A stretch of 64,000 bases of DNA from Lachnospiraceae bacterium. GTDB lineage: Bacteria; Bacillota; Clostridia; Lachnospirales; Lachnospiraceae. The notes under the pieces are model-generated. The model did no database searches, was not told the DNA's origin, and was given only the letters and a program-made list of their open reading frames with translations. Each line of letters begins with the position of its first letter. Positions within the stretch are counted from its first letter, which is position 1. Shown piece after piece: positions 1 to 64,000 of this stretch. Both the position numbers and the translations under genes were made by a program. The stretch is from positions 1 to 64,000 of the forward strand of contig JAILEQ010000062.1 in NCBI GenBank assembly GCA_024687305.1, given 5' to 3'.

Positions 1-284
1 AGCAATGTGACTGTGACAATTCCGAGTCCTCCGATCTGTATCAGCAGCAATATTACTGTCTTGCCAAAAAGCGACCAGTAATACCAGGTATCCTTTACAA
101 CAAGACCTGTAACGCAAACAGCCGAAGTCGACGTGAAAAGAGCATCAAAAAAAGCAGCCCCGGCCCTGTCATTTGTTGAAATGGGAAGACATAACAACAC
201 AGTGCCGATAATAATAGTAAGTGCAAAAGCGTATATGATGATCTGAAACGTGGTTAATTTGATTTTGATCTTTCGTTTATCCAT
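1..284 (-). CDS. TrkH/KtrB-type potassium uptake protein, N-terminal part (truncated by window edge)
   Basis: Reverse strand open from the cat at 282-284 to the window start; translation MDKRKIKIKLTTFQIIIYAFALTIIIGTVLLCLPIS...FFDALFTSTSAVCVTGLVV...IQIGGLGIVTVTL has the TrkH/KtrB P-loop style motif TSTSAVCVTGL. Confidence 0.85.
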   Translation of the reverse strand, partial: MDKRKIKIKLTTFQIIIYAFALTIIIGTVLLCLPISTNDRAGAAFFDALFTSTSAVCVTGLVVKDTWYYWSLFGKTVILLLIQIGGLGIVTVTL

Positions 285-467
285 ATAATCATTTAACACC
301 ACTTGGGATTAATTCAGTATAAAGATATGGGCAAACGTATTAAGATTATATAAAAAAGAGCCTTAACAGGCTGTTCTTCGGCACAAGGTTCGATAAGACA
401 AAGAAATACATCTTTTGTCAAAAAATATGATATAATTGCCGAAAGCAGATTTTACGGAGGTGATCTT

Positions 468-2015
468 TTGGCGCAGATTCAGGTGAACGATCTGACGTTT
501 TCATATGACGTAAGTGCCGATGATGTTCTGAAAGACGTGAATTTCAGCATAGATTCGGACTGGAAGCTGGGACTTATCGGAAGGAACGGAAAAGGTAAGA
601 CGACCCTGCTTAATCTTTTTATGGGAAAATATGATTACAGGGGAAGCATAAGGACGAGTGTTCGTTTCGACTATTTTCCGTACAAGGTTTCCGATGCGGA
701 TCTAAAGCAAGATGCCTCCGAACTATTTGAAAAATGGAAGCCGGGTATAGAGCTGTGGCAGGCGCTGATCCAGATGAACGAGCTTAAGATGGATCCGGAA
801 TGCTTATACAGACCCTTCGGCACATTAAGCTTCGGTGAGCGGTCGAGAGTAATGCTTGCGGTATTGTTTGCCGCGGAAAACGAATTCCTGCTTATCGACG
901 AGCCCACAAACCATCTCGACAGCCGGGCACGGGACATTGTGAAGGAGTACCTGGCATCCAAAAAGGGCTTTATCCTCGTATCCCACGACAGAGACCTGCT
1001 TGACGGAGTGTGCGATCATGTGCTCGTGCTGAACAGGGCGTCTGTGGAGGTTCAGGCGGGGAATTTTACGACATGGTGGGAAAACAAGGAGAAGAAGGAT
1101 GCGTTTTCGCAGTCGGAGAACGAGAAGCATCTTAAAGAGATCGGAAAGCTTAAGACTGCGGCCGAACGAAGCAGCAGATGGGCGGAGAAGAGCGAGGGCA
1201 CCAAAATAGGCTTTGATCCGCTTAAAGAGCATGACAGGGGAAACGGCACCAGAGCGTTCATAGGCGCAAAAACAAAAAAGATGCAGGCGAGGGTTAAGGC
1301 CTACGAGACTCGCATAGACCGCGAGATAGAAGAGAAGGAGGGGCTTCTTCGGGATATAGAGAAGGTTGCGGATCTTAAGATCGAACCGCTCAGGTTCCAC
1401 AAGGAAGTTCTGATAAACGCAAACAATCTGTCGTTAAAGTATGAAGATGCCGAAAATCCGCTGTTTTCCGGGCTTCGCTTTCAGGTAAAACGCGGCGAAA
1501 GGATAGTGCTCTCCGGCGAGAACGGCTGCGGTAAATCCAGCATTCTTAAAGCGGTCCTTCGGAAAGCAAAGTATGACACAAACGGAGCGGACGAAAACCT
1601 TGTAATATCAGGAGATCTTGAAGTCGCGTCGGGAATGACGGTCTCCTACGTCAATCAGGATACGTCGTTTTTATCCGGGACGCTCAGGAAATACTGCGAA
1701 ACAAAAGGCCTTAACGAAAGCCTGTTCCTTGCGGTGCTCAGACAGCTTGACTTCGGTCGCGAGCAGTTCGTAAAGAACATGGAGGACTTTTCGGAAGGCC
1801 AGAAAAAGAAGGTCCTTATAGCGGCGAGCCTTATAACTCCCGCACATTTGTACATATGGGACGAACCCATGAATTTCATCGATGTGTTCTCAAGAATGCA
1901 GACAGAAAAGCTGATACTTGAGTACGAGCCCACGATGCTGCTCGTTGAGCACGATGTGAGATTCAGGGAAAAAGTTGCGACCAACGTGATAATTTTGCCT
2001 TTTTTTACGGAATGA
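468..2015 (+). CDS. ABC-F family ATP-binding protein (Lsa/Vga-like, two ABC domains)
   Basis: Two Walker A motifs (GRNGKGKTT, GENGCGKSS), two signature motifs (LSFGERSR, FSEGQKKK), no TM segments; TTG start after ggaggtgatc. Confidence 0.85.
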   Translation: MAQIQVNDLTFSYDVSADDVLKDVNFSIDSDWKLGLIGRNGKGKTTLLNLFMGKYDYRGSIRTSVRFDYFPYKVSDADLKQDASELFEKWKPGIELWQALIQMNELKMDPECLYRPFGTLSFGERSRVMLAVLFAAENEFLLIDEPTNHLDSRARDIVKEYLASKKGFILVSHDRDLLDGVCDHVLVLNRASVEVQAGNFTTWWENKEKKDAFSQSENEKHLKEIGKLKTAAERSSRWAEKSEGTKIGFDPLKEHDRGNGTRAFIGAKTKKMQARVKAYETRIDREIEEKEGLLRDIEKVADLKIEPLRFHKEVLINANNLSLKYEDAENPLFSGLRFQVKRGERIVLSGENGCGKSSILKAVLRKAKYDTNGADENLVISGDLEVASGMTVSYVNQDTSFLSGTLRKYCETKGLNESLFLAVLRQLDFGREQFVKNMEDFSEGQKKKVLIAASLITPAHLYIWDEPMNFIDVFSRMQTEKLILEYEPTMLLVEHDVRFREKVATNVIILPFFTE

Positions 2016-2075
2016 CATATAGTATATTTAGATCATAAATCTTAATCACTTCGCATACAGAAGGACTGACTGAAA

Positions 2076-3890
2076 ATGACGGGCAGAGCAAAAAATAACA
2101 GCAAAAAAATAGGCGGACTTGAGAGATGGAAGCTTAGCAGCCAGCTTCTGTTTGTCTACAGTCTTGCGGTTTTTCTGCCGCTTGTCATAATCGGCTCATT
2201 TCTTATTACCACCGTCAGCAGCACTCAGAAAAAATATTATTCAGACCTGCTCGCAGGCAGCAACGATGCCGTCAAACAGACGATATACGAGATCACGACG
2301 CAGATATTCACCATTTCTGACAGTATAGTATATAATGACAGCCTGATCGATTTTTTAAACGGCACATACGAAAACAAACAGGAAATGCTCGTTGCGGCAT
2401 CAAGGACCACCATACTCGACAGATATGCCGCCAGATATGCGGGCCTTGACGGTATCTACGTTTACATCGACCGTGAGGATATGGTCGATTACGGACAGTT
2501 TCACAAAGTGACCGACGAGATAAGGGGATCGGACTGGTACAGAAAAGCCTCCGAACAGTACATTCCGTTCTGGATGGCGTACGAATCCGTAGACAGCAGA
2601 AATACCAACAAGACATGGAATCTGTTCATGGTGCGTAAAATGGTGCTTGTGGGAGGCGAGCGAGAAGCAGTCATAATGATAAGGGTCCGCGATTCATATC
2701 TTGCAAGCCGTCTTACAAATTCAAGATATACAACTCTTATAGCCATCGACGATCAGCCTGTGGCGTTCGGAAGCATAAAATCGCTGTACGGCACAAAGCC
2801 TGAGGTTGAGATCGATTATAACGATCCTGCTTTCTCTTATGCGGGTGAAGTCGACTACCACGGAAAGGAATCGTTTGTCAGGGTCGATACACTTCCTCTT
2901 TCCAAATCGGTCAACAAGCTCTATCTGATATCTTACGATACTGAGGCGATCGGCGAGATACGGAGCGGTGTGCGGCTCAGCATTCTTATTCTTCTCGCGG
3001 CGTCGCTGCTCCCTCTTGTCATACTGTCGCTTTTTACACGCCGGTTTACGGTACAGGTAAAGAGCCTCCGTGAAGAGATGGGCAAAGCCAGCCGCGGGGA
3101 ATATCGGGACATGAAGGAAGAACTCTGGGGAAGCGAGGAACTGGCCGAAGCCTTTAAAGACCTGCAAAAGATGGTGCATGATATCCAGAGGATAGAAGCC
3201 GAGCGGTATGAGGCTCAGATAAAGGCGCAGAACATATTGAACGACCAGCAGAAGATCGAGTTCAAGATGCTGTCGAGCCAGATAAATCCGCATTTTCTGT
3301 ACAACACTCTTGAAACGATACGCATGAAGGCACTGGCCGCAGGGGACACGGAGGTTGCAAATGCCACGAGGCTTCTCGGAAAATCCATGCGCTATGTGCT
3401 TGAAAACACAGGTACAAAGGACACCACGCTTCAGAAGGAGCTGGAGCATCTTAAGGTATATCTGCAGATCCAGAAGCTGCGTTTCGGAGACAGGGTTAAT
3501 TATGAGATAACCGTAAGCGAAGGCCTCTGCGCAGAAGATTATAAAATGCTTGGCCTGCTTCTTCAGCCTGTTGCGGAAAACGCCATCGTTCACGGTCTTG
3601 AGGGAAACGAGTCCGGCGGAATGGTAAAGATAGACGTCCATGAATCCGGGGAACAGCTTGTCATAGACATTATCGACAACGGCAGCGGTATTGACGGGGA
3701 GGAGCTTGCGGAATTAAAGGAGAGGCTTAACAGCTATGAAAGCGAGGACCGCACCGACAGCATCGGCCTTTACAACGTAAACCGCAGGATTAAACTGAGT
3801 TACGGAAGCGAGTACGGTGTTAAGATAAGCAGCGAAAAGGGCGTGGGCACAAAGGTTTCCGTGATAATTCCGAAGCTTCCGAAAATTTGA
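2076..3890 (+). CDS. YesM-type sensor histidine kinase
   Basis: N-terminal TM, extracellular sensor region, second TM, SSQINPHFLYNTLETIR phospho-acceptor motif, HATPase NAIVHGLEG and DNGSGI. Confidence 0.9.
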   Translation: MTGRAKNNSKKIGGLERWKLSSQLLFVYSLAVFLPLVIIGSFLITTVSSTQKKYYSDLLAGSNDAVKQTIYEITTQIFTISDSIVYNDSLIDFLNGTYENKQEMLVAASRTTILDRYAARYAGLDGIYVYIDREDMVDYGQFHKVTDEIRGSDWYRKASEQYIPFWMAYESVDSRNTNKTWNLFMVRKMVLVGGEREAVIMIRVRDSYLASRLTNSRYTTLIAIDDQPVAFGSIKSLYGTKPEVEIDYNDPAFSYAGEVDYHGKESFVRVDTLPLSKSVNKLYLISYDTEAIGEIRSGVRLSILILLAASLLPLVILSLFTRRFTVQVKSLREEMGKASRGEYRDMKEELWGSEELAEAFKDLQKMVHDIQRIEAERYEAQIKAQNILNDQQKIEFKMLSSQINPHFLYNTLETIRMKALAAGDTEVANATRLLGKSMRYVLENTGTKDTTLQKELEHLKVYLQIQKLRFGDRVNYEITVSEGLCAEDYKMLGLLLQPVAENAIVHGLEGNESGGMVKIDVHESGEQLVIDIIDNGSGIDGEELAELKERLNSYESEDRTDSIGLYNVNRRIKLSYGSEYGVKISSEKGVGTKVSVIIPKLPKI

Positions 3891-3968
3891 AATGCATGGT
3901 GGAATTTTTAATGCTTTTGATGTCAAATACTTTCGGTTTTTAAAGACAAAAATATAAGATAGACTTTA

Positions 3969-3999
3969 TACCGTGCCATGCACGGTATTTTTATTTTTA
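3969..3999 (+). terminator. Terminator-like hairpin (TACCGTGC-CAT-GCACGGTA + TTTTTATTTTT) directly upstream of the RBS of the surface protein
   Basis: Perfect 8-bp stem, 3-nt loop, T-rich tract; overlaps the 5' leader of the 4014 gene. Confidence 0.6.
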
Positions 4000-4013
4000 T
4001 GGAGGAGGCTTTT

Positions 4014-6269
4014 ATGATGAGAGCGATGAAGAAGGTATTTGCATTTGTCCTTGCGATTGCCATGCTGGTCGGACTTGGACCGGTAAAACAGGCAAAAGCG
4101 GACGATTACACGGCATTCCTTATGTTTTCCGACCGCAACTGGGCATTCGGAAACTGGGATGCAAATCTTCAAAGCGCCACAACGAAGGTTTCGCTTGACG
4201 GCGGAACGTATAAGGTGGTTTTGAATGCCGCGGAGGTCGGCGGAGACGGAACAACTCCCGCGGCCGGCGCAATGGTATTCTGCGTGGACCTGGTTGGGGT
4301 ACAGGCGGCGCTTGACGAAACAGGTGAAACATTCAAATTGACCGATCTTAAGATCCTTGCGGACGGTAAGGAGTTCGCGGCGGATACTTCAAAGATCGTA
4401 ACAGGCGATATCGAAGGTAACGGCAATTTCCGTATCGAGATCTACAACGAGTACGGAAACACCGCGGCAGATCCCGCATTTGATCCGCTTACGCTGGCAT
4501 TTGCGACCACTCTCGAGGTGGAGTTTACGGTTGCAAAGACCATTAAGCTCAGTGATACCGCAAGCATCGCATTCCTTATGTTCTCTGACCGCAACTGGGC
4601 GTTCGGAAACTGGGATTCATCCCTTGAAAGTGCGACGACGATCGTTGACGGCGCGGGAACATACACGGTTACTCTTAACGCCGAAGAAGTGGGCGGAGAC
4701 GGAACAACACCCGCAGCCGGTGCCATGGTATTTAACGTCGACCTTGTTGGCGCCGACGAGCTTATGAAATCCTACGGTCAGAAATATGTATTGTCCGACC
4801 TGAAGGTTTTAGCAGACGGCAAAGAATTCCCCGCAGACGTTTCAAAGATCGTTACGGGAGATATTGAAGATAACGGCAATTTCAGAATAGAGATATACAA
4901 CGAATACGGCGAGAGCGCGGCAGATCCTGCCTTTGATCCCAATGCGCTTTCATTTGCAAAGACGCTTTCTGTAGAGTTCACACTCGGTGTCGAGGCAAAT
5001 TCCGAGCCTTCCACAGCATTCCTTATGTTCACGGACCGCAACTGGGCATTCGGCAACTGGGACGCTTCCCTTGAGAGTGCAACGACCGTTGTCAACGGAA
5101 ACGGAGCATATTCCGTTACACTTAATGCCGCAGAAGTGGGCGGAGACGGAACAACGCCCGCGGCGGGCGCAATGGTATTCTGCGTTGATGTTATCGGTCT
5201 TGCAAAGATGGCTGACATTGAAAACGTGACCGTAAGCGGTCTTAAGATACTTGCGGACGGTGCGGAGGTTCCCTTCGACGGATCGAAGATCGCAGTCGGA
5301 GATCTTGAAAACAACGGAAACCTCCGTATCGAGATATATAACGAATACGGTGCAACCGCAGCGGATCCGGGCTTTGACCCCGTAGCGCTTTCCTTTGCAA
5401 AGACTCTTACCGTGGACTTCACCCTTGACGGTATAGTATATAAGGCTCCCGAACCTCAGGCACCCGCAACTTCATCCGCAGGTCCGGTAGATCTTGACGG
5501 AACATACAATGCATATCTGGGCTTTCAGACCCCCGCATATTCCTTCAGAAACGCATTTGATGACGCAACATACGGACGCGGTATCGTGAGCGATGACGGA
5601 GTTGAATTCTTTACACAGGTTACGGGCTGGGATGCGGATAACAACGCGATCAAGAGAGAAGGTACATTCATCGATGCGGTCATTGCCGGAAACGGAACAT
5701 ACACCGTAAAGGCCGAAGGACTTGATCTTACCGGCGATTTCGATTCACAGGACTACATGAACCTGATATTCCTTTCCACCGATATTCCGAATACCGGTGA
5801 AGTAACGATCAGCGACGTAAGCTTAAAGGTTGACGGAAAGAAAGTGGAGCTTCCCGATGCGGCACAGGAACTCAGCGCGGAGAGCATCGATTACATGAAC
5901 GTTCAGCTTCAGAGCAAATGGAGCAAGACCGGTCTTGCAGAGATCGGAGCATATCATGTTCCTATGACGACCATGGAGATTACATTTACCGTGAGCGGTT
6001 TCAACTACGACAAGGCAGCGGAAGCACCCGAGCCCACAGCTACCCCCGAGCCTACCGCAACTCCCGTTCCCACAGCGACTCCCGTACCCACCGAGGCTCC
6101 GAAGCCCACAGAGGCACCTGCGATAACCGAAGCTCCCGCGGCACAGACTGCAAACGCGGAAACCGCAAGCTCCGGAAACAATATGGGACTCATATTCGGC
6201 ATTTGCGGCGCAGTTGTTGTACTGCTTGCCGGAGCATGCATTTTCTTCGTAGTGCGTAAAAGAAAATGA
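4014..6269 (+). CDS. Secreted, C-terminally membrane-anchored repeat protein; three tandem ~150-aa beta-rich repeats plus a fourth divergent domain; Pro/Thr linker
   Basis: RBS ggaggagg then ATG at 4014 (ORF track opens at 3978). Signal peptide MMRAMKKVFAFVLAIAMLVGLG; repeats start TAFLMFSDRNWAFGNWD at 4110, 4566, 5013; PEPTATPEPTATPVPT linker; C-terminal TM and KRK. Confidence 0.85.
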   Translation: MMRAMKKVFAFVLAIAMLVGLGPVKQAKADDYTAFLMFSDRNWAFGNWDANLQSATTKVSLDGGTYKVVLNAAEVGGDGTTPAAGAMVFCVDLVGVQAALDETGETFKLTDLKILADGKEFAADTSKIVTGDIEGNGNFRIEIYNEYGNTAADPAFDPLTLAFATTLEVEFTVAKTIKLSDTASIAFLMFSDRNWAFGNWDSSLESATTIVDGAGTYTVTLNAEEVGGDGTTPAAGAMVFNVDLVGADELMKSYGQKYVLSDLKVLADGKEFPADVSKIVTGDIEDNGNFRIEIYNEYGESAADPAFDPNALSFAKTLSVEFTLGVEANSEPSTAFLMFTDRNWAFGNWDASLESATTVVNGNGAYSVTLNAAEVGGDGTTPAAGAMVFCVDVIGLAKMADIENVTVSGLKILADGAEVPFDGSKIAVGDLENNGNLRIEIYNEYGATAADPGFDPVALSFAKTLTVDFTLDGIVYKAPEPQAPATSSAGPVDLDGTYNAYLGFQTPAYSFRNAFDDATYGRGIVSDDGVEFFTQVTGWDADNNAIKREGTFIDAVIAGNGTYTVKAEGLDLTGDFDSQDYMNLIFLSTDIPNTGEVTISDVSLKVDGKKVELPDAAQELSAESIDYMNVQLQSKWSKTGLAEIGAYHVPMTTMEITFTVSGFNYDKAAEAPEPTATPEPTATPVPTATPVPTEAPKPTEAPAITEAPAAQTANAETASSGNNMGLIFGICGAVVVLLAGACIFFVVRKRK
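4110..5430 (+). repeat. Three in-frame tandem repeats of 447-456 bp inside the surface-protein gene
   Basis: Repeat starts at 4110, 4566 and 5013; near-identical blocks FGNWD...SATT, EVGGDGTTPAAGAMVF and RIEIYNEYG. Confidence 0.9.
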
Positions 6270-6291
6270 TAAATCTTTTTGACAGAACTTG

Positions 6292-6320
6292 TCCGGACCG
6301 GTGGAATCTGCCGGTCCGGA
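6292..6320 (+). promoter_or_regulatory. Perfect 10-bp inverted repeat (TCCGGACCGG-N9-CCGGTCCGGA) between the surface protein and the permease
   Basis: Read directly; lies 16 nt before the ATG at 6336 and has no T tract. Confidence 0.7.
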
Positions 6321-6335
6321 ACAAAGGAGAGCGAT

Positions 6336-7811
6336 ATGGCAAAAAATATTGAGGTCAGCAACGGGCCGACCGACAAAATATATTATGTGACGCGTATCAG
6401 CCTTCTGTTTGCGTTTGTGCTCGTATTTTTCAGCGAGATCAATCCCGCAAGGATAATGACGCAGATGAACAAGAACATGTCGCTTCTCACGACTGCGCTG
6501 TCTTATGACAGGATAGTGGTGAACATAAAATACGAGATCAACCACAATTACATCTTTAAGAGCGATATTTACAGCCTTATGGCGGCATCGGCGATAATGG
6601 TAGCCGGAATATTGATACTGGCCGTTGCGGCGTGCATTTCTCTCGGAAATTTAAGGATGAAGCGCATATCGAACTATGTGACCCTCGGAGGCAGCGCGGC
6701 GGTCATTTTCGGCGTGTACCGCATGATCGTGACGCACAGGCTTTACAGGGCGATAGACGCCGAAATTTCTGAGATTGTCGGCTTTAAAATGGCTACGGAA
6801 AAGTTACCGACAGCACTTTTCCTTATGCTCGGGTTTGCAATCATCGAGTTTCTTTGCGCGGTAATACTTATGATCGCACAGCCAAGACCGGCACGGGACG
6901 AGAAATGTGAGATGTCGACGCGCTACAAGCTGTTCATAATGGCTCTGCCCTTTCTTGGACTGACATTTATTTTCTCGTACCTACCGCTTTACGGCTGGAG
7001 ATATGCGTTCTTTGATTACAAGGCAGGCCCCGGGACGCTTTCGATGAACGACTTTGTCGGATTTAAGTGGTTTAAGCTTCTTGTGGATAATGCGATGATG
7101 CGCTCCGACATAATCCGCGTCATGAAGAACACTCTTATCATGAGCGGACTCGGTCTTGCCACAAGCTGGGTGGCAATGGCATTCGCCATCTTTCTTTCGG
7201 AGATCAAGAACGGCGTTTTCAGAAGGATAGTACAGGTACTTACGACGATCCCGAACTTCATAAGCTGGGTGCTCGTATACGCCATCGCTTTTGCGATCTT
7301 CTCAAACGAAGGCTTTGTAAACAACATGCTCACAAGGATCACAGGTGTTGTTCACGACCACATCTACCTTACCGACGAATCCATGCTCTATGTGAAGATG
7401 CTCCTCTGGGGAATGTGGAAGGGCGTCGGATGGAGCGCTATCATATACATTGCGGGGATTTCCGGTATCGACCAGCAGCTTTACGAAGCGGCTACCGTGG
7501 ACGGCGCAGGACGTTTCCAGAAAATGTGGCATGTGACTCTTCCGGGACTTATCCCCACATATTCCGTAATGCTTCTTATGGCTGTTGCGGGAATACTCAG
7601 CAACGGTATGGATCAGTATCTTGTGTTCTCGAACGCAAAGACTAAGTCGGCACTTGAGGTGCTTGACCTTTACGTTTACACGCTCGGTATCGGATCGGGC
7701 AAGATCCCGCTTTCCACGGTTATCGGCATGCTTAAGACACTTGTGAGCGTGACGCTTTTGTTCATGGCCAACGGCATATCTAAGCTTGTCCGCGGCGAAA
7801 GCATAATCTGA
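6336..7811 (+). CDS. LplB-like carbohydrate ABC transporter permease with ~190-aa extra N-terminal membrane domain
   Basis: C-terminal half typical (FLGLTFIFSYLPLYGWRYAFFDYKAG..., EAATVDGAGRFQKMWHVTLPGL EAA loop). Start moved from 6279 to the ATG at 6336 after aaaggagagcgat. Confidence 0.88.
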   Translation: MAKNIEVSNGPTDKIYYVTRISLLFAFVLVFFSEINPARIMTQMNKNMSLLTTALSYDRIVVNIKYEINHNYIFKSDIYSLMAASAIMVAGILILAVAACISLGNLRMKRISNYVTLGGSAAVIFGVYRMIVTHRLYRAIDAEISEIVGFKMATEKLPTALFLMLGFAIIEFLCAVILMIAQPRPARDEKCEMSTRYKLFIMALPFLGLTFIFSYLPLYGWRYAFFDYKAGPGTLSMNDFVGFKWFKLLVDNAMMRSDIIRVMKNTLIMSGLGLATSWVAMAFAIFLSEIKNGVFRRIVQVLTTIPNFISWVLVYAIAFAIFSNEGFVNNMLTRITGVVHDHIYLTDESMLYVKMLLWGMWKGVGWSAIIYIAGISGIDQQLYEAATVDGAGRFQKMWHVTLPGLIPTYSVMLLMAVAGILSNGMDQYLVFSNAKTKSALEVLDLYVYTLGIGSGKIPLSTVIGMLKTLVSVTLLFMANGISKLVRGESII

Positions 7812-7826
7812 CGGGGGGGAGACGGT

Positions 7827-8798
7827 ATGGCTTTGACAAAACAGGAAAAACTTGATAAAAAAGCCGAAAGGGCTTATTATCGAAAACACAAACCGCATGT
7901 CAAGCTCACGGGAGCGGACATTGTCTTTTATGTTTTTGACTATCTTGTGTTCGGGTTATTTGCAATTATTTGTTTTTTTCCTTTTTACTACTTGTTTATC
8001 AACACGGTTTCCGACAGTGAGATGGTGGCAAGGGGCGCGGTCAATTTCTACCCGATCGGCTTTACCCTGAAGCATTATAAAGACATGCTCGCCCTGGGAG
8101 ATCTGGGCCGCGCGTTCATAGTCACGATTTCGAGGACAGTCATAGGAACCGCGCTTATGGTCATGGCATCGGCATTTTGCGGTTATCTTATGACCAAGAA
8201 CGAGATGTGGAACAAGAAATTCTGGTACAGATTCCTTGTTATCACAATGTATTTTAACGCAGGTCTGATACCCGGCTACACAAACATGCTGATGCTGGGC
8301 CTCACCGACAATTATCTGGGATATATAATTCCCGCCATAGTACAGCCATTCAACATAATACTGGTAAAGACTTATATCGAGTCCATACCGGCGGAGCTGG
8401 AGGAAAGCGCATTTATCGACGGCGCGAGCTACATGATGATATTCAGGAAGCTGATCCTTCCGCTTTCAAAACCGATTCTTGCGACGATCGCCATATTCGG
8501 CGCGGTGGGACACTGGAATTCCTTTATGGATTCGGTCATTAACATGCAGAACTCGCCCAAACTTCAGACTCTGCAGCATAAGCTGTACATATGGCTCAAT
8601 CAGTCCAGTAATATCGGAGCGGTGATCGACACCGGGCGGTCTGCTTCGGAAATAGAAAAGATAGTAAATCAGTTGAATTCCGGAACTGTTATTAAATACA
8701 CCATCGCGATGGTTACAGTACTTCCCATTCTTTTGGTATATCCGTGGATGCAGAAGTATTTTGAAAAAGGAATCATGCTTGGCGCCGTAAAAGGCTGA
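7827..8798 (+). CDS. YtcP/LplC-like carbohydrate ABC transporter permease
   Basis: EESAFIDGASYMMIFRKLILPLSKPILATI EAA loop, 6 TM, C-terminal GIMLGAVKG. Confidence 0.92.
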   Translation: MALTKQEKLDKKAERAYYRKHKPHVKLTGADIVFYVFDYLVFGLFAIICFFPFYYLFINTVSDSEMVARGAVNFYPIGFTLKHYKDMLALGDLGRAFIVTISRTVIGTALMVMASAFCGYLMTKNEMWNKKFWYRFLVITMYFNAGLIPGYTNMLMLGLTDNYLGYIIPAIVQPFNIILVKTYIESIPAELEESAFIDGASYMMIFRKLILPLSKPILATIAIFGAVGHWNSFMDSVINMQNSPKLQTLQHKLYIWLNQSSNIGAVIDTGRSASEIEKIVNQLNSGTVIKYTIAMVTVLPILLVYPWMQKYFEKGIMLGAVKG

Positions 8799-8813
8799 AA
8801 GAGAGGAGAATTT

Positions 8814-10613
8814 ATGAAGATGCTTAAAAGACTGACAGCGCTTGCGTTAACCGCTGTCATGCTTGTATCAGCGGCAGGATGCTCCGGCGATGCAGAACCC
8901 GTACAGCGCGGTGAATCCGCGGCTTCGGGACCTGCGGCGACCCAGGGTGGAAGCGGCGACACAGGAAAGAGCACGCAGAGCAAGTCGGAACCGATAGAGC
9001 TTGTTGTTTATTCACAGCTTGCAAACTACTCCGGCGAACAGCAGGGATGGTCAGCAAAGCTCCTGCTTGACAAGTTCAACGTAAAGCTCACCATCATTCC
9101 CGATTCGGACGGCGTATTCGATACACGTATGGAAGCCGGAAAGCTGGGCGACATCGTAGTTTTCGGCTCGACGGGAAACGATTACAAGAGAGCGGTGAAG
9201 AACGGTATGCTCCTTGACTGGAACAAATACGATCTTCTCAATAATCACGGACAGTACATAAGAGACAATATGTCGACCGCTCTGCAGTCAAACAGAAATC
9301 TCACGAACACCATCACGGAAGGCGCGAGCGATGCACTGTACGGATTCGGACATTCGGTTGCGCTGTCCGCGGATTCCCACGAGCAGTTCTTCTATACATG
9401 GGATATCCGATGGGATCTTTACAAGTCTCTCGGCTACCCTGTTGTAAAGGGTCTTGACGACCTTGTTACTCTTTTTGAGCAGATGAAGTCCATATGCCCG
9501 ACGGATGAAAACGGCAACCCGACTTATGCGGTATCTCTCTGGCCCGACTGGGACGGAAACATGGTAATGTATGTAAAAGCCTTTACGACTGCATTCTGGG
9601 GCTATGACGAATTCCAGCTGGGCGTGTACGATCCCGATACGGGAATAATGCATGACGCTCTTGAAAAGGACGGACCCTATCTCACTTCGCTCAAGTTCTT
9701 CAATACGCTTTATCAGAAGGGACTTCTTGATCCCAACTCAATGTCACAGACATATACCGAGATGATCGAAAAACTCAAAGTGGGCGGTGTGTTCTTCTCG
9801 ATATTTAACTATGCGGGAAGCCTCGCGTATAACACGGATACGCACATGCAGGACGGCAAGTATATGTATACCATGGTTCCCCAGGATGCGGTGCCTCTCT
9901 GCTACGGCATGAGCCCTTACGGCGGAAACCGTGTATGGACCATCGGAGCAAACACCGAGCATCCCGAACTCTGCATGGATATCATAAACTGGCTCTGCAC
10001 TCCCGACGGATACATGGAAGTGCTTTACGGACCAAAGGATGTCACATGGTATTACGACAGCGACGGACGTGCCTGTCTTACGGATTTCGGGCAGAAGTGT
10101 CTTAACGACAAAGAGAATACGATAATGACAAAGGAAGAAGCCGGAATATACGAAGGCGGAACCTTCCACGACGGAGAACTTCAGATAAACAACACGACAT
10201 GGTCGGGCAACGAGATCAATCCCAACACAACGGGCGATACCTACGACATGACTTACTGGAGAAGCGTCGTTTCAAAGACCGATTATGATGTGCAGCGCGA
10301 CTGGATAGCTTACACCGGTGCAGAAACCGCGGGCGAGTACATGGATAAGCTTAATTACAGAGTAGCTCCGCCCACCGAGTATAACGAAGCGGAGATGGAT
10401 GATGATTTTGAGCTTATATGGAAGCAGGTAACCACATGTATCGTGGATTACAGCTGGAAAGCCATCTATGCGTCGTCCGACGGCGAATTCAATTACCTTG
10501 TACAGCAGATGATGAGTACCGCCAAAGCATACGGATACGATCAGTGCAAACAGTGGTCCTTTGACGAGGCTGCAAAGAGGCATGCTCTTGAGGAAGCATT
10601 CAGAGGAAACTGA
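8814..10613 (+). CDS. Extracellular solute-binding lipoprotein (sugar ABC transporter)
   Basis: Lipobox VSAAGC; ~600 aa solute-binding protein downstream of LplB/YtcP permeases. Confidence 0.9.
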   Translation: MKMLKRLTALALTAVMLVSAAGCSGDAEPVQRGESAASGPAATQGGSGDTGKSTQSKSEPIELVVYSQLANYSGEQQGWSAKLLLDKFNVKLTIIPDSDGVFDTRMEAGKLGDIVVFGSTGNDYKRAVKNGMLLDWNKYDLLNNHGQYIRDNMSTALQSNRNLTNTITEGASDALYGFGHSVALSADSHEQFFYTWDIRWDLYKSLGYPVVKGLDDLVTLFEQMKSICPTDENGNPTYAVSLWPDWDGNMVMYVKAFTTAFWGYDEFQLGVYDPDTGIMHDALEKDGPYLTSLKFFNTLYQKGLLDPNSMSQTYTEMIEKLKVGGVFFSIFNYAGSLAYNTDTHMQDGKYMYTMVPQDAVPLCYGMSPYGGNRVWTIGANTEHPELCMDIINWLCTPDGYMEVLYGPKDVTWYYDSDGRACLTDFGQKCLNDKENTIMTKEEAGIYEGGTFHDGELQINNTTWSGNEINPNTTGDTYDMTYWRSVVSKTDYDVQRDWIAYTGAETAGEYMDKLNYRVAPPTEYNEAEMDDDFELIWKQVTTCIVDYSWKAIYASSDGEFNYLVQQMMSTAKAYGYDQCKQWSFDEAAKRHALEEAFRGN

Positions 10614-10618
10614 TCCTG

Positions 10619-12160
10619 TCAGGTCTTTCCGGAACGGTATTCCACAGGGCTTACGCCGACGTATTTTTTGAATTTTTTGTGGAAGTAATCGACATTGTTG
10701 TAGCCGACTTTTTCCGATATTTCATAAACCTTGAGTTTTCCTTCGGTGAGAAGCTTTATCGCATGATCGATCCTGATGCGGTCGACATAAGTGTTGAAGC
10801 TCTCACCGACGGTTTTTGTAAACACCTTTCCAAGGTATGAGCTGTTGTATCCGAAAAGTGATGCGATGGTCTCGAGCTTAAGATTTGTATTGTAGTTGTG
10901 ATCGATGTAATAGAGCACATCGTCGATGACGCTGTCTCTCGAGAAATTGCCGAGAGAACTCATGAAAAGCTCAAAACAGCGCGAGAAATAAAGGATTATC
11001 TCATAGAGATAATTTGCGGAGTTTATGAAAGCGATTATTTCGGAGTTTGAGGCAAAGGGAAGAGCGGACGGGCTGTAGCGGTGTGTCATGGAATCCTTGA
11101 TCCTTAAGTAAAGATCCGCAAGGAAAAGCTTTACCTCTGAAATGTCCGCATCCGCGTGATACAGGTATTCCTCAACGGAATATAGTACTTCCGCGGTCTT
11201 GCGCCTGTTAAACGTCTGGAGGTAGTCAGTGAGTTCTCTTGTGTAGCGCTCTATATATGACGCTTCCGGCTTTCCGGCGCTGGCGTCGAAGGAGGGCAGA
11301 TCGTCATAGCCCAGCACGTGCTGACCCTGAGAACAGAAAAAACGGCGCTTTAGAAGCTGTTCGGCCTGCTCGTATGAGTCGGGAATATCGCCGAGAGAAT
11401 CAACTATACGGCCGTATGCCACAAAGATACTGTCAAGCGGGCTTCCTTTTTCGGGAACGGATTCATAATGAGCGAGGAACTTTTCAAAGCGTGAGAGTCC
11501 CGGCGTTCCGAGGAGCAGCAGAAGATCGTGGCCTTTGTAGGTGAAGTGCACGGCGGCGCCTGAACGGCTTCCCGCGGCATTAAAAAGCTCGGAAAAGCGG
11601 TATTTTATCTCGCTTCCCGAAATGTTGAAATCTTCGTATGCGACTATTCGGTATCTGTCGGCCGCAAGTCCCAGTTCCTCGGGCGACAGGTGCTTTAAGT
11701 CTATACTGCGGTCCAATATGTCCTGAAGGATCTCTTTCTTGGATCTGCTCTTTAAGAACTGCTCCTTTGACAGTGCGTCTGCTTTGCTGTCGAGCAGTGC
11801 GTTTATCTCATTCACTGCCTGGACAAGCTCGTCCTCGTCGATGGGCTTGGTGAGGTAATGGCGCACATTGTATTTCATGGCGGCCTGGGCATATTTGAAA
11901 TCCGAATAGCCGGAAAGTATTATGAAGTGCCCCTCGAAGCCGTTTTCCGTGAGTTCGCGGATGGCATCTATACCGCCTTTACCGGGCATGCGTATATCCA
12001 TGAGCACAAGATCCGGATTTAATTGTTCTATATCCGAAACCGCATCGGTTCCGTTTCCGGCTTCGCCGCAAAGCTCGTAGCCGAGCGCGTTCCAGTCTAC
12101 GACAAGCTTTATGCCGTCTCTTATGGGCTTTTCGTCATCTGCGATGTAAAGTGATCTCAT
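10619..12160 (-). CDS. YesN-type response regulator, REC + AraC HTH
   Basis: MRSLYIADDEKPIRDGIK...DLVLMDIRMPGKGG...HYLTKPID; C-terminal AraC HTH YISEKVGYNNVDYFHKKFKKYVGVSPVEYR. Confidence 0.92.
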   Translation of the reverse strand: MRSLYIADDEKPIRDGIKLVVDWNALGYELCGEAGNGTDAVSDIEQLNPDLVLMDIRMPGKGGIDAIRELTENGFEGHFIILSGYSDFKYAQAAMKYNVRHYLTKPIDEDELVQAVNEINALLDSKADALSKEQFLKSRSKKEILQDILDRSIDLKHLSPEELGLAADRYRIVAYEDFNISGSEIKYRFSELFNAAGSRSGAAVHFTYKGHDLLLLLGTPGLSRFEKFLAHYESVPEKGSPLDSIFVAYGRIVDSLGDIPDSYEQAEQLLKRRFFCSQGQHVLGYDDLPSFDASAGKPEASYIERYTRELTDYLQTFNRRKTAEVLYSVEEYLYHADADISEVKLFLADLYLRIKDSMTHRYSPSALPFASNSEIIAFINSANYLYEIILYFSRCFELFMSSLGNFSRDSVIDDVLYYIDHNYNTNLKLETIASLFGYNSSYLGKVFTKTVGESFNTYVDRIRIDHAIKLLTEGKLKVYEISEKVGYNNVDYFHKKFKKYVGVSPVEYRSGKT

Positions 12161-12225
12161 GGAAGTATGCCTTTCGCTTTAGTTTAGGTCACGGTTCATT
12201 ATAGCATAATGAAAGAGAGAAATAT

Positions 12226-14088
12226 ATGAGAAAAATAACTATTGTAAGCATTGCCTGCGTTTTCGGGCTGGCCCTGTTTTTACTTGCAGGATGCGGAAAC
12301 ACCGGAAACACCGTAAACAACGGAAATACCGGAAATACCGTAAACACAGGAAATACCGTTAACGCACCTGAGATGATCGAGAACTTCGGGAATGCGGAAA
12401 GCATTGAAAACACAGAAAAAGCTGAAAAAACGGATCTTGCCGATATGACTGCACGCGAACTCTCATACTGCATGGGAAACGGCATAAATCTCGGAAATAC
12501 CTTTGAAGCGGTATCTTCGGCGAAAAATCTTTCCGTAGCGGTATATGAAAGCGCCTGGGGACAGCCGAGGACGACAAAAGCCATGATAGAAGGATACAAA
12601 GCGGCGGGATTCGATACGCTGAGGATACCGGTATCATGGACGAATACAATGGATTACCTTAACGGTGATTTTGAGATCAACGCGGACTATATCGACAGAG
12701 TGGCGGAGATCGTAAACTTTGCCCTTGAAAGCAACATGTTCGTTGTCGTGAACGATCACTGGGATTCGGGCTGGTGGGCGATGTTCGGTTCATCCGATCC
12801 CGAGACCGTAAAGCTTGCGTGGAAGGTCTATGAAGAAATGTGGAAGCAGGTTGCGGGGTATTTTAAGGATTATCCCGATATGCTGATCTTTGAATCCGCA
12901 AACGAGGAGCTTGGAAACGGCCTTAACAACAACAGTGCATGGGCGGATTCGGGGAGTCTGAGCACAGACGATCAGTACAGGCTCACCAACGAGATAAATC
13001 AAAGATTCGTGGAGATAGTGCGAAATTCCGGCGGTAACAATGATAACCGCTTTCTGCTGATCGCGGGATACAACACCGATATCACCGATACATGCGATGA
13101 CCGCTTTAAAATGCCCGATGACAGCGCAGAGGGAAAACTGTTTCTGTCAGTGCATTACTATACCCCATGGAACTATTGCGGTGCAGGCGAAGGCGGAACG
13201 CGGTCGAGATGGGGAATAAGATCCGATTATGAGACGATGGACAAGTATCTTTCCAAGCTTGCCAAATTCTCCGATATGGGATATGGTATAATCATAGGCG
13301 AGTACGGAGCGCTTCCGGTTTACGACAGCACTTCGGGAATGCATGAGACACAGGATAATGCTGTGGAATTCACGGAGTATTTCCTTGACCACTGCGACAT
13401 AAACAACTTTGTTCCGCTCCTCTGGGATACAAACAGCTCTTACAACAAGGTTACATGCACTTTCAGGGATGAAGAAATAGCTTCGGTGTACTCAAAGAGA
13501 AGCTTTGAAAAGGAAAGCGCTTCGGAAGGCGGATATCTTGTAAGCGTCAAAACGCACATGGCGGAAAGTGTTTCAAATGCCTCCGAAATGTGGGAAGGGG
13601 TCGAGACCTATGAAGCCGGGACACCTGTGGCGTGGATCATGTGGAACGGCGGCGCGGGCACCTATTCGGTGGGAGATACCTTTAATCCTGCGGACAATAC
13701 GGCGGGAATAACCGCGGAAAACGTTGTTGTCGACGGCGCGGGCGTATATACCGTGAGCCTTGATTTTCAGGGCGGAAACAACGGTATCACATTCGCGGCG
13801 CTTGCCATAGCGGATGCGGAAATACTGTATCCGGGATGCTATATCGTGATAAACTCCGTCAAAGTTGACGGCGTTCCTGTGGAGCTTACCGCGGTTCCGT
13901 ATACAAGTTCCGATGACGGAAAATGCACCCGTGTAAACCTTGTGAACGAATGGGTGAAGAATGTACCGGACGATGCGCGAACGCTGATGGGACCGCTTTC
14001 AAAGGCATCCGCGGTGATCGTCGATAAGACCGCTTTTGTGGATATACATAACATAACGATAGAGTTCAGGCTTGTAGTCAAAAACTAA
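12226..14088 (+). CDS. GH5 family endo-glycanase (cellulase-like) lipoprotein with C-terminal beta-rich domain
   Basis: Lipobox LFLLAGC; GNGINLGNTFEA, IPVSWTN, FESANEELG (acid/base Glu), IIGEYGALP (nucleophile Glu). Confidence 0.9.
   Translation: MRKITIVSIACVFGLALFLLAGCGNTGNTVNNGNTGNTVNTGNTVNAPEMIENFGNAESIENTEKAEKTDLADMTARELSYCMGNGINLGNTFEAVSSAKNLSVAVYESAWGQPRTTKAMIEGYKAAGFDTLRIPVSWTNTMDYLNGDFEINADYIDRVAEIVNFALESNMFVVVNDHWDSGWWAMFGSSDPETVKLAWKVYEEMWKQVAGYFKDYPDMLIFESANEELGNGLNNNSAWADSGSLSTDDQYRLTNEINQRFVEIVRNSGGNNDNRFLLIAGYNTDITDTCDDRFKMPDDSAEGKLFLSVHYYTPWNYCGAGEGGTRSRWGIRSDYETMDKYLSKLAKFSDMGYGIIIGEYGALPVYDSTSGMHETQDNAVEFTEYFLDHCDINNFVPLLWDTNSSYNKVTCTFRDEEIASVYSKRSFEKESASEGGYLVSVKTHMAESVSNASEMWEGVETYEAGTPVAWIMWNGGAGTYSVGDTFNPADNTAGITAENVVVDGAGVYTVSLDFQGGNNGITFAALAIADAEILYPGCYIVINSVKVDGVPVELTAVPYTSSDDGKCTRVNLVNEWVKNVPDDARTLMGPLSKASAVIVDKTAFVDIHNITIEFRLVVKN
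12295..12363 (+). repeat. 9-bp tandem repeat coding the GNT/VN linker after the lipobox
   Basis: ggaaacacc ggaaacacc gtaaacaac ggaaatacc ggaaatacc gtaaacaca ggaaatacc. Confidence 0.85.
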
Positions 14089-14129
14089 ACGATCCGTTTA
14101 TGACGGAAAGAATCTTGAGAAGTGCGAAA

Positions 14130-15005
14130 ATGAGATACGTTATTGAAAATGATATTTTAAGATGCGAGACAGATACCCATGGGGCTGAGATAAAGAGCCT
14201 TATAAAGAAGGACGGCAACAGGGAGATCATGTGGAGCGGAGATCCGGCTTACTGGAACCGTACCGCTCCGGTGTTGTTTCCTTTCGTTGGGGCGGTTAAG
14301 GAAAAGACCTACAGACATAAAGGAATTGCCTATAATATCGGGCAGCACGGCTTTGCAAGGGATATGGAGTTTGAACTTGTTTCAAAGGAGGACACCGAAG
14401 TGTGGTTTTCGCTTTCGGAAAACGGGGAGACACTTTCAAAGTATCCCTTCCGCTTCAGGCTGCAGATCGGCTACCGTGTTGAAGAGGCTTCTGTAAAGGT
14501 CATGTGGTCGGTCACAAATACCAATGATGAGGAAATGTACTTTTCGATAGGTGCCCATCCTGGCTTTGCGGTGGACAGCTTAAGCGGCAAAAGCTTTGCG
14601 CTTTTCGACATGAACGGAAATCCTGTAAGCAGCGTAAAAAGCAGGATTTTCGGGCAGGGTGGCTGTGCGACCGATAATGAGACCGTGATCGGAACACCGG
14701 GCGGCAAACTCGCGATAACGGAAAGCCTTTTCGATAACGACGCGCTCATAATTGAAAACGGGCAGATAGGGACTGTTAAGCTGCTTGAAGCCGATGGGAC
14801 AGGACTCGTTTCCGTTTCCTTTGATGCACCGCTTGTGGGACTCTGGTCGCCGCCGCATAAGAACGCGCCTTTTGTGTGCATTGAGCCGTGGTACGGAAGA
14901 TGCGACAGGGAGAACTTTGACGGAGAGCTTAAAGACAGGGATTACGAGCAGAGCCTTGAGGCGGGAAAGCGGTTCGAGGCTGAATATACGATAACTGTGG
15001 GCTGA
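14130..15005 (+). CDS. Aldose 1-epimerase family protein
   Basis: MRYVIENDILRCETDTHGAEIKSLIKKDGNREIMWSGDPAYWNRTAPVLFPFVGAVK...GAHPGF...VCIEPWYGRCDRE. ATG at 14130 preferred over 14100. Confidence 0.88.
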   Translation: MRYVIENDILRCETDTHGAEIKSLIKKDGNREIMWSGDPAYWNRTAPVLFPFVGAVKEKTYRHKGIAYNIGQHGFARDMEFELVSKEDTEVWFSLSENGETLSKYPFRFRLQIGYRVEEASVKVMWSVTNTNDEEMYFSIGAHPGFAVDSLSGKSFALFDMNGNPVSSVKSRIFGQGGCATDNETVIGTPGGKLAITESLFDNDALIIENGQIGTVKLLEADGTGLVSVSFDAPLVGLWSPPHKNAPFVCIEPWYGRCDRENFDGELKDRDYEQSLEAGKRFEAEYTITVG

Positions 15006-15154
15006 GAGAACACTATATTGTTTTCTTCAAAAAACTTACAAAAACTCTTGCTATCGTTAAATGGTTATGATAGAGTAACAGTCGAGCCGGGGACGGCACC
15101 CATAATAAAAAACAGCACTCAACTAATTCTCAATAATGCAGGGGGAAGAAACCC

Positions 15155-15691
15155 ATGACAAAAAACGTAAGTGTTATTGACGAATCAGGCAGACTTATCG
15201 GAACTACCTACCCGAAACGGGCAAGGGGCTTAGTAAAAAACGGCCGGGCACGTTATGTGTCCTGCGAAACAGAGGATACAATTTGCCTGACGTGTCCGCC
15301 GGATATTTTGGAGGACAAAACAATGACAGAAGAATCTTTAAACACAGTTACACGCACACCTTCCGCAGAATATGCGCTTCAGATGCTCGAAAGCATCGCA
15401 CTTGACACAGAAGCCTTAAAGAGCGCGGTTACGCAGGTTTCTAACGAGACAGACAACGGTATCGCCCACATGATCGAGGCCCGCGAAAAGACTAACAGAG
15501 AGCTTATTGCCTTCTATACCCAGATGTACAACGATTATAAGCCGGCTGCTCCCAACAAGAAGAGCAACACCGTGGAACGCTTTATGGAGATAGCGGACAT
15601 GGTCAAAGGACTTAACAAGGAAGACTATGACAATGATGCCTGGGAAATGCTCATGGATGCGGCAGAGATGCAGCTCACCCGTAACTATTAA
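15155..15691 (+). CDS. Hypothetical protein with N-terminal RRXRR-like motif (TYPKRARGLVKNGRARYV)
   Basis: ATG after aggggga; N-terminal ~45 aa match the pattern VxVxDxxGxxxxTxPxRAxxLxKxGxAxxV. Confidence 0.6.
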   Translation: MTKNVSVIDESGRLIGTTYPKRARGLVKNGRARYVSCETEDTICLTCPPDILEDKTMTEESLNTVTRTPSAEYALQMLESIALDTEALKSAVTQVSNETDNGIAHMIEAREKTNRELIAFYTQMYNDYKPAAPNKKSNTVERFMEIADMVKGLNKEDYDNDAWEMLMDAAEMQLTRNY

Positions 15692-15731
15692 AGAAATGGT
15701 CTGTTAGACAAATAAAACGGTTCGTAAAGCA

Positions 15732-15769
15732 AAGCCTCATTTTACCGAAGGGTAGAGTGAGGCTTTTTT
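15732..15769 (+). terminator. Intrinsic terminator
   Basis: aagcctcattttacc-gaag-ggtagagtgaggctttttt. Confidence 0.85.
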
Positions 15770-15790
15770 GATAAAGGAAGTGTATATCAT

Positions 15791-16336
15791 ATGGAGTTGT
15801 TGAACGGAAGACCGGGCAATACCGAAGGCAGGCTTCCGAGAGAGATCAGGACCTATGATCTTCTGGATTCTCTCGGGATCGAATACAAAAGGACGGATCA
15901 TGATAGGACCGATACCATGGAGGAGTGCAACAAAGTCGATGCGGTCCTCGGAGTTGTGATCTGTAAGAACCTGTTTCTTTGCAACCGGCAGAAGACCGCG
16001 TTTTATCTGCTTATGATGCCCGGTACCAAAAAGTTTAAAACAAAGGAATTGTCCGCACAGATCAATTCATCGAGGCTTTCATTCGCGGAGCCTGAGGATA
16101 TGTTGAAATACCTGGACATTGAGCCGGGATCCGTCAGCATTATGGGACTCATGAACGATAAAGATCACGCGGTAAAGCTCCTTATCGACGAAGATGTTCT
16201 TAAAGATGAATTCGTCGGCTGCCATCCGTGCGTAAACACATCGAGTCTTAAGCTCCGCACGGAAGATGTAATAAATAAGTTCCTTCCTGCCGTAGGGCAT
16301 GATTATAAAACAGTCCGGCTTGTGGGAGAAGACTAA
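15791..16336 (+). CDS. YbaK/ProX-type prolyl-tRNA editing (deacylase) protein, copy A
   Basis: TDHDRTDTMEECNKVDAVLGVVICKNLFLCNRQKTAFYLLMMPG...GCHPCVNTSSLKL. Confidence 0.85.
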   Translation: MELLNGRPGNTEGRLPREIRTYDLLDSLGIEYKRTDHDRTDTMEECNKVDAVLGVVICKNLFLCNRQKTAFYLLMMPGTKKFKTKELSAQINSSRLSFAEPEDMLKYLDIEPGSVSIMGLMNDKDHAVKLLIDEDVLKDEFVGCHPCVNTSSLKLRTEDVINKFLPAVGHDYKTVRLVGED

Positions 16337-16483
16337 ATGAAGTGAGAACATCTGTGAACGTTTGATCGAATACGGCTCTCCGAACGCATGCTCGATCGAA
16401 GATCATAAAAGTGGAAGAAAAGGTTGTTGATATGACTGAAAAAAGAACTAAAGATAAATTTCTGAAAGAAGGATTTTTTAAAG

Positions 16484-17080
16484 ATGATCACAAGAGATGA
16501 AGCATTTGAACTATTAAAGAAATACAACAAGGATCCCTTTCATATTCAGCATTCACTGACCGTGGAAGCTGTTATGAAGTGGTATGCGAAAGAACTTGGA
16601 TATGGCGACGAAGCAGAGCATTGGGGGATCGTAGGACTTCTTCATGATATTGACTTTGAACTTTATCCTGAAGAGCATTGCCTGAAGGCACCGGAGCTTT
16701 TAAAAGAAGGCGGTGTAAGCGATGATATCATACACTCTGTGTGCTCTCATGGTTATGGGATTACTGTCGCCTGCGGTGCAACAATCGATGTAGAGCCTGT
16801 TCATGAGATGGAGAAGGTTCTTTTTGCCGCAGATGAACTCACCGGACTTATCTGGGCGGCTGCTCTCATGAGACCCTCAAAGAGTACCAAGGATATGGAA
16901 CTTAAGTCTCTGAAAAAGAAATATAAGAGTAAAGGCTTTGCGGCAGGATGCTCGAGGGAAGTGATCGAGCGTGGCGCAAATCAGCTCGGATGGGAGTTGG
17001 ATAAGCTTCTTGAAATGACGCTTCAGGCTATGGCTGCAAGTGAGGATATCATTAATGCCGAAATGGAAGCTGAGAAGTAA
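16484..17080 (+). CDS. HD domain-containing protein
   Basis: HSLTVEAVMKWYA...HWGIVGLLHDIDFE...SHGYG. Confidence 0.85.
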   Translation: MITRDEAFELLKKYNKDPFHIQHSLTVEAVMKWYAKELGYGDEAEHWGIVGLLHDIDFELYPEEHCLKAPELLKEGGVSDDIIHSVCSHGYGITVACGATIDVEPVHEMEKVLFAADELTGLIWAAALMRPSKSTKDMELKSLKKKYKSKGFAAGCSREVIERGANQLGWELDKLLEMTLQAMAASEDIINAEMEAEK

Positions 17081-17111
17081 AAATCGATTGTAAACAAGGA
17101 GGTATATAGTT

Positions 17112-17663
17112 ATGAGCAGAGTGAACTACGGAGCAAAACCAATCATGTTACCGCAGCCGGTACTTATCATCGGAACTTATGATGAGAACGGTGTACCAAA
17201 CGCTATGAATGCGGCCTGGGGGATTACTACTGATTTTAAGGAGATTACAATCAGTCTTTCAGAGCATAAGACAACTGATAATTTCAAGATAAGGAAGGCG
17301 TTTACCGTTAGCATGGCTACGGAAAATTATGTAGTGGCTTGCGATTATGTCGGTATTGAATCAGGCAGAAACGTGCCGGATAAGTTTGTCAAAGCGGGTT
17401 TCCATGCTACAAAGAGCGAATTTGTGGATGCACCTCTCATTGATGAGCTTCCGATGGCTCTTGAATGCAGGGTAAAGAGCTTCGAAGACGGCATTCTTAT
17501 CGGTGAGATCGTCAATGTCTCTGCGGATGAGAGTGTGGTTACTGACGGCAAGATCGATATTAAGAAGCTTAAACCGATAGCCTTTGATCCTTGCAATAAC
17601 ACATACGTTGCACTTGGCGAGAAGGTTGGAAATGCATTTAAAGATGGCTTGCAGCTGAAATAG
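17112..17663 (+). CDS. Flavin reductase family protein (FMN-binding)
   Basis: VNYGAKPIMLPQPVLIIGTYDENGVPNAMNAAWGI...TDNFKIRKAFTVSMATENYV. Confidence 0.85.
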   Translation: MSRVNYGAKPIMLPQPVLIIGTYDENGVPNAMNAAWGITTDFKEITISLSEHKTTDNFKIRKAFTVSMATENYVVACDYVGIESGRNVPDKFVKAGFHATKSEFVDAPLIDELPMALECRVKSFEDGILIGEIVNVSADESVVTDGKIDIKKLKPIAFDPCNNTYVALGEKVGNAFKDGLQLK

Positions 17664-17675
17664 GAGGATTGTACA

Positions 17676-17966
17676 GTGCAGTATCTTATTAGAGCTTATG
17701 ATGGAGCAGGAAAACTGGATAAGAGGATGGAGGTCCGTCCTCGCCACCTGGAAGGGATGAAGAAACTTAGCAACCACATTGTCAGTGCAGGTGGTCTGCT
17801 TGACGAAGAAGGTAAGATGAAAGGCTCTGCCCTTATAATGGACTTCGAGAGCCGTAAGAAACTGGACGAGTACATAGCCGGTGAGCCCTACGTTCTTGAG
17901 AAGGTCTGGGAGAAGATCGAGATCGAACCTATTAATGTGGTTATAGCTAATACACTGAATAAATAG
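17676..17966 (+). CDS. YCII-related domain protein
   Basis: MQYLIRAYDGAGKLDKRMEVRPRHLEGMKKL...GSALIMDFESRKKLDEYIAGEPYVLEKVWEKIEIEP. Confidence 0.85.
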   Translation: MQYLIRAYDGAGKLDKRMEVRPRHLEGMKKLSNHIVSAGGLLDEEGKMKGSALIMDFESRKKLDEYIAGEPYVLEKVWEKIEIEPINVVIANTLNK

Positions 17967-17984
17967 ACAGGCAGAGATTACATG

Positions 17985-18018
17985 ATATAGGGAGTCTGTT
18001 TAGACTCCCTATATTTTT
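17985..18018 (+). terminator. Intrinsic terminator
   Basis: atatagggagtct-gttt-agactccctatattttt. Confidence 0.85.
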
Positions 18019-18127
18019 ATGGAATTCGCTCCTTAAATCGAAAAAAAGCCTCTAATTCGCTCAAATCTTCATTGATAGGGTGTCAATTTTATAATATGAT
18101 GCTGTTATAAAGATGAGAGGGTGGTTT

Positions 18128-18457
18128 ATGGAAACTTTAATCATATGGTTGGTTGTTATGATTCCTTTGAGCGCATTTCTGACGGGATTGGGAATTTATG
18201 CGCTGAGGCGCAAGAAACCGATGTGGTTTTGGACAGGCCGGGCAGTTATGGAAGAAGAGATCAAAGATATACCGGCGTACAACAAAGCTAACGGAATCAT
18301 GTGGATCGCTTTTTCATTAGTGAGTTGGGCAAGCACTGTTGCAGGGTGTAAAAGCTTAAAGGTCGGAGGGCTCGTACTGTTAGTGGGCTGCATGGTAGCT
18401 GTTCCGATACTTCTTGTGGCATATAACAAGATATATAAAAAGTATATGAGGGGGTAA
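18128..18457 (+). CDS. Small hypothetical membrane protein
   Basis: METLIIWLVVMIPLSAFLTGLGIYAL..., multiple TM segments. Confidence 0.6.
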   Translation: METLIIWLVVMIPLSAFLTGLGIYALRRKKPMWFWTGRAVMEEEIKDIPAYNKANGIMWIAFSLVSWASTVAGCKSLKVGGLVLLVGCMVAVPILLVAYNKIYKKYMRG

Positions 18458-18462
18458 TCGAT

Positions 18463-19344
18463 ATGTTTGAAGGAATGAATACATCTATTTTGTTCATATT
18501 GGTATTTGGAATACCTATATTCGGATACATCTTTATTGGAAAGATACTCGCCAAGTCTTTTAATAACACTCCTGACGCGCCATCGTATTTGGAAAAAAGT
18601 CCCCCAAATTTCTTTGTGCGCTTTTTAAAGTCGATTCTTCGTATCGCAATCGTGATCGCGGTAGCCGTTGTCATCTCTCACTTACAAATAGGGGTGTTTT
18701 CAGATCTGATGCGGTTCGACAACCCGGAAGAGCAGAAGATCATAGATGAATATGAAGAATTGAAAGAAAACAATATCGATCCCGAAAACGGAAAAACGAT
18801 CCTCACTCCGGCGTTTTTGTTAAAAGATTATAAGATTTATTACTTGGGTGAACAAAGAGGCTCCAATTTTGCCACTAAAATGAGCAAAGGAATCTTTATA
18901 ATGTTGCTCATTACGGCAGGTGGAACATCAGGTATAAGCTATCTGTTTTTGTTTTACAAGCAAAAGAAAAAGATAAGTATCTTAAGTATTTTGGCAACGC
19001 TCCTTCTTATTCCTACGATCACTATCGCTTTTAGGACAATAGATAATGATATTTGGGGTGTCAAAGTACCCGCTCCCGAGAGCGCGAAAATATCCGTCGT
19101 TGATGTCACGATCAATTCCAGACGCGAAGAAGTCGTTCACAACGAAGAATCAAGTGATTCTTACTATTACTATATTTCGATCGATTACGGCGACGGAAAA
19201 GGTCCTGTTTCCAAGGAAACATCATATGGTATCTATTACACCGCAGAAATGCCGGGTGCTTACCTTATGGGACAGGTAGACGATGCCGGAAGCAGAATTG
19301 ATTTTAAGCTTTATCCCACGTCTGAATATGAAAAAGAAAACTGA
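18463..19344 (+). CDS. Hypothetical membrane protein
   Basis: Full-length ORF with 3-4 predicted TM segments, 6 bp after the upstream gene. Confidence 0.7.
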   Translation: MFEGMNTSILFILVFGIPIFGYIFIGKILAKSFNNTPDAPSYLEKSPPNFFVRFLKSILRIAIVIAVAVVISHLQIGVFSDLMRFDNPEEQKIIDEYEELKENNIDPENGKTILTPAFLLKDYKIYYLGEQRGSNFATKMSKGIFIMLLITAGGTSGISYLFLFYKQKKKISILSILATLLLIPTITIAFRTIDNDIWGVKVPAPESAKISVVDVTINSRREEVVHNEESSDSYYYYISIDYGDGKGPVSKETSYGIYYTAEMPGAYLMGQVDDAGSRIDFKLYPTSEYEKEN

Positions 19345-19384
19345 TTTTTCAGAAATGGAGTGAGGGCCATTCTTTGCTTATAAA

Positions 19385-21064
19385 TTACCATTCATTTATC
19401 ATTTTGCCCATATTTATCAGGTGATCGGCTATTCTTTCGGAATTGGATGCAAGAGACATATACTGCGATCCGACTATAGCTGTGCATATGCCCTCGTTTA
19501 GTCTGACAATATGATTTTCCTCCATTCTGGCGGTGATCTTATCTATTTCATCCTCAATCATGTCAGCTTCTTTAAATGCGTCAATATCTTTTGAGGTGTA
19601 TGCCTTGATGATCTTTTCAAAGAGTTTTTCTATGTGTTCGCGCAGATATGCTATTTCGTAAATTGCCGATTCGGAGAATCCCTGGTTTTCCTTTTTGAGA
19701 GTATCGGCATATTCCATGATATTTTCTGCGTAATCACCGACTCTTTCAATATCACTTATTGTATGAAATGTTGTAGCGACATATTTATGGTCTTTTTCGC
19801 TAAGGGGCAGTTTCGAAAGTTCCACTACAAATTTCACCAGTTCTTTGTTGATAAAGTCAATTTCCTCTTCGTTTTCTTTAAACTGTTCCTGTTTGGAAAA
19901 GTCAAGTTTGCATATTGTTTCGAGCGAACAGATATAGTTTTGCATGGCTATATCGGCCATATTTATGATTTCCTTTTTGAGCTGGGCAACAGCGATAGGA
20001 GGGGTCTTTAACATGTTTCGATCGACATAGTACAGCTTTCTTTTATTATCTTCAACGTTTTCTTCGTCCTTATCGGGAATGAGTTTAGTCACTGCTTTCA
20101 CCAAAATATTGGTAAGCGGTAAATACAAAACTACCGTCAATACGTTAAATACCGTATGGAACATGGCAAGCTGGATCTGCGGAACATTTGGAAAGAGACG
20201 CTCAAACAGTATGCCGAAAGATACGCTGCCGCCGGTTGTAGCGGTCAAAAGCAAGCCCAATATCATAAATAACACCACGCCGCCCACATTAAAGAGAAGA
20301 TGAATGAGGGCAGTTCTTTTTGCATTCTTGCCGCTTCCCAAGCCGGCGATCATGGCAACTACACAGGAACCGATGTTGGAACCCATGGTAAGAAATATGC
20401 CCTGGTCAAGAGTGACAAGCCCGGTAACCACCATGGTGATGGTAATTGAAGTCATGACTGAGGAACTCTGGATAATGGCGGTAAAAACGGTTCCCACAAT
20501 TACAAGCAATAAGGCATTGTCTATGCCTGCCAGGAATTGTTTAACGGCGTCAAGCTGTGAAAATGTTCCCATCGAAGAGCTCATGATGGATAAGCCCACA
20601 AAAAGCATGCCAAATCCCGAGAAAATGCCTCCGAAGCGCTTTAACTGATCTTTCTTGGAAAAGAGTGTGAACATGGCTCCGACGCCTGCAAAGGCAGAAA
20701 AAATAACGGTTGTGGACAGGCTGTTGTCACCGGTCATACCAAGAGCTACAATCTGACCTGTAATGGTGGTACCGATATTTGCACCGAATATGACAGTTGC
20801 CGCCTGTGTAAGAGACATGATACCCGCGTTAACAAAACCGATTATCATGACGGTGGTAGCACCTGAACTTTGAATTGCGGCGGTTGTTACAGCGCCTATT
20901 CCGACTCCTATCAATTGATTTTTGGACACTTTCTTAAAGAGCGACCGAAGCTTGACGGAGCTGACCGCCTCCAAATTTGAACTCATCATGGAACATGCTA
21001 CCAGGAAAATTCCTATTCCTGCCAACATCGATAAAAATGCGGAAACTATAGTTACAGAATTCAT
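19385..21064 (-). CDS. Na/Pi cotransporter family protein with C-terminal PhoU-like domain
   Basis: Two GAxxTAxxQSSxATT-type repeats (GAVTTAAIQSSGATTVM, GTVFTAIIQSSSVMTSI); C-terminal helical PhoU-like region. Start 21064 (MNSVTIV) after cggaggttaagaaa. Confidence 0.9.
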   Translation of the reverse strand: MNSVTIVSAFLSMLAGIGIFLVACSMMSSNLEAVSSVKLRSLFKKVSKNQLIGVGIGAVTTAAIQSSGATTVMIIGFVNAGIMSLTQAATVIFGANIGTTITGQIVALGMTGDNSLSTTVIFSAFAGVGAMFTLFSKKDQLKRFGGIFSGFGMLFVGLSIMSSSMGTFSQLDAVKQFLAGIDNALLLVIVGTVFTAIIQSSSVMTSITITMVVTGLVTLDQGIFLTMGSNIGSCVVAMIAGLGSGKNAKRTALIHLLFNVGGVVLFMILGLLLTATTGGSVSFGILFERLFPNVPQIQLAMFHTVFNVLTVVLYLPLTNILVKAVTKLIPDKDEENVEDNKRKLYYVDRNMLKTPPIAVAQLKKEIINMADIAMQNYICSLETICKLDFSKQEQFKENEEEIDFINKELVKFVVELSKLPLSEKDHKYVATTFHTISDIERVGDYAENIMEYADTLKKENQGFSESAIYEIAYLREHIEKLFEKIIKAYTSKDIDAFKEADMIEDEIDKITARMEENHIVRLNEGICTAIVGSQYMSLASNSERIADHLINMGKMINEW

Positions 21065-21376
21065 TTTCTTAACCTCCGATAAAGACAAGATCCGTAATGC
21101 AGAAGTTTGCATATATTTGCATAAAAATAGACTTCACCACAAAAAAGTGGCAAAGTCTCGCTTCTTAAAACATGTTCCGGGGATGTTTGATTCCCGTACT
21201 GACGAAAACATGTCACACATAATTATTTAATCGTGCAAGCTACTCCCTTTGACTATTATATAGTAACAAGGTACAAAATGGCTGTCAATCATTTTGAACT
21301 ATCGCTTTTGTACCTTTTAATGCCCCAAACCCTATGATATTATTGTTATCAGCAAAGAAGAACCAGGAGTGAAGAA

Positions 21377-22564
21377 ATGATCAAAGCAGTTATATTTGAT
21401 ATGTTTGAAACCCTTGTAACTTTATTTGAGGGTCGAACATATTTCGGCGAGAATATAGCGTCGGATGTCGGAGCCGATCCGGTACTTTTCAGGAAAGAAT
21501 GGCATTCTATAGAAGATGATCGCAGCATAGGAAAATATACCATAGAAGAAGGCCTTAAAATAGTGCTTGAAAGACTCGGTCTTTATTCGGAAGATAAAGT
21601 AAAAGAGGCTGCAAGAAAGAGACGCGAAGCCTTATCGGATACTTTTTCCGCGATCCCCGATGAATCGATAAATCTCCTAAAAAAGCTTAAAGCAAACGGC
21701 ATAAAGATCGGACTTATCACAAATACGTTTTCGGATGAACGCGATTTTATAAAAGCAAGCCCATTGTTTCCGTATTTTGATGTGGCGCTGATATCCTATG
21801 AGCAGGGAATATGCAAACCGGACCCGGAAATGTTTGAAAGAATGACAAAACGTCTCGGTGTTACGGCTGAAGAGTGTTTATATGTGGGTGACGGAGGTTC
21901 AAGGGAGTTATATGCCGCTTTAGAGGCAGGCATGCATCCGTTACAATGTACCTGGTTTCATGACAGGGCTTTTAAGCCGCATATTCCGTGCGAGATCCTT
22001 GATGAGTTTGAGCATGCGGATCACTGGTATGATGTGCTCGACCATCTTTCTGAGAGCAAGAATGCAAGAGGTAATATCATGCTGATCGGTATGCCTGCAT
22101 CGGGCAAGAGTACAGTCGGAATAATACTCGCCAAGATTCTTGGCATGGATTTTATTGACAGCGATATTCTTCTGCAGCAACGCGAAGGCAAGAAACTGTG
22201 TGAGATCATAGAAAGAGACGGTGTAGACGGATTTTTGAAATGCGAAGAGGAGACGCTTCTTGGCATAAATGTAACGAATACGGTGATAGCAACAGGCGGA
22301 AGCGCGGTTTACAGTGAAAAAGCCATGGATTATCATAAAAAGCGCTCCACCGTATGCTATCTTGAAGTTTCGAAAGAGGAACTTGTCAAAAGACTCGCCG
22401 ATATAAAACAGCGTGGCGTAGTACTGCGACAAGGTGAAAATTTTGACGGTATGTTCGCCACAAGAAAAGCACTTTATGAGAAATATGCTGATATTACGAT
22501 TTCGGAAGGAAACCGCACGCTCGAAGAAACTGTGCAGGATATCAGGAAACGAATCGCCGATTAA
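21377..22564 (+). CDS. HAD-superfamily hydrolase fused to shikimate-kinase-like P-loop kinase
   Basis: N-terminus VIFDMFETLV...ITNTFSDE...KPDPEMFE...YVGDGGSRE (HAD); C-terminus IMLIGMPASGKSTVGIILAKILGMDFIDSDILLQ...IATGGSAVY...RKALYEKYADI (SK-like). Confidence 0.85.
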   Translation: MIKAVIFDMFETLVTLFEGRTYFGENIASDVGADPVLFRKEWHSIEDDRSIGKYTIEEGLKIVLERLGLYSEDKVKEAARKRREALSDTFSAIPDESINLLKKLKANGIKIGLITNTFSDERDFIKASPLFPYFDVALISYEQGICKPDPEMFERMTKRLGVTAEECLYVGDGGSRELYAALEAGMHPLQCTWFHDRAFKPHIPCEILDEFEHADHWYDVLDHLSESKNARGNIMLIGMPASGKSTVGIILAKILGMDFIDSDILLQQREGKKLCEIIERDGVDGFLKCEEETLLGINVTNTVIATGGSAVYSEKAMDYHKKRSTVCYLEVSKEELVKRLADIKQRGVVLRQGENFDGMFATRKALYEKYADITISEGNRTLEETVQDIRKRIAD

Positions 22565-22588
22565 CAGATCTTGGAGGTAACGGCAAAA

Positions 22589-23359
22589 GTGAAAAGATCA
22601 TTTAAGAATATAGCGACGTTGTTTCGCCGCAAAATGAACCAAGGGGACGGTGGTGCCCCTTCATTTTCGGACCTGGACGATTATATACGGGATAACTATA
22701 TAGAAGACAAGGCCGGTTCAATCGCTCCCGGCGATCATACGGCACAAGGATTTGCCGGTACCGCTTTATCCGGAGCGGGGGAAACGGTACGAAAGGCTGT
22801 AAAAGCGACTTTTGCAAGATCGGCGAAAGAGTGTGTTCCATATGAAGAACCCGAGGAAACGGTTGAAGATGAGGAATGCGGCAGTTCTTTTGAGATATCG
22901 CCGGCGGATCTGAAAGAGCCCGAAAAATATGCCGACAAGACAGTTTTTGCTTCGGTCTGTGTGCCTATGCCCGAGCCGGAGCGCAAACTTGATGACGTTG
23001 TAAGCAATCTCGAAAAGTCATTTATGGAAATGGTGTTTTTTTTCGCCGATCAAAAAGGTTTAAGCGATTCCGGGCTGCAAAAGAGGGCAAACATCGACAG
23101 AAAAGCATTTTCAAAGTTAAGATGCGGCACCACCAAAAATCCCAGCAAATCGACTGCGCTTGCACTTGCGATAGCCTTAAAACTTAATCTTGACGAGGCA
23201 AAGGACCTGTTGGCAAGAGCAGGATACGCTTTTTCGCCTTGCAGCAAGCAGGACGTTATAGTCAGATATTTTATAGAGCGGGAAGCTTACGATATAGATG
23301 CAGTAAATTATGCGCTTTACGAGCATGGCGAGCAGATACTGGGCACGAAGCAGTATTAG
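22589..23359 (+). CDS. Hypothetical protein with C-terminal HTH-like RANIDRKAFSKLR domain
   Basis: GTG at 22589 after ggaggtaacggcaaaa; C-terminus SFMEMVFFFADQKGLSDSGLQKRANIDRKAFSKLRCGTTKNPSKSTALALAIALKLNLDEAKDLLARAGYAFSPCSKQDVIVRYFIE. Confidence 0.75.
   Translation: MKRSFKNIATLFRRKMNQGDGGAPSFSDLDDYIRDNYIEDKAGSIAPGDHTAQGFAGTALSGAGETVRKAVKATFARSAKECVPYEEPEETVEDEECGSSFEISPADLKEPEKYADKTVFASVCVPMPEPERKLDDVVSNLEKSFMEMVFFFADQKGLSDSGLQKRANIDRKAFSKLRCGTTKNPSKSTALALAIALKLNLDEAKDLLARAGYAFSPCSKQDVIVRYFIEREAYDIDAVNYALYEHGEQILGTKQY
22631..22667. repeat. GGGGACGG palindromic element, copy 1 (inside CDS)
   Basis: aaaatgaaccaaggggacggtggtgccccttcatttt; 12-bp stem with a 4-nt bulge; shares the ggggacggtggtg core with the 37130 copy. 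Confidence 0.6.
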
Positions 23360-23466
23360 GCTGAGCGACGGAGTGTAAAAGTCGCTTGGCGGGCGACCGC
23401 GGTTTCTTTTTACAAATATATAATGACCTCAGTAACAGGAAAACACACTATTACGGAGGTGCATTT

Positions 23467-24132
23467 ATGAGAGAAAATTTAACCGAACTTGTTTTTATCC
23501 TTGACCGAAGCGGATCTATGAGCGGCCTTGAAGCCGACACGATCGGGGGCTTCAATTCAATGATCGCCAAACAGCAAAAAGAAGAAGGCGAGGCTGTCGT
23601 GACCACAGTGCTTTTCGATGACAGCATCGAAGTACTGCACGATCGTGTTCCGATAGGAAAAGTCGAGAAGATGACCGACAGCGACTATTTTGTGAGAGGA
23701 TGTACGGCACTTTTGGATGCGGTGGGCAGAACGATCCGCAGCATAAAAAAAGTCCATAAAGCCATGCCGGACGAGGAAAAACCTTCGAAAACCCTTTTTA
23801 TCATCACAACCGACGGACTTGAGAACGCCAGCAAAGAGTACAGCTTCAAAGAAGTCAAAAAGATGATAAACAAACAAAAAGAAAAATATGACTGGGAATT
23901 TTTGTTCCTCGGTGCCAATATCGATGCGATCGAGGTCGCAAAGAATATGGGTATCGGGAAGGACAGAGCGGCAAATTACTGTTGCGATTCGGCAGGTACG
24001 GCACTTAATTATGAAGTCATGGATGAAGCTGTGTCGTTTGCAAGAAAATGCAAAGGTTCAAGTATGAAAGCCGCATTCTCGGGCGGAGCGTGGAAAGCAC
24101 GCATAGATGAGGACTACAGCGAAAGAGGATAA
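23467..24132 (+). CDS. vWA domain protein
   Basis: MRENLTELVFILDRSGSMSGLEADTIGGFNSMI: MIDAS DxSGS; RGCTALLDAVG; TTDGLEN. Start at ATG 23467 after acggaggtgcattt. Confidence 0.9.
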   Translation: MRENLTELVFILDRSGSMSGLEADTIGGFNSMIAKQQKEEGEAVVTTVLFDDSIEVLHDRVPIGKVEKMTDSDYFVRGCTALLDAVGRTIRSIKKVHKAMPDEEKPSKTLFIITTDGLENASKEYSFKEVKKMINKQKEKYDWEFLFLGANIDAIEVAKNMGIGKDRAANYCCDSAGTALNYEVMDEAVSFARKCKGSSMKAAFSGGAWKARIDEDYSERG

Positions 24133-24242
24133 TGTGCGGGACATATGTGTCCCATTGCAAAAACAGGGCATTTGCTCACTTTGTGTCCTGTAAGAAAACG
24201 GCATAAGATCATATGCTTAGAGCGTAAAGGAGGTCACGGAAA

Positions 24243-24758
24243 ATGGATCAGGCAAAAATCGGTAAGTTTCTGGCGGAACTTCGTAAAGAACAGGAAATGA
24301 CTCAGGAACAGCTGGCTGAGAAATTGAATGTTGCAAGAAGAACGGTATCGCGCTGGGAAACGGGTAACAACATGCCCGACATTGATATACTGATAGAGCT
24401 TTCGGATCTGTATGCCGTCGATCTTCGGGAAATCTTAACCGGAGAAAGGAAGAGTGAGCAAATGAATAACGAAACAAAAGAAACAGTATTACAGGCAGTT
24501 GATTATGCAAACACGGAATCGGAGAAGTGCAACAAAAGAGTTCGGTTGTGCAATATGATCGGAATGGGATTTATGGTGATATACATGCTCTTTAAAGATT
24601 CCGAAATTTATTTTCAAAACAAAACCGCAGCTGTGCTTATAGACATAGCTTCGGGAATAGCATTGGGAATGCTGCTTACGGGGCTTATCTTCTCAAGCCG
24701 ATACGGCGCAAAAATAAGAGCCTTCAAGCAAAGAGTTTTTAAAAGAGCGAGGTTATAG
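24243..24758 (+). CDS. XRE-family regulator with C-terminal TM segments
   Basis: IGKFLAELRKEQEMTQEQLAEKLNVARRTVSRWETGNNMPDIDILIELSDLY then two hydrophobic segments. Confidence 0.88.
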   Translation: MDQAKIGKFLAELRKEQEMTQEQLAEKLNVARRTVSRWETGNNMPDIDILIELSDLYAVDLREILTGERKSEQMNNETKETVLQAVDYANTESEKCNKRVRLCNMIGMGFMVIYMLFKDSEIYFQNKTAAVLIDIASGIALGMLLTGLIFSSRYGAKIRAFKQRVFKRARL

Positions 24759-24762
24759 CCTG

Positions 24763-24787
24763 CGAGCCCCTTTAGGGGCTCGTTTTT
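24763..24787 (+). terminator. Intrinsic terminator
   Basis: cgagcccctttaggggctcgttttt. Confidence 0.85.
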
Positions 24788-24811
24788 CTTTACTTTGCAG
24801 GCAATACGCTT

Positions 24812-26245
24812 TTAGTAACCAAAGAATTTCTTCAATTTTTCATCCGGAAGGAGATCGCTTTTGTAAAGGCCGAAGGAGCTGCCCGGAACGATCTCCTGGT
24901 ACCGGTCGAGAAACTCGTCGTAGGTTTTGGCCTTAAAGCAGTCGGGAGTTATGAAAAAGTCGCGCGAGCCGCCGGTTGAGCGGTTGCCCGCCGTCACACT
25001 TACTTTATAGTCACCGGTGGCAAGTTTATAAACTCTGTATTGCTCAAGATACCAGCCGTGAATGTCGACGTGCCCAAACGGAACATCGTAAGAAGAGATA
25101 ACGTCATTGTTTGAGAGAGCACAGTTTTCGTAATCGTATTCTATGCATTTTATAAAATCTTCGGCAGTACTGAAATTTTCAATGTAAAATGTGTCGGAAT
25201 CTGAGCTTTGGCGTATGAATTCGTAATCACCGTCAATTTGACGGATGTCGTATTTCCAAGCCTTTTTAAGCATTTCTTTTGTAAGCCAGTGATAATTCTT
25301 TTTGACTTTTTTATAAGCTTTATCTGTGTAAACTTTTATGTCCGTACCGAACTTAAACTTCTCTTCGGGGTTTGAGTTCGCTACGGTTGTTTTGGTATAC
25401 TCGCAAAGATAATCGATAAATTCATCGGACGTGGAGCCTTCTTTCCATTCATCTACGATCCGTTCATTTTTCCATCCGCTTCTTGTCTGTCCGAATACGA
25501 GCCTGCCGTGAACGGGCGTGATCTCCCATGGTGTACACTTTTTCATCTGTGCGATCGATGCCCAGGGATATTCCGTTTTAAGTTTTTCAAGCGCTTTCTC
25601 GTAGTAAACGTTTATGTCCGTTCCGTATTTAAACAATTTTATACTTTTCGTGGGCTTTTTGTTGAGCTCTTCCTCGCGAAGCCTTTCTTTTTCTTCCGCC
25701 TCTTCCCTTTCAAAGATATCATCGGGACTTAGGGCTTTCCATGCCCATACTTTATCGGGATCGATGCAGCATAATGCCGGTGCATGGATAAATGTTCCGT
25801 CTGTTTCGCTGAATTTATCCCATCGGCCCGCAGAGATCGAACCGTCGTTTAACAGTAAAAGGCAATACTGTTCATTTTTGGGATAATCTTTGTCGGAAAA
25901 AGAGTTAAAACCTTCGAAATCGACGTGATATGTGCTTTCTTCTTCGGGGATCATATTGATGAAACCGATATTTTCGTCTTCAAGGCATTCCGTGATATCG
26001 TAACGGGAAAGGCGATGCCATTTTGCAACTTCGCTCCAGTCAACCGAATCGCCCGTGCCACGAACAAACGAACCTGTAGGATTTGTTTTACTGCAATCAT
26101 TGTGCGGACACCATTCCCCTGCCGTGTAACGCCCGTTTTTTAATTCGAGCAGACAAAAAGTCCCGTATTCCGGAAGTTTTTTGTCTTTTGTCTCAAAAAA
26201 ATTGTTAAAGGAAATGGTTAGCGTCTTGTAATCGCAGGTAAACAT
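24812..26245 (-). CDS. Hypothetical cytosolic protein with two pairs of internal repeats
   Basis: N-terminal pair GTFCLLELKNGRYTAGEW / EQYCLLLLNDGSISAGRW; C-terminal pair FKYGTDINVYYEKALEKLKTEYPW / FKFGTDIKVYTDKAYKKVKKNYHW. Confidence 0.7.
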   Translation of the reverse strand: MFTCDYKTLTISFNNFFETKDKKLPEYGTFCLLELKNGRYTAGEWCPHNDCSKTNPTGSFVRGTGDSVDWSEVAKWHRLSRYDITECLEDENIGFINMIPEEESTYHVDFEGFNSFSDKDYPKNEQYCLLLLNDGSISAGRWDKFSETDGTFIHAPALCCIDPDKVWAWKALSPDDIFEREEAEEKERLREEELNKKPTKSIKLFKYGTDINVYYEKALEKLKTEYPWASIAQMKKCTPWEITPVHGRLVFGQTRSGWKNERIVDEWKEGSTSDEFIDYLCEYTKTTVANSNPEEKFKFGTDIKVYTDKAYKKVKKNYHWLTKEMLKKAWKYDIRQIDGDYEFIRQSSDSDTFYIENFSTAEDFIKCIEYDYENCALSNNDVISSYDVPFGHVDIHGWYLEQYRVYKLATGDYKVSVTAGNRSTGGSRDFFITPDCFKAKTYDEFLDRYQEIVPGSSFGLYKSDLLPDEKLKKFFGY

Positions 26246-26404
26246 AGTTTTCTTTCTCCCTTACTGAATGGGTACGGAGTGTGTTTCTGGCAATATTTTA
26301 GCATTTGCGTCTTTAAAAACCAACTGTAATTTGATATCATTTCTACATACGCCAATCATCGCAAAAGAGAGATTGTGCGTAAACGAACCGGCAAGGCGGA
26401 TAAG

Positions 26405-27805
26405 ATGAATATTTTCGCATTTGAAAGACAAAAAGAGACGATAAGTATAAGGAATATCAGACCTTCGAGATACATTTATTATATGGCATATGTGCTGGAA
26501 CTTATTTTTTTCTCGGTCCGAGGCAACTTCCTTCCCGTTTCGACGAAAGTGTTCGGGATAAACGGCTGGACGATCATTTTCGCGGCACATATGATAGCTT
26601 CTTTGATCGTGATGCTTATGTGGACAAAGAAATTTAAACCGCTTTTGATAGCCTCTTTGGTGATAATGCTGGCAGGACTTGTTCCGTACATCTTTTTGCC
26701 CGTCGGTATTTTGAGATTTGTGTTCGGACTCATCGGATACATCGGGCTCGGAGGTGTGGTCACGGGAGCGCGTTGCGGTTATGCTTTCGCGGCAAATAAT
26801 GCCGAGAGGCTGTTCGGAATCATACTTATGTTCTTTTCGGTTACGATGGTAAGACTTTCAGATTCTTTGGGAGCTGACGGCATTTTTGTAACGGTAATGC
26901 TTCCTATCGCACTTTTGGTAGTATTAAGCTTTTGCATCGTTCGATTTAGGGAAGAAGATCTTGAGGTCAAAGAAGAAAGCTCAAAAGAGGATGCGAGGGG
27001 AGTATATTGGGCGCTTGCATTTTTTATCGTTTATTTTTCGGTAGACGGATATATAGGGGCGCTGACGGAAGACAGCCGGAATGAGTATATGTACCTGATC
27101 GCAGGAAGCTTGCTTGCGGTCGTTATACTGGTTTCTGCTTTTTGCAAGATCCGGCTTTCAACCTGGCATCTATGGAATCTTTTCCTTTTGTTTTCTATCG
27201 CAATGGGAGTATTTGCGGTGCTTGCTCCAAAGATCGGGACCGATGTACCCATGAACTTCTTTGGCGGTTTAAGCTATATCGGATGGCCGTTATGTATATA
27301 TACGCTCGGAAGTGCACAGCGCCGGTTTGCAAGCTACAGGCTTTTGAAAAAATGTACCCTTGTTTATGTTTTGCTTTCTCCGTTCACCACACTTTCAAGC
27401 AACTGGGCATTAAATTTTTGTTCGGAGTATTTTCCGATGATAACGTTAATATACATATTGACGATCTCATTTGTTTTGCTCATGTTTTCCCCGGTAAGCT
27501 ACCAATATCTTTTTTCGTCATTATGGATCGACGGATTGTATAAGCCTGATATGACTGCTTTACACAAGAAGGTCGAGCAGGCGGATCAATTCGGCAAATA
27601 TGAACTGACGCCCAGACAAAAGGAAGTCGCCGCTTTACTGCTTGCCGCAAAAACAAGAAGACAGATTGCGGGCGAGTTGGGGCTTTCCGAGTCCACAGTC
27701 AAAATGCATACATCGGAGTTGTATAAACGACTTAACATAAACAGCAAGGCAGAACTGTTTAAGATATTCGGTGTTACCGCGACAGAAGAGTCGCCGGAAG
27801 AATAG
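26405..27805 (+). CDS. Polytopic membrane protein with C-terminal LuxR HTH
   Basis: ~12 hydrophobic segments then LTPRQKEVAALLLAAKTRRQIAGELGLSESTVKMHTSELYKRLNI. Confidence 0.85.
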   Translation: MNIFAFERQKETISIRNIRPSRYIYYMAYVLELIFFSVRGNFLPVSTKVFGINGWTIIFAAHMIASLIVMLMWTKKFKPLLIASLVIMLAGLVPYIFLPVGILRFVFGLIGYIGLGGVVTGARCGYAFAANNAERLFGIILMFFSVTMVRLSDSLGADGIFVTVMLPIALLVVLSFCIVRFREEDLEVKEESSKEDARGVYWALAFFIVYFSVDGYIGALTEDSRNEYMYLIAGSLLAVVILVSAFCKIRLSTWHLWNLFLLFSIAMGVFAVLAPKIGTDVPMNFFGGLSYIGWPLCIYTLGSAQRRFASYRLLKKCTLVYVLLSPFTTLSSNWALNFCSEYFPMITLIYILTISFVLLMFSPVSYQYLFSSLWIDGLYKPDMTALHKKVEQADQFGKYELTPRQKEVAALLLAAKTRRQIAGELGLSESTVKMHTSELYKRLNINSKAELFKIFGVTATEESPEE

Positions 27806-27824
27806 AGCGACGCGCAAGATATAT

Positions 27825-27857
27825 TCCCTTCGGATTGTTTCCGAAGGGTTTCTTTTT
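27825..27857 (+). terminator. Intrinsic terminator
   Basis: cccttcgga-ttgt-ttccgaagggtttcttttt. Confidence 0.75.
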
Positions 27858-27987
27858 GCAAAATGGCATAAAAACGGGAAAAATCAGATACCCTACCCAA
27901 ATGTCCGTATTGTTTTTTGAAGCGTTCCTTTTAGACTTTTATCTGTAAGATATGTGTGTAAATGCGCACAAAGAAAGGAATGCGACA

Positions 27988-29193
27988 ATGAAAAGAATAA
28001 CAGTTTTATTGATAGTTTTATCCATGCTGATCTGCATGGCGGCGTGCGGTAAAAACTCAGGCGGCGATGGTCAGTCGGGTAACGATGGCACAAACGTCAC
28101 AAAGAGTGTTTCGGGCGAGAAAAACACATCTGACAAGGAAGCGGCGGACGAATCTGCCGTAAATAAGACCTCGGATAATGCAAAAGCAGAAGAGCCTCCC
28201 ATGATACCCGGTGTTCTTAACTTTTATGACCTCGATGACAGAGATGCATCGGTTCTTACGGGGCTTCGGACTGTTGGTAACCGTATCGGAAATTCATATA
28301 ATGCAGATGATTATTTGGGTATAAATGATTGGCCGGCTTCTTCGGATCATATCCGCTTCATTTTTGCAATTGATGAGTGGGTGGAATTATATCCCGATTC
28401 GAATCTTGAATACGGACTGAGACTATGGGTGCTCGAACACAGAGAAGATCAGTCATATTATGAGAATGCAAAGTTTTCGGATCTGATGCCGGGATTTAAA
28501 ACATACATTGATTTAAGGCCTGAACCCGACGCTCCCGATTATCCATGGGGAAGTTTCTATCTGAATCCGGATGAATGTACGCCGGGATATTATGATTTGG
28601 TTTTTACTTATGACGGTAAAGCGATAGCGACGCTCCTTACCAAGTTTTATAACGAAACAGACCTGGATGGTATGGATGACAAAGAACTCACAAAACTTAT
28701 GGAAGATGAGCAGGCTTTGGCAGGGGGCGGTGCATTGGCGACACCCAAACCTGCCGCAAAGAAAGACAACTCCGGTGAGGAAAGCGTTGAATCTATAGAA
28801 GAGGATGTGGCTGAAAGCGATACATCAAGCTATGTATTCCCCGGATACACAACGGAGGCTCCCTGGCCGGAAGCAGCCGTTTGGGAAGCAATGGGACTGC
28901 CGAACCTTTACGTAGATGATGCAGGAAAGGTATCTATAAGCGATAAAGAGTGGATATATCCTTTGAACGCCAAAGACGGTGTTTTGTTTGAAGCTCGTCC
29001 CGAAAGCAGCCACTTTGACGATCTTGTGGCTGCATTAAACGAAGCCGGGATAGAAGGTGAAGACAGTTCGGATTCTTTTGACAGTTATTACGAGGCTTAT
29101 TACACTTATAACGGTGTGGATATGGCTGTTAAGATCTCCGAGTTTGACACCGGAAAACTGACTATACTGGTGAGATTCCTTCCGGAAGATTAA
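27988..29193 (+). CDS. Hypothetical lipoprotein
   Basis: MKRITVLLIVLSMLICMAACGKN lipobox; ATG at 27988 after aaaggaatgcgac. Confidence 0.75.
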   Translation: MKRITVLLIVLSMLICMAACGKNSGGDGQSGNDGTNVTKSVSGEKNTSDKEAADESAVNKTSDNAKAEEPPMIPGVLNFYDLDDRDASVLTGLRTVGNRIGNSYNADDYLGINDWPASSDHIRFIFAIDEWVELYPDSNLEYGLRLWVLEHREDQSYYENAKFSDLMPGFKTYIDLRPEPDAPDYPWGSFYLNPDECTPGYYDLVFTYDGKAIATLLTKFYNETDLDGMDDKELTKLMEDEQALAGGGALATPKPAAKKDNSGEESVESIEEDVAESDTSSYVFPGYTTEAPWPEAAVWEAMGLPNLYVDDAGKVSISDKEWIYPLNAKDGVLFEARPESSHFDDLVAALNEAGIEGEDSSDSFDSYYEAYYTYNGVDMAVKISEFDTGKLTILVRFLPED

Positions 29194-29206
29194 AGCGGGT
29201 TCGTAT

Positions 29207-29239
29207 AGACGACAGCATTTTTGCTGTCGTCTTTTTTTA
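29207..29239 (+). terminator. Intrinsic terminator
   Basis: agacgacagca-ttttt-tgctgtcgtctttttttac. Confidence 0.85.
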
Positions 29240-29248
29240 CTTTATTAG

Positions 29249-29418
29249 GAAATTTCTTCGAAATTTTCTATAAAGCAAAAAATGCTCCGCAAGGGTGCAA
29301 AACGTCCTGTGGACGTTTGTTATGCACCGACCGTAGCGGAGCGAAGACCGCACTCGCGCGCGTGGAATATGTTGCTTACGCAACCGCGCTCGGCGCGAGC
29401 GTATTGCGAGCAATACGC
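29249..29418. repeat. Intergenic cluster of about five consecutive small hairpins
   Basis: aaatttc-ttc-gaaattt; ggtgcaaaacgtcc-tgt-ggacgtttgttatgcacc; gttgc-ttac-gcaac; ctcg-gcg-cgag; gcgtattgc-ga-gcaatacgc (29399-29418). Confidence 0.6.
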
Positions 29419-29497
29419 TTTTTATATAATTCTTTACATAAGGGTTCAACATTTATAAACTGTAATTGATCGTATTTACAGACAAAGGAGCGAACAT

Positions 29498-30550
29498 ATG
29501 ATAATAGATTCATTTGACAACATAAGTGAGCCCATCATAACACCACAGTCTTTCTTTGGAGATAAGAAGAATATCTGTGATATAGCGATCGGAACGTTTT
29601 CAAGAGAGATATATCCGGCGGTACTTGCGAAATACCCGCACGAGGAGATCGGGGAGCTCAGGGCTGCAAATAAGATAAAGAAGATCCATCTTTTGAATGT
29701 CGGCGGCATGAAAGTCGTTTTTTATCTTTCGGAGATAGGCGCAACTCTTGCCGGAACAGATATCATAGAGCTTAACTGGCTTACGGGAGCGGATAAGTTC
29801 ATTTTGTTTGGGTCAGCGGGATCATTGGACAAAGAACGCACTACGGGCAAATATGTGATACCGACCGAGGCTTACCGTGACGAAGGAATGTCGTATCACT
29901 ACGCCGAGGCGGATGATTATATAACCGTAAAAAACGCCGATCGGCTGGCCGATATTTTTACAAAGAATGAGCTGCCGTTCGTTAAGGGAAAAGTGTGGAC
30001 TACCGATGCTTTGTACCGTGAGACTCGCAATGCGGTGCGTCAACGAAAAGAAGAGGGATGTATCGCCGTAGAAATGGAGCTTGCGGGAGTTCAGGCAGTC
30101 TGTGACTATCACGGCTTTGAACTGTATGATTTTCTGGTGACGGGCGATGTGGTGGATCAGCCCGATTACTCACCTGACGGACTAACAGAAGCGAATCATT
30201 CGCTTGATAAATTTGACGTGGCACTGGCGATAGCAAGGAGCATCAAAACTGTTCCTTACGTTCCGGCCGATCCCGGGGTAAGACCGCACAATACCGATGT
30301 TTTAAAAAAATTTCATAGAAACAGGTTTATCATGCACATCCTTTTGGCGATAAGTGTGGTGCTGTCAATCAGCGGAATAGCGGTAATGTTTAAAAGGCCG
30401 ATCATCCTGTGCACAGGAATACTGGTGCTGCTTGTAAGTCTGTTTTTCGGAGCTTTTACCGGCGCAATGTGTTGCCCGTATTGCGGCCATCCGATCGGAA
30501 GAAACAGCTTCGGGCCCCGTTGTACCAATTGCGGGAGAAAGATTCTGTAA
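29498..30550 (+). CDS. Phosphorylase-superfamily (nucleoside-phosphorylase-like) domain fused to 2 TM and a C-terminal zinc ribbon
   Basis: LFGSAGSLD...VIPTEAYRDEGMSYHY...EGCIAVEMELAGVQAVCDYHGFELYDFLVTGD; then two TM and CCPYCGHPIGRNSFGPRCTNCGRKIL. Confidence 0.8.
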   Translation: MIIDSFDNISEPIITPQSFFGDKKNICDIAIGTFSREIYPAVLAKYPHEEIGELRAANKIKKIHLLNVGGMKVVFYLSEIGATLAGTDIIELNWLTGADKFILFGSAGSLDKERTTGKYVIPTEAYRDEGMSYHYAEADDYITVKNADRLADIFTKNELPFVKGKVWTTDALYRETRNAVRQRKEEGCIAVEMELAGVQAVCDYHGFELYDFLVTGDVVDQPDYSPDGLTEANHSLDKFDVALAIARSIKTVPYVPADPGVRPHNTDVLKKFHRNRFIMHILLAISVVLSISGIAVMFKRPIILCTGILVLLVSLFFGAFTGAMCCPYCGHPIGRNSFGPRCTNCGRKIL

Positions 30551-30603
30551 ACGGCCGACAGAGATTTTGCAAATTTATGTAAACCAGAGAGGATATTTAT
30601 TTT

Positions 30604-31503
30604 ATGAGCAAAAAAGTATATTTATTCGGACAGATATTGGGAACGCACTCGTTCTTGCTAAAAGACGGCTTTTTGCAGCCCGACGAGTACGCAGAGATAG
30701 GGGCACAGTATTTTCTCCCCGGTGGAGAGACGGGAACGGCAGCAACGGTTCTCGCTTCATTGGGAGCAGATGTTAAGATGGACGGAACCTGGATAGGAAC
30801 GGAAGTTGCTCCGATGTTAAAAGAGTTTTACGCGGGTAAAAGCGTGGACCTCTCTTCAGTAAAGTTTTGGGAAGAAGACAAAGGCGTAATGGACTATGTA
30901 GTTATAGCCGGTTTGGTGCGTTCTCCGATGGGACGCTTTCAGACACTGTTTTCATCGGGAAAACGCTGGTGGAATGTTCCGAGAGAAGAGGATATCGCCG
31001 AAGCAAAAGCAGCTGCGATCGATCCGTTCTTCGGTGACGATTCGCTGCTTGCGGCCGATCTGTGTCTTAAGCATAACGTTCCTTACGTTACGATCGACAG
31101 CCCTCACACTTCCAAACTGCATCAACAGGCAGCAATAAACGTAGTCTCAAAAGAGTGCACCGCAGAACACTACAAAGGTATGCCGGCCGAAGAGATCATG
31201 GAGAAGCTTAAAGAAACATCTGCGGGATTAACGATCATTACACAGGGCGGCGGTGAGATGCTGTATGCAAGAAAAGGTGAACCGACACACACCATGAAGC
31301 CTTTTGACGTTGAAGTTAAAAGCACGCTCGGCGCGGGAGATACCTTCAAAGCGGGCTGTGTATACGCTCTCTTAAAGGGCTTTAATGACGAAGAAACCGT
31401 AAGATTTGCCTCTGCCTGCTCGGCCATCGCGATCTCGCGCTTCCCGCTTCCTTTAAATCCTCCGACACTTTCCGAGGTTGAGGGATTGACAGCTCATAAA
31501 TAA
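30604..31503 (+). CDS. PfkB-family sugar/nucleoside kinase
   Basis: PGGETGTAATVLASLGADV...STLGAGDTFKAGCVYALLKG. Confidence 0.85.
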   Translation: MSKKVYLFGQILGTHSFLLKDGFLQPDEYAEIGAQYFLPGGETGTAATVLASLGADVKMDGTWIGTEVAPMLKEFYAGKSVDLSSVKFWEEDKGVMDYVVIAGLVRSPMGRFQTLFSSGKRWWNVPREEDIAEAKAAAIDPFFGDDSLLAADLCLKHNVPYVTIDSPHTSKLHQQAAINVVSKECTAEHYKGMPAEEIMEKLKETSAGLTIITQGGGEMLYARKGEPTHTMKPFDVEVKSTLGAGDTFKAGCVYALLKGFNDEETVRFASACSAIAISRFPLPLNPPTLSEVEGLTAHK

Positions 31504-31522
31504 AGAATACATAGGGGTAACC

Positions 31523-32797
31523 ATGAAAGAGAAGATCAAGGCGATCATCGCGTTTTCGGTGGTCGCAATAATAACAATAATATTTATCATATTGGATATA
31601 AAAGACAAGGCCCGGTCAACCGATGTTTTTCCGACCGATGAAACAAAGATAATGCTTTACGGTGAAGCGCACGGGTCGAAGATTTATTACGACATAGAGT
31701 TTGATCTTTGGAAAGATTGTTACGCTAAAGGCATGCGTGATCTGTTTGTGGAACATGCGTACTTTAACGCCAAATACATGAATCTTTGGATGAGCGAAGA
31801 TACCGATGAAAAGCTTGACGAATTTATGGAAGATATAAGCGATACGCAAACCGGCAATGCATATTTCCGTGAATTCTTGAAAAGGATAAAAGCCGAGTGT
31901 CCCGAAACGGTATTTCACGGAACGGACATAGGCCACCAGCTTTATTCGACCGCACCCAGATATCTTGCATATCTTGAAGAGCACGGCATGAAAGACTCGG
32001 AAGAGTACAAAGAAACGCTTGAAAACATGGCGCAGGCCGAAGAACATAATGCCCTTCCGGATCAAAACTTCGGCATGAACCCCTTAAGAGAAGGCTACAT
32101 GGTCGATAACTTTATTAAAGCCTACGACAGTGTCGGTGGTAAGATCATGGGTATTTACGGAAGCTACCACACCGATCTTTCCAATCCGGAACTCATGGCG
32201 GGTCGTTTAAAAGCGCATTACGGAGATATTATCAGTTCCGTTACCTTGTCGACCCTTGCGCGCGGAAAACTTGAACCTTATAAGTTCGGTTTAAGCGTGA
32301 CCGGCATCATTTTCCTTTTGATGCTCTTTGTTCCCAACATATGCTGGGCAAAATGGGGCAAGCCCGTAAACTACGAAAATTTCGTGCAAAAAGAAAACAG
32401 AATACTCCTCATTTTTGAACGTGCGGGTGAAGTCCTGGTAACATGTTTTCTTTTGATATTCCCTGCAACAGGTTCGCGTGTAAAACTGCTCCCCGAAGGC
32501 TTGTACTTTGATTGGACCGACTTCATTCGCCTTACGGCATTTGTACTCATGATCTTTTACGAATGTTTTTGGATAAGGTATTTTGGCACCAAGAAAACGA
32601 TGCAAGACTACTACAGTTCATTCGCAGGCTTCCCCGTCGCCGGCGCAACGCTTCCGGTCATAGCGGTATTGTTGCTTGGAATTCACGCACATAATCTGCT
32701 TTTGATCGGAGCCGCGATCATACTTGGGATAGGACATATCGGAATACATCTGCAGCATAAAAAGGAAGCATCGAACAGTGAACTTGCCCAATCATGA
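31523..32797 (+). CDS. Membrane protein with EreA/ChaN/TraB-like extracellular domain
   Basis: KIMLYGEAHGSKIYY, VFHGTDIGH, IMGIYGSYHTD; N-terminal TM and several C-terminal TM segments. Confidence 0.55.
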   Translation: MKEKIKAIIAFSVVAIITIIFIILDIKDKARSTDVFPTDETKIMLYGEAHGSKIYYDIEFDLWKDCYAKGMRDLFVEHAYFNAKYMNLWMSEDTDEKLDEFMEDISDTQTGNAYFREFLKRIKAECPETVFHGTDIGHQLYSTAPRYLAYLEEHGMKDSEEYKETLENMAQAEEHNALPDQNFGMNPLREGYMVDNFIKAYDSVGGKIMGIYGSYHTDLSNPELMAGRLKAHYGDIISSVTLSTLARGKLEPYKFGLSVTGIIFLLMLFVPNICWAKWGKPVNYENFVQKENRILLIFERAGEVLVTCFLLIFPATGSRVKLLPEGLYFDWTDFIRLTAFVLMIFYECFWIRYFGTKKTMQDYYSSFAGFPVAGATLPVIAVLLLGIHAHNLLLIGAAIILGIGHIGIHLQHKKEASNSELAQS

Positions 32798-32817
32798 TCG
32801 GGATGCTGAGATGAGAT

Positions 32818-32842
32818 AAAAGGCAGCATAAGCTGCCTTTTG
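32818..32842. terminator. Bidirectional terminator between convergent genes
   Basis: aaaaggcagc-ataa-gctgccttttg. Confidence 0.75.
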
Positions 32843-32869
32843 TTATATAAGTGTATTTGAAAAGGCATT

Positions 32870-34387
32870 TTAGAGATTGCTCTTTGCGTCACTTCGGCCT
32901 AAATACATTACGGAAAATGTCAAAAACAGTGCGATCAAAAGGAGTGAAAAGATCCCGAATTTGGCGTAATCGGCTGAGAGATCGCGCTGGTTCATGGCAA
33001 GGTCAAAAAGTGAGAAGGGTGTTGCGTAATAGCGACCTTTAGCGACGCAGCCCACACCCGCCATGCCGCCTATGAAGGCGATCGCTATGGGGATCACGAA
33101 ATTTCTTATCACGAGCGAAACAAAGATCTGGAATGCGCAGATCGCGAAAGCACCAATCATTCCCATGATAAGCCAGCCGGGAAGACCTACGGGGAGACTT
33201 CCTTCAACTTGCACAAGCTTGCCGGATAAAAGATATAAGAGCGCGATCCAAACGATCGAAAGTGCCGTAACAAAGCAGGTAGCAGCAAATTTTCCGAGAA
33301 CTATCTTTATCGGTCTTTCGTGCGTAAGAAGTATGTTCATATTTGTCCCCGCGTGTTCAACTCTCCATATACATCCGGCGAATATTCCTATTATCACAGG
33401 CATAAAGAAATAGCATATGAAAAGCGTATGCTGTGTCCAAAGCGAATACCAGCCTTCGGTGAGGATGGCAATATTTGCGGTGTAATTAAGCGTTCCGATG
33501 ATCGCCGCAATAACGGGCACTATGAAAAATGCATACCATGCGGGAGAACCCTTTAGTTTCATGAATTCCGCGGGACGTTTGTGAATCTTTACGTCCAAAG
33601 AAGCGGTTTTGGTGTGTTTTCTTTGGGCCTCTTCAACTCCTGTTTTTTTAAGAAGCAATGCGGAAATAAAGCATAATATTGCTATCCAGCCGATATGTAT
33701 GAGTATAGGGGTAAGACTTAACCCGGTGAGCACAAAAGCGGTCTCGCCCGACTCCCGATCCCACTGCATCTGTACGAACGAGGACGTTACAAAGCCACCC
33801 CACGGGAGTATCTTCTGAAAAGGCGATTCGGGAAGGAATGCCGAGAACAGTCCCATGAAACTTCCTATTATGCCGACCGATACTCCTGCGGCCTGATTGC
33901 GTATAAAGTAAGAGAGCATAAGCTGGAGGCTAAAAAGCGTCATGGCGGTCAAAAACGTTACAAGCGCGTGATAGAGCATGTAAACGTGGTCATAGGTTGT
34001 CGGAAACTTTAGTAACGGCATAAGTATATGTATGCCCGCACACTGCAAAAGCGTCAAAAACGCGATCGAAAGAGTGCCGTATAAGTATTTTGTAAAGAAT
34101 AATCTTGCGGGAGTCGTGAAGGTATACATGCACTTTAACATGTCGCCTTTATGCTCAAAGTCCATAAGTCTTGAGGCGAGTGCTGCGCTCACGACCGGTA
34201 AGAACAATGAGTTTACGATCGGCATGTTGTAAAAGAGTACCATCCAGCCGTCTTCCATGCCTGATTTTTTGCCGTTGTTGGCGTATATGAAAAAGATCTC
34301 TGCAAGTACCGCTCCGATCAAAAGGAGCGTGTCACGGCGTCTCTTATGCTTTTTGTGTTCTATTATAAAATCACTTATGATGCTCAT
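32870..34387 (-). CDS. ABC-2/lantibiotic-immunity-type permease, double length (two ~250-aa membrane halves)
   Basis: 505 aa, ~12 hydrophobic segments; downstream of a BcrA-like ATPase. Confidence 0.75.
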   Translation of the reverse strand: MSIISDFIIEHKKHKRRRDTLLLIGAVLAEIFFIYANNGKKSGMEDGWMVLFYNMPIVNSLFLPVVSAALASRLMDFEHKGDMLKCMYTFTTPARLFFTKYLYGTLSIAFLTLLQCAGIHILMPLLKFPTTYDHVYMLYHALVTFLTAMTLFSLQLMLSYFIRNQAAGVSVGIIGSFMGLFSAFLPESPFQKILPWGGFVTSSFVQMQWDRESGETAFVLTGLSLTPILIHIGWIAILCFISALLLKKTGVEEAQRKHTKTASLDVKIHKRPAEFMKLKGSPAWYAFFIVPVIAAIIGTLNYTANIAILTEGWYSLWTQHTLFICYFFMPVIIGIFAGCIWRVEHAGTNMNILLTHERPIKIVLGKFAATCFVTALSIVWIALLYLLSGKLVQVEGSLPVGLPGWLIMGMIGAFAICAFQIFVSLVIRNFVIPIAIAFIGGMAGVGCVAKGRYYATPFSLFDLAMNQRDLSADYAKFGIFSLLLIALFLTFSVMYLGRSDAKSNL

Positions 34388-34392
34388 TTTCT

Positions 34393-35112
34393 TTATACTC
34401 CTTTAGTCATTTCAAGAAATACTTCTTCCAGACTTGCATTTCCTTTTTCAAGTTCGGATAAAGGGCCTTGATAGATCATCTCGCCTTTGTTGATGATCCC
34501 GACGTAATCGGCGATCTGCTCGACTTCCGAGAGAAGATGGCTTGATATGATCACCGTGCAGCCGTACGTGGCGGGGATGCGCTTGATAAGTTCCCTGATC
34601 TCGTTGATTCCTGCGGGATCGAGACCGTTCGTGGGCTCGTCCAGAATGATGAGTTCGGGGTTGCCCATGAGTGCCATCGCAATTCCGAGGCGCTGTTTCA
34701 TACCAAGAGAATAAGTCTTGACTTTGTCGTCTTTTCTATCATAGAGGGATACCGTTCTTAAAGCGCTTTCGATATCGGACGCGGACAGATGCTTGTATTT
34801 TGCTATGATCTCAAGATTTTCCCGACCGGTTAAGTGACCGTAGAAGCCGGGGCTTTCTATAAGGCTTCCTGTTTTTTGATTGATCTTAAAGCGGGTAGCG
34901 GGGTTCATCATGCTTCCGAGTATGCGTGCGTTTCCGCCATCGGGCTTTATGAGGCCCAAAAGAAGCTTCATGGTGGTCGTTTTACCCGCACCGTTGGGAC
35001 CTAAAAATCCGTATACGCAGCCTGCCGGTACGGCGAGATTTAAGTTTCTTACGCGGTATTTTGAGCCGCTTCTTTTGCAAAGATGGTTTGTTTCAATTAT
35101 AAAATCATTCAT
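34393..35112 (-). CDS. ABC transporter ATPase (BcrA/lantibiotic-protection type)
   Basis: FLGPNGAGKTTTMKLLLGLIKPDGG...YSLGMKQRLGIAMALMGNPELIILDEPTNGLDPAGI. Confidence 0.92.
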   Translation of the reverse strand: MNDFIIETNHLCKRSGSKYRVRNLNLAVPAGCVYGFLGPNGAGKTTTMKLLLGLIKPDGGNARILGSMMNPATRFKINQKTGSLIESPGFYGHLTGRENLEIIAKYKHLSASDIESALRTVSLYDRKDDKVKTYSLGMKQRLGIAMALMGNPELIILDEPTNGLDPAGINEIRELIKRIPATYGCTVIISSHLLSEVEQIADYVGIINKGEMIYQGPLSELEKGNASLEEVFLEMTKGV

Positions 35113-35258
35113 TTCTGTGTCCTCCTGTTTGCTGTTGAGTTTATGGTAAAATGCCTTTCTTACGAAAACATGACGGCTACCTTACGATTACCTTACAAAT
35201 GCGTTTTTGACTTTTACGGGGCAAAGAAATATGTATAATGAAAGTGCGAGGTGACAAC

Positions 35259-35957
35259 ATGATTCTTTCGGAAAGCAGAATTTTGCTGGTAGATGATGAA
35301 AAGAAAATACTGGAATTAAACGAAAAGCTTTTAAAAGATAACGGTTTTACGACGGTATTTACGGCATCAGACGGATATGAGGCGGAGCTTATAATGGAAA
35401 AAGAACGCGTCGATCTGGCGGTGCTCGATATAATGATGCCCGGTGTCGACGGTCTTTCTTTATATGAATCGTGGCAAAAGAAAGGGAAAGGGATCCCGGT
35501 CATTTTTCTTTCTGCCAGAGATGAAGAAGCAAGCAGATTGAGGGGACTTGGACTCGGAGCCGACGATTATGTTACAAAGCCTTACACGCCCGAAGAACTT
35601 TTGCTTAGGATAAAAGCGGTTTTGAGGCGTACGTATCACCTTACGGAAAACAGGGTGGTGGAGCTTGGAGCGGTGAAGATCGATCTGTCTTCGGGTATTG
35701 TGAAAAGGCCCGATGGCGATGTGGAACTTACTGCAAAGGAGTTTTTGCTGTTTTCAAAGCTTAATGACAATCGTGGAAAGATCGTTTCTTTGAATATACT
35801 TTTGGATACGCTTTGGGAGGACGGAAGTTACGGACTTGAAAATTCTTTGATGGTCCACGTGAGAAGGCTTCGTGAGAAGATAGAAGAGGATCCGTCGAAA
35901 CCCGTGTATTTACAGACCGTCAGGGGGCTTGGTTACAGACTTAACAACGGAGGATGA
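35259..35957 (+). CDS. OmpR-family response regulator
   Basis: REC domain (LLVDDEKKILEL, LAVLDIMMPGVDG, VTKPY) + winged helix ENSLMVHVRRLREKIEEDPSKPVYLQTVRGLGYRL; ATG at 35259 after gaggtgacaac. Confidence 0.92.
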   Translation: MILSESRILLVDDEKKILELNEKLLKDNGFTTVFTASDGYEAELIMEKERVDLAVLDIMMPGVDGLSLYESWQKKGKGIPVIFLSARDEEASRLRGLGLGADDYVTKPYTPEELLLRIKAVLRRTYHLTENRVVELGAVKIDLSSGIVKRPDGDVELTAKEFLLFSKLNDNRGKIVSLNILLDTLWEDGSYGLENSLMVHVRRLREKIEEDPSKPVYLQTVRGLGYRLNNGG

Positions 35958-35961
35958 TTAC

Positions 35962-37131
35962 ATGAAGATGTTTTTTGGCTATCTGGCATCGATGATGATG
36001 GTGCTTGTGTCACTTTTTATAGTGGATATAGCCGTTATTTCGATCATAAATCTTAAGACTATGGGTACGAAGGGCATATTGGATGTAAGAGATGTGTCTC
36101 AAAGTATTACGTGTGTTGACGGCACCTATTCGCTTGAATCGGGTATGGAAGATCTGCTTGATAAGTATTCGTCTTTTGCCATGCTGATCGCAGATAACGG
36201 TGAAGTTGTGTGGGAGTACGCCAAACCTGTCGAGGTGCCCGATCATTATGATATGAAGGATGTGGTTTCTTTTGCCCGCTGGTACTTAAAAGACTATCCC
36301 GTTTACACGTGGGCATCGGACGACGGAATAGTGGTGCTGGGGCTTCCGAAAAAAACGGTCTGGAAGTATCCGCTTGATTTCAATATGACCACAATAAGCG
36401 GGTTGATGCGTTCCGTGCCGTATATTATTATTATAAATGCGGTGATACTCATATTGCTGCCAATCCTTATTACGAAGCATTGGATAAATCTTCGCGAGCG
36501 CTCACGGACGGCGTGGATAGCGGGAGTTTCGCACGATATCAGGACGCCGTTGAGCCTTGTGCTTGCGTCGGTGGAAAAGGGCAGTGTTGCCGAGAAGCAG
36601 TGTTTTAAGATCCGCGATCTCATAGGCAACCTAAACACCGAGAACAAGCTCGATTCGGGAACCGGCAAGTGGGTTGACGAAAAGATCGCGCTCGTGCCGC
36701 TTTTAAGAGAGATTGTCTGCGATTATATAAACAGTTACGGCGACGAGTATACGTTTGAGGCAAATATAGACGAAAGCCTCGGGGATTTCACTGTAAATGC
36801 GGATCTTAGTCTGATAAGACGTATGATCGACAATCTGATAACAAATGCAGTTTTACACAATGATGGTGGCTGTACCATTCAGGTTACGCTTGAACCGATC
36901 ATAAACAGGAGCAAAACACGGATATCGGGAGCAAAGCTCACCGTTTCGGATAACGGCCGAGGCGCAGATGCCGGCAAGATAAAAGCACTCAATGCAGGGA
37001 TTAAGAACAATTATCTTCCCGAGCACGGTCTCGGGCTCAGGGTCGTAAAAGAGGTTGCAAAAAAATACAGGTATCCTGTCAGATTTTCATCAAACCAAGG
37101 CTCATTCTTCAAATGTGAGATTTATTTTTAA
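35962..37131 (+). CDS. Sensor histidine kinase
   Basis: SHDIRTPLSLVLASVEKG H-box, NLITNAVLHN N-box, DNGRGADAG; ATG at 35962 after cggaggatgatt. Confidence 0.88.
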   Translation: MKMFFGYLASMMMVLVSLFIVDIAVISIINLKTMGTKGILDVRDVSQSITCVDGTYSLESGMEDLLDKYSSFAMLIADNGEVVWEYAKPVEVPDHYDMKDVVSFARWYLKDYPVYTWASDDGIVVLGLPKKTVWKYPLDFNMTTISGLMRSVPYIIIINAVILILLPILITKHWINLRERSRTAWIAGVSHDIRTPLSLVLASVEKGSVAEKQCFKIRDLIGNLNTENKLDSGTGKWVDEKIALVPLLREIVCDYINSYGDEYTFEANIDESLGDFTVNADLSLIRRMIDNLITNAVLHNDGGCTIQVTLEPIINRSKTRISGAKLTVSDNGRGADAGKIKALNAGIKNNYLPEHGLGLRVVKEVAKKYRYPVRFSSNQGSFFKCEIYF

Positions 37132-37162
37132 CCATAGGGGACGGTGGTGTTGGTTCATTTTT
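37130..37162. repeat. GGGGACGG palindromic element, copy 2
   Basis: aaccataggggacggtggtgttggttcattttt overlapping the HK stop codon. Confidence 0.65.
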
Positions 37163-37203
37163 GAGAGTAAGACCACTGCCGAGATATATGAGGAGAGAAT
37201 ATA

Positions 37204-37674
37204 ATGAATATCGTTTATAAGAAACTTACTGAAGCCGAACTAAAAACATTTATAAACATGAGGATCGCTCAGCTTACCGAAGAATACACTTCGGAAGGAA
37301 GAAAAGTTCCCGAAGGCGTCGACCTTGAGGCTGCGCTTTTTGATTTCTATCACAGACACATGGCTGACGGTACGTTTGTATCGTGGCTGGCGATGGACGG
37401 AGATAAGATAATCGGTACGAGCGGAATGAGTTTTGTCGAAAAGCCCCCGTATTTTACCTGTCCGACGGGAAGACTCGGACTTTTATCGAGTATGTACACC
37501 GATCCGGATTACAGAAGAATGGGTATTGCCAAGGAACTTCTCCACAGAGTGGTCGAAGAGGCAAGAGCCTACGGTTGCGGCGCCGTTCACATCACCGCTT
37601 CGAATATGGGTGTAAAGCTTTATACCGCATACGGATTTGAACATAACGGGAATTTTATGCAGTATAAACTGTAG
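37204..37674 (+). CDS. GNAT family N-acetyltransferase
   Basis: GLLSSMYTDPDYRRMGIAKELLHRVVEEARAYGCGAVHITASNMGVKLYTAYGFEHNGNFMQYKL. Confidence 0.92.
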   Translation: MNIVYKKLTEAELKTFINMRIAQLTEEYTSEGRKVPEGVDLEAALFDFYHRHMADGTFVSWLAMDGDKIIGTSGMSFVEKPPYFTCPTGRLGLLSSMYTDPDYRRMGIAKELLHRVVEEARAYGCGAVHITASNMGVKLYTAYGFEHNGNFMQYKL

Positions 37675-37753
37675 TTTTTTCCGTTTGGGAATATAATGAA
37701 ATATAGTGAAATATAGTGCGATTGAGCATAATCTTGAAGCGGAAGTGTTTAAA

Positions 37754-38299
37754 ATGGAATTGTTTACAGGCAGACCCAAGGATGTTGAGGGACGTTTACA
37801 AAGAGAGATTCGGACTTATGACTTCCTTGATTCTTTAGAGATAGAATATCAAAGGACCGACCATGAGGCGGCGAAAACAATGGAGGCATGCGAAGAGATC
37901 GATAAGGTGCTCGGAGTGCTGATGTGCAAGAATCTCTTTCTTTGTAACAGGCAGAAAACGGCGTTTTATCTTTTGCTGATGCCCGGAGACAAGAAGTTCA
38001 AAACAAAGGAGCTGTCGGCGCAGATCAATTCGGCAAGACTGTCTTTTGCCGAGGCCGAAGATATGATCAGATATCTCAATATCGAGCCCGGTGCGGTGAG
38101 CGTCATGGGACTTATGAACGATAATGATCATGCGGTGCAGCTTCTTATAGACGAGGACGTTTTAAAAGGTGAGTTTCTGGGCTGCCACCCATGCGTAAAT
38201 ACATCAAGCCTTAAACTCAAGACCGAGGATGTGATCAAAAAGTTTCTGCCCGCTGTCGAACACGATTATGTGACGGTTCATCTGGTAGGCGAAGATTGA
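37754..38299 (+). CDS. YbaK/ProX-type prolyl-tRNA editing protein, copy B
   Basis: Same 181-aa length and highly similar to the 15791 gene; ATG 37754 preferred over 37706. Confidence 0.85.
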   Translation: MELFTGRPKDVEGRLQREIRTYDFLDSLEIEYQRTDHEAAKTMEACEEIDKVLGVLMCKNLFLCNRQKTAFYLLLMPGDKKFKTKELSAQINSARLSFAEAEDMIRYLNIEPGAVSVMGLMNDNDHAVQLLIDEDVLKGEFLGCHPCVNTSSLKLKTEDVIKKFLPAVEHDYVTVHLVGED

Positions 38300-38305
38300 A
38301 AATGG

Positions 38306-38330
38306 CGGGAGGGTTATTCCTCCCGTTTTT
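38306..38330 (+). terminator. Intrinsic terminator
   Basis: cgggagg-gttatt-cctcccgttttt. Confidence 0.8.
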
Positions 38331-38381
38331 ACATTATAAAGCGAGTATTGACTAAACAACTTAGGAGTGATAACATTTCGT

Positions 38382-38397
38382 GTTAGCCAAGACTAAC
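38382..38397. promoter_or_regulatory. Operator-like palindrome GTTAG-CCAAGA-CTAAC
   Basis: 5-bp arms; similar to the second palindrome at 38479. Confidence 0.4.
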
Positions 38398-38478
38398 TAC
38401 ATCATTTTAATTGCATGTCGGAGCATTGATTGCCAAATGGAGTGGCAACGCCTCTTTTGCAAATGTATACTCTCCAAT

Positions 38479-38496
38479 GGTTAGCCAATGCTAACC
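38479..38496. promoter_or_regulatory. Operator-like palindrome GGTTAGC-CAAT-GCTAACC
   Basis: Perfect 7-bp arms. Confidence 0.5.
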
Positions 38497-38500
38497 AAAG

Positions 38501-38661
38501 AATATATTGAAGTTGTACAACACCGCCGCACGCTGGAAAAGCGGTAACCGGCAGACCATTCTCGGAGCCGGACTCAGTTTTCAGACGTTTGTGTTCATAC
38601 CTCTTTGGGGTATCAGTCGGCGATCGGAACCAACTGCGGTGCCAAAAACTTCATAGGTTAA
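38501..38661 (+). pseudogene. Remnant of a MATE-family efflux transporter gene (frameshifted internal fragment)
   Basis: Frame from 38513: LYNTAARWKSGNRQTILGAGLSFQTFVFIPLWGIS; after a frame change around 38615-38626: GTNCGAKNFIG*. Resembles the conserved MATE segment ...LWGISQG...GTNYGAK. Confidence 0.6.
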
Positions 38662-38679
38662 CGAGGTAAAATTGGTGTT

Positions 38680-39645
38680 ATGAAGGACAAAGAAAAAATT
38701 GTGAAAGATTCGGGGGAAATGTTTAACAAGTATATGCATCTTATATCGTCATCGGAGCTTGAACAGACCTACAGATTGAAAAGCGATACAGGCGAAGGGA
38801 TAATGCGTCGGTATAACGTATCGAGAGGTATATATTACATTTATTCCGAGATTGAAAAGTATTATCCCCTATATCAGGAACAAAGGCAGCTCGTAAGGCA
38901 CATAGAGATAATGTACATGGTGGAAGGCCATGCCGATTTCGAGATGGAGGGCAAACGCTGGGCTTCGGCGAATACCGGTGATGTGTGTATTTTCAGCAGC
39001 AATGTCGCCACGAAAAATTGCATAGTGGGTCCGAAGGGCATGCGGTGCATAAGCATAGTCGTCTGTATAGACGATGCGGCGGAAGAACTCAACCGATTGC
39101 TCGGTACGGATGCGTTTGACAAAGATAAGATATATGAAGGCGTATTGAGCGCAGACAACTGTATATGTTTTGCCGCGACTGATATGCTGAAGGTAATATT
39201 CAACCAGTTGATGCAGCTTCCTGACACTTACGGTGATCATTATCGAAAACTGCTGACGTATCAGACGATCATCGCGACGATGGATGTAAAGGGCAGGAAA
39301 GCCACCGATCAGCAGTATTTCAGTAAAGATACGGAAAACAAAGTTCATGAAGCGCGCAAGATACTCGGAACGGATATTTCTATAAACATTTCGATCGAAG
39401 AGCTTTCTGCAAGAGTAAAATTGAACAGAACCACCTTGCAAAAAGTGTTTAAGCAGATGTATGGTATGACTATATTCGAGTACAGAACACAGATTAGGAT
39501 TCAGGAAGCAAAGAATCTTATACTGGAGGGCAATCATACGATAACCGAGATAGCAGGTTTCGTAGGGTATTGTAATGCCAGCAAGTTTTCCGCTTCCTTC
39601 AAAAAGATCACGGGAGTAAGTCCCAGTGAATTCGGAAGATATTGA
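38680..39645 (+). CDS. AraC-family transcriptional regulator
   Basis: C-terminal HTH ISIEELSARVKLNRTTLQKVFKQMYGMTIFEYRTQIRIQEAKNLILEGNHTITEIAGFVGYCNASKFSASFKKITGVSPSEF. Confidence 0.9.
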   Translation: MKDKEKIVKDSGEMFNKYMHLISSSELEQTYRLKSDTGEGIMRRYNVSRGIYYIYSEIEKYYPLYQEQRQLVRHIEIMYMVEGHADFEMEGKRWASANTGDVCIFSSNVATKNCIVGPKGMRCISIVVCIDDAAEELNRLLGTDAFDKDKIYEGVLSADNCICFAATDMLKVIFNQLMQLPDTYGDHYRKLLTYQTIIATMDVKGRKATDQQYFSKDTENKVHEARKILGTDISINISIEELSARVKLNRTTLQKVFKQMYGMTIFEYRTQIRIQEAKNLILEGNHTITEIAGFVGYCNASKFSASFKKITGVSPSEFGRY

Positions 39646-39655
39646 GGTGACAGAC

Positions 39656-40438
39656 ATGACCGGAAAAGTACTTATAGGAATATTGATTCCGTTTTTGGGA
39701 ACGGCACTCGGTTCAGCGTGCGTGTTCTTTATGAAAAAGGAACTAAGCAACAAGGTTCAGAAAGCGCTGGCGGGGTTTGCTAGCGGAGTTATGGTTGCGG
39801 CTTCGATATGGAGTCTTATAATACCTGCAATGGAGCAATGCGAATCGATGGGGAGATTAAGTTTTCTGCCTGCGTTCATCGGTTTCTGGCTCGGAATACT
39901 GTTCCTTTTGTTTTTGGACAGTGTTATCCCGCATCTTCATTTAAACGCCGATAAAGCCGAAGGACCGAGGGCAAAACTTAAAAGAACGACGATGATGGTT
40001 CTTGCGGTGACGCTTCATAACATTCCCGAAGGAATGGCTGTCGGAGTTGTCTATGCAGGCTTCATCTCGGGAAACGACATAATAACCGCAGGCGGAGCAC
40101 TCGCTCTTGCACTCGGTATAGCGATCCAGAACTTCCCCGAAGGCGCCATCATCTCGATGCCGCTTCGCGCAGAAGGAAAGAGCACGGGAAAGGCATTTTT
40201 AGACGGTGTTTTGTCGGGCGCGGTTGAACCGATAGGAGCGCTTCTTATCATTTTGACGGCCGGTTTCTTTGTGCCTGTTATGCCGTACTTTTTATGTTTT
40301 GCAGCCGGTGCGATGATGTATGTTGTTGTGGAGGAACTGATTCCGGAAATGTCCGAAGGAGAGCATTCGAACATCGGAGTGGTGATGTTTGCGGTCGGTT
40401 TCACGATCATGATGGCTCTTGATGTAGCACTTGGATAG
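39656..40438 (+). CDS. ZIP-family metal transporter
   Basis: VTLHNIPEGMAVGVVYAG...ALGIAIQNFPEGAIISMPLR...VVVEELIPEM. Confidence 0.92.
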   Translation: MTGKVLIGILIPFLGTALGSACVFFMKKELSNKVQKALAGFASGVMVAASIWSLIIPAMEQCESMGRLSFLPAFIGFWLGILFLLFLDSVIPHLHLNADKAEGPRAKLKRTTMMVLAVTLHNIPEGMAVGVVYAGFISGNDIITAGGALALALGIAIQNFPEGAIISMPLRAEGKSTGKAFLDGVLSGAVEPIGALLIILTAGFFVPVMPYFLCFAAGAMMYVVVEELIPEMSEGEHSNIGVVMFAVGFTIMMALDVALG

Positions 40439-40452
40439 ATCGATACAAAAAG

Positions 40453-40480
40453 GCGTATTGCGAGCAATACGCTTTTTTTG
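40453..40480 (+). terminator. Intrinsic terminator (gcgtattgc-ga-gcaatacgc + T tract)
   Basis: Same 20-nt palindrome as at 29399-29418. Confidence 0.8.
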
Positions 40481-40581
40481 TTTTATAGAAAATGTATAAG
40501 TTCGGGTTTGGATAATATGGATTTGAACTGAACGGGTGTTTTTGATAAAATAATAGAAGTTATTATTTGAAGGAGGCTTGT

Positions 40582-41241
40582 ATGGGTTTATTTGACAAAG
40601 TATTGGCAGGGGCATCAACGGGGAGTACCACGTCGGATATGAGCGCGGAATGGACAAAAGACAGGACGGTTGTATTAAAGGGAACGCCGGAAAGCCTTGA
40701 TGAGGTTAAGGCGGCGGTCGATCTTACCGATCCGGGAAGCGTTTGCGCATATTGGCTTTACAGCGTTATGGCCATGACGGCCGATTACGATATCGGTATG
40801 AGCATGATGAAGTTTCTTTATGCCGACATTGAGCCATTCGGAAGAGGATTTACGGAAGGCGGAGCATCGGGAAAAGCAGGATGGGATTCGTTCTTTAACG
40901 ACAGACTTAAAGACGATGATTACAGATGGCTTCCGAGAGCATATTTTGCAGGTGCAGTTGCTTCCAACGGTTTTAAACCCGAAACGCCTCTAAGCGTGGA
41001 ACTTCATTACAACGAGCCTAACACGACTACGATAAACGGACAGAGTCTTGAAGCCCTGGGACGTCTTAACATAGTTTATGCGGTTAAGAGCAATGCAGCA
41101 GGCAATCTGGTTAACATAACTGTGAGCAAGTTTGAAGGCAGTGACAGATGGTACGTAACCAGCGGTTCATCATCAGCCGGTATTTTCTACGACCAGAGAT
41201 CTGCACTTACAGCAGAGGCAAAAGAAAAATTATATTCATAA
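40582..41241 (+). CDS. Hypothetical protein
   Basis: ATG at 40582 after gaaggaggcttgt; no family recognised. Confidence 0.7.
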   Translation: MGLFDKVLAGASTGSTTSDMSAEWTKDRTVVLKGTPESLDEVKAAVDLTDPGSVCAYWLYSVMAMTADYDIGMSMMKFLYADIEPFGRGFTEGGASGKAGWDSFFNDRLKDDDYRWLPRAYFAGAVASNGFKPETPLSVELHYNEPNTTTINGQSLEALGRLNIVYAVKSNAAGNLVNITVSKFEGSDRWYVTSGSSSAGIFYDQRSALTAEAKEKLYS

Positions 41242-41269
41242 AAAGTTTACATAACAGGAAGATATTATT

Positions 41270-42226
41270 ATGAACACAAAACCATGCGATCCCAAAGCAT
41301 CAAAAGAAGTTGTTAAGGTGCTTGAATTTTTGAATTCCATAGAAGGCAAAGGGATACTTGCCGGGCAGCATACACAGACCATCCCGATGGAGGAGACCAC
41401 TCATATCAAGAGTATTACCGGCAAACTCCCCGCGGTATGCGGTTTTGAATTGCTCGGTTATTCACCCAACATAAACAGAGCAGACGCAAGTGAGGAGTGT
41501 CTTAAAGAAGTCGACGAAGTTTACGGAACCGTTGAGTGTGCACTTGAATGGGGAAGAAAAGGCGGTCTGGTAACATATACGTTCCATTGGTTTTCGCCCA
41601 TAGGCGGAAGAGACAAATCTTTCTACGCCGAGCATACCGATTTTGATGCATCCAAGGCCGCAACAAAGGGAACACCCGAGTACGAGGCTATGTTAAGAGA
41701 TCTCGACGTCATTGCAGACATCTTAAAGAAGTTTGAGGCCGAGAACATTCCGATACTTTGGAGACCTTTCCATGAAGCCGAGGGTACGTGGTTCTGGTGG
41801 GGAGCAAAAGGTCCCGTGGTGGCAAGAGATCTTTACAGGATAATGTTTGAATATTTTACCAAAGAAAAAGACATCCACAATCTCGTCTGGGTATGGAACT
41901 GTCCTGTTTCGGAAGCCTACGTGGGTGACGATTACTGCGATATCATTTCAAGAGATCTTTATCCCGAAGCGCATGCACACGGAAGTTTTGTAAACGAGTA
42001 CAAAGTGCTTACCGAATTTGCGCCGACAAAGGGTGTGGCACTTGCGGAGAACGGAGTCCTTCCCGATCCGAAGGCGTTAAAAGCCGACAAGGCAAACTGG
42101 CTTTGGTTCATGACATGGAGTCATGAGTTTTGCCTAACCGAGCAGTATAACAACTTTGACGTTTTAAAAGCGCTTTACGACGATCCCTACACGATCGATT
42201 TCGATACTTTGAAAAAATTGTATTGA
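41270..42226 (+). CDS. GH26 family (beta-mannanase-like), no signal peptide
   Basis: GKGILAGQHTQ; IPILWRPFHEAEGTWFWWG (acid/base); VALAENGVLPDP (nucleophile region). Confidence 0.9.
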   Translation: MNTKPCDPKASKEVVKVLEFLNSIEGKGILAGQHTQTIPMEETTHIKSITGKLPAVCGFELLGYSPNINRADASEECLKEVDEVYGTVECALEWGRKGGLVTYTFHWFSPIGGRDKSFYAEHTDFDASKAATKGTPEYEAMLRDLDVIADILKKFEAENIPILWRPFHEAEGTWFWWGAKGPVVARDLYRIMFEYFTKEKDIHNLVWVWNCPVSEAYVGDDYCDIISRDLYPEAHAHGSFVNEYKVLTEFAPTKGVALAENGVLPDPKALKADKANWLWFMTWSHEFCLTEQYNNFDVLKALYDDPYTIDFDTLKKLY

Positions 42227-42353
42227 TGAAAGAAGAAAAAACTCTGATTCACCTTTCAAATTGTGGGGAAATGCCCAAAAACCTTGTTTCTTCCTTGCAA
42301 ATAAGCCGAAAGGGTGGTAAATTTATGTTAGGGGGGATACTAAAGGAGACTAC

Positions 42354-42737
42354 ATGCTTAAAAAAATTTTAGTGGTGGATGACGACGATGTTTGTCGCGA
42401 TCTGCTGGCGGAAATTTTAGAAGTTGAATATGAGATAGTTCCTGCAAAGAACGGAGCAGAGGCACTCGGACTTCTTTCTTTCCAGTTGGGAAAGGTGGCG
42501 GCTGTGCTTCTTGATATCATGATGCCTCAGATGAACGGCTACGATTTTTTGAAAGTGTTCAACGAGAAGGGCTGGGATAAAAAGGTTCCCGTTATCGTCG
42601 TTACCGCAAGTGATGACGAGGAAACATTTGAAAAGTGCAGGGAACTGGGTATAAAGTTTTTTATCAGAAAACCTTACACATTTAAAGAAGCCTCGGGTGT
42701 TATCGAGAGCGCGATCAAGAGTTTTAAGAAGAAATAA
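42354..42737 (+). CDS. Stand-alone receiver (CheY-like) response regulator
   Basis: KILVVDDDDVCRDLLAE...AVLLDIMMPQMNG...FIRKPYTFKEA; no output domain. Confidence 0.9.
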   Translation: MLKKILVVDDDDVCRDLLAEILEVEYEIVPAKNGAEALGLLSFQLGKVAAVLLDIMMPQMNGYDFLKVFNEKGWDKKVPVIVVTASDDEETFEKCRELGIKFFIRKPYTFKEASGVIESAIKSFKKK

Positions 42738-42744
42738 TCAGACT

Positions 42745-44568
42745 ATGAAAAAGACAAGACTTTTTAAATCGCTGCCGATATTGGCAGCGATTGTGTTTTT
42801 ATTAAACACAACATCAATCGATACTTTTGCGGAAGGCGAACTTACCGGTAAATCAGCCACAGAGATAGTTTCCATGATGGATAAGGGCTGGAACATGGGT
42901 AATACGTTCGATGCAACGGACGGTAAGAAAGACGATGTATATTCCCAGGAAACTTCATGGGGCAATCCGAGAGCCTCAAAAGAGCTCATACAGGGTGTCA
43001 AAGCAGCAGGCTTTAATACGATCCGTATTCCCGTCACCTGGTACAGATTCGAAGATAAGAACAATAATTACGCGATCGACGAAGCGTTTATGGCAAGAGT
43101 TACCGAGATCGTGGATTATGCCATGGATGAAGGTCTCTTTGTCATCATAAATCTTCATCACGAGAAATGGGTGAACGATAAAGACATAGACAAAAACTAT
43201 GTTGAGATCGGCAAGCGTCTTAAAGCCACTTGGAGTCAGATCGCGGATAATTTTGCGGATTACGATCAGCATCTTATATTTGAAGCCATGAATGAGCCCA
43301 GAGCTCAGGGTGCAAATTACGAGTGGACCGGAAATAAGGACTGCTACGCCGCGGTCAACTATTTAAACGATGTTTTTGTAAACACGATAAGAAGTAACGG
43401 CAAGGGACACAACGGCGAAAGAATGCTCATGATCCCGGGATATGCGGCATCGAGCAGTCAGAACGTACTCGATTCGATCGAAATACCGAACGTGGGCGGA
43501 AAGCCTGCAGAGAATATCTGTATTTCGGTACATTGCTATTCACCTTACGAATTTTGCTTAACCGACAAGCAGGTGGCTTTTGACCCGAAGCGATCGGCCG
43601 ATACTTCCGATATAACGCGTCTTATGTCGAGCTGCAAGCGGCTCTTTATCGATAACGGCATTCCGGTCATAATAGGCGAGTGCGGGTGCACCAATTCGGG
43701 CAACAACAACGATGCCCGTCTTGAATGGTTTGCGTTCTTTGGAACTCAGACGAAGGCAAAGGGCATTCCCGCCATCGTATGGGATAACGGAGCCAAGGGA
43801 TCTACCGGAGGTGAATGTCACAGATATATAGACAGAAAGACCGGTGAGGCTGTAGCAGCAGATCTCATAGAAGCTTTCATTAAAGGTGAAAAAGAAGAGG
43901 CTCTTCCGGAAGCCGCAGATGTGATTTATGATTTTGAACCCCACGATGACGGAACCGGGAAGCTTGTTCCGATGGGCCCTTCCGATGCGGGATTTGACCA
44001 GAAACATCTTTCCAATCAGGCAAAGATCAACCATACCGACGGCGCTAAAGTCGGCTTTTCGATGAAGGTCGATACCGAGGTCGAAGCCATGACCGTTTCC
44101 ACGGATATATCGAGATTTGCAGGTAAGAACCTAAAGATCACCGCATGGGTACGTTCCGATGAACCCAATACGGTAACCATGAACGTTTCTTCCGATGAAG
44201 ACGGATTCTTTACCGTCAATACTTCGGATGAGTGGCAGGAGCTCACTCTTTATGTCGGACTCGATGAAGGAAGATCGTTCTTGTCTTTCTCGGCGGATGA
44301 AGAAAAGACTTACTATGTAGACGACATTTCGATAGAGATGGTAGATACGCTCGATGTCATTTCGGACGGCAGCAACCTGCCCGACAAAACGGTCAATGCA
44401 GACCAGACTGAGGAATATGTCGATGAAAACGGCAATCCCGTAACGGTACTCAGCGTTAATATAATCATCATATACATGTTATCGTCCGTAGTCGGTGTTA
44501 CACTTCTCGCCGTGCTTGCGATCCTGATCGGCAAACGGAAAAAAGCAAAGAAAAAGAATAAACGATAA
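42745..44568 (+). CDS. Membrane-anchored GH5 endo-glycanase with CBM-like domain
   Basis: Signal peptide; DKGWNMGNTFDA, IFEAMNEPR, VIIGECGC; C-terminal jelly-roll-like region ending YYVDDISIEM; final TM + KRKKAKKKNKR. ATG 42745. Confidence 0.9.
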   Translation: MKKTRLFKSLPILAAIVFLLNTTSIDTFAEGELTGKSATEIVSMMDKGWNMGNTFDATDGKKDDVYSQETSWGNPRASKELIQGVKAAGFNTIRIPVTWYRFEDKNNNYAIDEAFMARVTEIVDYAMDEGLFVIINLHHEKWVNDKDIDKNYVEIGKRLKATWSQIADNFADYDQHLIFEAMNEPRAQGANYEWTGNKDCYAAVNYLNDVFVNTIRSNGKGHNGERMLMIPGYAASSSQNVLDSIEIPNVGGKPAENICISVHCYSPYEFCLTDKQVAFDPKRSADTSDITRLMSSCKRLFIDNGIPVIIGECGCTNSGNNNDARLEWFAFFGTQTKAKGIPAIVWDNGAKGSTGGECHRYIDRKTGEAVAADLIEAFIKGEKEEALPEAADVIYDFEPHDDGTGKLVPMGPSDAGFDQKHLSNQAKINHTDGAKVGFSMKVDTEVEAMTVSTDISRFAGKNLKITAWVRSDEPNTVTMNVSSDEDGFFTVNTSDEWQELTLYVGLDEGRSFLSFSADEEKTYYVDDISIEMVDTLDVISDGSNLPDKTVNADQTEEYVDENGNPVTVLSVNIIIIYMLSSVVGVTLLAVLAILIGKRKKAKKKNKR

Positions 44569-44574
44569 AACCTT

Positions 44575-44604
44575 AAAAAATCGGCCTTTTTGGGCCGATT
44601 TTTT
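44575..44604 (+). terminator. Intrinsic terminator
   Basis: aaaaaatcggccttttttgggccgatttttt-type hairpin read at 44575-44604. Confidence 0.85.
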
Positions 44605-44615
44605 ATTTTGCCCCC

Positions 44616-44642
44616 GGGGAACGGAGGTGTTGGTTCATTTTA
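44616..44642. repeat. GGGGACGG-type element, copy 3 (variant ggggaacggaggtgttggttcatttta)
   Basis: Shares the ggtgttggttcattt end with the 37130 copy. Confidence 0.6.
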
Positions 44643-44658
44643 TATTTTTCAAAATGTA

Positions 44659-44703
44659 TTGACACCAACTGTTTATAGGTGTATATATAACACATAAACA
44701 GTT
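44659..44703 (+). promoter_or_regulatory. Promoter TTGACA-N17-TATATA overlapped by long inverted repeat AACTGTTTATAGGTGT-atatata-ACACATAAACAGTT (predicted GntR operator)
   Basis: TTGACA 44659-44664, TATATA 44682-44687, inverted repeat 44667-44703. Confidence 0.8.
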
Positions 44704-44734
44704 ACTTGACACACGATGAATAAGGAGAGAAGAA

Positions 44735-45109
44735 ATGAAGATATCCCAATCATCAGGCGTGCCGATATATCAGCAGATAGCGAACTCGTTTCGAAACGAT
44801 ATTCTGGCCGGCCGGCTTAAAGAAGGCGAGTATCTGCCGTCAATCAGGGAACTGGCGAAAGATCTTCGAATAAGTGTCATCACTACGATGAAGGCTTACG
44901 AGATCCTTTCCGAAGAAGGGTATATAACACCTGCACAGGGAAAAGGATATTTCGTAAATTCACAAGACAGTGAACTGTTAAAGGAACAGCACTTAAGAAA
45001 GGTCGAAAGTTCACTTAACGACGCAATAGCAAATGCGGATATAGCGGGCATAACCGACAAAGAACTTGTGAGCATGTTAAACATGCTGTTATCAATGAGA
45101 GAAGATTAA
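44735..45109 (+). CDS. GntR-family regulator (YtrA-like)
   Basis: GVPIYQQIANSFRNDILAGRLKEGEYLPSIRELAKDLRISVITTMKAYEILSEEGYI. Confidence 0.92.
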   Translation: MKISQSSGVPIYQQIANSFRNDILAGRLKEGEYLPSIRELAKDLRISVITTMKAYEILSEEGYITPAQGKGYFVNSQDSELLKEQHLRKVESSLNDAIANADIAGITDKELVSMLNMLLSMRED

Positions 45110-45120
45110 GGAGTAAATAA

Positions 45121-46020
45121 ATGATCTGCGAAAACATTATTGAAGCTAAAAACATTGAAAAGAATTTTAAGAACTTTTCCTTGAAGATCGAAGATCTTAA
45201 GATCCCCACGGGATTTGCGACCGCGCTCATCGGCGAGAACGGTGCCGGTAAAACGACATTGCTCAATATCCTTTCGGGGATAAGACTTGATTACAAAGGA
45301 AGCATCGAGTTTTTCGGAGAATACAACGACAAAGACAGGGAACGGAATCCTGAAGTAAAAGAACGTATCGGATATACCGGAACCGAGAATTATTACCTTC
45401 CTCACTGGACGGTAGATCAGATAGACGAGCTTTCGGAACTCCTTTTCAAAAATTACGATCACGAGAAGTTCATGGCCAGATACGATGAACTTGCGATCTC
45501 TTCTTCGGGAAAGTATGACGGTAAAAAGAAAGTGAGCGAACTGTCCGACGGTACCAAGACAAAGCTTCAGCTTGCGCAGGTACTTGCAAGAGATACCGAT
45601 CTTTTGCTGATGGACGAGCCGGCTTCTCCGCTCGATCCTTTGATGAGAGACAAACTTTGTGAACTTATCAGAGAATACATCACTTCCAAGGAAGGAAGAA
45701 CGGTCCTTTTTTCCACACACAACATTTCGGATATGGAAAACGTTACCGACTACGCGATCATCGTAGAGCACGGAAATGTTGTTGAATCGGGTTCTGTGGA
45801 CGAACTCAAGGAGAAATATATCCTTGTGAAGGGTGAGCCCGAAGATGCCCAAAAAGCGAAGAGCGTTCTTTATACCATGACCGAGAGCAAATACGGTTTT
45901 GAAGGTATATGCCTTGCAGAAAATCTCGAAAAGCTTACCGGACTGGATATCACAACCGAGGCGCCGTCGCTTTTCCAGATAAGCGTTGCGGTTATGAAGA
46001 ACAATACGAGAGTGAAATGA
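45121..46020 (+). CDS. ABC transporter ATP-binding protein
   Basis: LIGENGAGKTTLLNILSG; ELSDGTKTKLQLAQVLARDTDLLLMDEPASPLDPL. Confidence 0.92.
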   Translation: MICENIIEAKNIEKNFKNFSLKIEDLKIPTGFATALIGENGAGKTTLLNILSGIRLDYKGSIEFFGEYNDKDRERNPEVKERIGYTGTENYYLPHWTVDQIDELSELLFKNYDHEKFMARYDELAISSSGKYDGKKKVSELSDGTKTKLQLAQVLARDTDLLLMDEPASPLDPLMRDKLCELIREYITSKEGRTVLFSTHNISDMENVTDYAIIVEHGNVVESGSVDELKEKYILVKGEPEDAQKAKSVLYTMTESKYGFEGICLAENLEKLTGLDITTEAPSLFQISVAVMKNNTRVK

Positions 46021-46030
46021 GAGGCGTAAA

Positions 46031-46690
46031 ATGAATATATACAGTGTTTACAAAGCATATATTTCGCGAACAAACAAGATTGTTCTTAACACCATTACGA
46101 TCGTACTTGCCATTTTTTCTTTATTATTGTCAAAAGACGAGAGTATGTTTATGATGCCGCTTGCGGTTGAGCCCATCGTTTATGTGGCTGTGGCGGGTGT
46201 GATGGATTTTTTCCAGTTCGGAGGAGTATTGAGCAAAAAGGGTAACATCCCCGAAAGCATACTATGTGCATTTAAAGGGAAAGAACTGCTTGTAAAGGCT
46301 GTGATTTCCGACAGACTGGCACATCTTATAAGACTGTTTGTTATAGTGCTTCCCACGCTGATCTTGGCGGACAGTTTAACTCCGGGCAAGTTATTCGTGA
46401 TCGTGGCGAGCTGGCTGGGTGCATTTCTCGCCGTAACGATCCTAAACCTCATTACCAGGGTATTGAGTCTGACATTTCAGATATCGATGCTCGTTGCATA
46501 TCTGATGATGATACCGCTGTCGGTGATCGAAATCATTCCCTCGGTGGTATATACGTTTGGAACGGGAGATATGACGATCTTCTTTGCGGCAGTATCGGTG
46601 GTATATGCATTGCTTGGTATAGGTTTTTCTGTTCTGCAAGGGTATCTGGCAGGTTCGACATACAGATATAAGCTTGCGGACATACACTAA
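46031..46690 (+). CDS. ABC-type membrane subunit, hypothetical
   Basis: Polytopic hydrophobic protein following the ATPase. Confidence 0.7.
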   Translation: MNIYSVYKAYISRTNKIVLNTITIVLAIFSLLLSKDESMFMMPLAVEPIVYVAVAGVMDFFQFGGVLSKKGNIPESILCAFKGKELLVKAVISDRLAHLIRLFVIVLPTLILADSLTPGKLFVIVASWLGAFLAVTILNLITRVLSLTFQISMLVAYLMMIPLSVIEIIPSVVYTFGTGDMTIFFAAVSVVYALLGIGFSVLQGYLAGSTYRYKLADIH

Positions 46691-46722
46691 TTATTTATTA
46701 TCATACTAAAGATACGGAGGAT

Positions 46723-47418
46723 ATGATGATCAACGATCTTAAACTTGGTTTCAAGTTATTTAAATACGGTATTCAGAGCAAATCGCTCATAACACTGTTT
46801 TTTATCTTCACGGCGATAGGCATATTGATGGAGCTGTTTGCTACATCAACCATGGACAACATGGGCGGACTTTATATGGTGCTTTGCCCGATTTATTTTG
46901 CGCAGCTTCTTATCACGTCAACGGTTTCTTTGTACATAGCTTCCTCACCGTACAAGTTCAAACTCCAGACAATAATACCTGTGACATACAACTTTATCAT
47001 CATGACGATAACGTTCGGACTCTTCATTATACTGAGATTATTAAGAATATATTTACTTTCTGCCTACTCCGAAGAGTTGATAAAGAATGCTTTATGTGGC
47101 ATTATATTTGTGGCGTTTTTCGTAATGGTGCTTCAGATATACAGTGTCATCGCTTACAGATCTTTCATAGCGTCATTGTTTGTTTTCTTCCCCGTATTTA
47201 TTATCACCTTTGCGGGACAGGGATTCATCTCAAAGCATCTTGGCCGATTTGCGATCTTTGGAAAATTGTATAATTTAAGTGCCGTATCGGCTGTGAGCAT
47301 TGCGATCGTTATGCTGGTTTTGGGCTACGTCGGTTCGTATTATCTTTCAATCGCTTTATACAGAAAGGATCTTGACCCCAGAACGTATAAGCAGGCTTTG
47401 GCAAGAGTCGGAAGATAA
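46723..47418 (+). CDS. Hypothetical membrane protein, likely second permease subunit
   Basis: Six hydrophobic segments, same strand, short gap. Confidence 0.7.
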   Translation: MMINDLKLGFKLFKYGIQSKSLITLFFIFTAIGILMELFATSTMDNMGGLYMVLCPIYFAQLLITSTVSLYIASSPYKFKLQTIIPVTYNFIIMTITFGLFIILRLLRIYLLSAYSEELIKNALCGIIFVAFFVMVLQIYSVIAYRSFIASLFVFFPVFIITFAGQGFISKHLGRFAIFGKLYNLSAVSAVSIAIVMLVLGYVGSYYLSIALYRKDLDPRTYKQALARVGR

Positions 47419-47461
47419 CGTTCTTTAAAGCTTTAGTACGGCATTTGACTTTGGAGATAAA

Positions 47462-48538
47462 ATGAGCAGAAAAGACAAAGATAACGAAAGGACCGGGATC
47501 AGTTTTATCTCGGTTCTTTTAAGTTTACTGATACTGGTTTTGATAGTCGGATTCGTGATATTTAAGCATTATTACAACATGATGGAGACTCAAAAGCCGG
47601 TAAGGGACAAAGAAAACGTACTCGAAAACATACCGAAAGAGCTTCCGGATGTCGATGAATTATATTCCGACAATGAAGAGGACGACGTTTCTGTAAAAGA
47701 AGAGACACATGACGGTGTGAGTGCACCGGATTTTTCTTTTGACATGGACATGGACGGTATATACAATGTCATGATCGTCGGTGTGGATTCAAGAGAAGAC
47801 GATTATTCGGGCCGTTCCGATGCAATGATACTTATCAGCGTGGACCGTAAGACCAATAGGACCGTAATGACATCGTTTTTACGCGATATTTACGTATCCA
47901 TCCCCGAAAACGGGCACAACAGACTCAATGCCGCTTATGCGTTCGGCGGGAGCAAACTGTTAAAAGACACTATATACGAGAATTTCGGTATCCCGATAGA
48001 CAATACGATAACCATCAATTTCTTTGTGATTAAAGATTTTGTGAATGCGATCGGCGGACTCGATGTCGAGCTTTCAGCCGAGGAGATCGTTCATATGAAT
48101 TCGTATGTGACAACGCAGAGTGAAGATTTCGGCGAAGGAGCAACAAACGACAGACTGCCCGAAGAAGACGGTGTTTATCACTTAAACGGCAATCAGGCAC
48201 TGGCATATGCAAGAGTCAGATATGTCGGCACGGATTTCGGACGGACTGCAAGGCAGAGAAGCATTCTTGCCATGTCAATGGATAAAGTAAAGAATATGAG
48301 CATTTCGGAACTTAATGACCTTGCGGAAACTGTCCTTCCAAAACTTCGGACCGATATGAGCGAGACAGACTGCCTGAATTTCATCTTTTCACTGTTTTTA
48401 TCAAGGGGATACGATTTTGATTCGATGGCTGTTCCCGGCGAAGGATTGTTCACATTTGAGACGATCGACGGAATGAGCGTCATAAACGTTGATTTTGAAC
48501 AAAATACCGCGGGGTGGTACAATCTACTTACGAAATAA
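47462..48538 (+). CDS. LytR-CpsA-Psr (LCP) family protein
   Basis: GVDSREDDYSGRSDAMILISVDRKTNRTVMTSFLRDIYVSIPENGHNRLNAAYAFGG. Confidence 0.92.
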   Translation: MSRKDKDNERTGISFISVLLSLLILVLIVGFVIFKHYYNMMETQKPVRDKENVLENIPKELPDVDELYSDNEEDDVSVKEETHDGVSAPDFSFDMDMDGIYNVMIVGVDSREDDYSGRSDAMILISVDRKTNRTVMTSFLRDIYVSIPENGHNRLNAAYAFGGSKLLKDTIYENFGIPIDNTITINFFVIKDFVNAIGGLDVELSAEEIVHMNSYVTTQSEDFGEGATNDRLPEEDGVYHLNGNQALAYARVRYVGTDFGRTARQRSILAMSMDKVKNMSISELNDLAETVLPKLRTDMSETDCLNFIFSLFLSRGYDFDSMAVPGEGLFTFETIDGMSVINVDFEQNTAGWYNLLTK

Positions 48539-48565
48539 CTTTTCTTTGTGCATGAGGGCAGACAT

Positions 48566-49912
48566 ATGAGTGAAGATATAAAGCAAAAAGGCAAAAAGAA
48601 AAAGGGTTTCTTTGTATTCCTTGCAATAATAGCCGCGCTTTTTGTGATCATGACGATCGCAAACATGGTAAGCGCCGTAATGTTAAGAAGCTATATCCGG
48701 TCTTTTGACGCCGTGGAATACGATGATTCAAGACTTGTACCGGAGTTTGAAGACGGACATTACACTTTTACCACGGACGGGGATCTTAAGATAATGCACT
48801 TAACCGACATTCACATCGGCGGAGGCATAAGATCTTACAAAAACGATAAGAAGACCGTTTACGAAGTGATCACTATGTTACGTGCCGAAAAGCCCGACCT
48901 TGTGGTGCTTGGAGGTGACAATACATATTGTCTTCCAAAGATAGGCTTTAACGGCGGTGCGACCGTGAACAACCGATCTGCCGCAAGAAGCGTCATCGAG
49001 ATCTTCGAGCACGAGAAAGTGTATTTTACGACCGTATTCGGAAATCACGACACCGAAGCGTTCGACCTGGCCGATCGTCAGGAGATCGCCGACCTTTATA
49101 TGAACGATAAGTTCAAATATTGCATATTCAATGAGGAGTTTACGGACCTCGATGCCGATACCGTTCCGAGTGTTTCGAACCAGTGCATAGTGCTTAAGAA
49201 TACTTCGGGAAAGATCACGAAGCTTATAATGCTCCTCGATACAAATGCTTATATCAATACGCGTTTTATAAGCACGGTATTCGGAAGATATGATACGATT
49301 CACGATTCCGAGATAAAGTGGGCGGCCGATACGGTAAAAGATATGTCAAAGAAAGCGGGTCTGTCGAAAGATGAGTATCTTAAATGCGTTTTCTTTATGC
49401 ATATTCCGATAGGTGAATACAGAGCGGCGCTTGACGATCTTATCACGGAAGAACGCGATGCAAAGGGAAACATCAAAGGGTTTACCTCAAAAACGCCGTC
49501 CGATACGGTATTTGTTGACGGAGTGTGGGGCGAAGAAAAAGTCTGCTACGGAGGCCTTAACAATTCCGGCGACCCGAAGGATCAGGATGATTTCTTTGAA
49601 GTAATGTGTGAGGATATGGGATGTGTGGATGCGATCTTCTGCGGACACGATCATACCAACAACGCTACGGTCATTTATAAAGGCGTAATGCTTTCATATT
49701 CATATTCTCTTGATAATGAAGCTTACGGAAACAAGATAATGTACAGCGGACTTCAAAGAGGTGCGCAGGTGATCGAGATCGCTTCTGACGGAAGTTTCAG
49801 AAGACAGAATAAAAATGCATATATTGATTACGGGTGCGACCCCAATAAATTTGTGGAAGTGTACCTTGATAAACCGCTTTACGAAGAGTGGTACAGAACT
49901 TACGAAAAATAG
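48566..49912 (+). CDS. Metallophosphoesterase with N-terminal TM
   Basis: LKIMHLTDIHIGGG; VVLGGDNTY; VFGNHDTEA; FCGHDHTNN. Confidence 0.9.
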   Translation: MSEDIKQKGKKKKGFFVFLAIIAALFVIMTIANMVSAVMLRSYIRSFDAVEYDDSRLVPEFEDGHYTFTTDGDLKIMHLTDIHIGGGIRSYKNDKKTVYEVITMLRAEKPDLVVLGGDNTYCLPKIGFNGGATVNNRSAARSVIEIFEHEKVYFTTVFGNHDTEAFDLADRQEIADLYMNDKFKYCIFNEEFTDLDADTVPSVSNQCIVLKNTSGKITKLIMLLDTNAYINTRFISTVFGRYDTIHDSEIKWAADTVKDMSKKAGLSKDEYLKCVFFMHIPIGEYRAALDDLITEERDAKGNIKGFTSKTPSDTVFVDGVWGEEKVCYGGLNNSGDPKDQDDFFEVMCEDMGCVDAIFCGHDHTNNATVIYKGVMLSYSYSLDNEAYGNKIMYSGLQRGAQVIEIASDGSFRRQNKNAYIDYGCDPNKFVEVYLDKPLYEEWYRTYEK

Positions 49913-49930
49913 TCTGAAAGGGTTTTTGAT

Positions 49931-50557
49931 TTGAAACATTTGATATTTGATATAGACGGAACGCTTTGGAATACGACGGGCGTTGTGGCACGTGCGTGGA
50001 CAGAGGCTGTAAAGGAGTCGGGGGTAGAAGAACTTAAAGATCTTCTGATAACCGACAAGATGCTTCAAAAAGAATTCGGAAAGCCTATGGACGAGATAGC
50101 CGACGATCTTTTCGGAGATATCGATCCCGTTAAAAAGGCCGATCTTTTAAAGCGCTGCTGTGAACTTGAACATAAGGCTATAGAGGACAATAAAGACGAC
50201 CTTACCTATAAGGGCGTTCGCAAGACGTTAAGAGAACTCGCAAAAGACAACAAGCTCTATATCGTCAGCAATTGTCAGGACGGGTATATCGAACTTGTGA
50301 TAAGGAAAAACAACATCGCGGATATCATTACCGATTATGAATGTTTCGGTCATACGGGCCTTTTAAAAGCGGATAACATAAAACTTGTTATTGAAAGAAA
50401 CGGAATAGATAAAGCATATTACATCGGAGACACTCTCGGAGACCGGAATTCCGCGAAGGAAGCGGGCTGCGAGTTCGTGTTTGCGGATTACGGCTTCGGA
50501 GAAGTCAAAGATGCGGATTACATAATTTATTCCTTTACGGATATGCTGTCTCTGTGA
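49931..50557 (+). CDS. HAD-family hydrolase
   Basis: LIFDIDGTLWNTT; YIVSNCQDGY; YYIGDTLGDRNSAKEAG; TTG start. Confidence 0.88.
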   Translation: MKHLIFDIDGTLWNTTGVVARAWTEAVKESGVEELKDLLITDKMLQKEFGKPMDEIADDLFGDIDPVKKADLLKRCCELEHKAIEDNKDDLTYKGVRKTLRELAKDNKLYIVSNCQDGYIELVIRKNNIADIITDYECFGHTGLLKADNIKLVIERNGIDKAYYIGDTLGDRNSAKEAGCEFVFADYGFGEVKDADYIIYSFTDMLSL

Positions 50558-50656
50558 TATAATAACGTTGTGCCGTGGTAAAGTACTAAACTGCGCACAC
50601 GATCCGCAGACAGACAGGGGAGTGGCTGTGGAAATCCAGCGAAGGGTTACGGGAAA

Positions 50657-51031
50657 ATGACACAAAATTTGAACAGGTACTGGGATCTTATGAACAATGA
50701 GATCCGACGGGTGAACGAAGACGACGCAGGGCGCGATATCGTCGTCACGACTTCATTTCGCAGCATTCAGAACAAGCTGTACTTTCGATCGGTTGCCTGG
50801 AGACAGGACATTGAGAATCTTAAAGGTGCACTTGTGAACTATGTTGAAGAGGTAGATGAAAATACCGCAACGGATGAAGATATGGAGGTTTTGAGAGACG
50901 ATTACGTTTCCGATTTTGACTTCTCAACGCTTCGGAAAGCGGGAATGAAGCTTTATCGCATAGCCTGCAATAAAAATTCGGTAAAAGTGCTTTTCATGGC
51001 CAAGAACATGGAAATACTCATTAACGATTGA
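50657..51031 (+). CDS. Hypothetical protein
   Basis: ATG after gaagggttacggg; no family recognised. Confidence 0.6.
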   Translation: MTQNLNRYWDLMNNEIRRVNEDDAGRDIVVTTSFRSIQNKLYFRSVAWRQDIENLKGALVNYVEEVDENTATDEDMEVLRDDYVSDFDFSTLRKAGMKLYRIACNKNSVKVLFMAKNMEILIND

Positions 51032-51035
51032 TATG

Positions 51036-51065
51036 ACCGCATCGGGTGACCGGTGCGGTTTTATA
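51036..51065 (+). terminator. Intrinsic terminator
   Basis: accgcatcgg-gtga-ccggtgcggtttta. Confidence 0.75.
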
Positions 51066-51126
51066 ATATTTTAATAATATGATTATTGACATTATAAGGC
51101 TTAGAGACTATTGTATCTGTTGAGGG

Positions 51127-51153
51127 TTAGCACTCGAACTATATGAGTGCTAA
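51127..51153. promoter_or_regulatory. CIRCE element (HrcA operator)
   Basis: TTAGCACTC-gaactatat-GAGTGCTAA: exact canonical inverted repeat with 9-nt spacer upstream of groES. Confidence 0.97.
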
Positions 51154-51175
51154 CAGATTAGAAGGAGGCATTAAA

Positions 51176-53085
<1,910 letters not shown>

Positions 53086-53121
53086 ACTAAACCATTATTC
53101 GCAGTAGGACGAACATAATTG

Positions 53122-53158
53122 AAAGGCCTCATCGTGTTTACACGAATGAGGCCTTTTA
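53122..53158 (+). terminator. Intrinsic terminator after groEL
   Basis: aaaggcctcatcgtg-ttta-cacgaatgaggcctttt. Confidence 0.9.
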
Positions 53159-53232
53159 TATTGTGTTCGGACGTCATTGCGAAGCAATGGTCAAAACCGT
53201 ATAAGTATTTTCTGCTGCGAAGCAGCAGGAGA

Positions 53233-53535
53233 GCGCGCGAAGCGAGCGAAAAATACGCATACGATTTTGACGAACTGCGAATAATGAATCGAAGTATTTA
53301 GCGCGCGAAGCGAGTGAAAAATACGCATACGATTTTGACGAACTGCGAATAATGAATCGAAGTATTTAGCGCGCGAAGCGAGCGAAAAATACGCATACGA
53401 TTTTGACGAACTGCGAATAATGAATCGAAGTATTTAGTGAGCGAAGCGAGCGAAAAATACGCATACGATTTTGACGAACTGCGAATAATGAATCGAAGTA
53501 TTTAGTGAGCGAAGCGAACGAAAAATACGCATACT
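53233..53535. repeat. 68-bp tandem repeat array (~4.4 units)
   Basis: Motif aaaaatacgcata recurs at 53249, 53317, 53385, 53453 and 53521, exactly 68 bp apart; unit gcgcgcgaagcgagcgaaaaatacgcatacgattttgacgaactgcgaataatgaatcgaagtattta. Confidence 0.95.
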
Positions 53536-53627
53536 GTTTTGGCTTTGCGAATAAATCATTTTATCCCTACCTTTTTTTAATAACATGATGTATTATTTTA
53601 AAAGAATTTACCAAGTGAGAAAAAAAT

Positions 53628-54014
53628 ATGTCTTATATCATTTTTGATTCTACAAAAGTAAAGGTATATGAAGCGTTAAAAGGAGTAGCTGCAGATTGCG
53701 GCAAAGGTGAAGAGTTTGCGGAAAAACTCTGGGAAGGCGTAATTAAATATCCTTCGCTTTACGACGAACTGATCTATTATTTCCAAAACGGAATGATAAA
53801 GGACGCAGTATATTTCAACGGATATTCTCTTACGGATCTGTACGTTCATCGGATCGACAGATACAATATTGCCAACGATACCGGCAAAAACACAGCCGCA
53901 TGCAATAAAGATGCAATGATACTTGAAACCATTATGGATATGGTATTGTTTATGGACGATCCCGAGAAATTTGGAAAAAGACTTAACGACGGGCGCGGCA
54001 TGGATAAGATGTAA
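53628..54014 (+). CDS. Hypothetical protein
   Basis: Full-length 128-aa ORF, RBS-like aagtgagaaaaaat; no family recognised. Confidence 0.6.
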   Translation: MSYIIFDSTKVKVYEALKGVAADCGKGEEFAEKLWEGVIKYPSLYDELIYYFQNGMIKDAVYFNGYSLTDLYVHRIDRYNIANDTGKNTAACNKDAMILETIMDMVLFMDDPEKFGKRLNDGRGMDKM

Positions 54015-54061
54015 TTATTTAAAAAATCTTTAAGGCACTCGATTTATTGTTGCATTTTGTA

Positions 54062-54187
54062 CGCCATTGTGCTACATTCATATGGTCTGCGAATATGCGC
54101 AGGCGCAACCCAACCCTTCCAAGGACACGGGAAACTCCAACCCTGCACTTTGGATGAGGGGATCACACAATATCAGGAGGATTTAAA
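54062..54187 (+). promoter_or_regulatory. Candidate structured 5' leader of rpsO
   Basis: GC-rich leader with short complementary segments between the TTG-rich upstream region and the rpsO RBS. Confidence 0.35.
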
Positions 54188-54454
54188 ATGATATCCAAAG
54201 AAAAGAAAAACGCTATTATCAAAGAGTATGCAATCAAAGAAGGCGATACCGGTTCACCCGAAGTACAGGTAGCAGTTCTTACAGCAAGAATCGCTGAGCT
54301 TACCGAGCACTTAAAAGAGAACCCCAACGACAACCACTCAAAGCGCGGTCTTAACATGATGATCGGTCGCAGACGTGGTCTTCTTGATTACCTTAAGAAG
54401 AGCGACATCGAAAGATATCGTAATCTTATCTCAAGACTCGGTCTTAGAAAGTAA
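54188..54454 (+). CDS. rpsO: 30S ribosomal protein S15
   Basis: [73 protein letters not shown]. Confidence 0.99.
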
Positions 54455-54466
54455 TAGTAAATACGA

Positions 54467-54492
54467 GGGTGGGCGAAAGCCTACCCTTTTAT
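54467..54492 (+). terminator. Intrinsic terminator after rpsO
   Basis: gggtgggc-gaaa-gcctacccttttatt. Confidence 0.75.
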
Positions 54493-54516
54493 TGCTTTTT
54501 ATGTTATTGTTTATAA

Positions 54517-54592
54517 GGCGGAAGACGCATCGAGACCACTGACAGACGTATCGGTGACGGTGCACCTGTCAGTAGTTTCGGTATCTTCTGCC
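54517..54592 (+). promoter_or_regulatory. Long hairpin in the rpsO-pnp intergenic region
   Basis: ggcggaaga...cgagaccactgacag / ctgtcagtagtttcg...tcttctgcc; about 24 paired positions interrupted by one bulge. Confidence 0.75.
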
Positions 54593-54616
54593 ATATGTAT
54601 AGAAAGGAGATACACA

Positions 54617-56701
54617 ATGTACAAAAATTTCACAATGGAACTTGCCGGCCGTACATTAAGCGTTGACATAGGACGCGTAGGTAAGCAGGCAAACGGCTGT
54701 GCTTTAATGAAGTACGGCGACACAACGGTTCTTTCAACCGCAACCGCTTCCGAGAAACCCAGAGACGGTATCGACTTCTTCCCTCTTTCCGTAGAGTTCG
54801 AAGAAAAAGCATACGCAACGGGTAAATTCCCCGGAGGTTACAACAAGCGCGAGGGTAAGGCAAGCGAGAATGCAATTCTTACAAGCCGTGTTATCGACCG
54901 CCCCATGCGTCCTTTGTTCCCCAAGGATTATCGTAACGACGTAACTCTTAACAACATGGTAATGAGTGTCGATCCCGAATGCCGTCCCGAGCTTCTTGCT
55001 ATGCTCGGTGCTGCTATCGCAACATGCATTTCCGATATACCTTTTGACGGTCCCTGCGCAATGACTCAGGTAGGTTTGGTGAACGGTGAGTTCATTATCA
55101 ACCCTTCACAGGCACAGTGGAAAGAAGGCGACCTTCAGATGACCGTTGCTTCAACAAGAGAAAAGGTCATCATGATCGAAGCCGGTGCAAAGGAAGTTCC
55201 CGAGGATAAGATCCTTGAAGCTATCTACAAAGCACACGACGTTAACCAGACGGTTATCGATTTCATCGACAAGATCGTAGCAGAGGTTGGAAAGCCCAAG
55301 CACGAGTACACATCCTGCGCAATCCCTCAGGAGATGTTCGATGCCATCAAGGCTATCGTTACTCCTGAAGAGATGGAGACAGCCGTATTTACGGACGAGA
55401 AGCAGGTCAGAGAAGAAAACATCAGAAACATCACCGCAAGACTTGAAGAGGCATTTGCCGACAACGAAGAATGGCTCGCAATCCTCGGTGAGGCTATTTA
55501 TCAGTACGAGAAGAAGACGGTTCGTAAGATGATCTTAAAAGATCATAAACGTCCCGACGGAAGAGAGATCACCCAGATCAGACCTCTTGCAGCAGAAGTT
55601 GACCTCATTCCCAGAGTTCACGGTTCCGCAATGTTCACCAGAGGACAGACTCAGATCTGCGACGTATGTACTCTCGCTCCTTTGTCTGAGATGCAGAAGG
55701 TTGACGGTCTTGACGAGAACGTAACCGAGAAGAGATACATCCATCACTACAACTTCCCGGCATACTCGGTCGGTGAGACCAAGGTAAGCCGCGGACCCGG
55801 ACGTAGAGAGATCGGACACGGTGCACTTGCAGAGAGAGCACTCCTTCCCGTTCTTCCTTCATCAGACGAGTTCCCTTACGCAATCCGTTGCGTATCCGAA
55901 ACATTCGAATCTAACGGATCGACATCAATGGCTTCCACATGTGCTTCATGTATGGCACTTATGGCTGCCGGTGTTCCGATAAAGAAGATGGTAGCAGGTA
56001 TTTCCTGTGGTCTTGTAACAGGTGAGACCGATGACGATTTTGTTCTTCTTACCGATATCCAGGGTCTTGAAGACTTCTTCGGAGACATGGACTTCAAGGT
56101 AACAGGTACAACAGACGGTATCACGGCTATCCAGATGGATATCAAGATCCACGGTCTTACAAGACCTATCGTCGAAGGCGCTATCGCGAGATGTCGTGAC
56201 GCAAGACTCTTCATTATGGATAACTGCATGAAGAAAGCTATCGACGCTCCCAGACCGACCGTTAATGAGTATGCTCCCAAGATCATCTCTCTCCAGATCG
56301 ATCCCGAGAAGATCGGTGATGTTGTCGGACAGAGAGGAAAGACGATCAATGCGATCATCGATGAGACAGGCGTTAAGATCGATATCACCGATGACGGTAT
56401 GGTTTCCGTATGCGGTACCGATCAGGCTATGATGGATAAGGCTGTAGAGTATGTAAAGACTATCGCTTCCGATTTCGTGGAAGGCCAGATCTACAAGGGC
56501 AAAGTTGTTTCCATCAAGGAGTTTGGCGCATTTATAGAGTTTGCACCCGGCAAAGAGGGTATGGTTCACATCTCAAAGATCGCAGATCGCAGGATCGAGC
56601 ATGTTGAAGATGTACTTACACTCGGCGACAAAGTTACGGTTGTATGTCTTGGAAAGGACAAGATGGGCCGCATAAGCTTCTCCATGAAGGATGTAAAATA
56701 A
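54617..56701 (+). CDS. pnp: Polyribonucleotide nucleotidyltransferase
   Basis: MYKNFTMELAGRTLSVDIGRVGKQANGCALMKYGDTTVLSTA...; KH and S1 C-terminal domains; ATG 54617 preferred over 54554. Confidence 0.98.
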   Translation: MYKNFTMELAGRTLSVDIGRVGKQANGCALMKYGDTTVLSTATASEKPRDGIDFFPLSVEFEEKAYATGKFPGGYNKREGKASENAILTSRVIDRPMRPLFPKDYRNDVTLNNMVMSVDPECRPELLAMLGAAIATCISDIPFDGPCAMTQVGLVNGEFIINPSQAQWKEGDLQMTVASTREKVIMIEAGAKEVPEDKILEAIYKAHDVNQTVIDFIDKIVAEVGKPKHEYTSCAIPQEMFDAIKAIVTPEEMETAVFTDEKQVREENIRNITARLEEAFADNEEWLAILGEAIYQYEKKTVRKMILKDHKRPDGREITQIRPLAAEVDLIPRVHGSAMFTRGQTQICDVCTLAPLSEMQKVDGLDENVTEKRYIHHYNFPAYSVGETKVSRGPGRREIGHGALAERALLPVLPSSDEFPYAIRCVSETFESNGSTSMASTCASCMALMAAGVPIKKMVAGISCGLVTGETDDDFVLLTDIQGLEDFFGDMDFKVTGTTDGITAIQMDIKIHGLTRPIVEGAIARCRDARLFIMDNCMKKAIDAPRPTVNEYAPKIISLQIDPEKIGDVVGQRGKTINAIIDETGVKIDITDDGMVSVCGTDQAMMDKAVEYVKTIASDFVEGQIYKGKVVSIKEFGAFIEFAPGKEGMVHISKIADRRIEHVEDVLTLGDKVTVVCLGKDKMGRISFSMKDVK

Positions 56702-56723
56702 GTCGTAAGACATAAGACTTCTA

Positions 56724-56755
56724 ACGGCATATGCGAAAGCGTATGCCGTTTTTTT
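56724..56755 (+). terminator. Intrinsic terminator
   Basis: acggcatatgc-gaaa-gcgtatgccgttttttt. Confidence 0.9.
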
Positions 56756-56782
56756 CCTTTTTAAACACATAAGGGGGTATGT

Positions 56783-57277
56783 ATGAAAAAACTCATTTAT
56801 CTTTTGGCTGCGGTATTGCTCATAGTCATCGATCAGGCATCCAAATTTTGGATCGCAGCCAATCTTAAAGGCAGAGAGAATATAGTCCTCATAAAGAAGA
56901 TATTTGAACTTGAATATGTTGAAAATGACGGAGCCGCTTTTTCGAGTTTTTCGGGAAAGCAGGCATTTTTACTTGTATTAACGCTCTTTATCCTGGCTTT
57001 TGTGATATTTGAATTTATAAGGACTCCGAACGATAAAAAGTTTATCCCGTTAAATATCACATTCACACTTCTTGTTTCCGGCGCGATCGGCAATATGATC
57101 GACAGAGTAAAGCAGGGCTACGTAGTTGACTTTTTCTATTTTGTTCCGATCAATTTTCCCAGATTCAACGTAGCGGACATCTATATAACGGTTTCAGCCG
57201 TAATGCTTGGGATAGTGCTTATATTTGTGTACAAAGAAGAAGATACGGCATATTTGTTCACCTTTAAAAAGAAATGA
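56783..57277 (+). CDS. lspA: Signal peptidase II
   Basis: VIDQASKFWIAANL; EYVENDGAAFSSF; GAIGNMIDRVKQGYVVDFF; FNVADIYITV. Confidence 0.96.
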   Translation: MKKLIYLLAAVLLIVIDQASKFWIAANLKGRENIVLIKKIFELEYVENDGAAFSSFSGKQAFLLVLTLFILAFVIFEFIRTPNDKKFIPLNITFTLLVSGAIGNMIDRVKQGYVVDFFYFVPINFPRFNVADIYITVSAVMLGIVLIFVYKEEDTAYLFTFKKK

Positions 57278-57372
57278 TTTTGTGATAAGATAAATTGTTA
57301 GAGTTTAGCCAAAAACGGCTTGGCTTTAGCGTTGTTTTGATATCAAGGGTTACAAATGATGAGGAGTCACTT

Positions 57373-58527
57373 ATGAGCAAAAGAGTTTTTTTGATCGTTT
57401 TGGACAGTTTCGGAATAGGTGAGATGCCGGATGCAGCCGAATACGGCGATAAAGGAACGAACACACTTCGCTCCATATCGAAGAGTCCTTTCTTTAATAT
57501 GGACAACCTTAAGAAGATGGGATTTTTTAACATTGACGGGATCGACTTCCTTGAAGGAGTCCCCAATCCCACAGCAGCCGTTGCAAGGCTTAAAGAAGTG
57601 TCCAAAGGAAAAGATACGACGATCGGACATTGGGAAATTGCAGGTATTAATTCCGAAAGACCGCTTCCCACATATCCTGACGGCTTCCCCAAAGAAGTGA
57701 TAGACAAGTTTTCCAAGGCGGTCGGACGAGGCGTTTTATGCAACAAGCCTTATTCCGGTACCGTTGTGATAAATGAGTTTGGTGACGAGCACGTTAAAAC
57801 GGGCGATCTTATCGTTTACACATCGGCCGATTCCGTTTTCCAGATTGCAGCTCATGAGGACGTTGTTCCGGTCGAAGAACTTTACGAAATATGTAAAACG
57901 GCCAGAAAGATACTTGTCGGTGAGCACGGTGTCGGGAGAGTTATAGCAAGACCTTTCATAGGTACGAGCGGCAATTACACCCGCACTTCGCACAGACACG
58001 ATTTCAGTCTTGAGCCTCCGAAGGTAACAATGCTCGATCAGCTTAAGGCCGCAGGAAAAGATGTGCTTGCAATCGGAAAGATCAACGACATCTTTGCGGG
58101 CAAGGGAATAACGGAGTATGTTTATACTTCGGGCAATCCCGACGGAATAGAAAGAACGCTTGAGTGGATGGATAAAGACTTTGACGGTCTTTGCTTCATA
58201 AATCTGGTAGATACGGATATGCTTTACGGCCACAGAAACGATGTGGACGGATATGCTAAGGCTATCGCTTATTTTGATGCGAAGCTTCCGGAGATCACAG
58301 CAAAACTTCGTGAAGATGATATTCTTATGATCACCGCAGATCACGGTTGCGATCCCGGTTACACAGTTTCGACAGATCACTCAAGAGAGCACGTTTTCTT
58401 TGTAATGTATGGCAAAAATGTAGCGCCTAAAAATATGGGCACGAGAGACACGTTTGCCGACATAGCGGCTACGGTGCTCGACTATCACGGCATAAAGCCT
58501 GAATTTGCCGGAAAAAGCATGCTGTAA
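57373..58527 (+). CDS. deoB: Phosphopentomutase
   Basis: MSKRVFLIVLDSFGIGEMPDAAEYGDKGTNTL...TADHGCDPGY...DHSREHVFFVMYG; ATG 57373. Confidence 0.95.
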   Translation: MSKRVFLIVLDSFGIGEMPDAAEYGDKGTNTLRSISKSPFFNMDNLKKMGFFNIDGIDFLEGVPNPTAAVARLKEVSKGKDTTIGHWEIAGINSERPLPTYPDGFPKEVIDKFSKAVGRGVLCNKPYSGTVVINEFGDEHVKTGDLIVYTSADSVFQIAAHEDVVPVEELYEICKTARKILVGEHGVGRVIARPFIGTSGNYTRTSHRHDFSLEPPKVTMLDQLKAAGKDVLAIGKINDIFAGKGITEYVYTSGNPDGIERTLEWMDKDFDGLCFINLVDTDMLYGHRNDVDGYAKAIAYFDAKLPEITAKLREDDILMITADHGCDPGYTVSTDHSREHVFFVMYGKNVAPKNMGTRDTFADIAATVLDYHGIKPEFAGKSML

Positions 58528-58568
58528 GGTACAGCGGGGGTTAACAATCATTTAGGAGTTTAAGTTAA

Positions 58569-60161
58569 GTGGGCAGTTTTGACAAAGAAATACAAAGACG
58601 ACGCACGTTTGCGATCATTTCCCACCCCGACGCGGGTAAAACGACTTTGACGGAGAAGTTTCTTCTCTACGGAGGAGCCATAAACTTAGCCGGATCGGTA
58701 AAAGGAAAAGCGACCGCAAGACATGCGGTTTCCGACTGGATGGAGATCGAAAAAGAAAGAGGTATCTCGGTTACCAGTTCGGTTTTACAGTTTGAATATG
58801 AAGGATATTGCATAAACATCCTCGATACACCCGGACACCAGGATTTCTCGGAGGATACGTATCGTACACTTATGGCTGCGGATTCTGCGGTCATGGTTAT
58901 CGACGCGTCTAAGGGTGTCGAGGCACAGACGAGAAAACTCTTTAAAGTCTGTGCGATGAGAGGTATCCCGATCTTTACTTTCATAAATAAGCTCGACCGT
59001 GATGCCAATGATACGTTTGATCTTCTTGACGAAGTGGAAAAAGAACTCGGTATCGCCACTTGTCCCATCAACTGGCCTATCGGGTCAGGTAAAGGATTTA
59101 AGGGTGTATACGACCGTAAATCGGAGAGTGTAGTCACTTATTCTGATACGCTTAAAGGTACCAAAGAAGGTAAGACAAACGTTATTCCCGCAAAAGACAG
59201 GGCCAATGTCGAAGCGGAGATCGGAAAAGATGCTTCCGACAAGCTTTACGACGAGCTTGAACTTTTGGACGGCGCCGGAAGCGAGTTTGATCTTGAGGCC
59301 GTAAGGGCAGGCAAGCTTACTCCCGTATTTTTCGGGTCGGCGCTCACCAACTTCGGTGTTGAAATTTTCCTTGAGAATTTCTTAAAGATGGCCACAACAC
59401 CTATCGCAAGAAAGTCTTTGGGTGATATGATCGAACCGACGAGCGATGAGTTTTCGGCATTTGTATTTAAGATACAGGCAAACATGAACAAGGCTCACAG
59501 AGACAGAATCGCATTTATGCGTATATGCTCGGGTAAGTTCGATGCCGATGCGGAAGTAAAGCATGTACAGGGCGGAAAGACGATGCGTCTTTCACAGCCT
59601 CAGCAGATAATGGCCGACGAAAGAAAGATACTTTCCGAAGCTTATGCGGGCGATATAATCGGCGTGTTCGATCCGGGTATCTTCTCGATAGGAGATACTG
59701 TCTGCGCTCCCAAGATGAACGTATGCTATGAGGGTATACCGACATTCGCACCCGAACATTTCGCGCGTGTAAGACAGGTCGATACCATGAAACGTAAGCA
59801 GTTCGTTAAAGGTATATCTCAGATAGCGCAGGAAGGCGCTATACAGATATTTAAAGAGTTGAACTCGGGTCTTGAAGAGATAATCGTCGGTGTAGTCGGT
59901 GTACTTCAGTTTGACGTATTACGATACAGACTTGAGAACGAATATAACGTTGAGATCCGTCTCGATCCGCTCCCTTATGAGCATATAAGATGGATAGAGC
60001 ACAGCAATACGGAAATTTCAAAGCTTACGGGCACTTCGGATATGAAGAAGGTAACAGATCTTAAAGACAGACCGCTTCTTTTGTTTGTAAATGCCTGGAG
60101 CATTCAGATGACCATAGACAGAAACGAAGGGCTTGTTCTTTCGGAATTTGCCCGTAATTAG
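58569..60161 (+). CDS. prfC: Peptide chain release factor 3
   Basis: RRRTFAIISHPDAGKTTLTEKFLLYGGAINLAGSVKGKATARHAVSDWMEIEKERGISVTSSVLQFEYE; GTG start. Confidence 0.97.
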   Translation: MGSFDKEIQRRRTFAIISHPDAGKTTLTEKFLLYGGAINLAGSVKGKATARHAVSDWMEIEKERGISVTSSVLQFEYEGYCINILDTPGHQDFSEDTYRTLMAADSAVMVIDASKGVEAQTRKLFKVCAMRGIPIFTFINKLDRDANDTFDLLDEVEKELGIATCPINWPIGSGKGFKGVYDRKSESVVTYSDTLKGTKEGKTNVIPAKDRANVEAEIGKDASDKLYDELELLDGAGSEFDLEAVRAGKLTPVFFGSALTNFGVEIFLENFLKMATTPIARKSLGDMIEPTSDEFSAFVFKIQANMNKAHRDRIAFMRICSGKFDADAEVKHVQGGKTMRLSQPQQIMADERKILSEAYAGDIIGVFDPGIFSIGDTVCAPKMNVCYEGIPTFAPEHFARVRQVDTMKRKQFVKGISQIAQEGAIQIFKELNSGLEEIIVGVVGVLQFDVLRYRLENEYNVEIRLDPLPYEHIRWIEHSNTEISKLTGTSDMKKVTDLKDRPLLLFVNAWSIQMTIDRNEGLVLSEFARN

Positions 60162-60172
60162 GAGGAACCGGT

Positions 60173-60529
60173 ATGAACGAAAAAGATTACGGATGTGAAG
60201 CAGAAGTAAAGATCGCCAACGAGGTAGTCAGCAAGATTGCAGCAATTGCTGCATTGGAAGTTGAAGGCGTTTGCGCGATGGGCAACAACATCACTACAGA
60301 GATCATGGGAAAAGTCGGCATGCGTAACATTTTAAAGAACGTAAAGACCGAGTTTGCCAACGATGAAGTGACAATAACCATTCTTGTTACCGTTGAGTAC
60401 GGATACAATATCCCCGCAACAAGCCAGAAGGTTCAAAGCAAAGTTAAACAGGCGATAGAGAACATGACGGGCCTTAATGTAAGAACCGTAAATGTACGTA
60501 TCGCAGGAATCTGTGTTGCCGGAGAATAA
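60173..60529 (+). CDS. Asp23/Gls24 family envelope stress protein
   Basis: [24 protein letters not shown]...[34 protein letters not shown]. Confidence 0.93.
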
Positions 60530-60536
60530 GAACAGT

Positions 60537-60950
60537 ATGAAAAGAAGTGAACTTAGAGAGGCTGAATTTTTGGTGCTGTTCAGAGCAATCTTTTCCGACT
60601 CTGATGAGATGAAAGCACAGACAGACATGTTCTTTGACGTTGAAGGTGACGACCTTAACGTAAAGGTATCCGCCAAAGACCGTGAATATGTCAGAACAAG
60701 AGTTAACGACATCGTCGATAAGCTTTCGGTTATCGACGATCTCATAAGCGAAAAGACGACCGGCTGGACGATCGATCGTTTCGGAAAGGTTGAGCTTACG
60801 ATCGCACGTCTTGCCGTATATGAGATTGCTTTCGATGAGACCATACCCTTTGGTGTGGCTGTCAACGAAGCGATAGAACTTGCAAAGAAATATGCGGGAG
60901 ACGAATCGGGCGCATTCATAAACGGAGTGTTGGCTAAATTTGCAAAATAA
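60537..60950 (+). CDS. nusB: Transcription antitermination factor NusB
   Basis: [19 protein letters not shown]...[36 protein letters not shown] 60537. Confidence 0.93.
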
Positions 60951-62208
60951 CACATATACCGTCGGACAGGTAAACCGGTATATCGCCGGAATGTTTGCCG
61001 ACGATCTTTTGCTAAAAAGAATATCGGTAAAGGGAGAAGTCGGAACGTGCACTTACACAAGTCAGGGTCACGTTTATTTTTCCCTTAAGGACAATGATTC
61101 TCAGATAAGTGCCGTCATATGGCGTTCACGTACCGTCTCCGGGCTTAAGTTTAAACTCGAGACCGGAATGAAGGTCGTGGTGACGGGAAATGTCGAAGTT
61201 TACGAGCGGGACGGAAGGTATCAGATCATTGCGACCGAGATCATCAAAGAAGGTCTCGGTGACATATATGAGCGTTTCGAGGCTTTAAAGAAAAAACTCG
61301 AAGAGCTCGGTATGTTCGATAAAGACGCAAAACGCCCGATCCCCCGATATGTAAAGACGCTCGGAGTCGTTACGGCACCGACCGGCGCTGCGGTACGGGA
61401 TATAATCGATATCTCCAAGCGCAGAAACCCCGGCATACAGATCGTTTTGTATCCCTCACTCGTACAGGGAAAAGATGCCCCGGCAAACATAATCGAAGGA
61501 ATAAATGCACTTGAAGCTTACGGAGTCGATGTGATCATAGTCGGCAGGGGCGGAGGATCGATGGAAGACCTTTGGTGCTTTAACGACGAAGCACTTGCGC
61601 ACACGATCTTTAACTGCGCGGTCCCCGTCATTTCGGCGGTCGGACATGAGACAGATTTCACGATCGCGGATTTTGTGGCGGATTTAAGAGCACCGACACC
61701 TTCCGCAGCCGCGGAACTTGCCGTTACCGATATAAGTCTGGAGATAAGAAGACTTAATGACTATGGCAAAAGACTTGAAAATACGATAAGTCACAGAATT
61801 GACTGGTACAGGGAAAGAGTCAAAACTTATGTAAACCAAATCAGGGTTCACAGTCCCGAGTATCGCATAAATGAACAAAGAAACAGGCTCGCATCCCTAA
61901 ATGATCGAATGAATGCGATAATTAATCTTAAGATAGCCGATAAAAAGGCCAAGCTTCCGACCTTCGCAGAACAGCTCGATTCAAGGATGCAAAGAAAGCT
62001 TGCGGATTACAAGACAAAGGTTTCTTTGTACGCAAAAGGCCTGCATGCACTTTCGCCTTTAAACAAACTCGGAGGCGGTTATGTATATGCCACCGCCGGA
62101 GGAAAAGGCCTCAAGAGCGTTAAAGACGTAAATGTGGGCAGCGACGTTACACTTAATCTTAAAGACGGCACACTGGATGCAAAGATAACAGGCATCCGTG
62201 AGGAATGA
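60940..62208 (+). CDS. xseA: Exodeoxyribonuclease VII large subunit
   Basis: [31 protein letters not shown]...[14 protein letters not shown]...[23 protein letters not shown] start overlapping nusB. Confidence 0.97.
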
Positions 62209-62209
62209 T

Positions 62210-62431
62210 ATGGCAAAAGAAGAAAAAGAAAAAATATCTATAGAAGAAGCATTCGCAAAGCTCGATGAGACCGTGAAAGAAATGGAAGACGACGACGTTT
62301 CGCTTGAAAGATCGTTTTCTTTGTACAAGACGGGCATGGAGCTTATCGAATCGTGTACAAAAGAGATCGATCTTGTGGAAAAGAATGTTCTCAAACTTTC
62401 AAAGAACGGAGAGACAGATGACTTTTCGTGA
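62210..62431 (+). CDS. xseB: Exodeoxyribonuclease VII small subunit
   Basis: SIEEAFAKLDETVKEMEDDDVSLERSFSLYKTGMELIESCTKEID; ATG 62210. Confidence 0.95.
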   Translation: MAKEEKEKISIEEAFAKLDETVKEMEDDDVSLERSFSLYKTGMELIESCTKEIDLVEKNVLKLSKNGETDDFS

Positions 62432-63311
62432 AGATCTTAAAACATATGTTGAGAATATAAACAAAATGCTTGAACAGGCGCTTGATATAATGACCGGATA
62501 TGCGGATTATCTGGTGGATGCCATGCGCTATTCCGTTGTGGGAGGCGGAAAGCGTTTAAGACCGCTTCTTATGCAGGAGAGCAACAAACTTTTCGGAGAG
62601 CCCTCAAAAGAGCTCCCGTATTTCATGGCCGCGCTTGAGTTCATTCATTCGTATTCACTCGTTCACGACGACATGCCATGTATAGACAACGATGAGTACA
62701 GAAGAGGGCGCAAGACGACTCATGCGGTATACGGAGAGACTACGGCACTTTTGGCCGGAGACGGACTGTTAAATTACGCATTCGAGACGGCGTCAAAGGC
62801 TTTTGATATTACAGACGATCCGGCAAAATGCGGACGCGCTATGAAGATACTGGCTAAGCAGGCAGGCATCATGGGAATGATAGGCGGGCAGGCTGCGGAT
62901 GTTAAAGCCGAGAAGACCGGCGAGACGATGACGGAGGATATGCTTTTGTATATCCACGAAAACAAGACTGCGGCTATGATAGAGAGCGCGCTTATGATAG
63001 GTGCGTGCTTAAACGGCGCGGGCGACAAAGAATTGGAAGATCTTTGCGAGATAGGTTCAAAACTCGGTCTTGCATTTCAGATAAGAGACGACATTCTTGA
63101 TATCGAAGGGGATTTCGAACAGTTTGGAAAGCCGATAGGTTCCGACGAAGAAAACGGAAAACTGACTTATGTGTCGTTATACGGCATGGAAAAAGCCAAA
63201 GAAGACGTCGACAGGCTTTCGAAAGAAGCACTCGACGGGCTTAAACGCTTTAATAAACGAAACGAATTTCTGGAAGAACTTGTGGTTTATCTGATAGACC
63301 GCAACAAGTAG
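62418..63311 (+). CDS. ispA: Farnesyl/geranylgeranyl diphosphate synthase (polyprenyl synthetase)
   Basis: GGGKRLRPLL; HSYSLVHDDMPCIDND; FQIRDDILDIEG; ATG 62418 overlapping xseB. Confidence 0.95.
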   Translation: MTFREDLKTYVENINKMLEQALDIMTGYADYLVDAMRYSVVGGGKRLRPLLMQESNKLFGEPSKELPYFMAALEFIHSYSLVHDDMPCIDNDEYRRGRKTTHAVYGETTALLAGDGLLNYAFETASKAFDITDDPAKCGRAMKILAKQAGIMGMIGGQAADVKAEKTGETMTEDMLLYIHENKTAAMIESALMIGACLNGAGDKELEDLCEIGSKLGLAFQIRDDILDIEGDFEQFGKPIGSDEENGKLTYVSLYGMEKAKEDVDRLSKEALDGLKRFNKRNEFLEELVVYLIDRNK

Positions 63312-63319
63312 GTGCATTC

Positions 63320-64000
63320 ATGTATCTTGAAAGAATACAATCCGAAAATGATATAAAGAAGATCCCCGAAGACAAATTGAACGCTCTTGCCGACGAGATC
63401 AGACAGTTTCTCATAGAGAAGATAAGCGTTACCGGCGGACATTTGGGTTCAAACCTCGGAGCCGTGGAACTTACCATGGCGCTTCATCTTTCTTTGGACC
63501 TTCCCAAGGATAAGATTATCTGGGACGTCGGACATCAGTCATATACGCATAAGCTTTTGACCGGGCGCAGAGAAGGGTTCGATACACTCAGAAAATTCGG
63601 CGGTATGGCAGGCTTTCCCAAGCGTATTGAAAGTGACTGCGACTGCTTTAACACAGGGCACAGTTCGACTTCCATCTCGGCGGGGCTCGGACTGGTTAAG
63701 GCAAGAGATCTGAGAGGCGAAAACCATACGATCGTTTCCGTAATAGGAGACGGATCGCTCACAGGCGGTATGGCTTACGAAGCTTTGAACAATGCTTCCA
63801 AGCTTGAGACCAACTTTATAATCGTGTTAAACGACAACAATATGTCGATCTCCGAGAATGTCGGCGGCGTCAGCAAATACTTAAACGGTATAAGAACGGC
63901 CGACAGTTATCTCGATCTTAAGGAAAGCATATTTACGAAGCTTATGAACATCCCCGGAGGCGCGAATGTCGTAAAGACGATCAGGAAGACCAAGTCTACC
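63320..64000 (+). CDS. dxs: 1-deoxy-D-xylulose-5-phosphate synthase, N-terminal part (truncated by window edge)
   Basis: MYLERIQSENDIKKIP...GGHLGSNLGAVELTMALH...IWDVGHQSYTHKLLTGRREGF...GDGSLTGGMAYEALNNAS. Confidence 0.97.
   Translation, partial: MYLERIQSENDIKKIPEDKLNALADEIRQFLIEKISVTGGHLGSNLGAVELTMALHLSLDLPKDKIIWDVGHQSYTHKLLTGRREGFDTLRKFGGMAGFPKRIESDCDCFNTGHSSTSISAGLGLVKARDLRGENHTIVSVIGDGSLTGGMAYEALNNASKLETNFIIVLNDNNMSISENVGGVSKYLNGIRTADSYLDLKESIFTKLMNIPGGANVVKTIRKTKST

Follow-up and report, generated by a model that had tools for sequence, protein, structure and literature searches.

A putative Gram-positive PUL for xyloglucan or a close beta-glucan, with its own predicted surface glycan-binding protein, in a Lachnospiraceae genome

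Background

Xyloglucan clusters have been described in Ruminiclostridium cellulolyticum (Ccel_2451-2458) and Anaerocellum bescii (Athe_2052-2054), and the cited parts of the two reports place extracellular cutting before import in both (PMC4780118, PMC12710961). In the Gram-positive PULs (gpPULs) of Roseburia and Eubacterium rectale and in the mixed-linkage glucan locus of Blautia producta, an enzyme, an ABC transporter and a regulator are clustered (PMC5320581), and gpPULs are presented in the Blautia paper as having no surface glycan-binding proteins and as carrying CBMs on their enzymes instead (PMC10318527).

The window analysed here is a stretch of 64,000 nucleotides from a Lachnospiraceae bacterium (GenBank assembly GCA_024687305.1, contig JAILEQ010000062.1, positions 1 to 64,000, forward strand), of which positions 2076-15005 hold the locus under study. 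Judged against the cited parts of the reports, this locus is like the R. cellulolyticum cluster in its two-component system with an AraC-like regulator, two permeases, large solute-binding protein (SBP) and lack of a local ATPase gene (PMC4780118), and has a transporter comparable to the xyloglucan transporter of A. bescii, with an SBP that is a distant homologue of Athe_2052 (PMC12710961). It differs in encoding a membrane-anchored module protein, none being described in the cited parts of either report (PMC4780118, PMC12710961), and in holding no debranching enzyme, whereas both described clusters have cytoplasmic ones; R. cellulolyticum, in addition, uses cellulosomal enzymes. With the gpPULs it shares the clustering of enzyme, ABC transporter and regulator, to which it adds a surface protein of its own, composed of modules of the enzyme type and conserved beside the transporter.

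The role proposed below for that protein, which would keep xyloglucan on the cell surface close to the importer, is that of SGBP-A/SusD and SGBP-B of the Bacteroides ovatus XyGUL. No sequence relation to these proteins was found, and where the B. ovatus system has an outer-membrane lipoprotein and SusC, the window's locus has a Gram-positive transmembrane (TM) anchor and an ABC importer. Sas20 and other binding proteins that belong to the amylosome of Ruminococcus bromii are likewise non-catalytic Gram-positive surface binding proteins (binding being a prediction in the present case), but they are starch-specific (PMC9112005) and have no known tie to an ABC operon.

Results

Locus organization and source genome

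The source assembly is a MAG of 2.3 Mb in 193 contigs, 86% complete, and among named genomes its closest relatives are Lachnospiraceae MAGs from rumen and gut. ORF calling returned the eight genes with the same order and strands as an earlier sequence-only reading had proposed, and Pfam searches of each gene bore out its family assignments, including the minus-strand YesN, the lipoprotein GH5 and the epimerase. A YesM-type sensor histidine kinase (2076-3890, plus strand; His_kinase, HATPase_c) is followed on the same strand by a membrane-anchored repeat surface protein of 751 aa (4014-6269), an unusually long LplB-type permease of 491 aa (6336-7811; BPD_transp_1 at residues 280-473 only), a YtcP-type permease (7827-8798; BPD_transp_1 and synteny) and a lipoprotein SBP of 599 aa (8814-10613; SBP_bac_8). 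A YesN-type response regulator with receiver and AraC-type HTH (10619-12160; Response_reg, HTH_18) is encoded on the minus strand, and a GH5 lipoprotein (12226-14088; Cellulase) and an aldose 1-epimerase (14100-15005; Aldose_epim, 1.1e-24) follow on the plus strand. GH5, LplB/YtcP/SBP and YesN, the components by which a gpPUL is defined, were all identified here by Pfam. The small protein encoded at 15155-15691 is weakly similar to RRXRR at its N-terminus (E 0.024, below cut-off), and an Rfam search of the window gave no match.

Architecture of the surface protein

The start of the surface protein, previously set at 3978, was replaced by 4014, the most likely start, which is preceded by the RBS GGAGGAGG at 4001-4008. 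The protein comprises a signal peptide (assigned by eye), four modules (R1-R4), a P/T-rich linker, a C-terminal TM helix and an RKRK tail, and from this layout it is predicted to be exported and anchored at the cell surface; the C-terminal TM helix with basic tail was present in 63/63 complete homologues. Cell-wall anchoring of the LPXTG type was rejected, as the motif is absent, TIGR01167 scored 12.8 bits (cut-off 15.9) and LPXTG was found in one of the 63 homologues. Modules R1 (4092-4541; profile match 1.4e-42), R2 (4554-4988; profile match, AlphaFold pLDDT 95.7) and R3 (4998-5435; profile match 5.3e-42) share 67-74% protein identity with one another (BLASTP, E 1e-65 to 1e-73). R4 (5487-6014; AlphaFold pLDDT 95.3), like the others on the plus strand, is a different but related, membrane-proximal module that is kept in all homologues of the protein. 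Searches of Pfam and NCBIfam assigned the surface protein to no family, and the Pfam result excludes SusD homology, in agreement with the earlier statement that it is unrelated to SusD.

A module superfamily shared with GH5 enzymes

The C-terminal ~160 residues of the GH5 aligned with repeats R1-R3 (BLASTP 1e-5, in a tiny database), and the corresponding module (13609-14076, plus strand) was recovered at E 9.4e-50 in a search of the source genome, in which the R1-3-type profile matched the surface protein and the GH5 only. R1-3, R4 and the GH5 tail were linked at 91-94% probability by profile-profile comparison (hhalign), and iterated HMMs seeded from any of the three converged on the same ~145 domains in 65 related loci; on these comparisons the three are assigned to one superfamily. 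The module was found on 18/18 GH5 proteins of the related loci, at the C-terminus of some, at the N-terminus of others and at both ends of still others, and since it can stand before or after the catalytic domain its placement is like that of binding modules. These arrangements, together with the models, indicate a discrete folding unit joined to carbohydrate-active enzymes. The R4 module is rare across the phylum (1 of ~398 other genomes), and a search for the module on plasmids found no match.

R2 and R4, modelled by AlphaFold as isolated modules, consisted mostly of beta strands. Foldseek comparison of both models with the PDB gave no match at E <= 0.001, and weaker hits to pilins and polyhedra were discarded for their low TM-scores. 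No known CBM or Ig family, among those described in Pfam, NCBIfam and PDB sequences, matched the modules, and hits to CHU_C, PKD and InlK_D3 were weak and far below cut-off. The modules are thus like CBM65 and other CBMs of GH5 enzymes in their attachment to a xyloglucanase-type GH5, but unlike them in having no Pfam, PDB-sequence or Foldseek match to any CBM. In repeat-type modules a Trp that lies in a loop, at residue 14 of the R2 model, is conserved in 88%, and a signature R...N-x-[W/Y], at residues 110, 115 and 117, has R and N invariant and an aromatic residue in 100%. The signature recurs every ~150-180 residues, even where the HMMs miss N-terminal parts of surface proteins, and may mark a putative ligand site. 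The N-terminal modules vary from locus to locus. Free exchange of modules between enzymes and surface proteins was not supported, the module tree needing only about three changes (in this tree the row L075_GH5_22 is labelled as an enzyme and is actually a surface protein); in locus L057 the surface modules fall inside the enzyme-type clade.

Conserved neighbourhood of the transporter

The R4 family alone was used as the query in 84,980 species genomes and gave the 65 loci, nearly all of them in Lachnospiraceae. LplB lies directly downstream of the module protein in 45 of the 57 loci with enough downstream sequence, usually continuing as LplB-YtcP-SBP, and a DUF624 (YesL-like) gene is fourth in 31 loci. 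The window's LplB carries an N-terminal extension of ~190 hydrophobic residues (6336-6950), with about four TM helices by eye, which is apparently missing from the eight other LplB-like permeases of the genome (most ORFs 302-346 aa, one 478 aa). As a query the extension was found in 32 of 397 family genomes, and it marks this type of transporter. In the reverse direction, a module protein stood just upstream in 15 of 27 usable loci found through the extension. With only nine LplB-like genes in the genome, adjacency by chance would be expected at less than ~1%. The neighbourhood search suggested by the sequence-only reading, now run, thus placed homologues beside the sugar ABC transporter in 45/57 loci and, in reverse, in 15/27; membership of the repeat protein in the uptake system, which had been proposed from position, is supported by this two-way synteny, by the module held in common with the GH5 and by a conserved promoter box.

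Twelve of the homologues have no sugar transporter nearby; most of the twelve are short and have a single module. In L063 and L067 short R4-type anchored proteins stand beside glycosyltransferase and DegT-type aminotransferase genes, so the module is not confined to loci for sugar uptake. Locus L015 (G034:C1, 6946-16241), from a Butyrivibrio-like genome and the same region as L081, has several separate small single- or double-module anchored proteins around the same transporter in place of one multi-module protein, and the promoter boxes of two of its small module proteins rank with the highest-scoring controls. In L020 (787-4548) and L021, a 1253-aa protein with no Pfam match is encoded directly 5' of the surface protein.

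Promoter box and hairpins

A conserved promoter/operator-like box lies 5' of the surface gene (3912-3941, plus strand; exact ATGTCAAATACTTTCGGTTTTT at 3920-3941). It occurs as a single copy in the window, with none expected from shuffles, and each close orthologous locus has one copy, always ahead of the surface gene. In many other genera the surface gene is followed by a strong terminator and LplB is preceded by a promoter of its own, where the motif TGTATTTtTtaTCAAGTATTTaCGGTAT lies ~18 bases 5' of TATAAT. Scored with a matrix trained on the LplB promoters of those genera, the surface promoter of the window reached 12.1 bits, against a 99th percentile of 11.1 for control intergenic sequences, and surface promoters as a group scored above shuffles (13/32 at p<0.05, Fisher p 2e-10; controls 16/142); the box before the surface gene is weaker than that before LplB. 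YesN is a candidate for binding to the 3912-3941 box. A generic sigma-70 scan was uninformative (17 sites, 21 expected).

A terminator scan located a hairpin with a T-run between the kinase and surface-protein genes (3968-3995, plus strand), ~20 bases before the surface-protein start. A similar hairpin occupies the same place in loci L017 and L020-L023 and is absent in L019, and L011/L022 and L017 have a kinase orthologue of 77-83% identity directly 5' of the surface protein. As the T-run hairpin follows the kinase gene, the latter is probably a separate transcription unit and the surface gene would be the first of the operon; with the predicted promoter just 5' of the hairpin, the transcript of the surface gene would begin at or in it. 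The hairpin may act as the kinase terminator and/or as an mRNA-stabilising 5' stem-loop of the surface-protein mRNA. The gap between the surface gene and LplB is 66 bp, the following gaps being 15 bp, and contains a strong stem-loop without a T-run (6286-6323) at the place where many other genera have true terminators; through this stem-loop the surface protein and the permease may be made in independent amounts.

Enzymes and likely substrate

The best PDB match of the GH5 was the xyloglucanase BoGH5A (3ZMR, E 3.3e-56), and its close PDB relatives include 1EDG, an entry named GH5-4, lichenases and broad endo-/beta-glucanases. The SBP sequence alone had no PDB match; the profile of its family matched best to 9PMY, the xyloglucan SBP Athe_2052 (E 3.3e-11; PMC12710961), a distant relative. 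Among the related loci, a GH29 fucosidase is present in 15, GH31 in 11 (four of six tested being YicI-type alpha-xylosidases, at ~1,200 bits, the cut-off being 606) and a GH74 xyloglucanase in 4, and acetyl or feruloyl-type esterases occur as well. From the alpha-xylosidase, GH74 and fucosidase of the relatives, and from the match of the SBP to 9PMY, xyloglucan is the likely substrate of the locus. The case is weaker in the window's own organism than in its relatives: within the window's own locus no alpha-xylosidase or fucosidase was found, a search of the genome (MAG 86% complete) gave no GH29 hit, and the best GH31 of the genome, which lies outside the locus, scored below the alpha-xylosidase cut-off and is 47-49% identical to the GH31s of two related loci.

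A further beta-mannan/beta-glucan enzyme pair lies 26-29 kb away in the window and consists of a GH26 (41270-42226) and another GH5 (42697-44568). This second GH5 has a signal peptide and a C-terminal TM helix with basic tail, the anchor style of the surface protein.

Discussion

The locus is, with fair probability, a gpPUL for xyloglucan or a close beta-glucan that has its own surface glycan-binding protein, a reading built on gene content, homology and synteny. The YesM/YesN pair would detect the sugar and, if YesN regulates as supposed, activate the promoter before the surface-protein gene. The C-terminal helix would keep the surface protein in the membrane, and the three tandem modules and the membrane-proximal fourth, as putative glycan binders, would tether the polymer beside the cell. 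The lipoprotein GH5, which bears a related module, would then cleave the tethered polymer, the large SBP and LplB/YtcP would import the oligosaccharides with an ATPase presumably encoded elsewhere, and the epimerase would assist in processing the released sugars. The surface protein thus would have a glycan-capture role, probably that of holding a xyloglucan-like fibre at the cell for digestion and import. Points against this reading are that the modules resemble no known CBM family or solved fold, that the window's locus has no alpha-xylosidase or fucosidase, that twelve homologues stand apart from sugar transporters and that the boxes before the surface genes are weaker than those before LplB.

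It is possible, though less probable, that the surface protein holds a different beta-glucan, such as mixed-linkage glucan or glucomannan, in place of xyloglucan. The lichenases and broad endoglucanases among the near relatives of the GH5, the lack of a debranching enzyme in the window's locus, the GH26 and second GH5 26-29 kb away and the variation of the N-terminal modules between loci would all suit such a substrate; on the other side, the transporter is conserved in loci with alpha-xylosidase, GH74 and fucosidase, and the SBP family resembles a xyloglucan SBP. That the surface protein is instead an adhesin or structural envelope protein, merely adjoining the transporter and taking no part in uptake, appears unlikely. 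Its architecture is typical of adhesins, a catalytic domain is lacking, and the twelve short homologues stand away from transporters, some of them beside surface-polysaccharide genes, but the synteny holds both ways in many genera, the module is common to every GH5 of the loci and the promoter box is related to that of the transporter.

Still more improbable is a sensing role, in which the modules would detect the glycan and pass the signal on to the YesM kinase, and not hold the polymer for digestion: in the window, as in several relatives, the kinase gene does lie directly 5' of the surface gene, yet many loci have no adjacent YesM-like gene, there are three to four tandem modules with no sign of a kinase-docking part, and the same module is borne by GH5 enzymes. 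Beyond the preferred reading of the protein as a glycan holder, it is doubtful, if conceivable, that the modules form a new superfamily of carbohydrate binders whose beta-sandwich arrangement is so far unrepresented, and that the surface protein plays the part of SusD in a Gram-positive cell, docking on the conserved extra TM part of LplB and passing captured oligosaccharides directly to the importer.

If binding is confirmed, the surface protein would work like an SGBP. The module is undescribed in Pfam, NCBIfam and the PDB and may have been described earlier in the literature, where the search was partial. If the reading is true, a new family of binding modules would be defined, for which there are two high-confidence models and clear residues to test, and a conserved surface protein that is linked to the transporter and built from the modules of the enzymes would revise the picture of gpPULs for the Lachnospiraceae, which are major fibre degraders of the rumen and colon.
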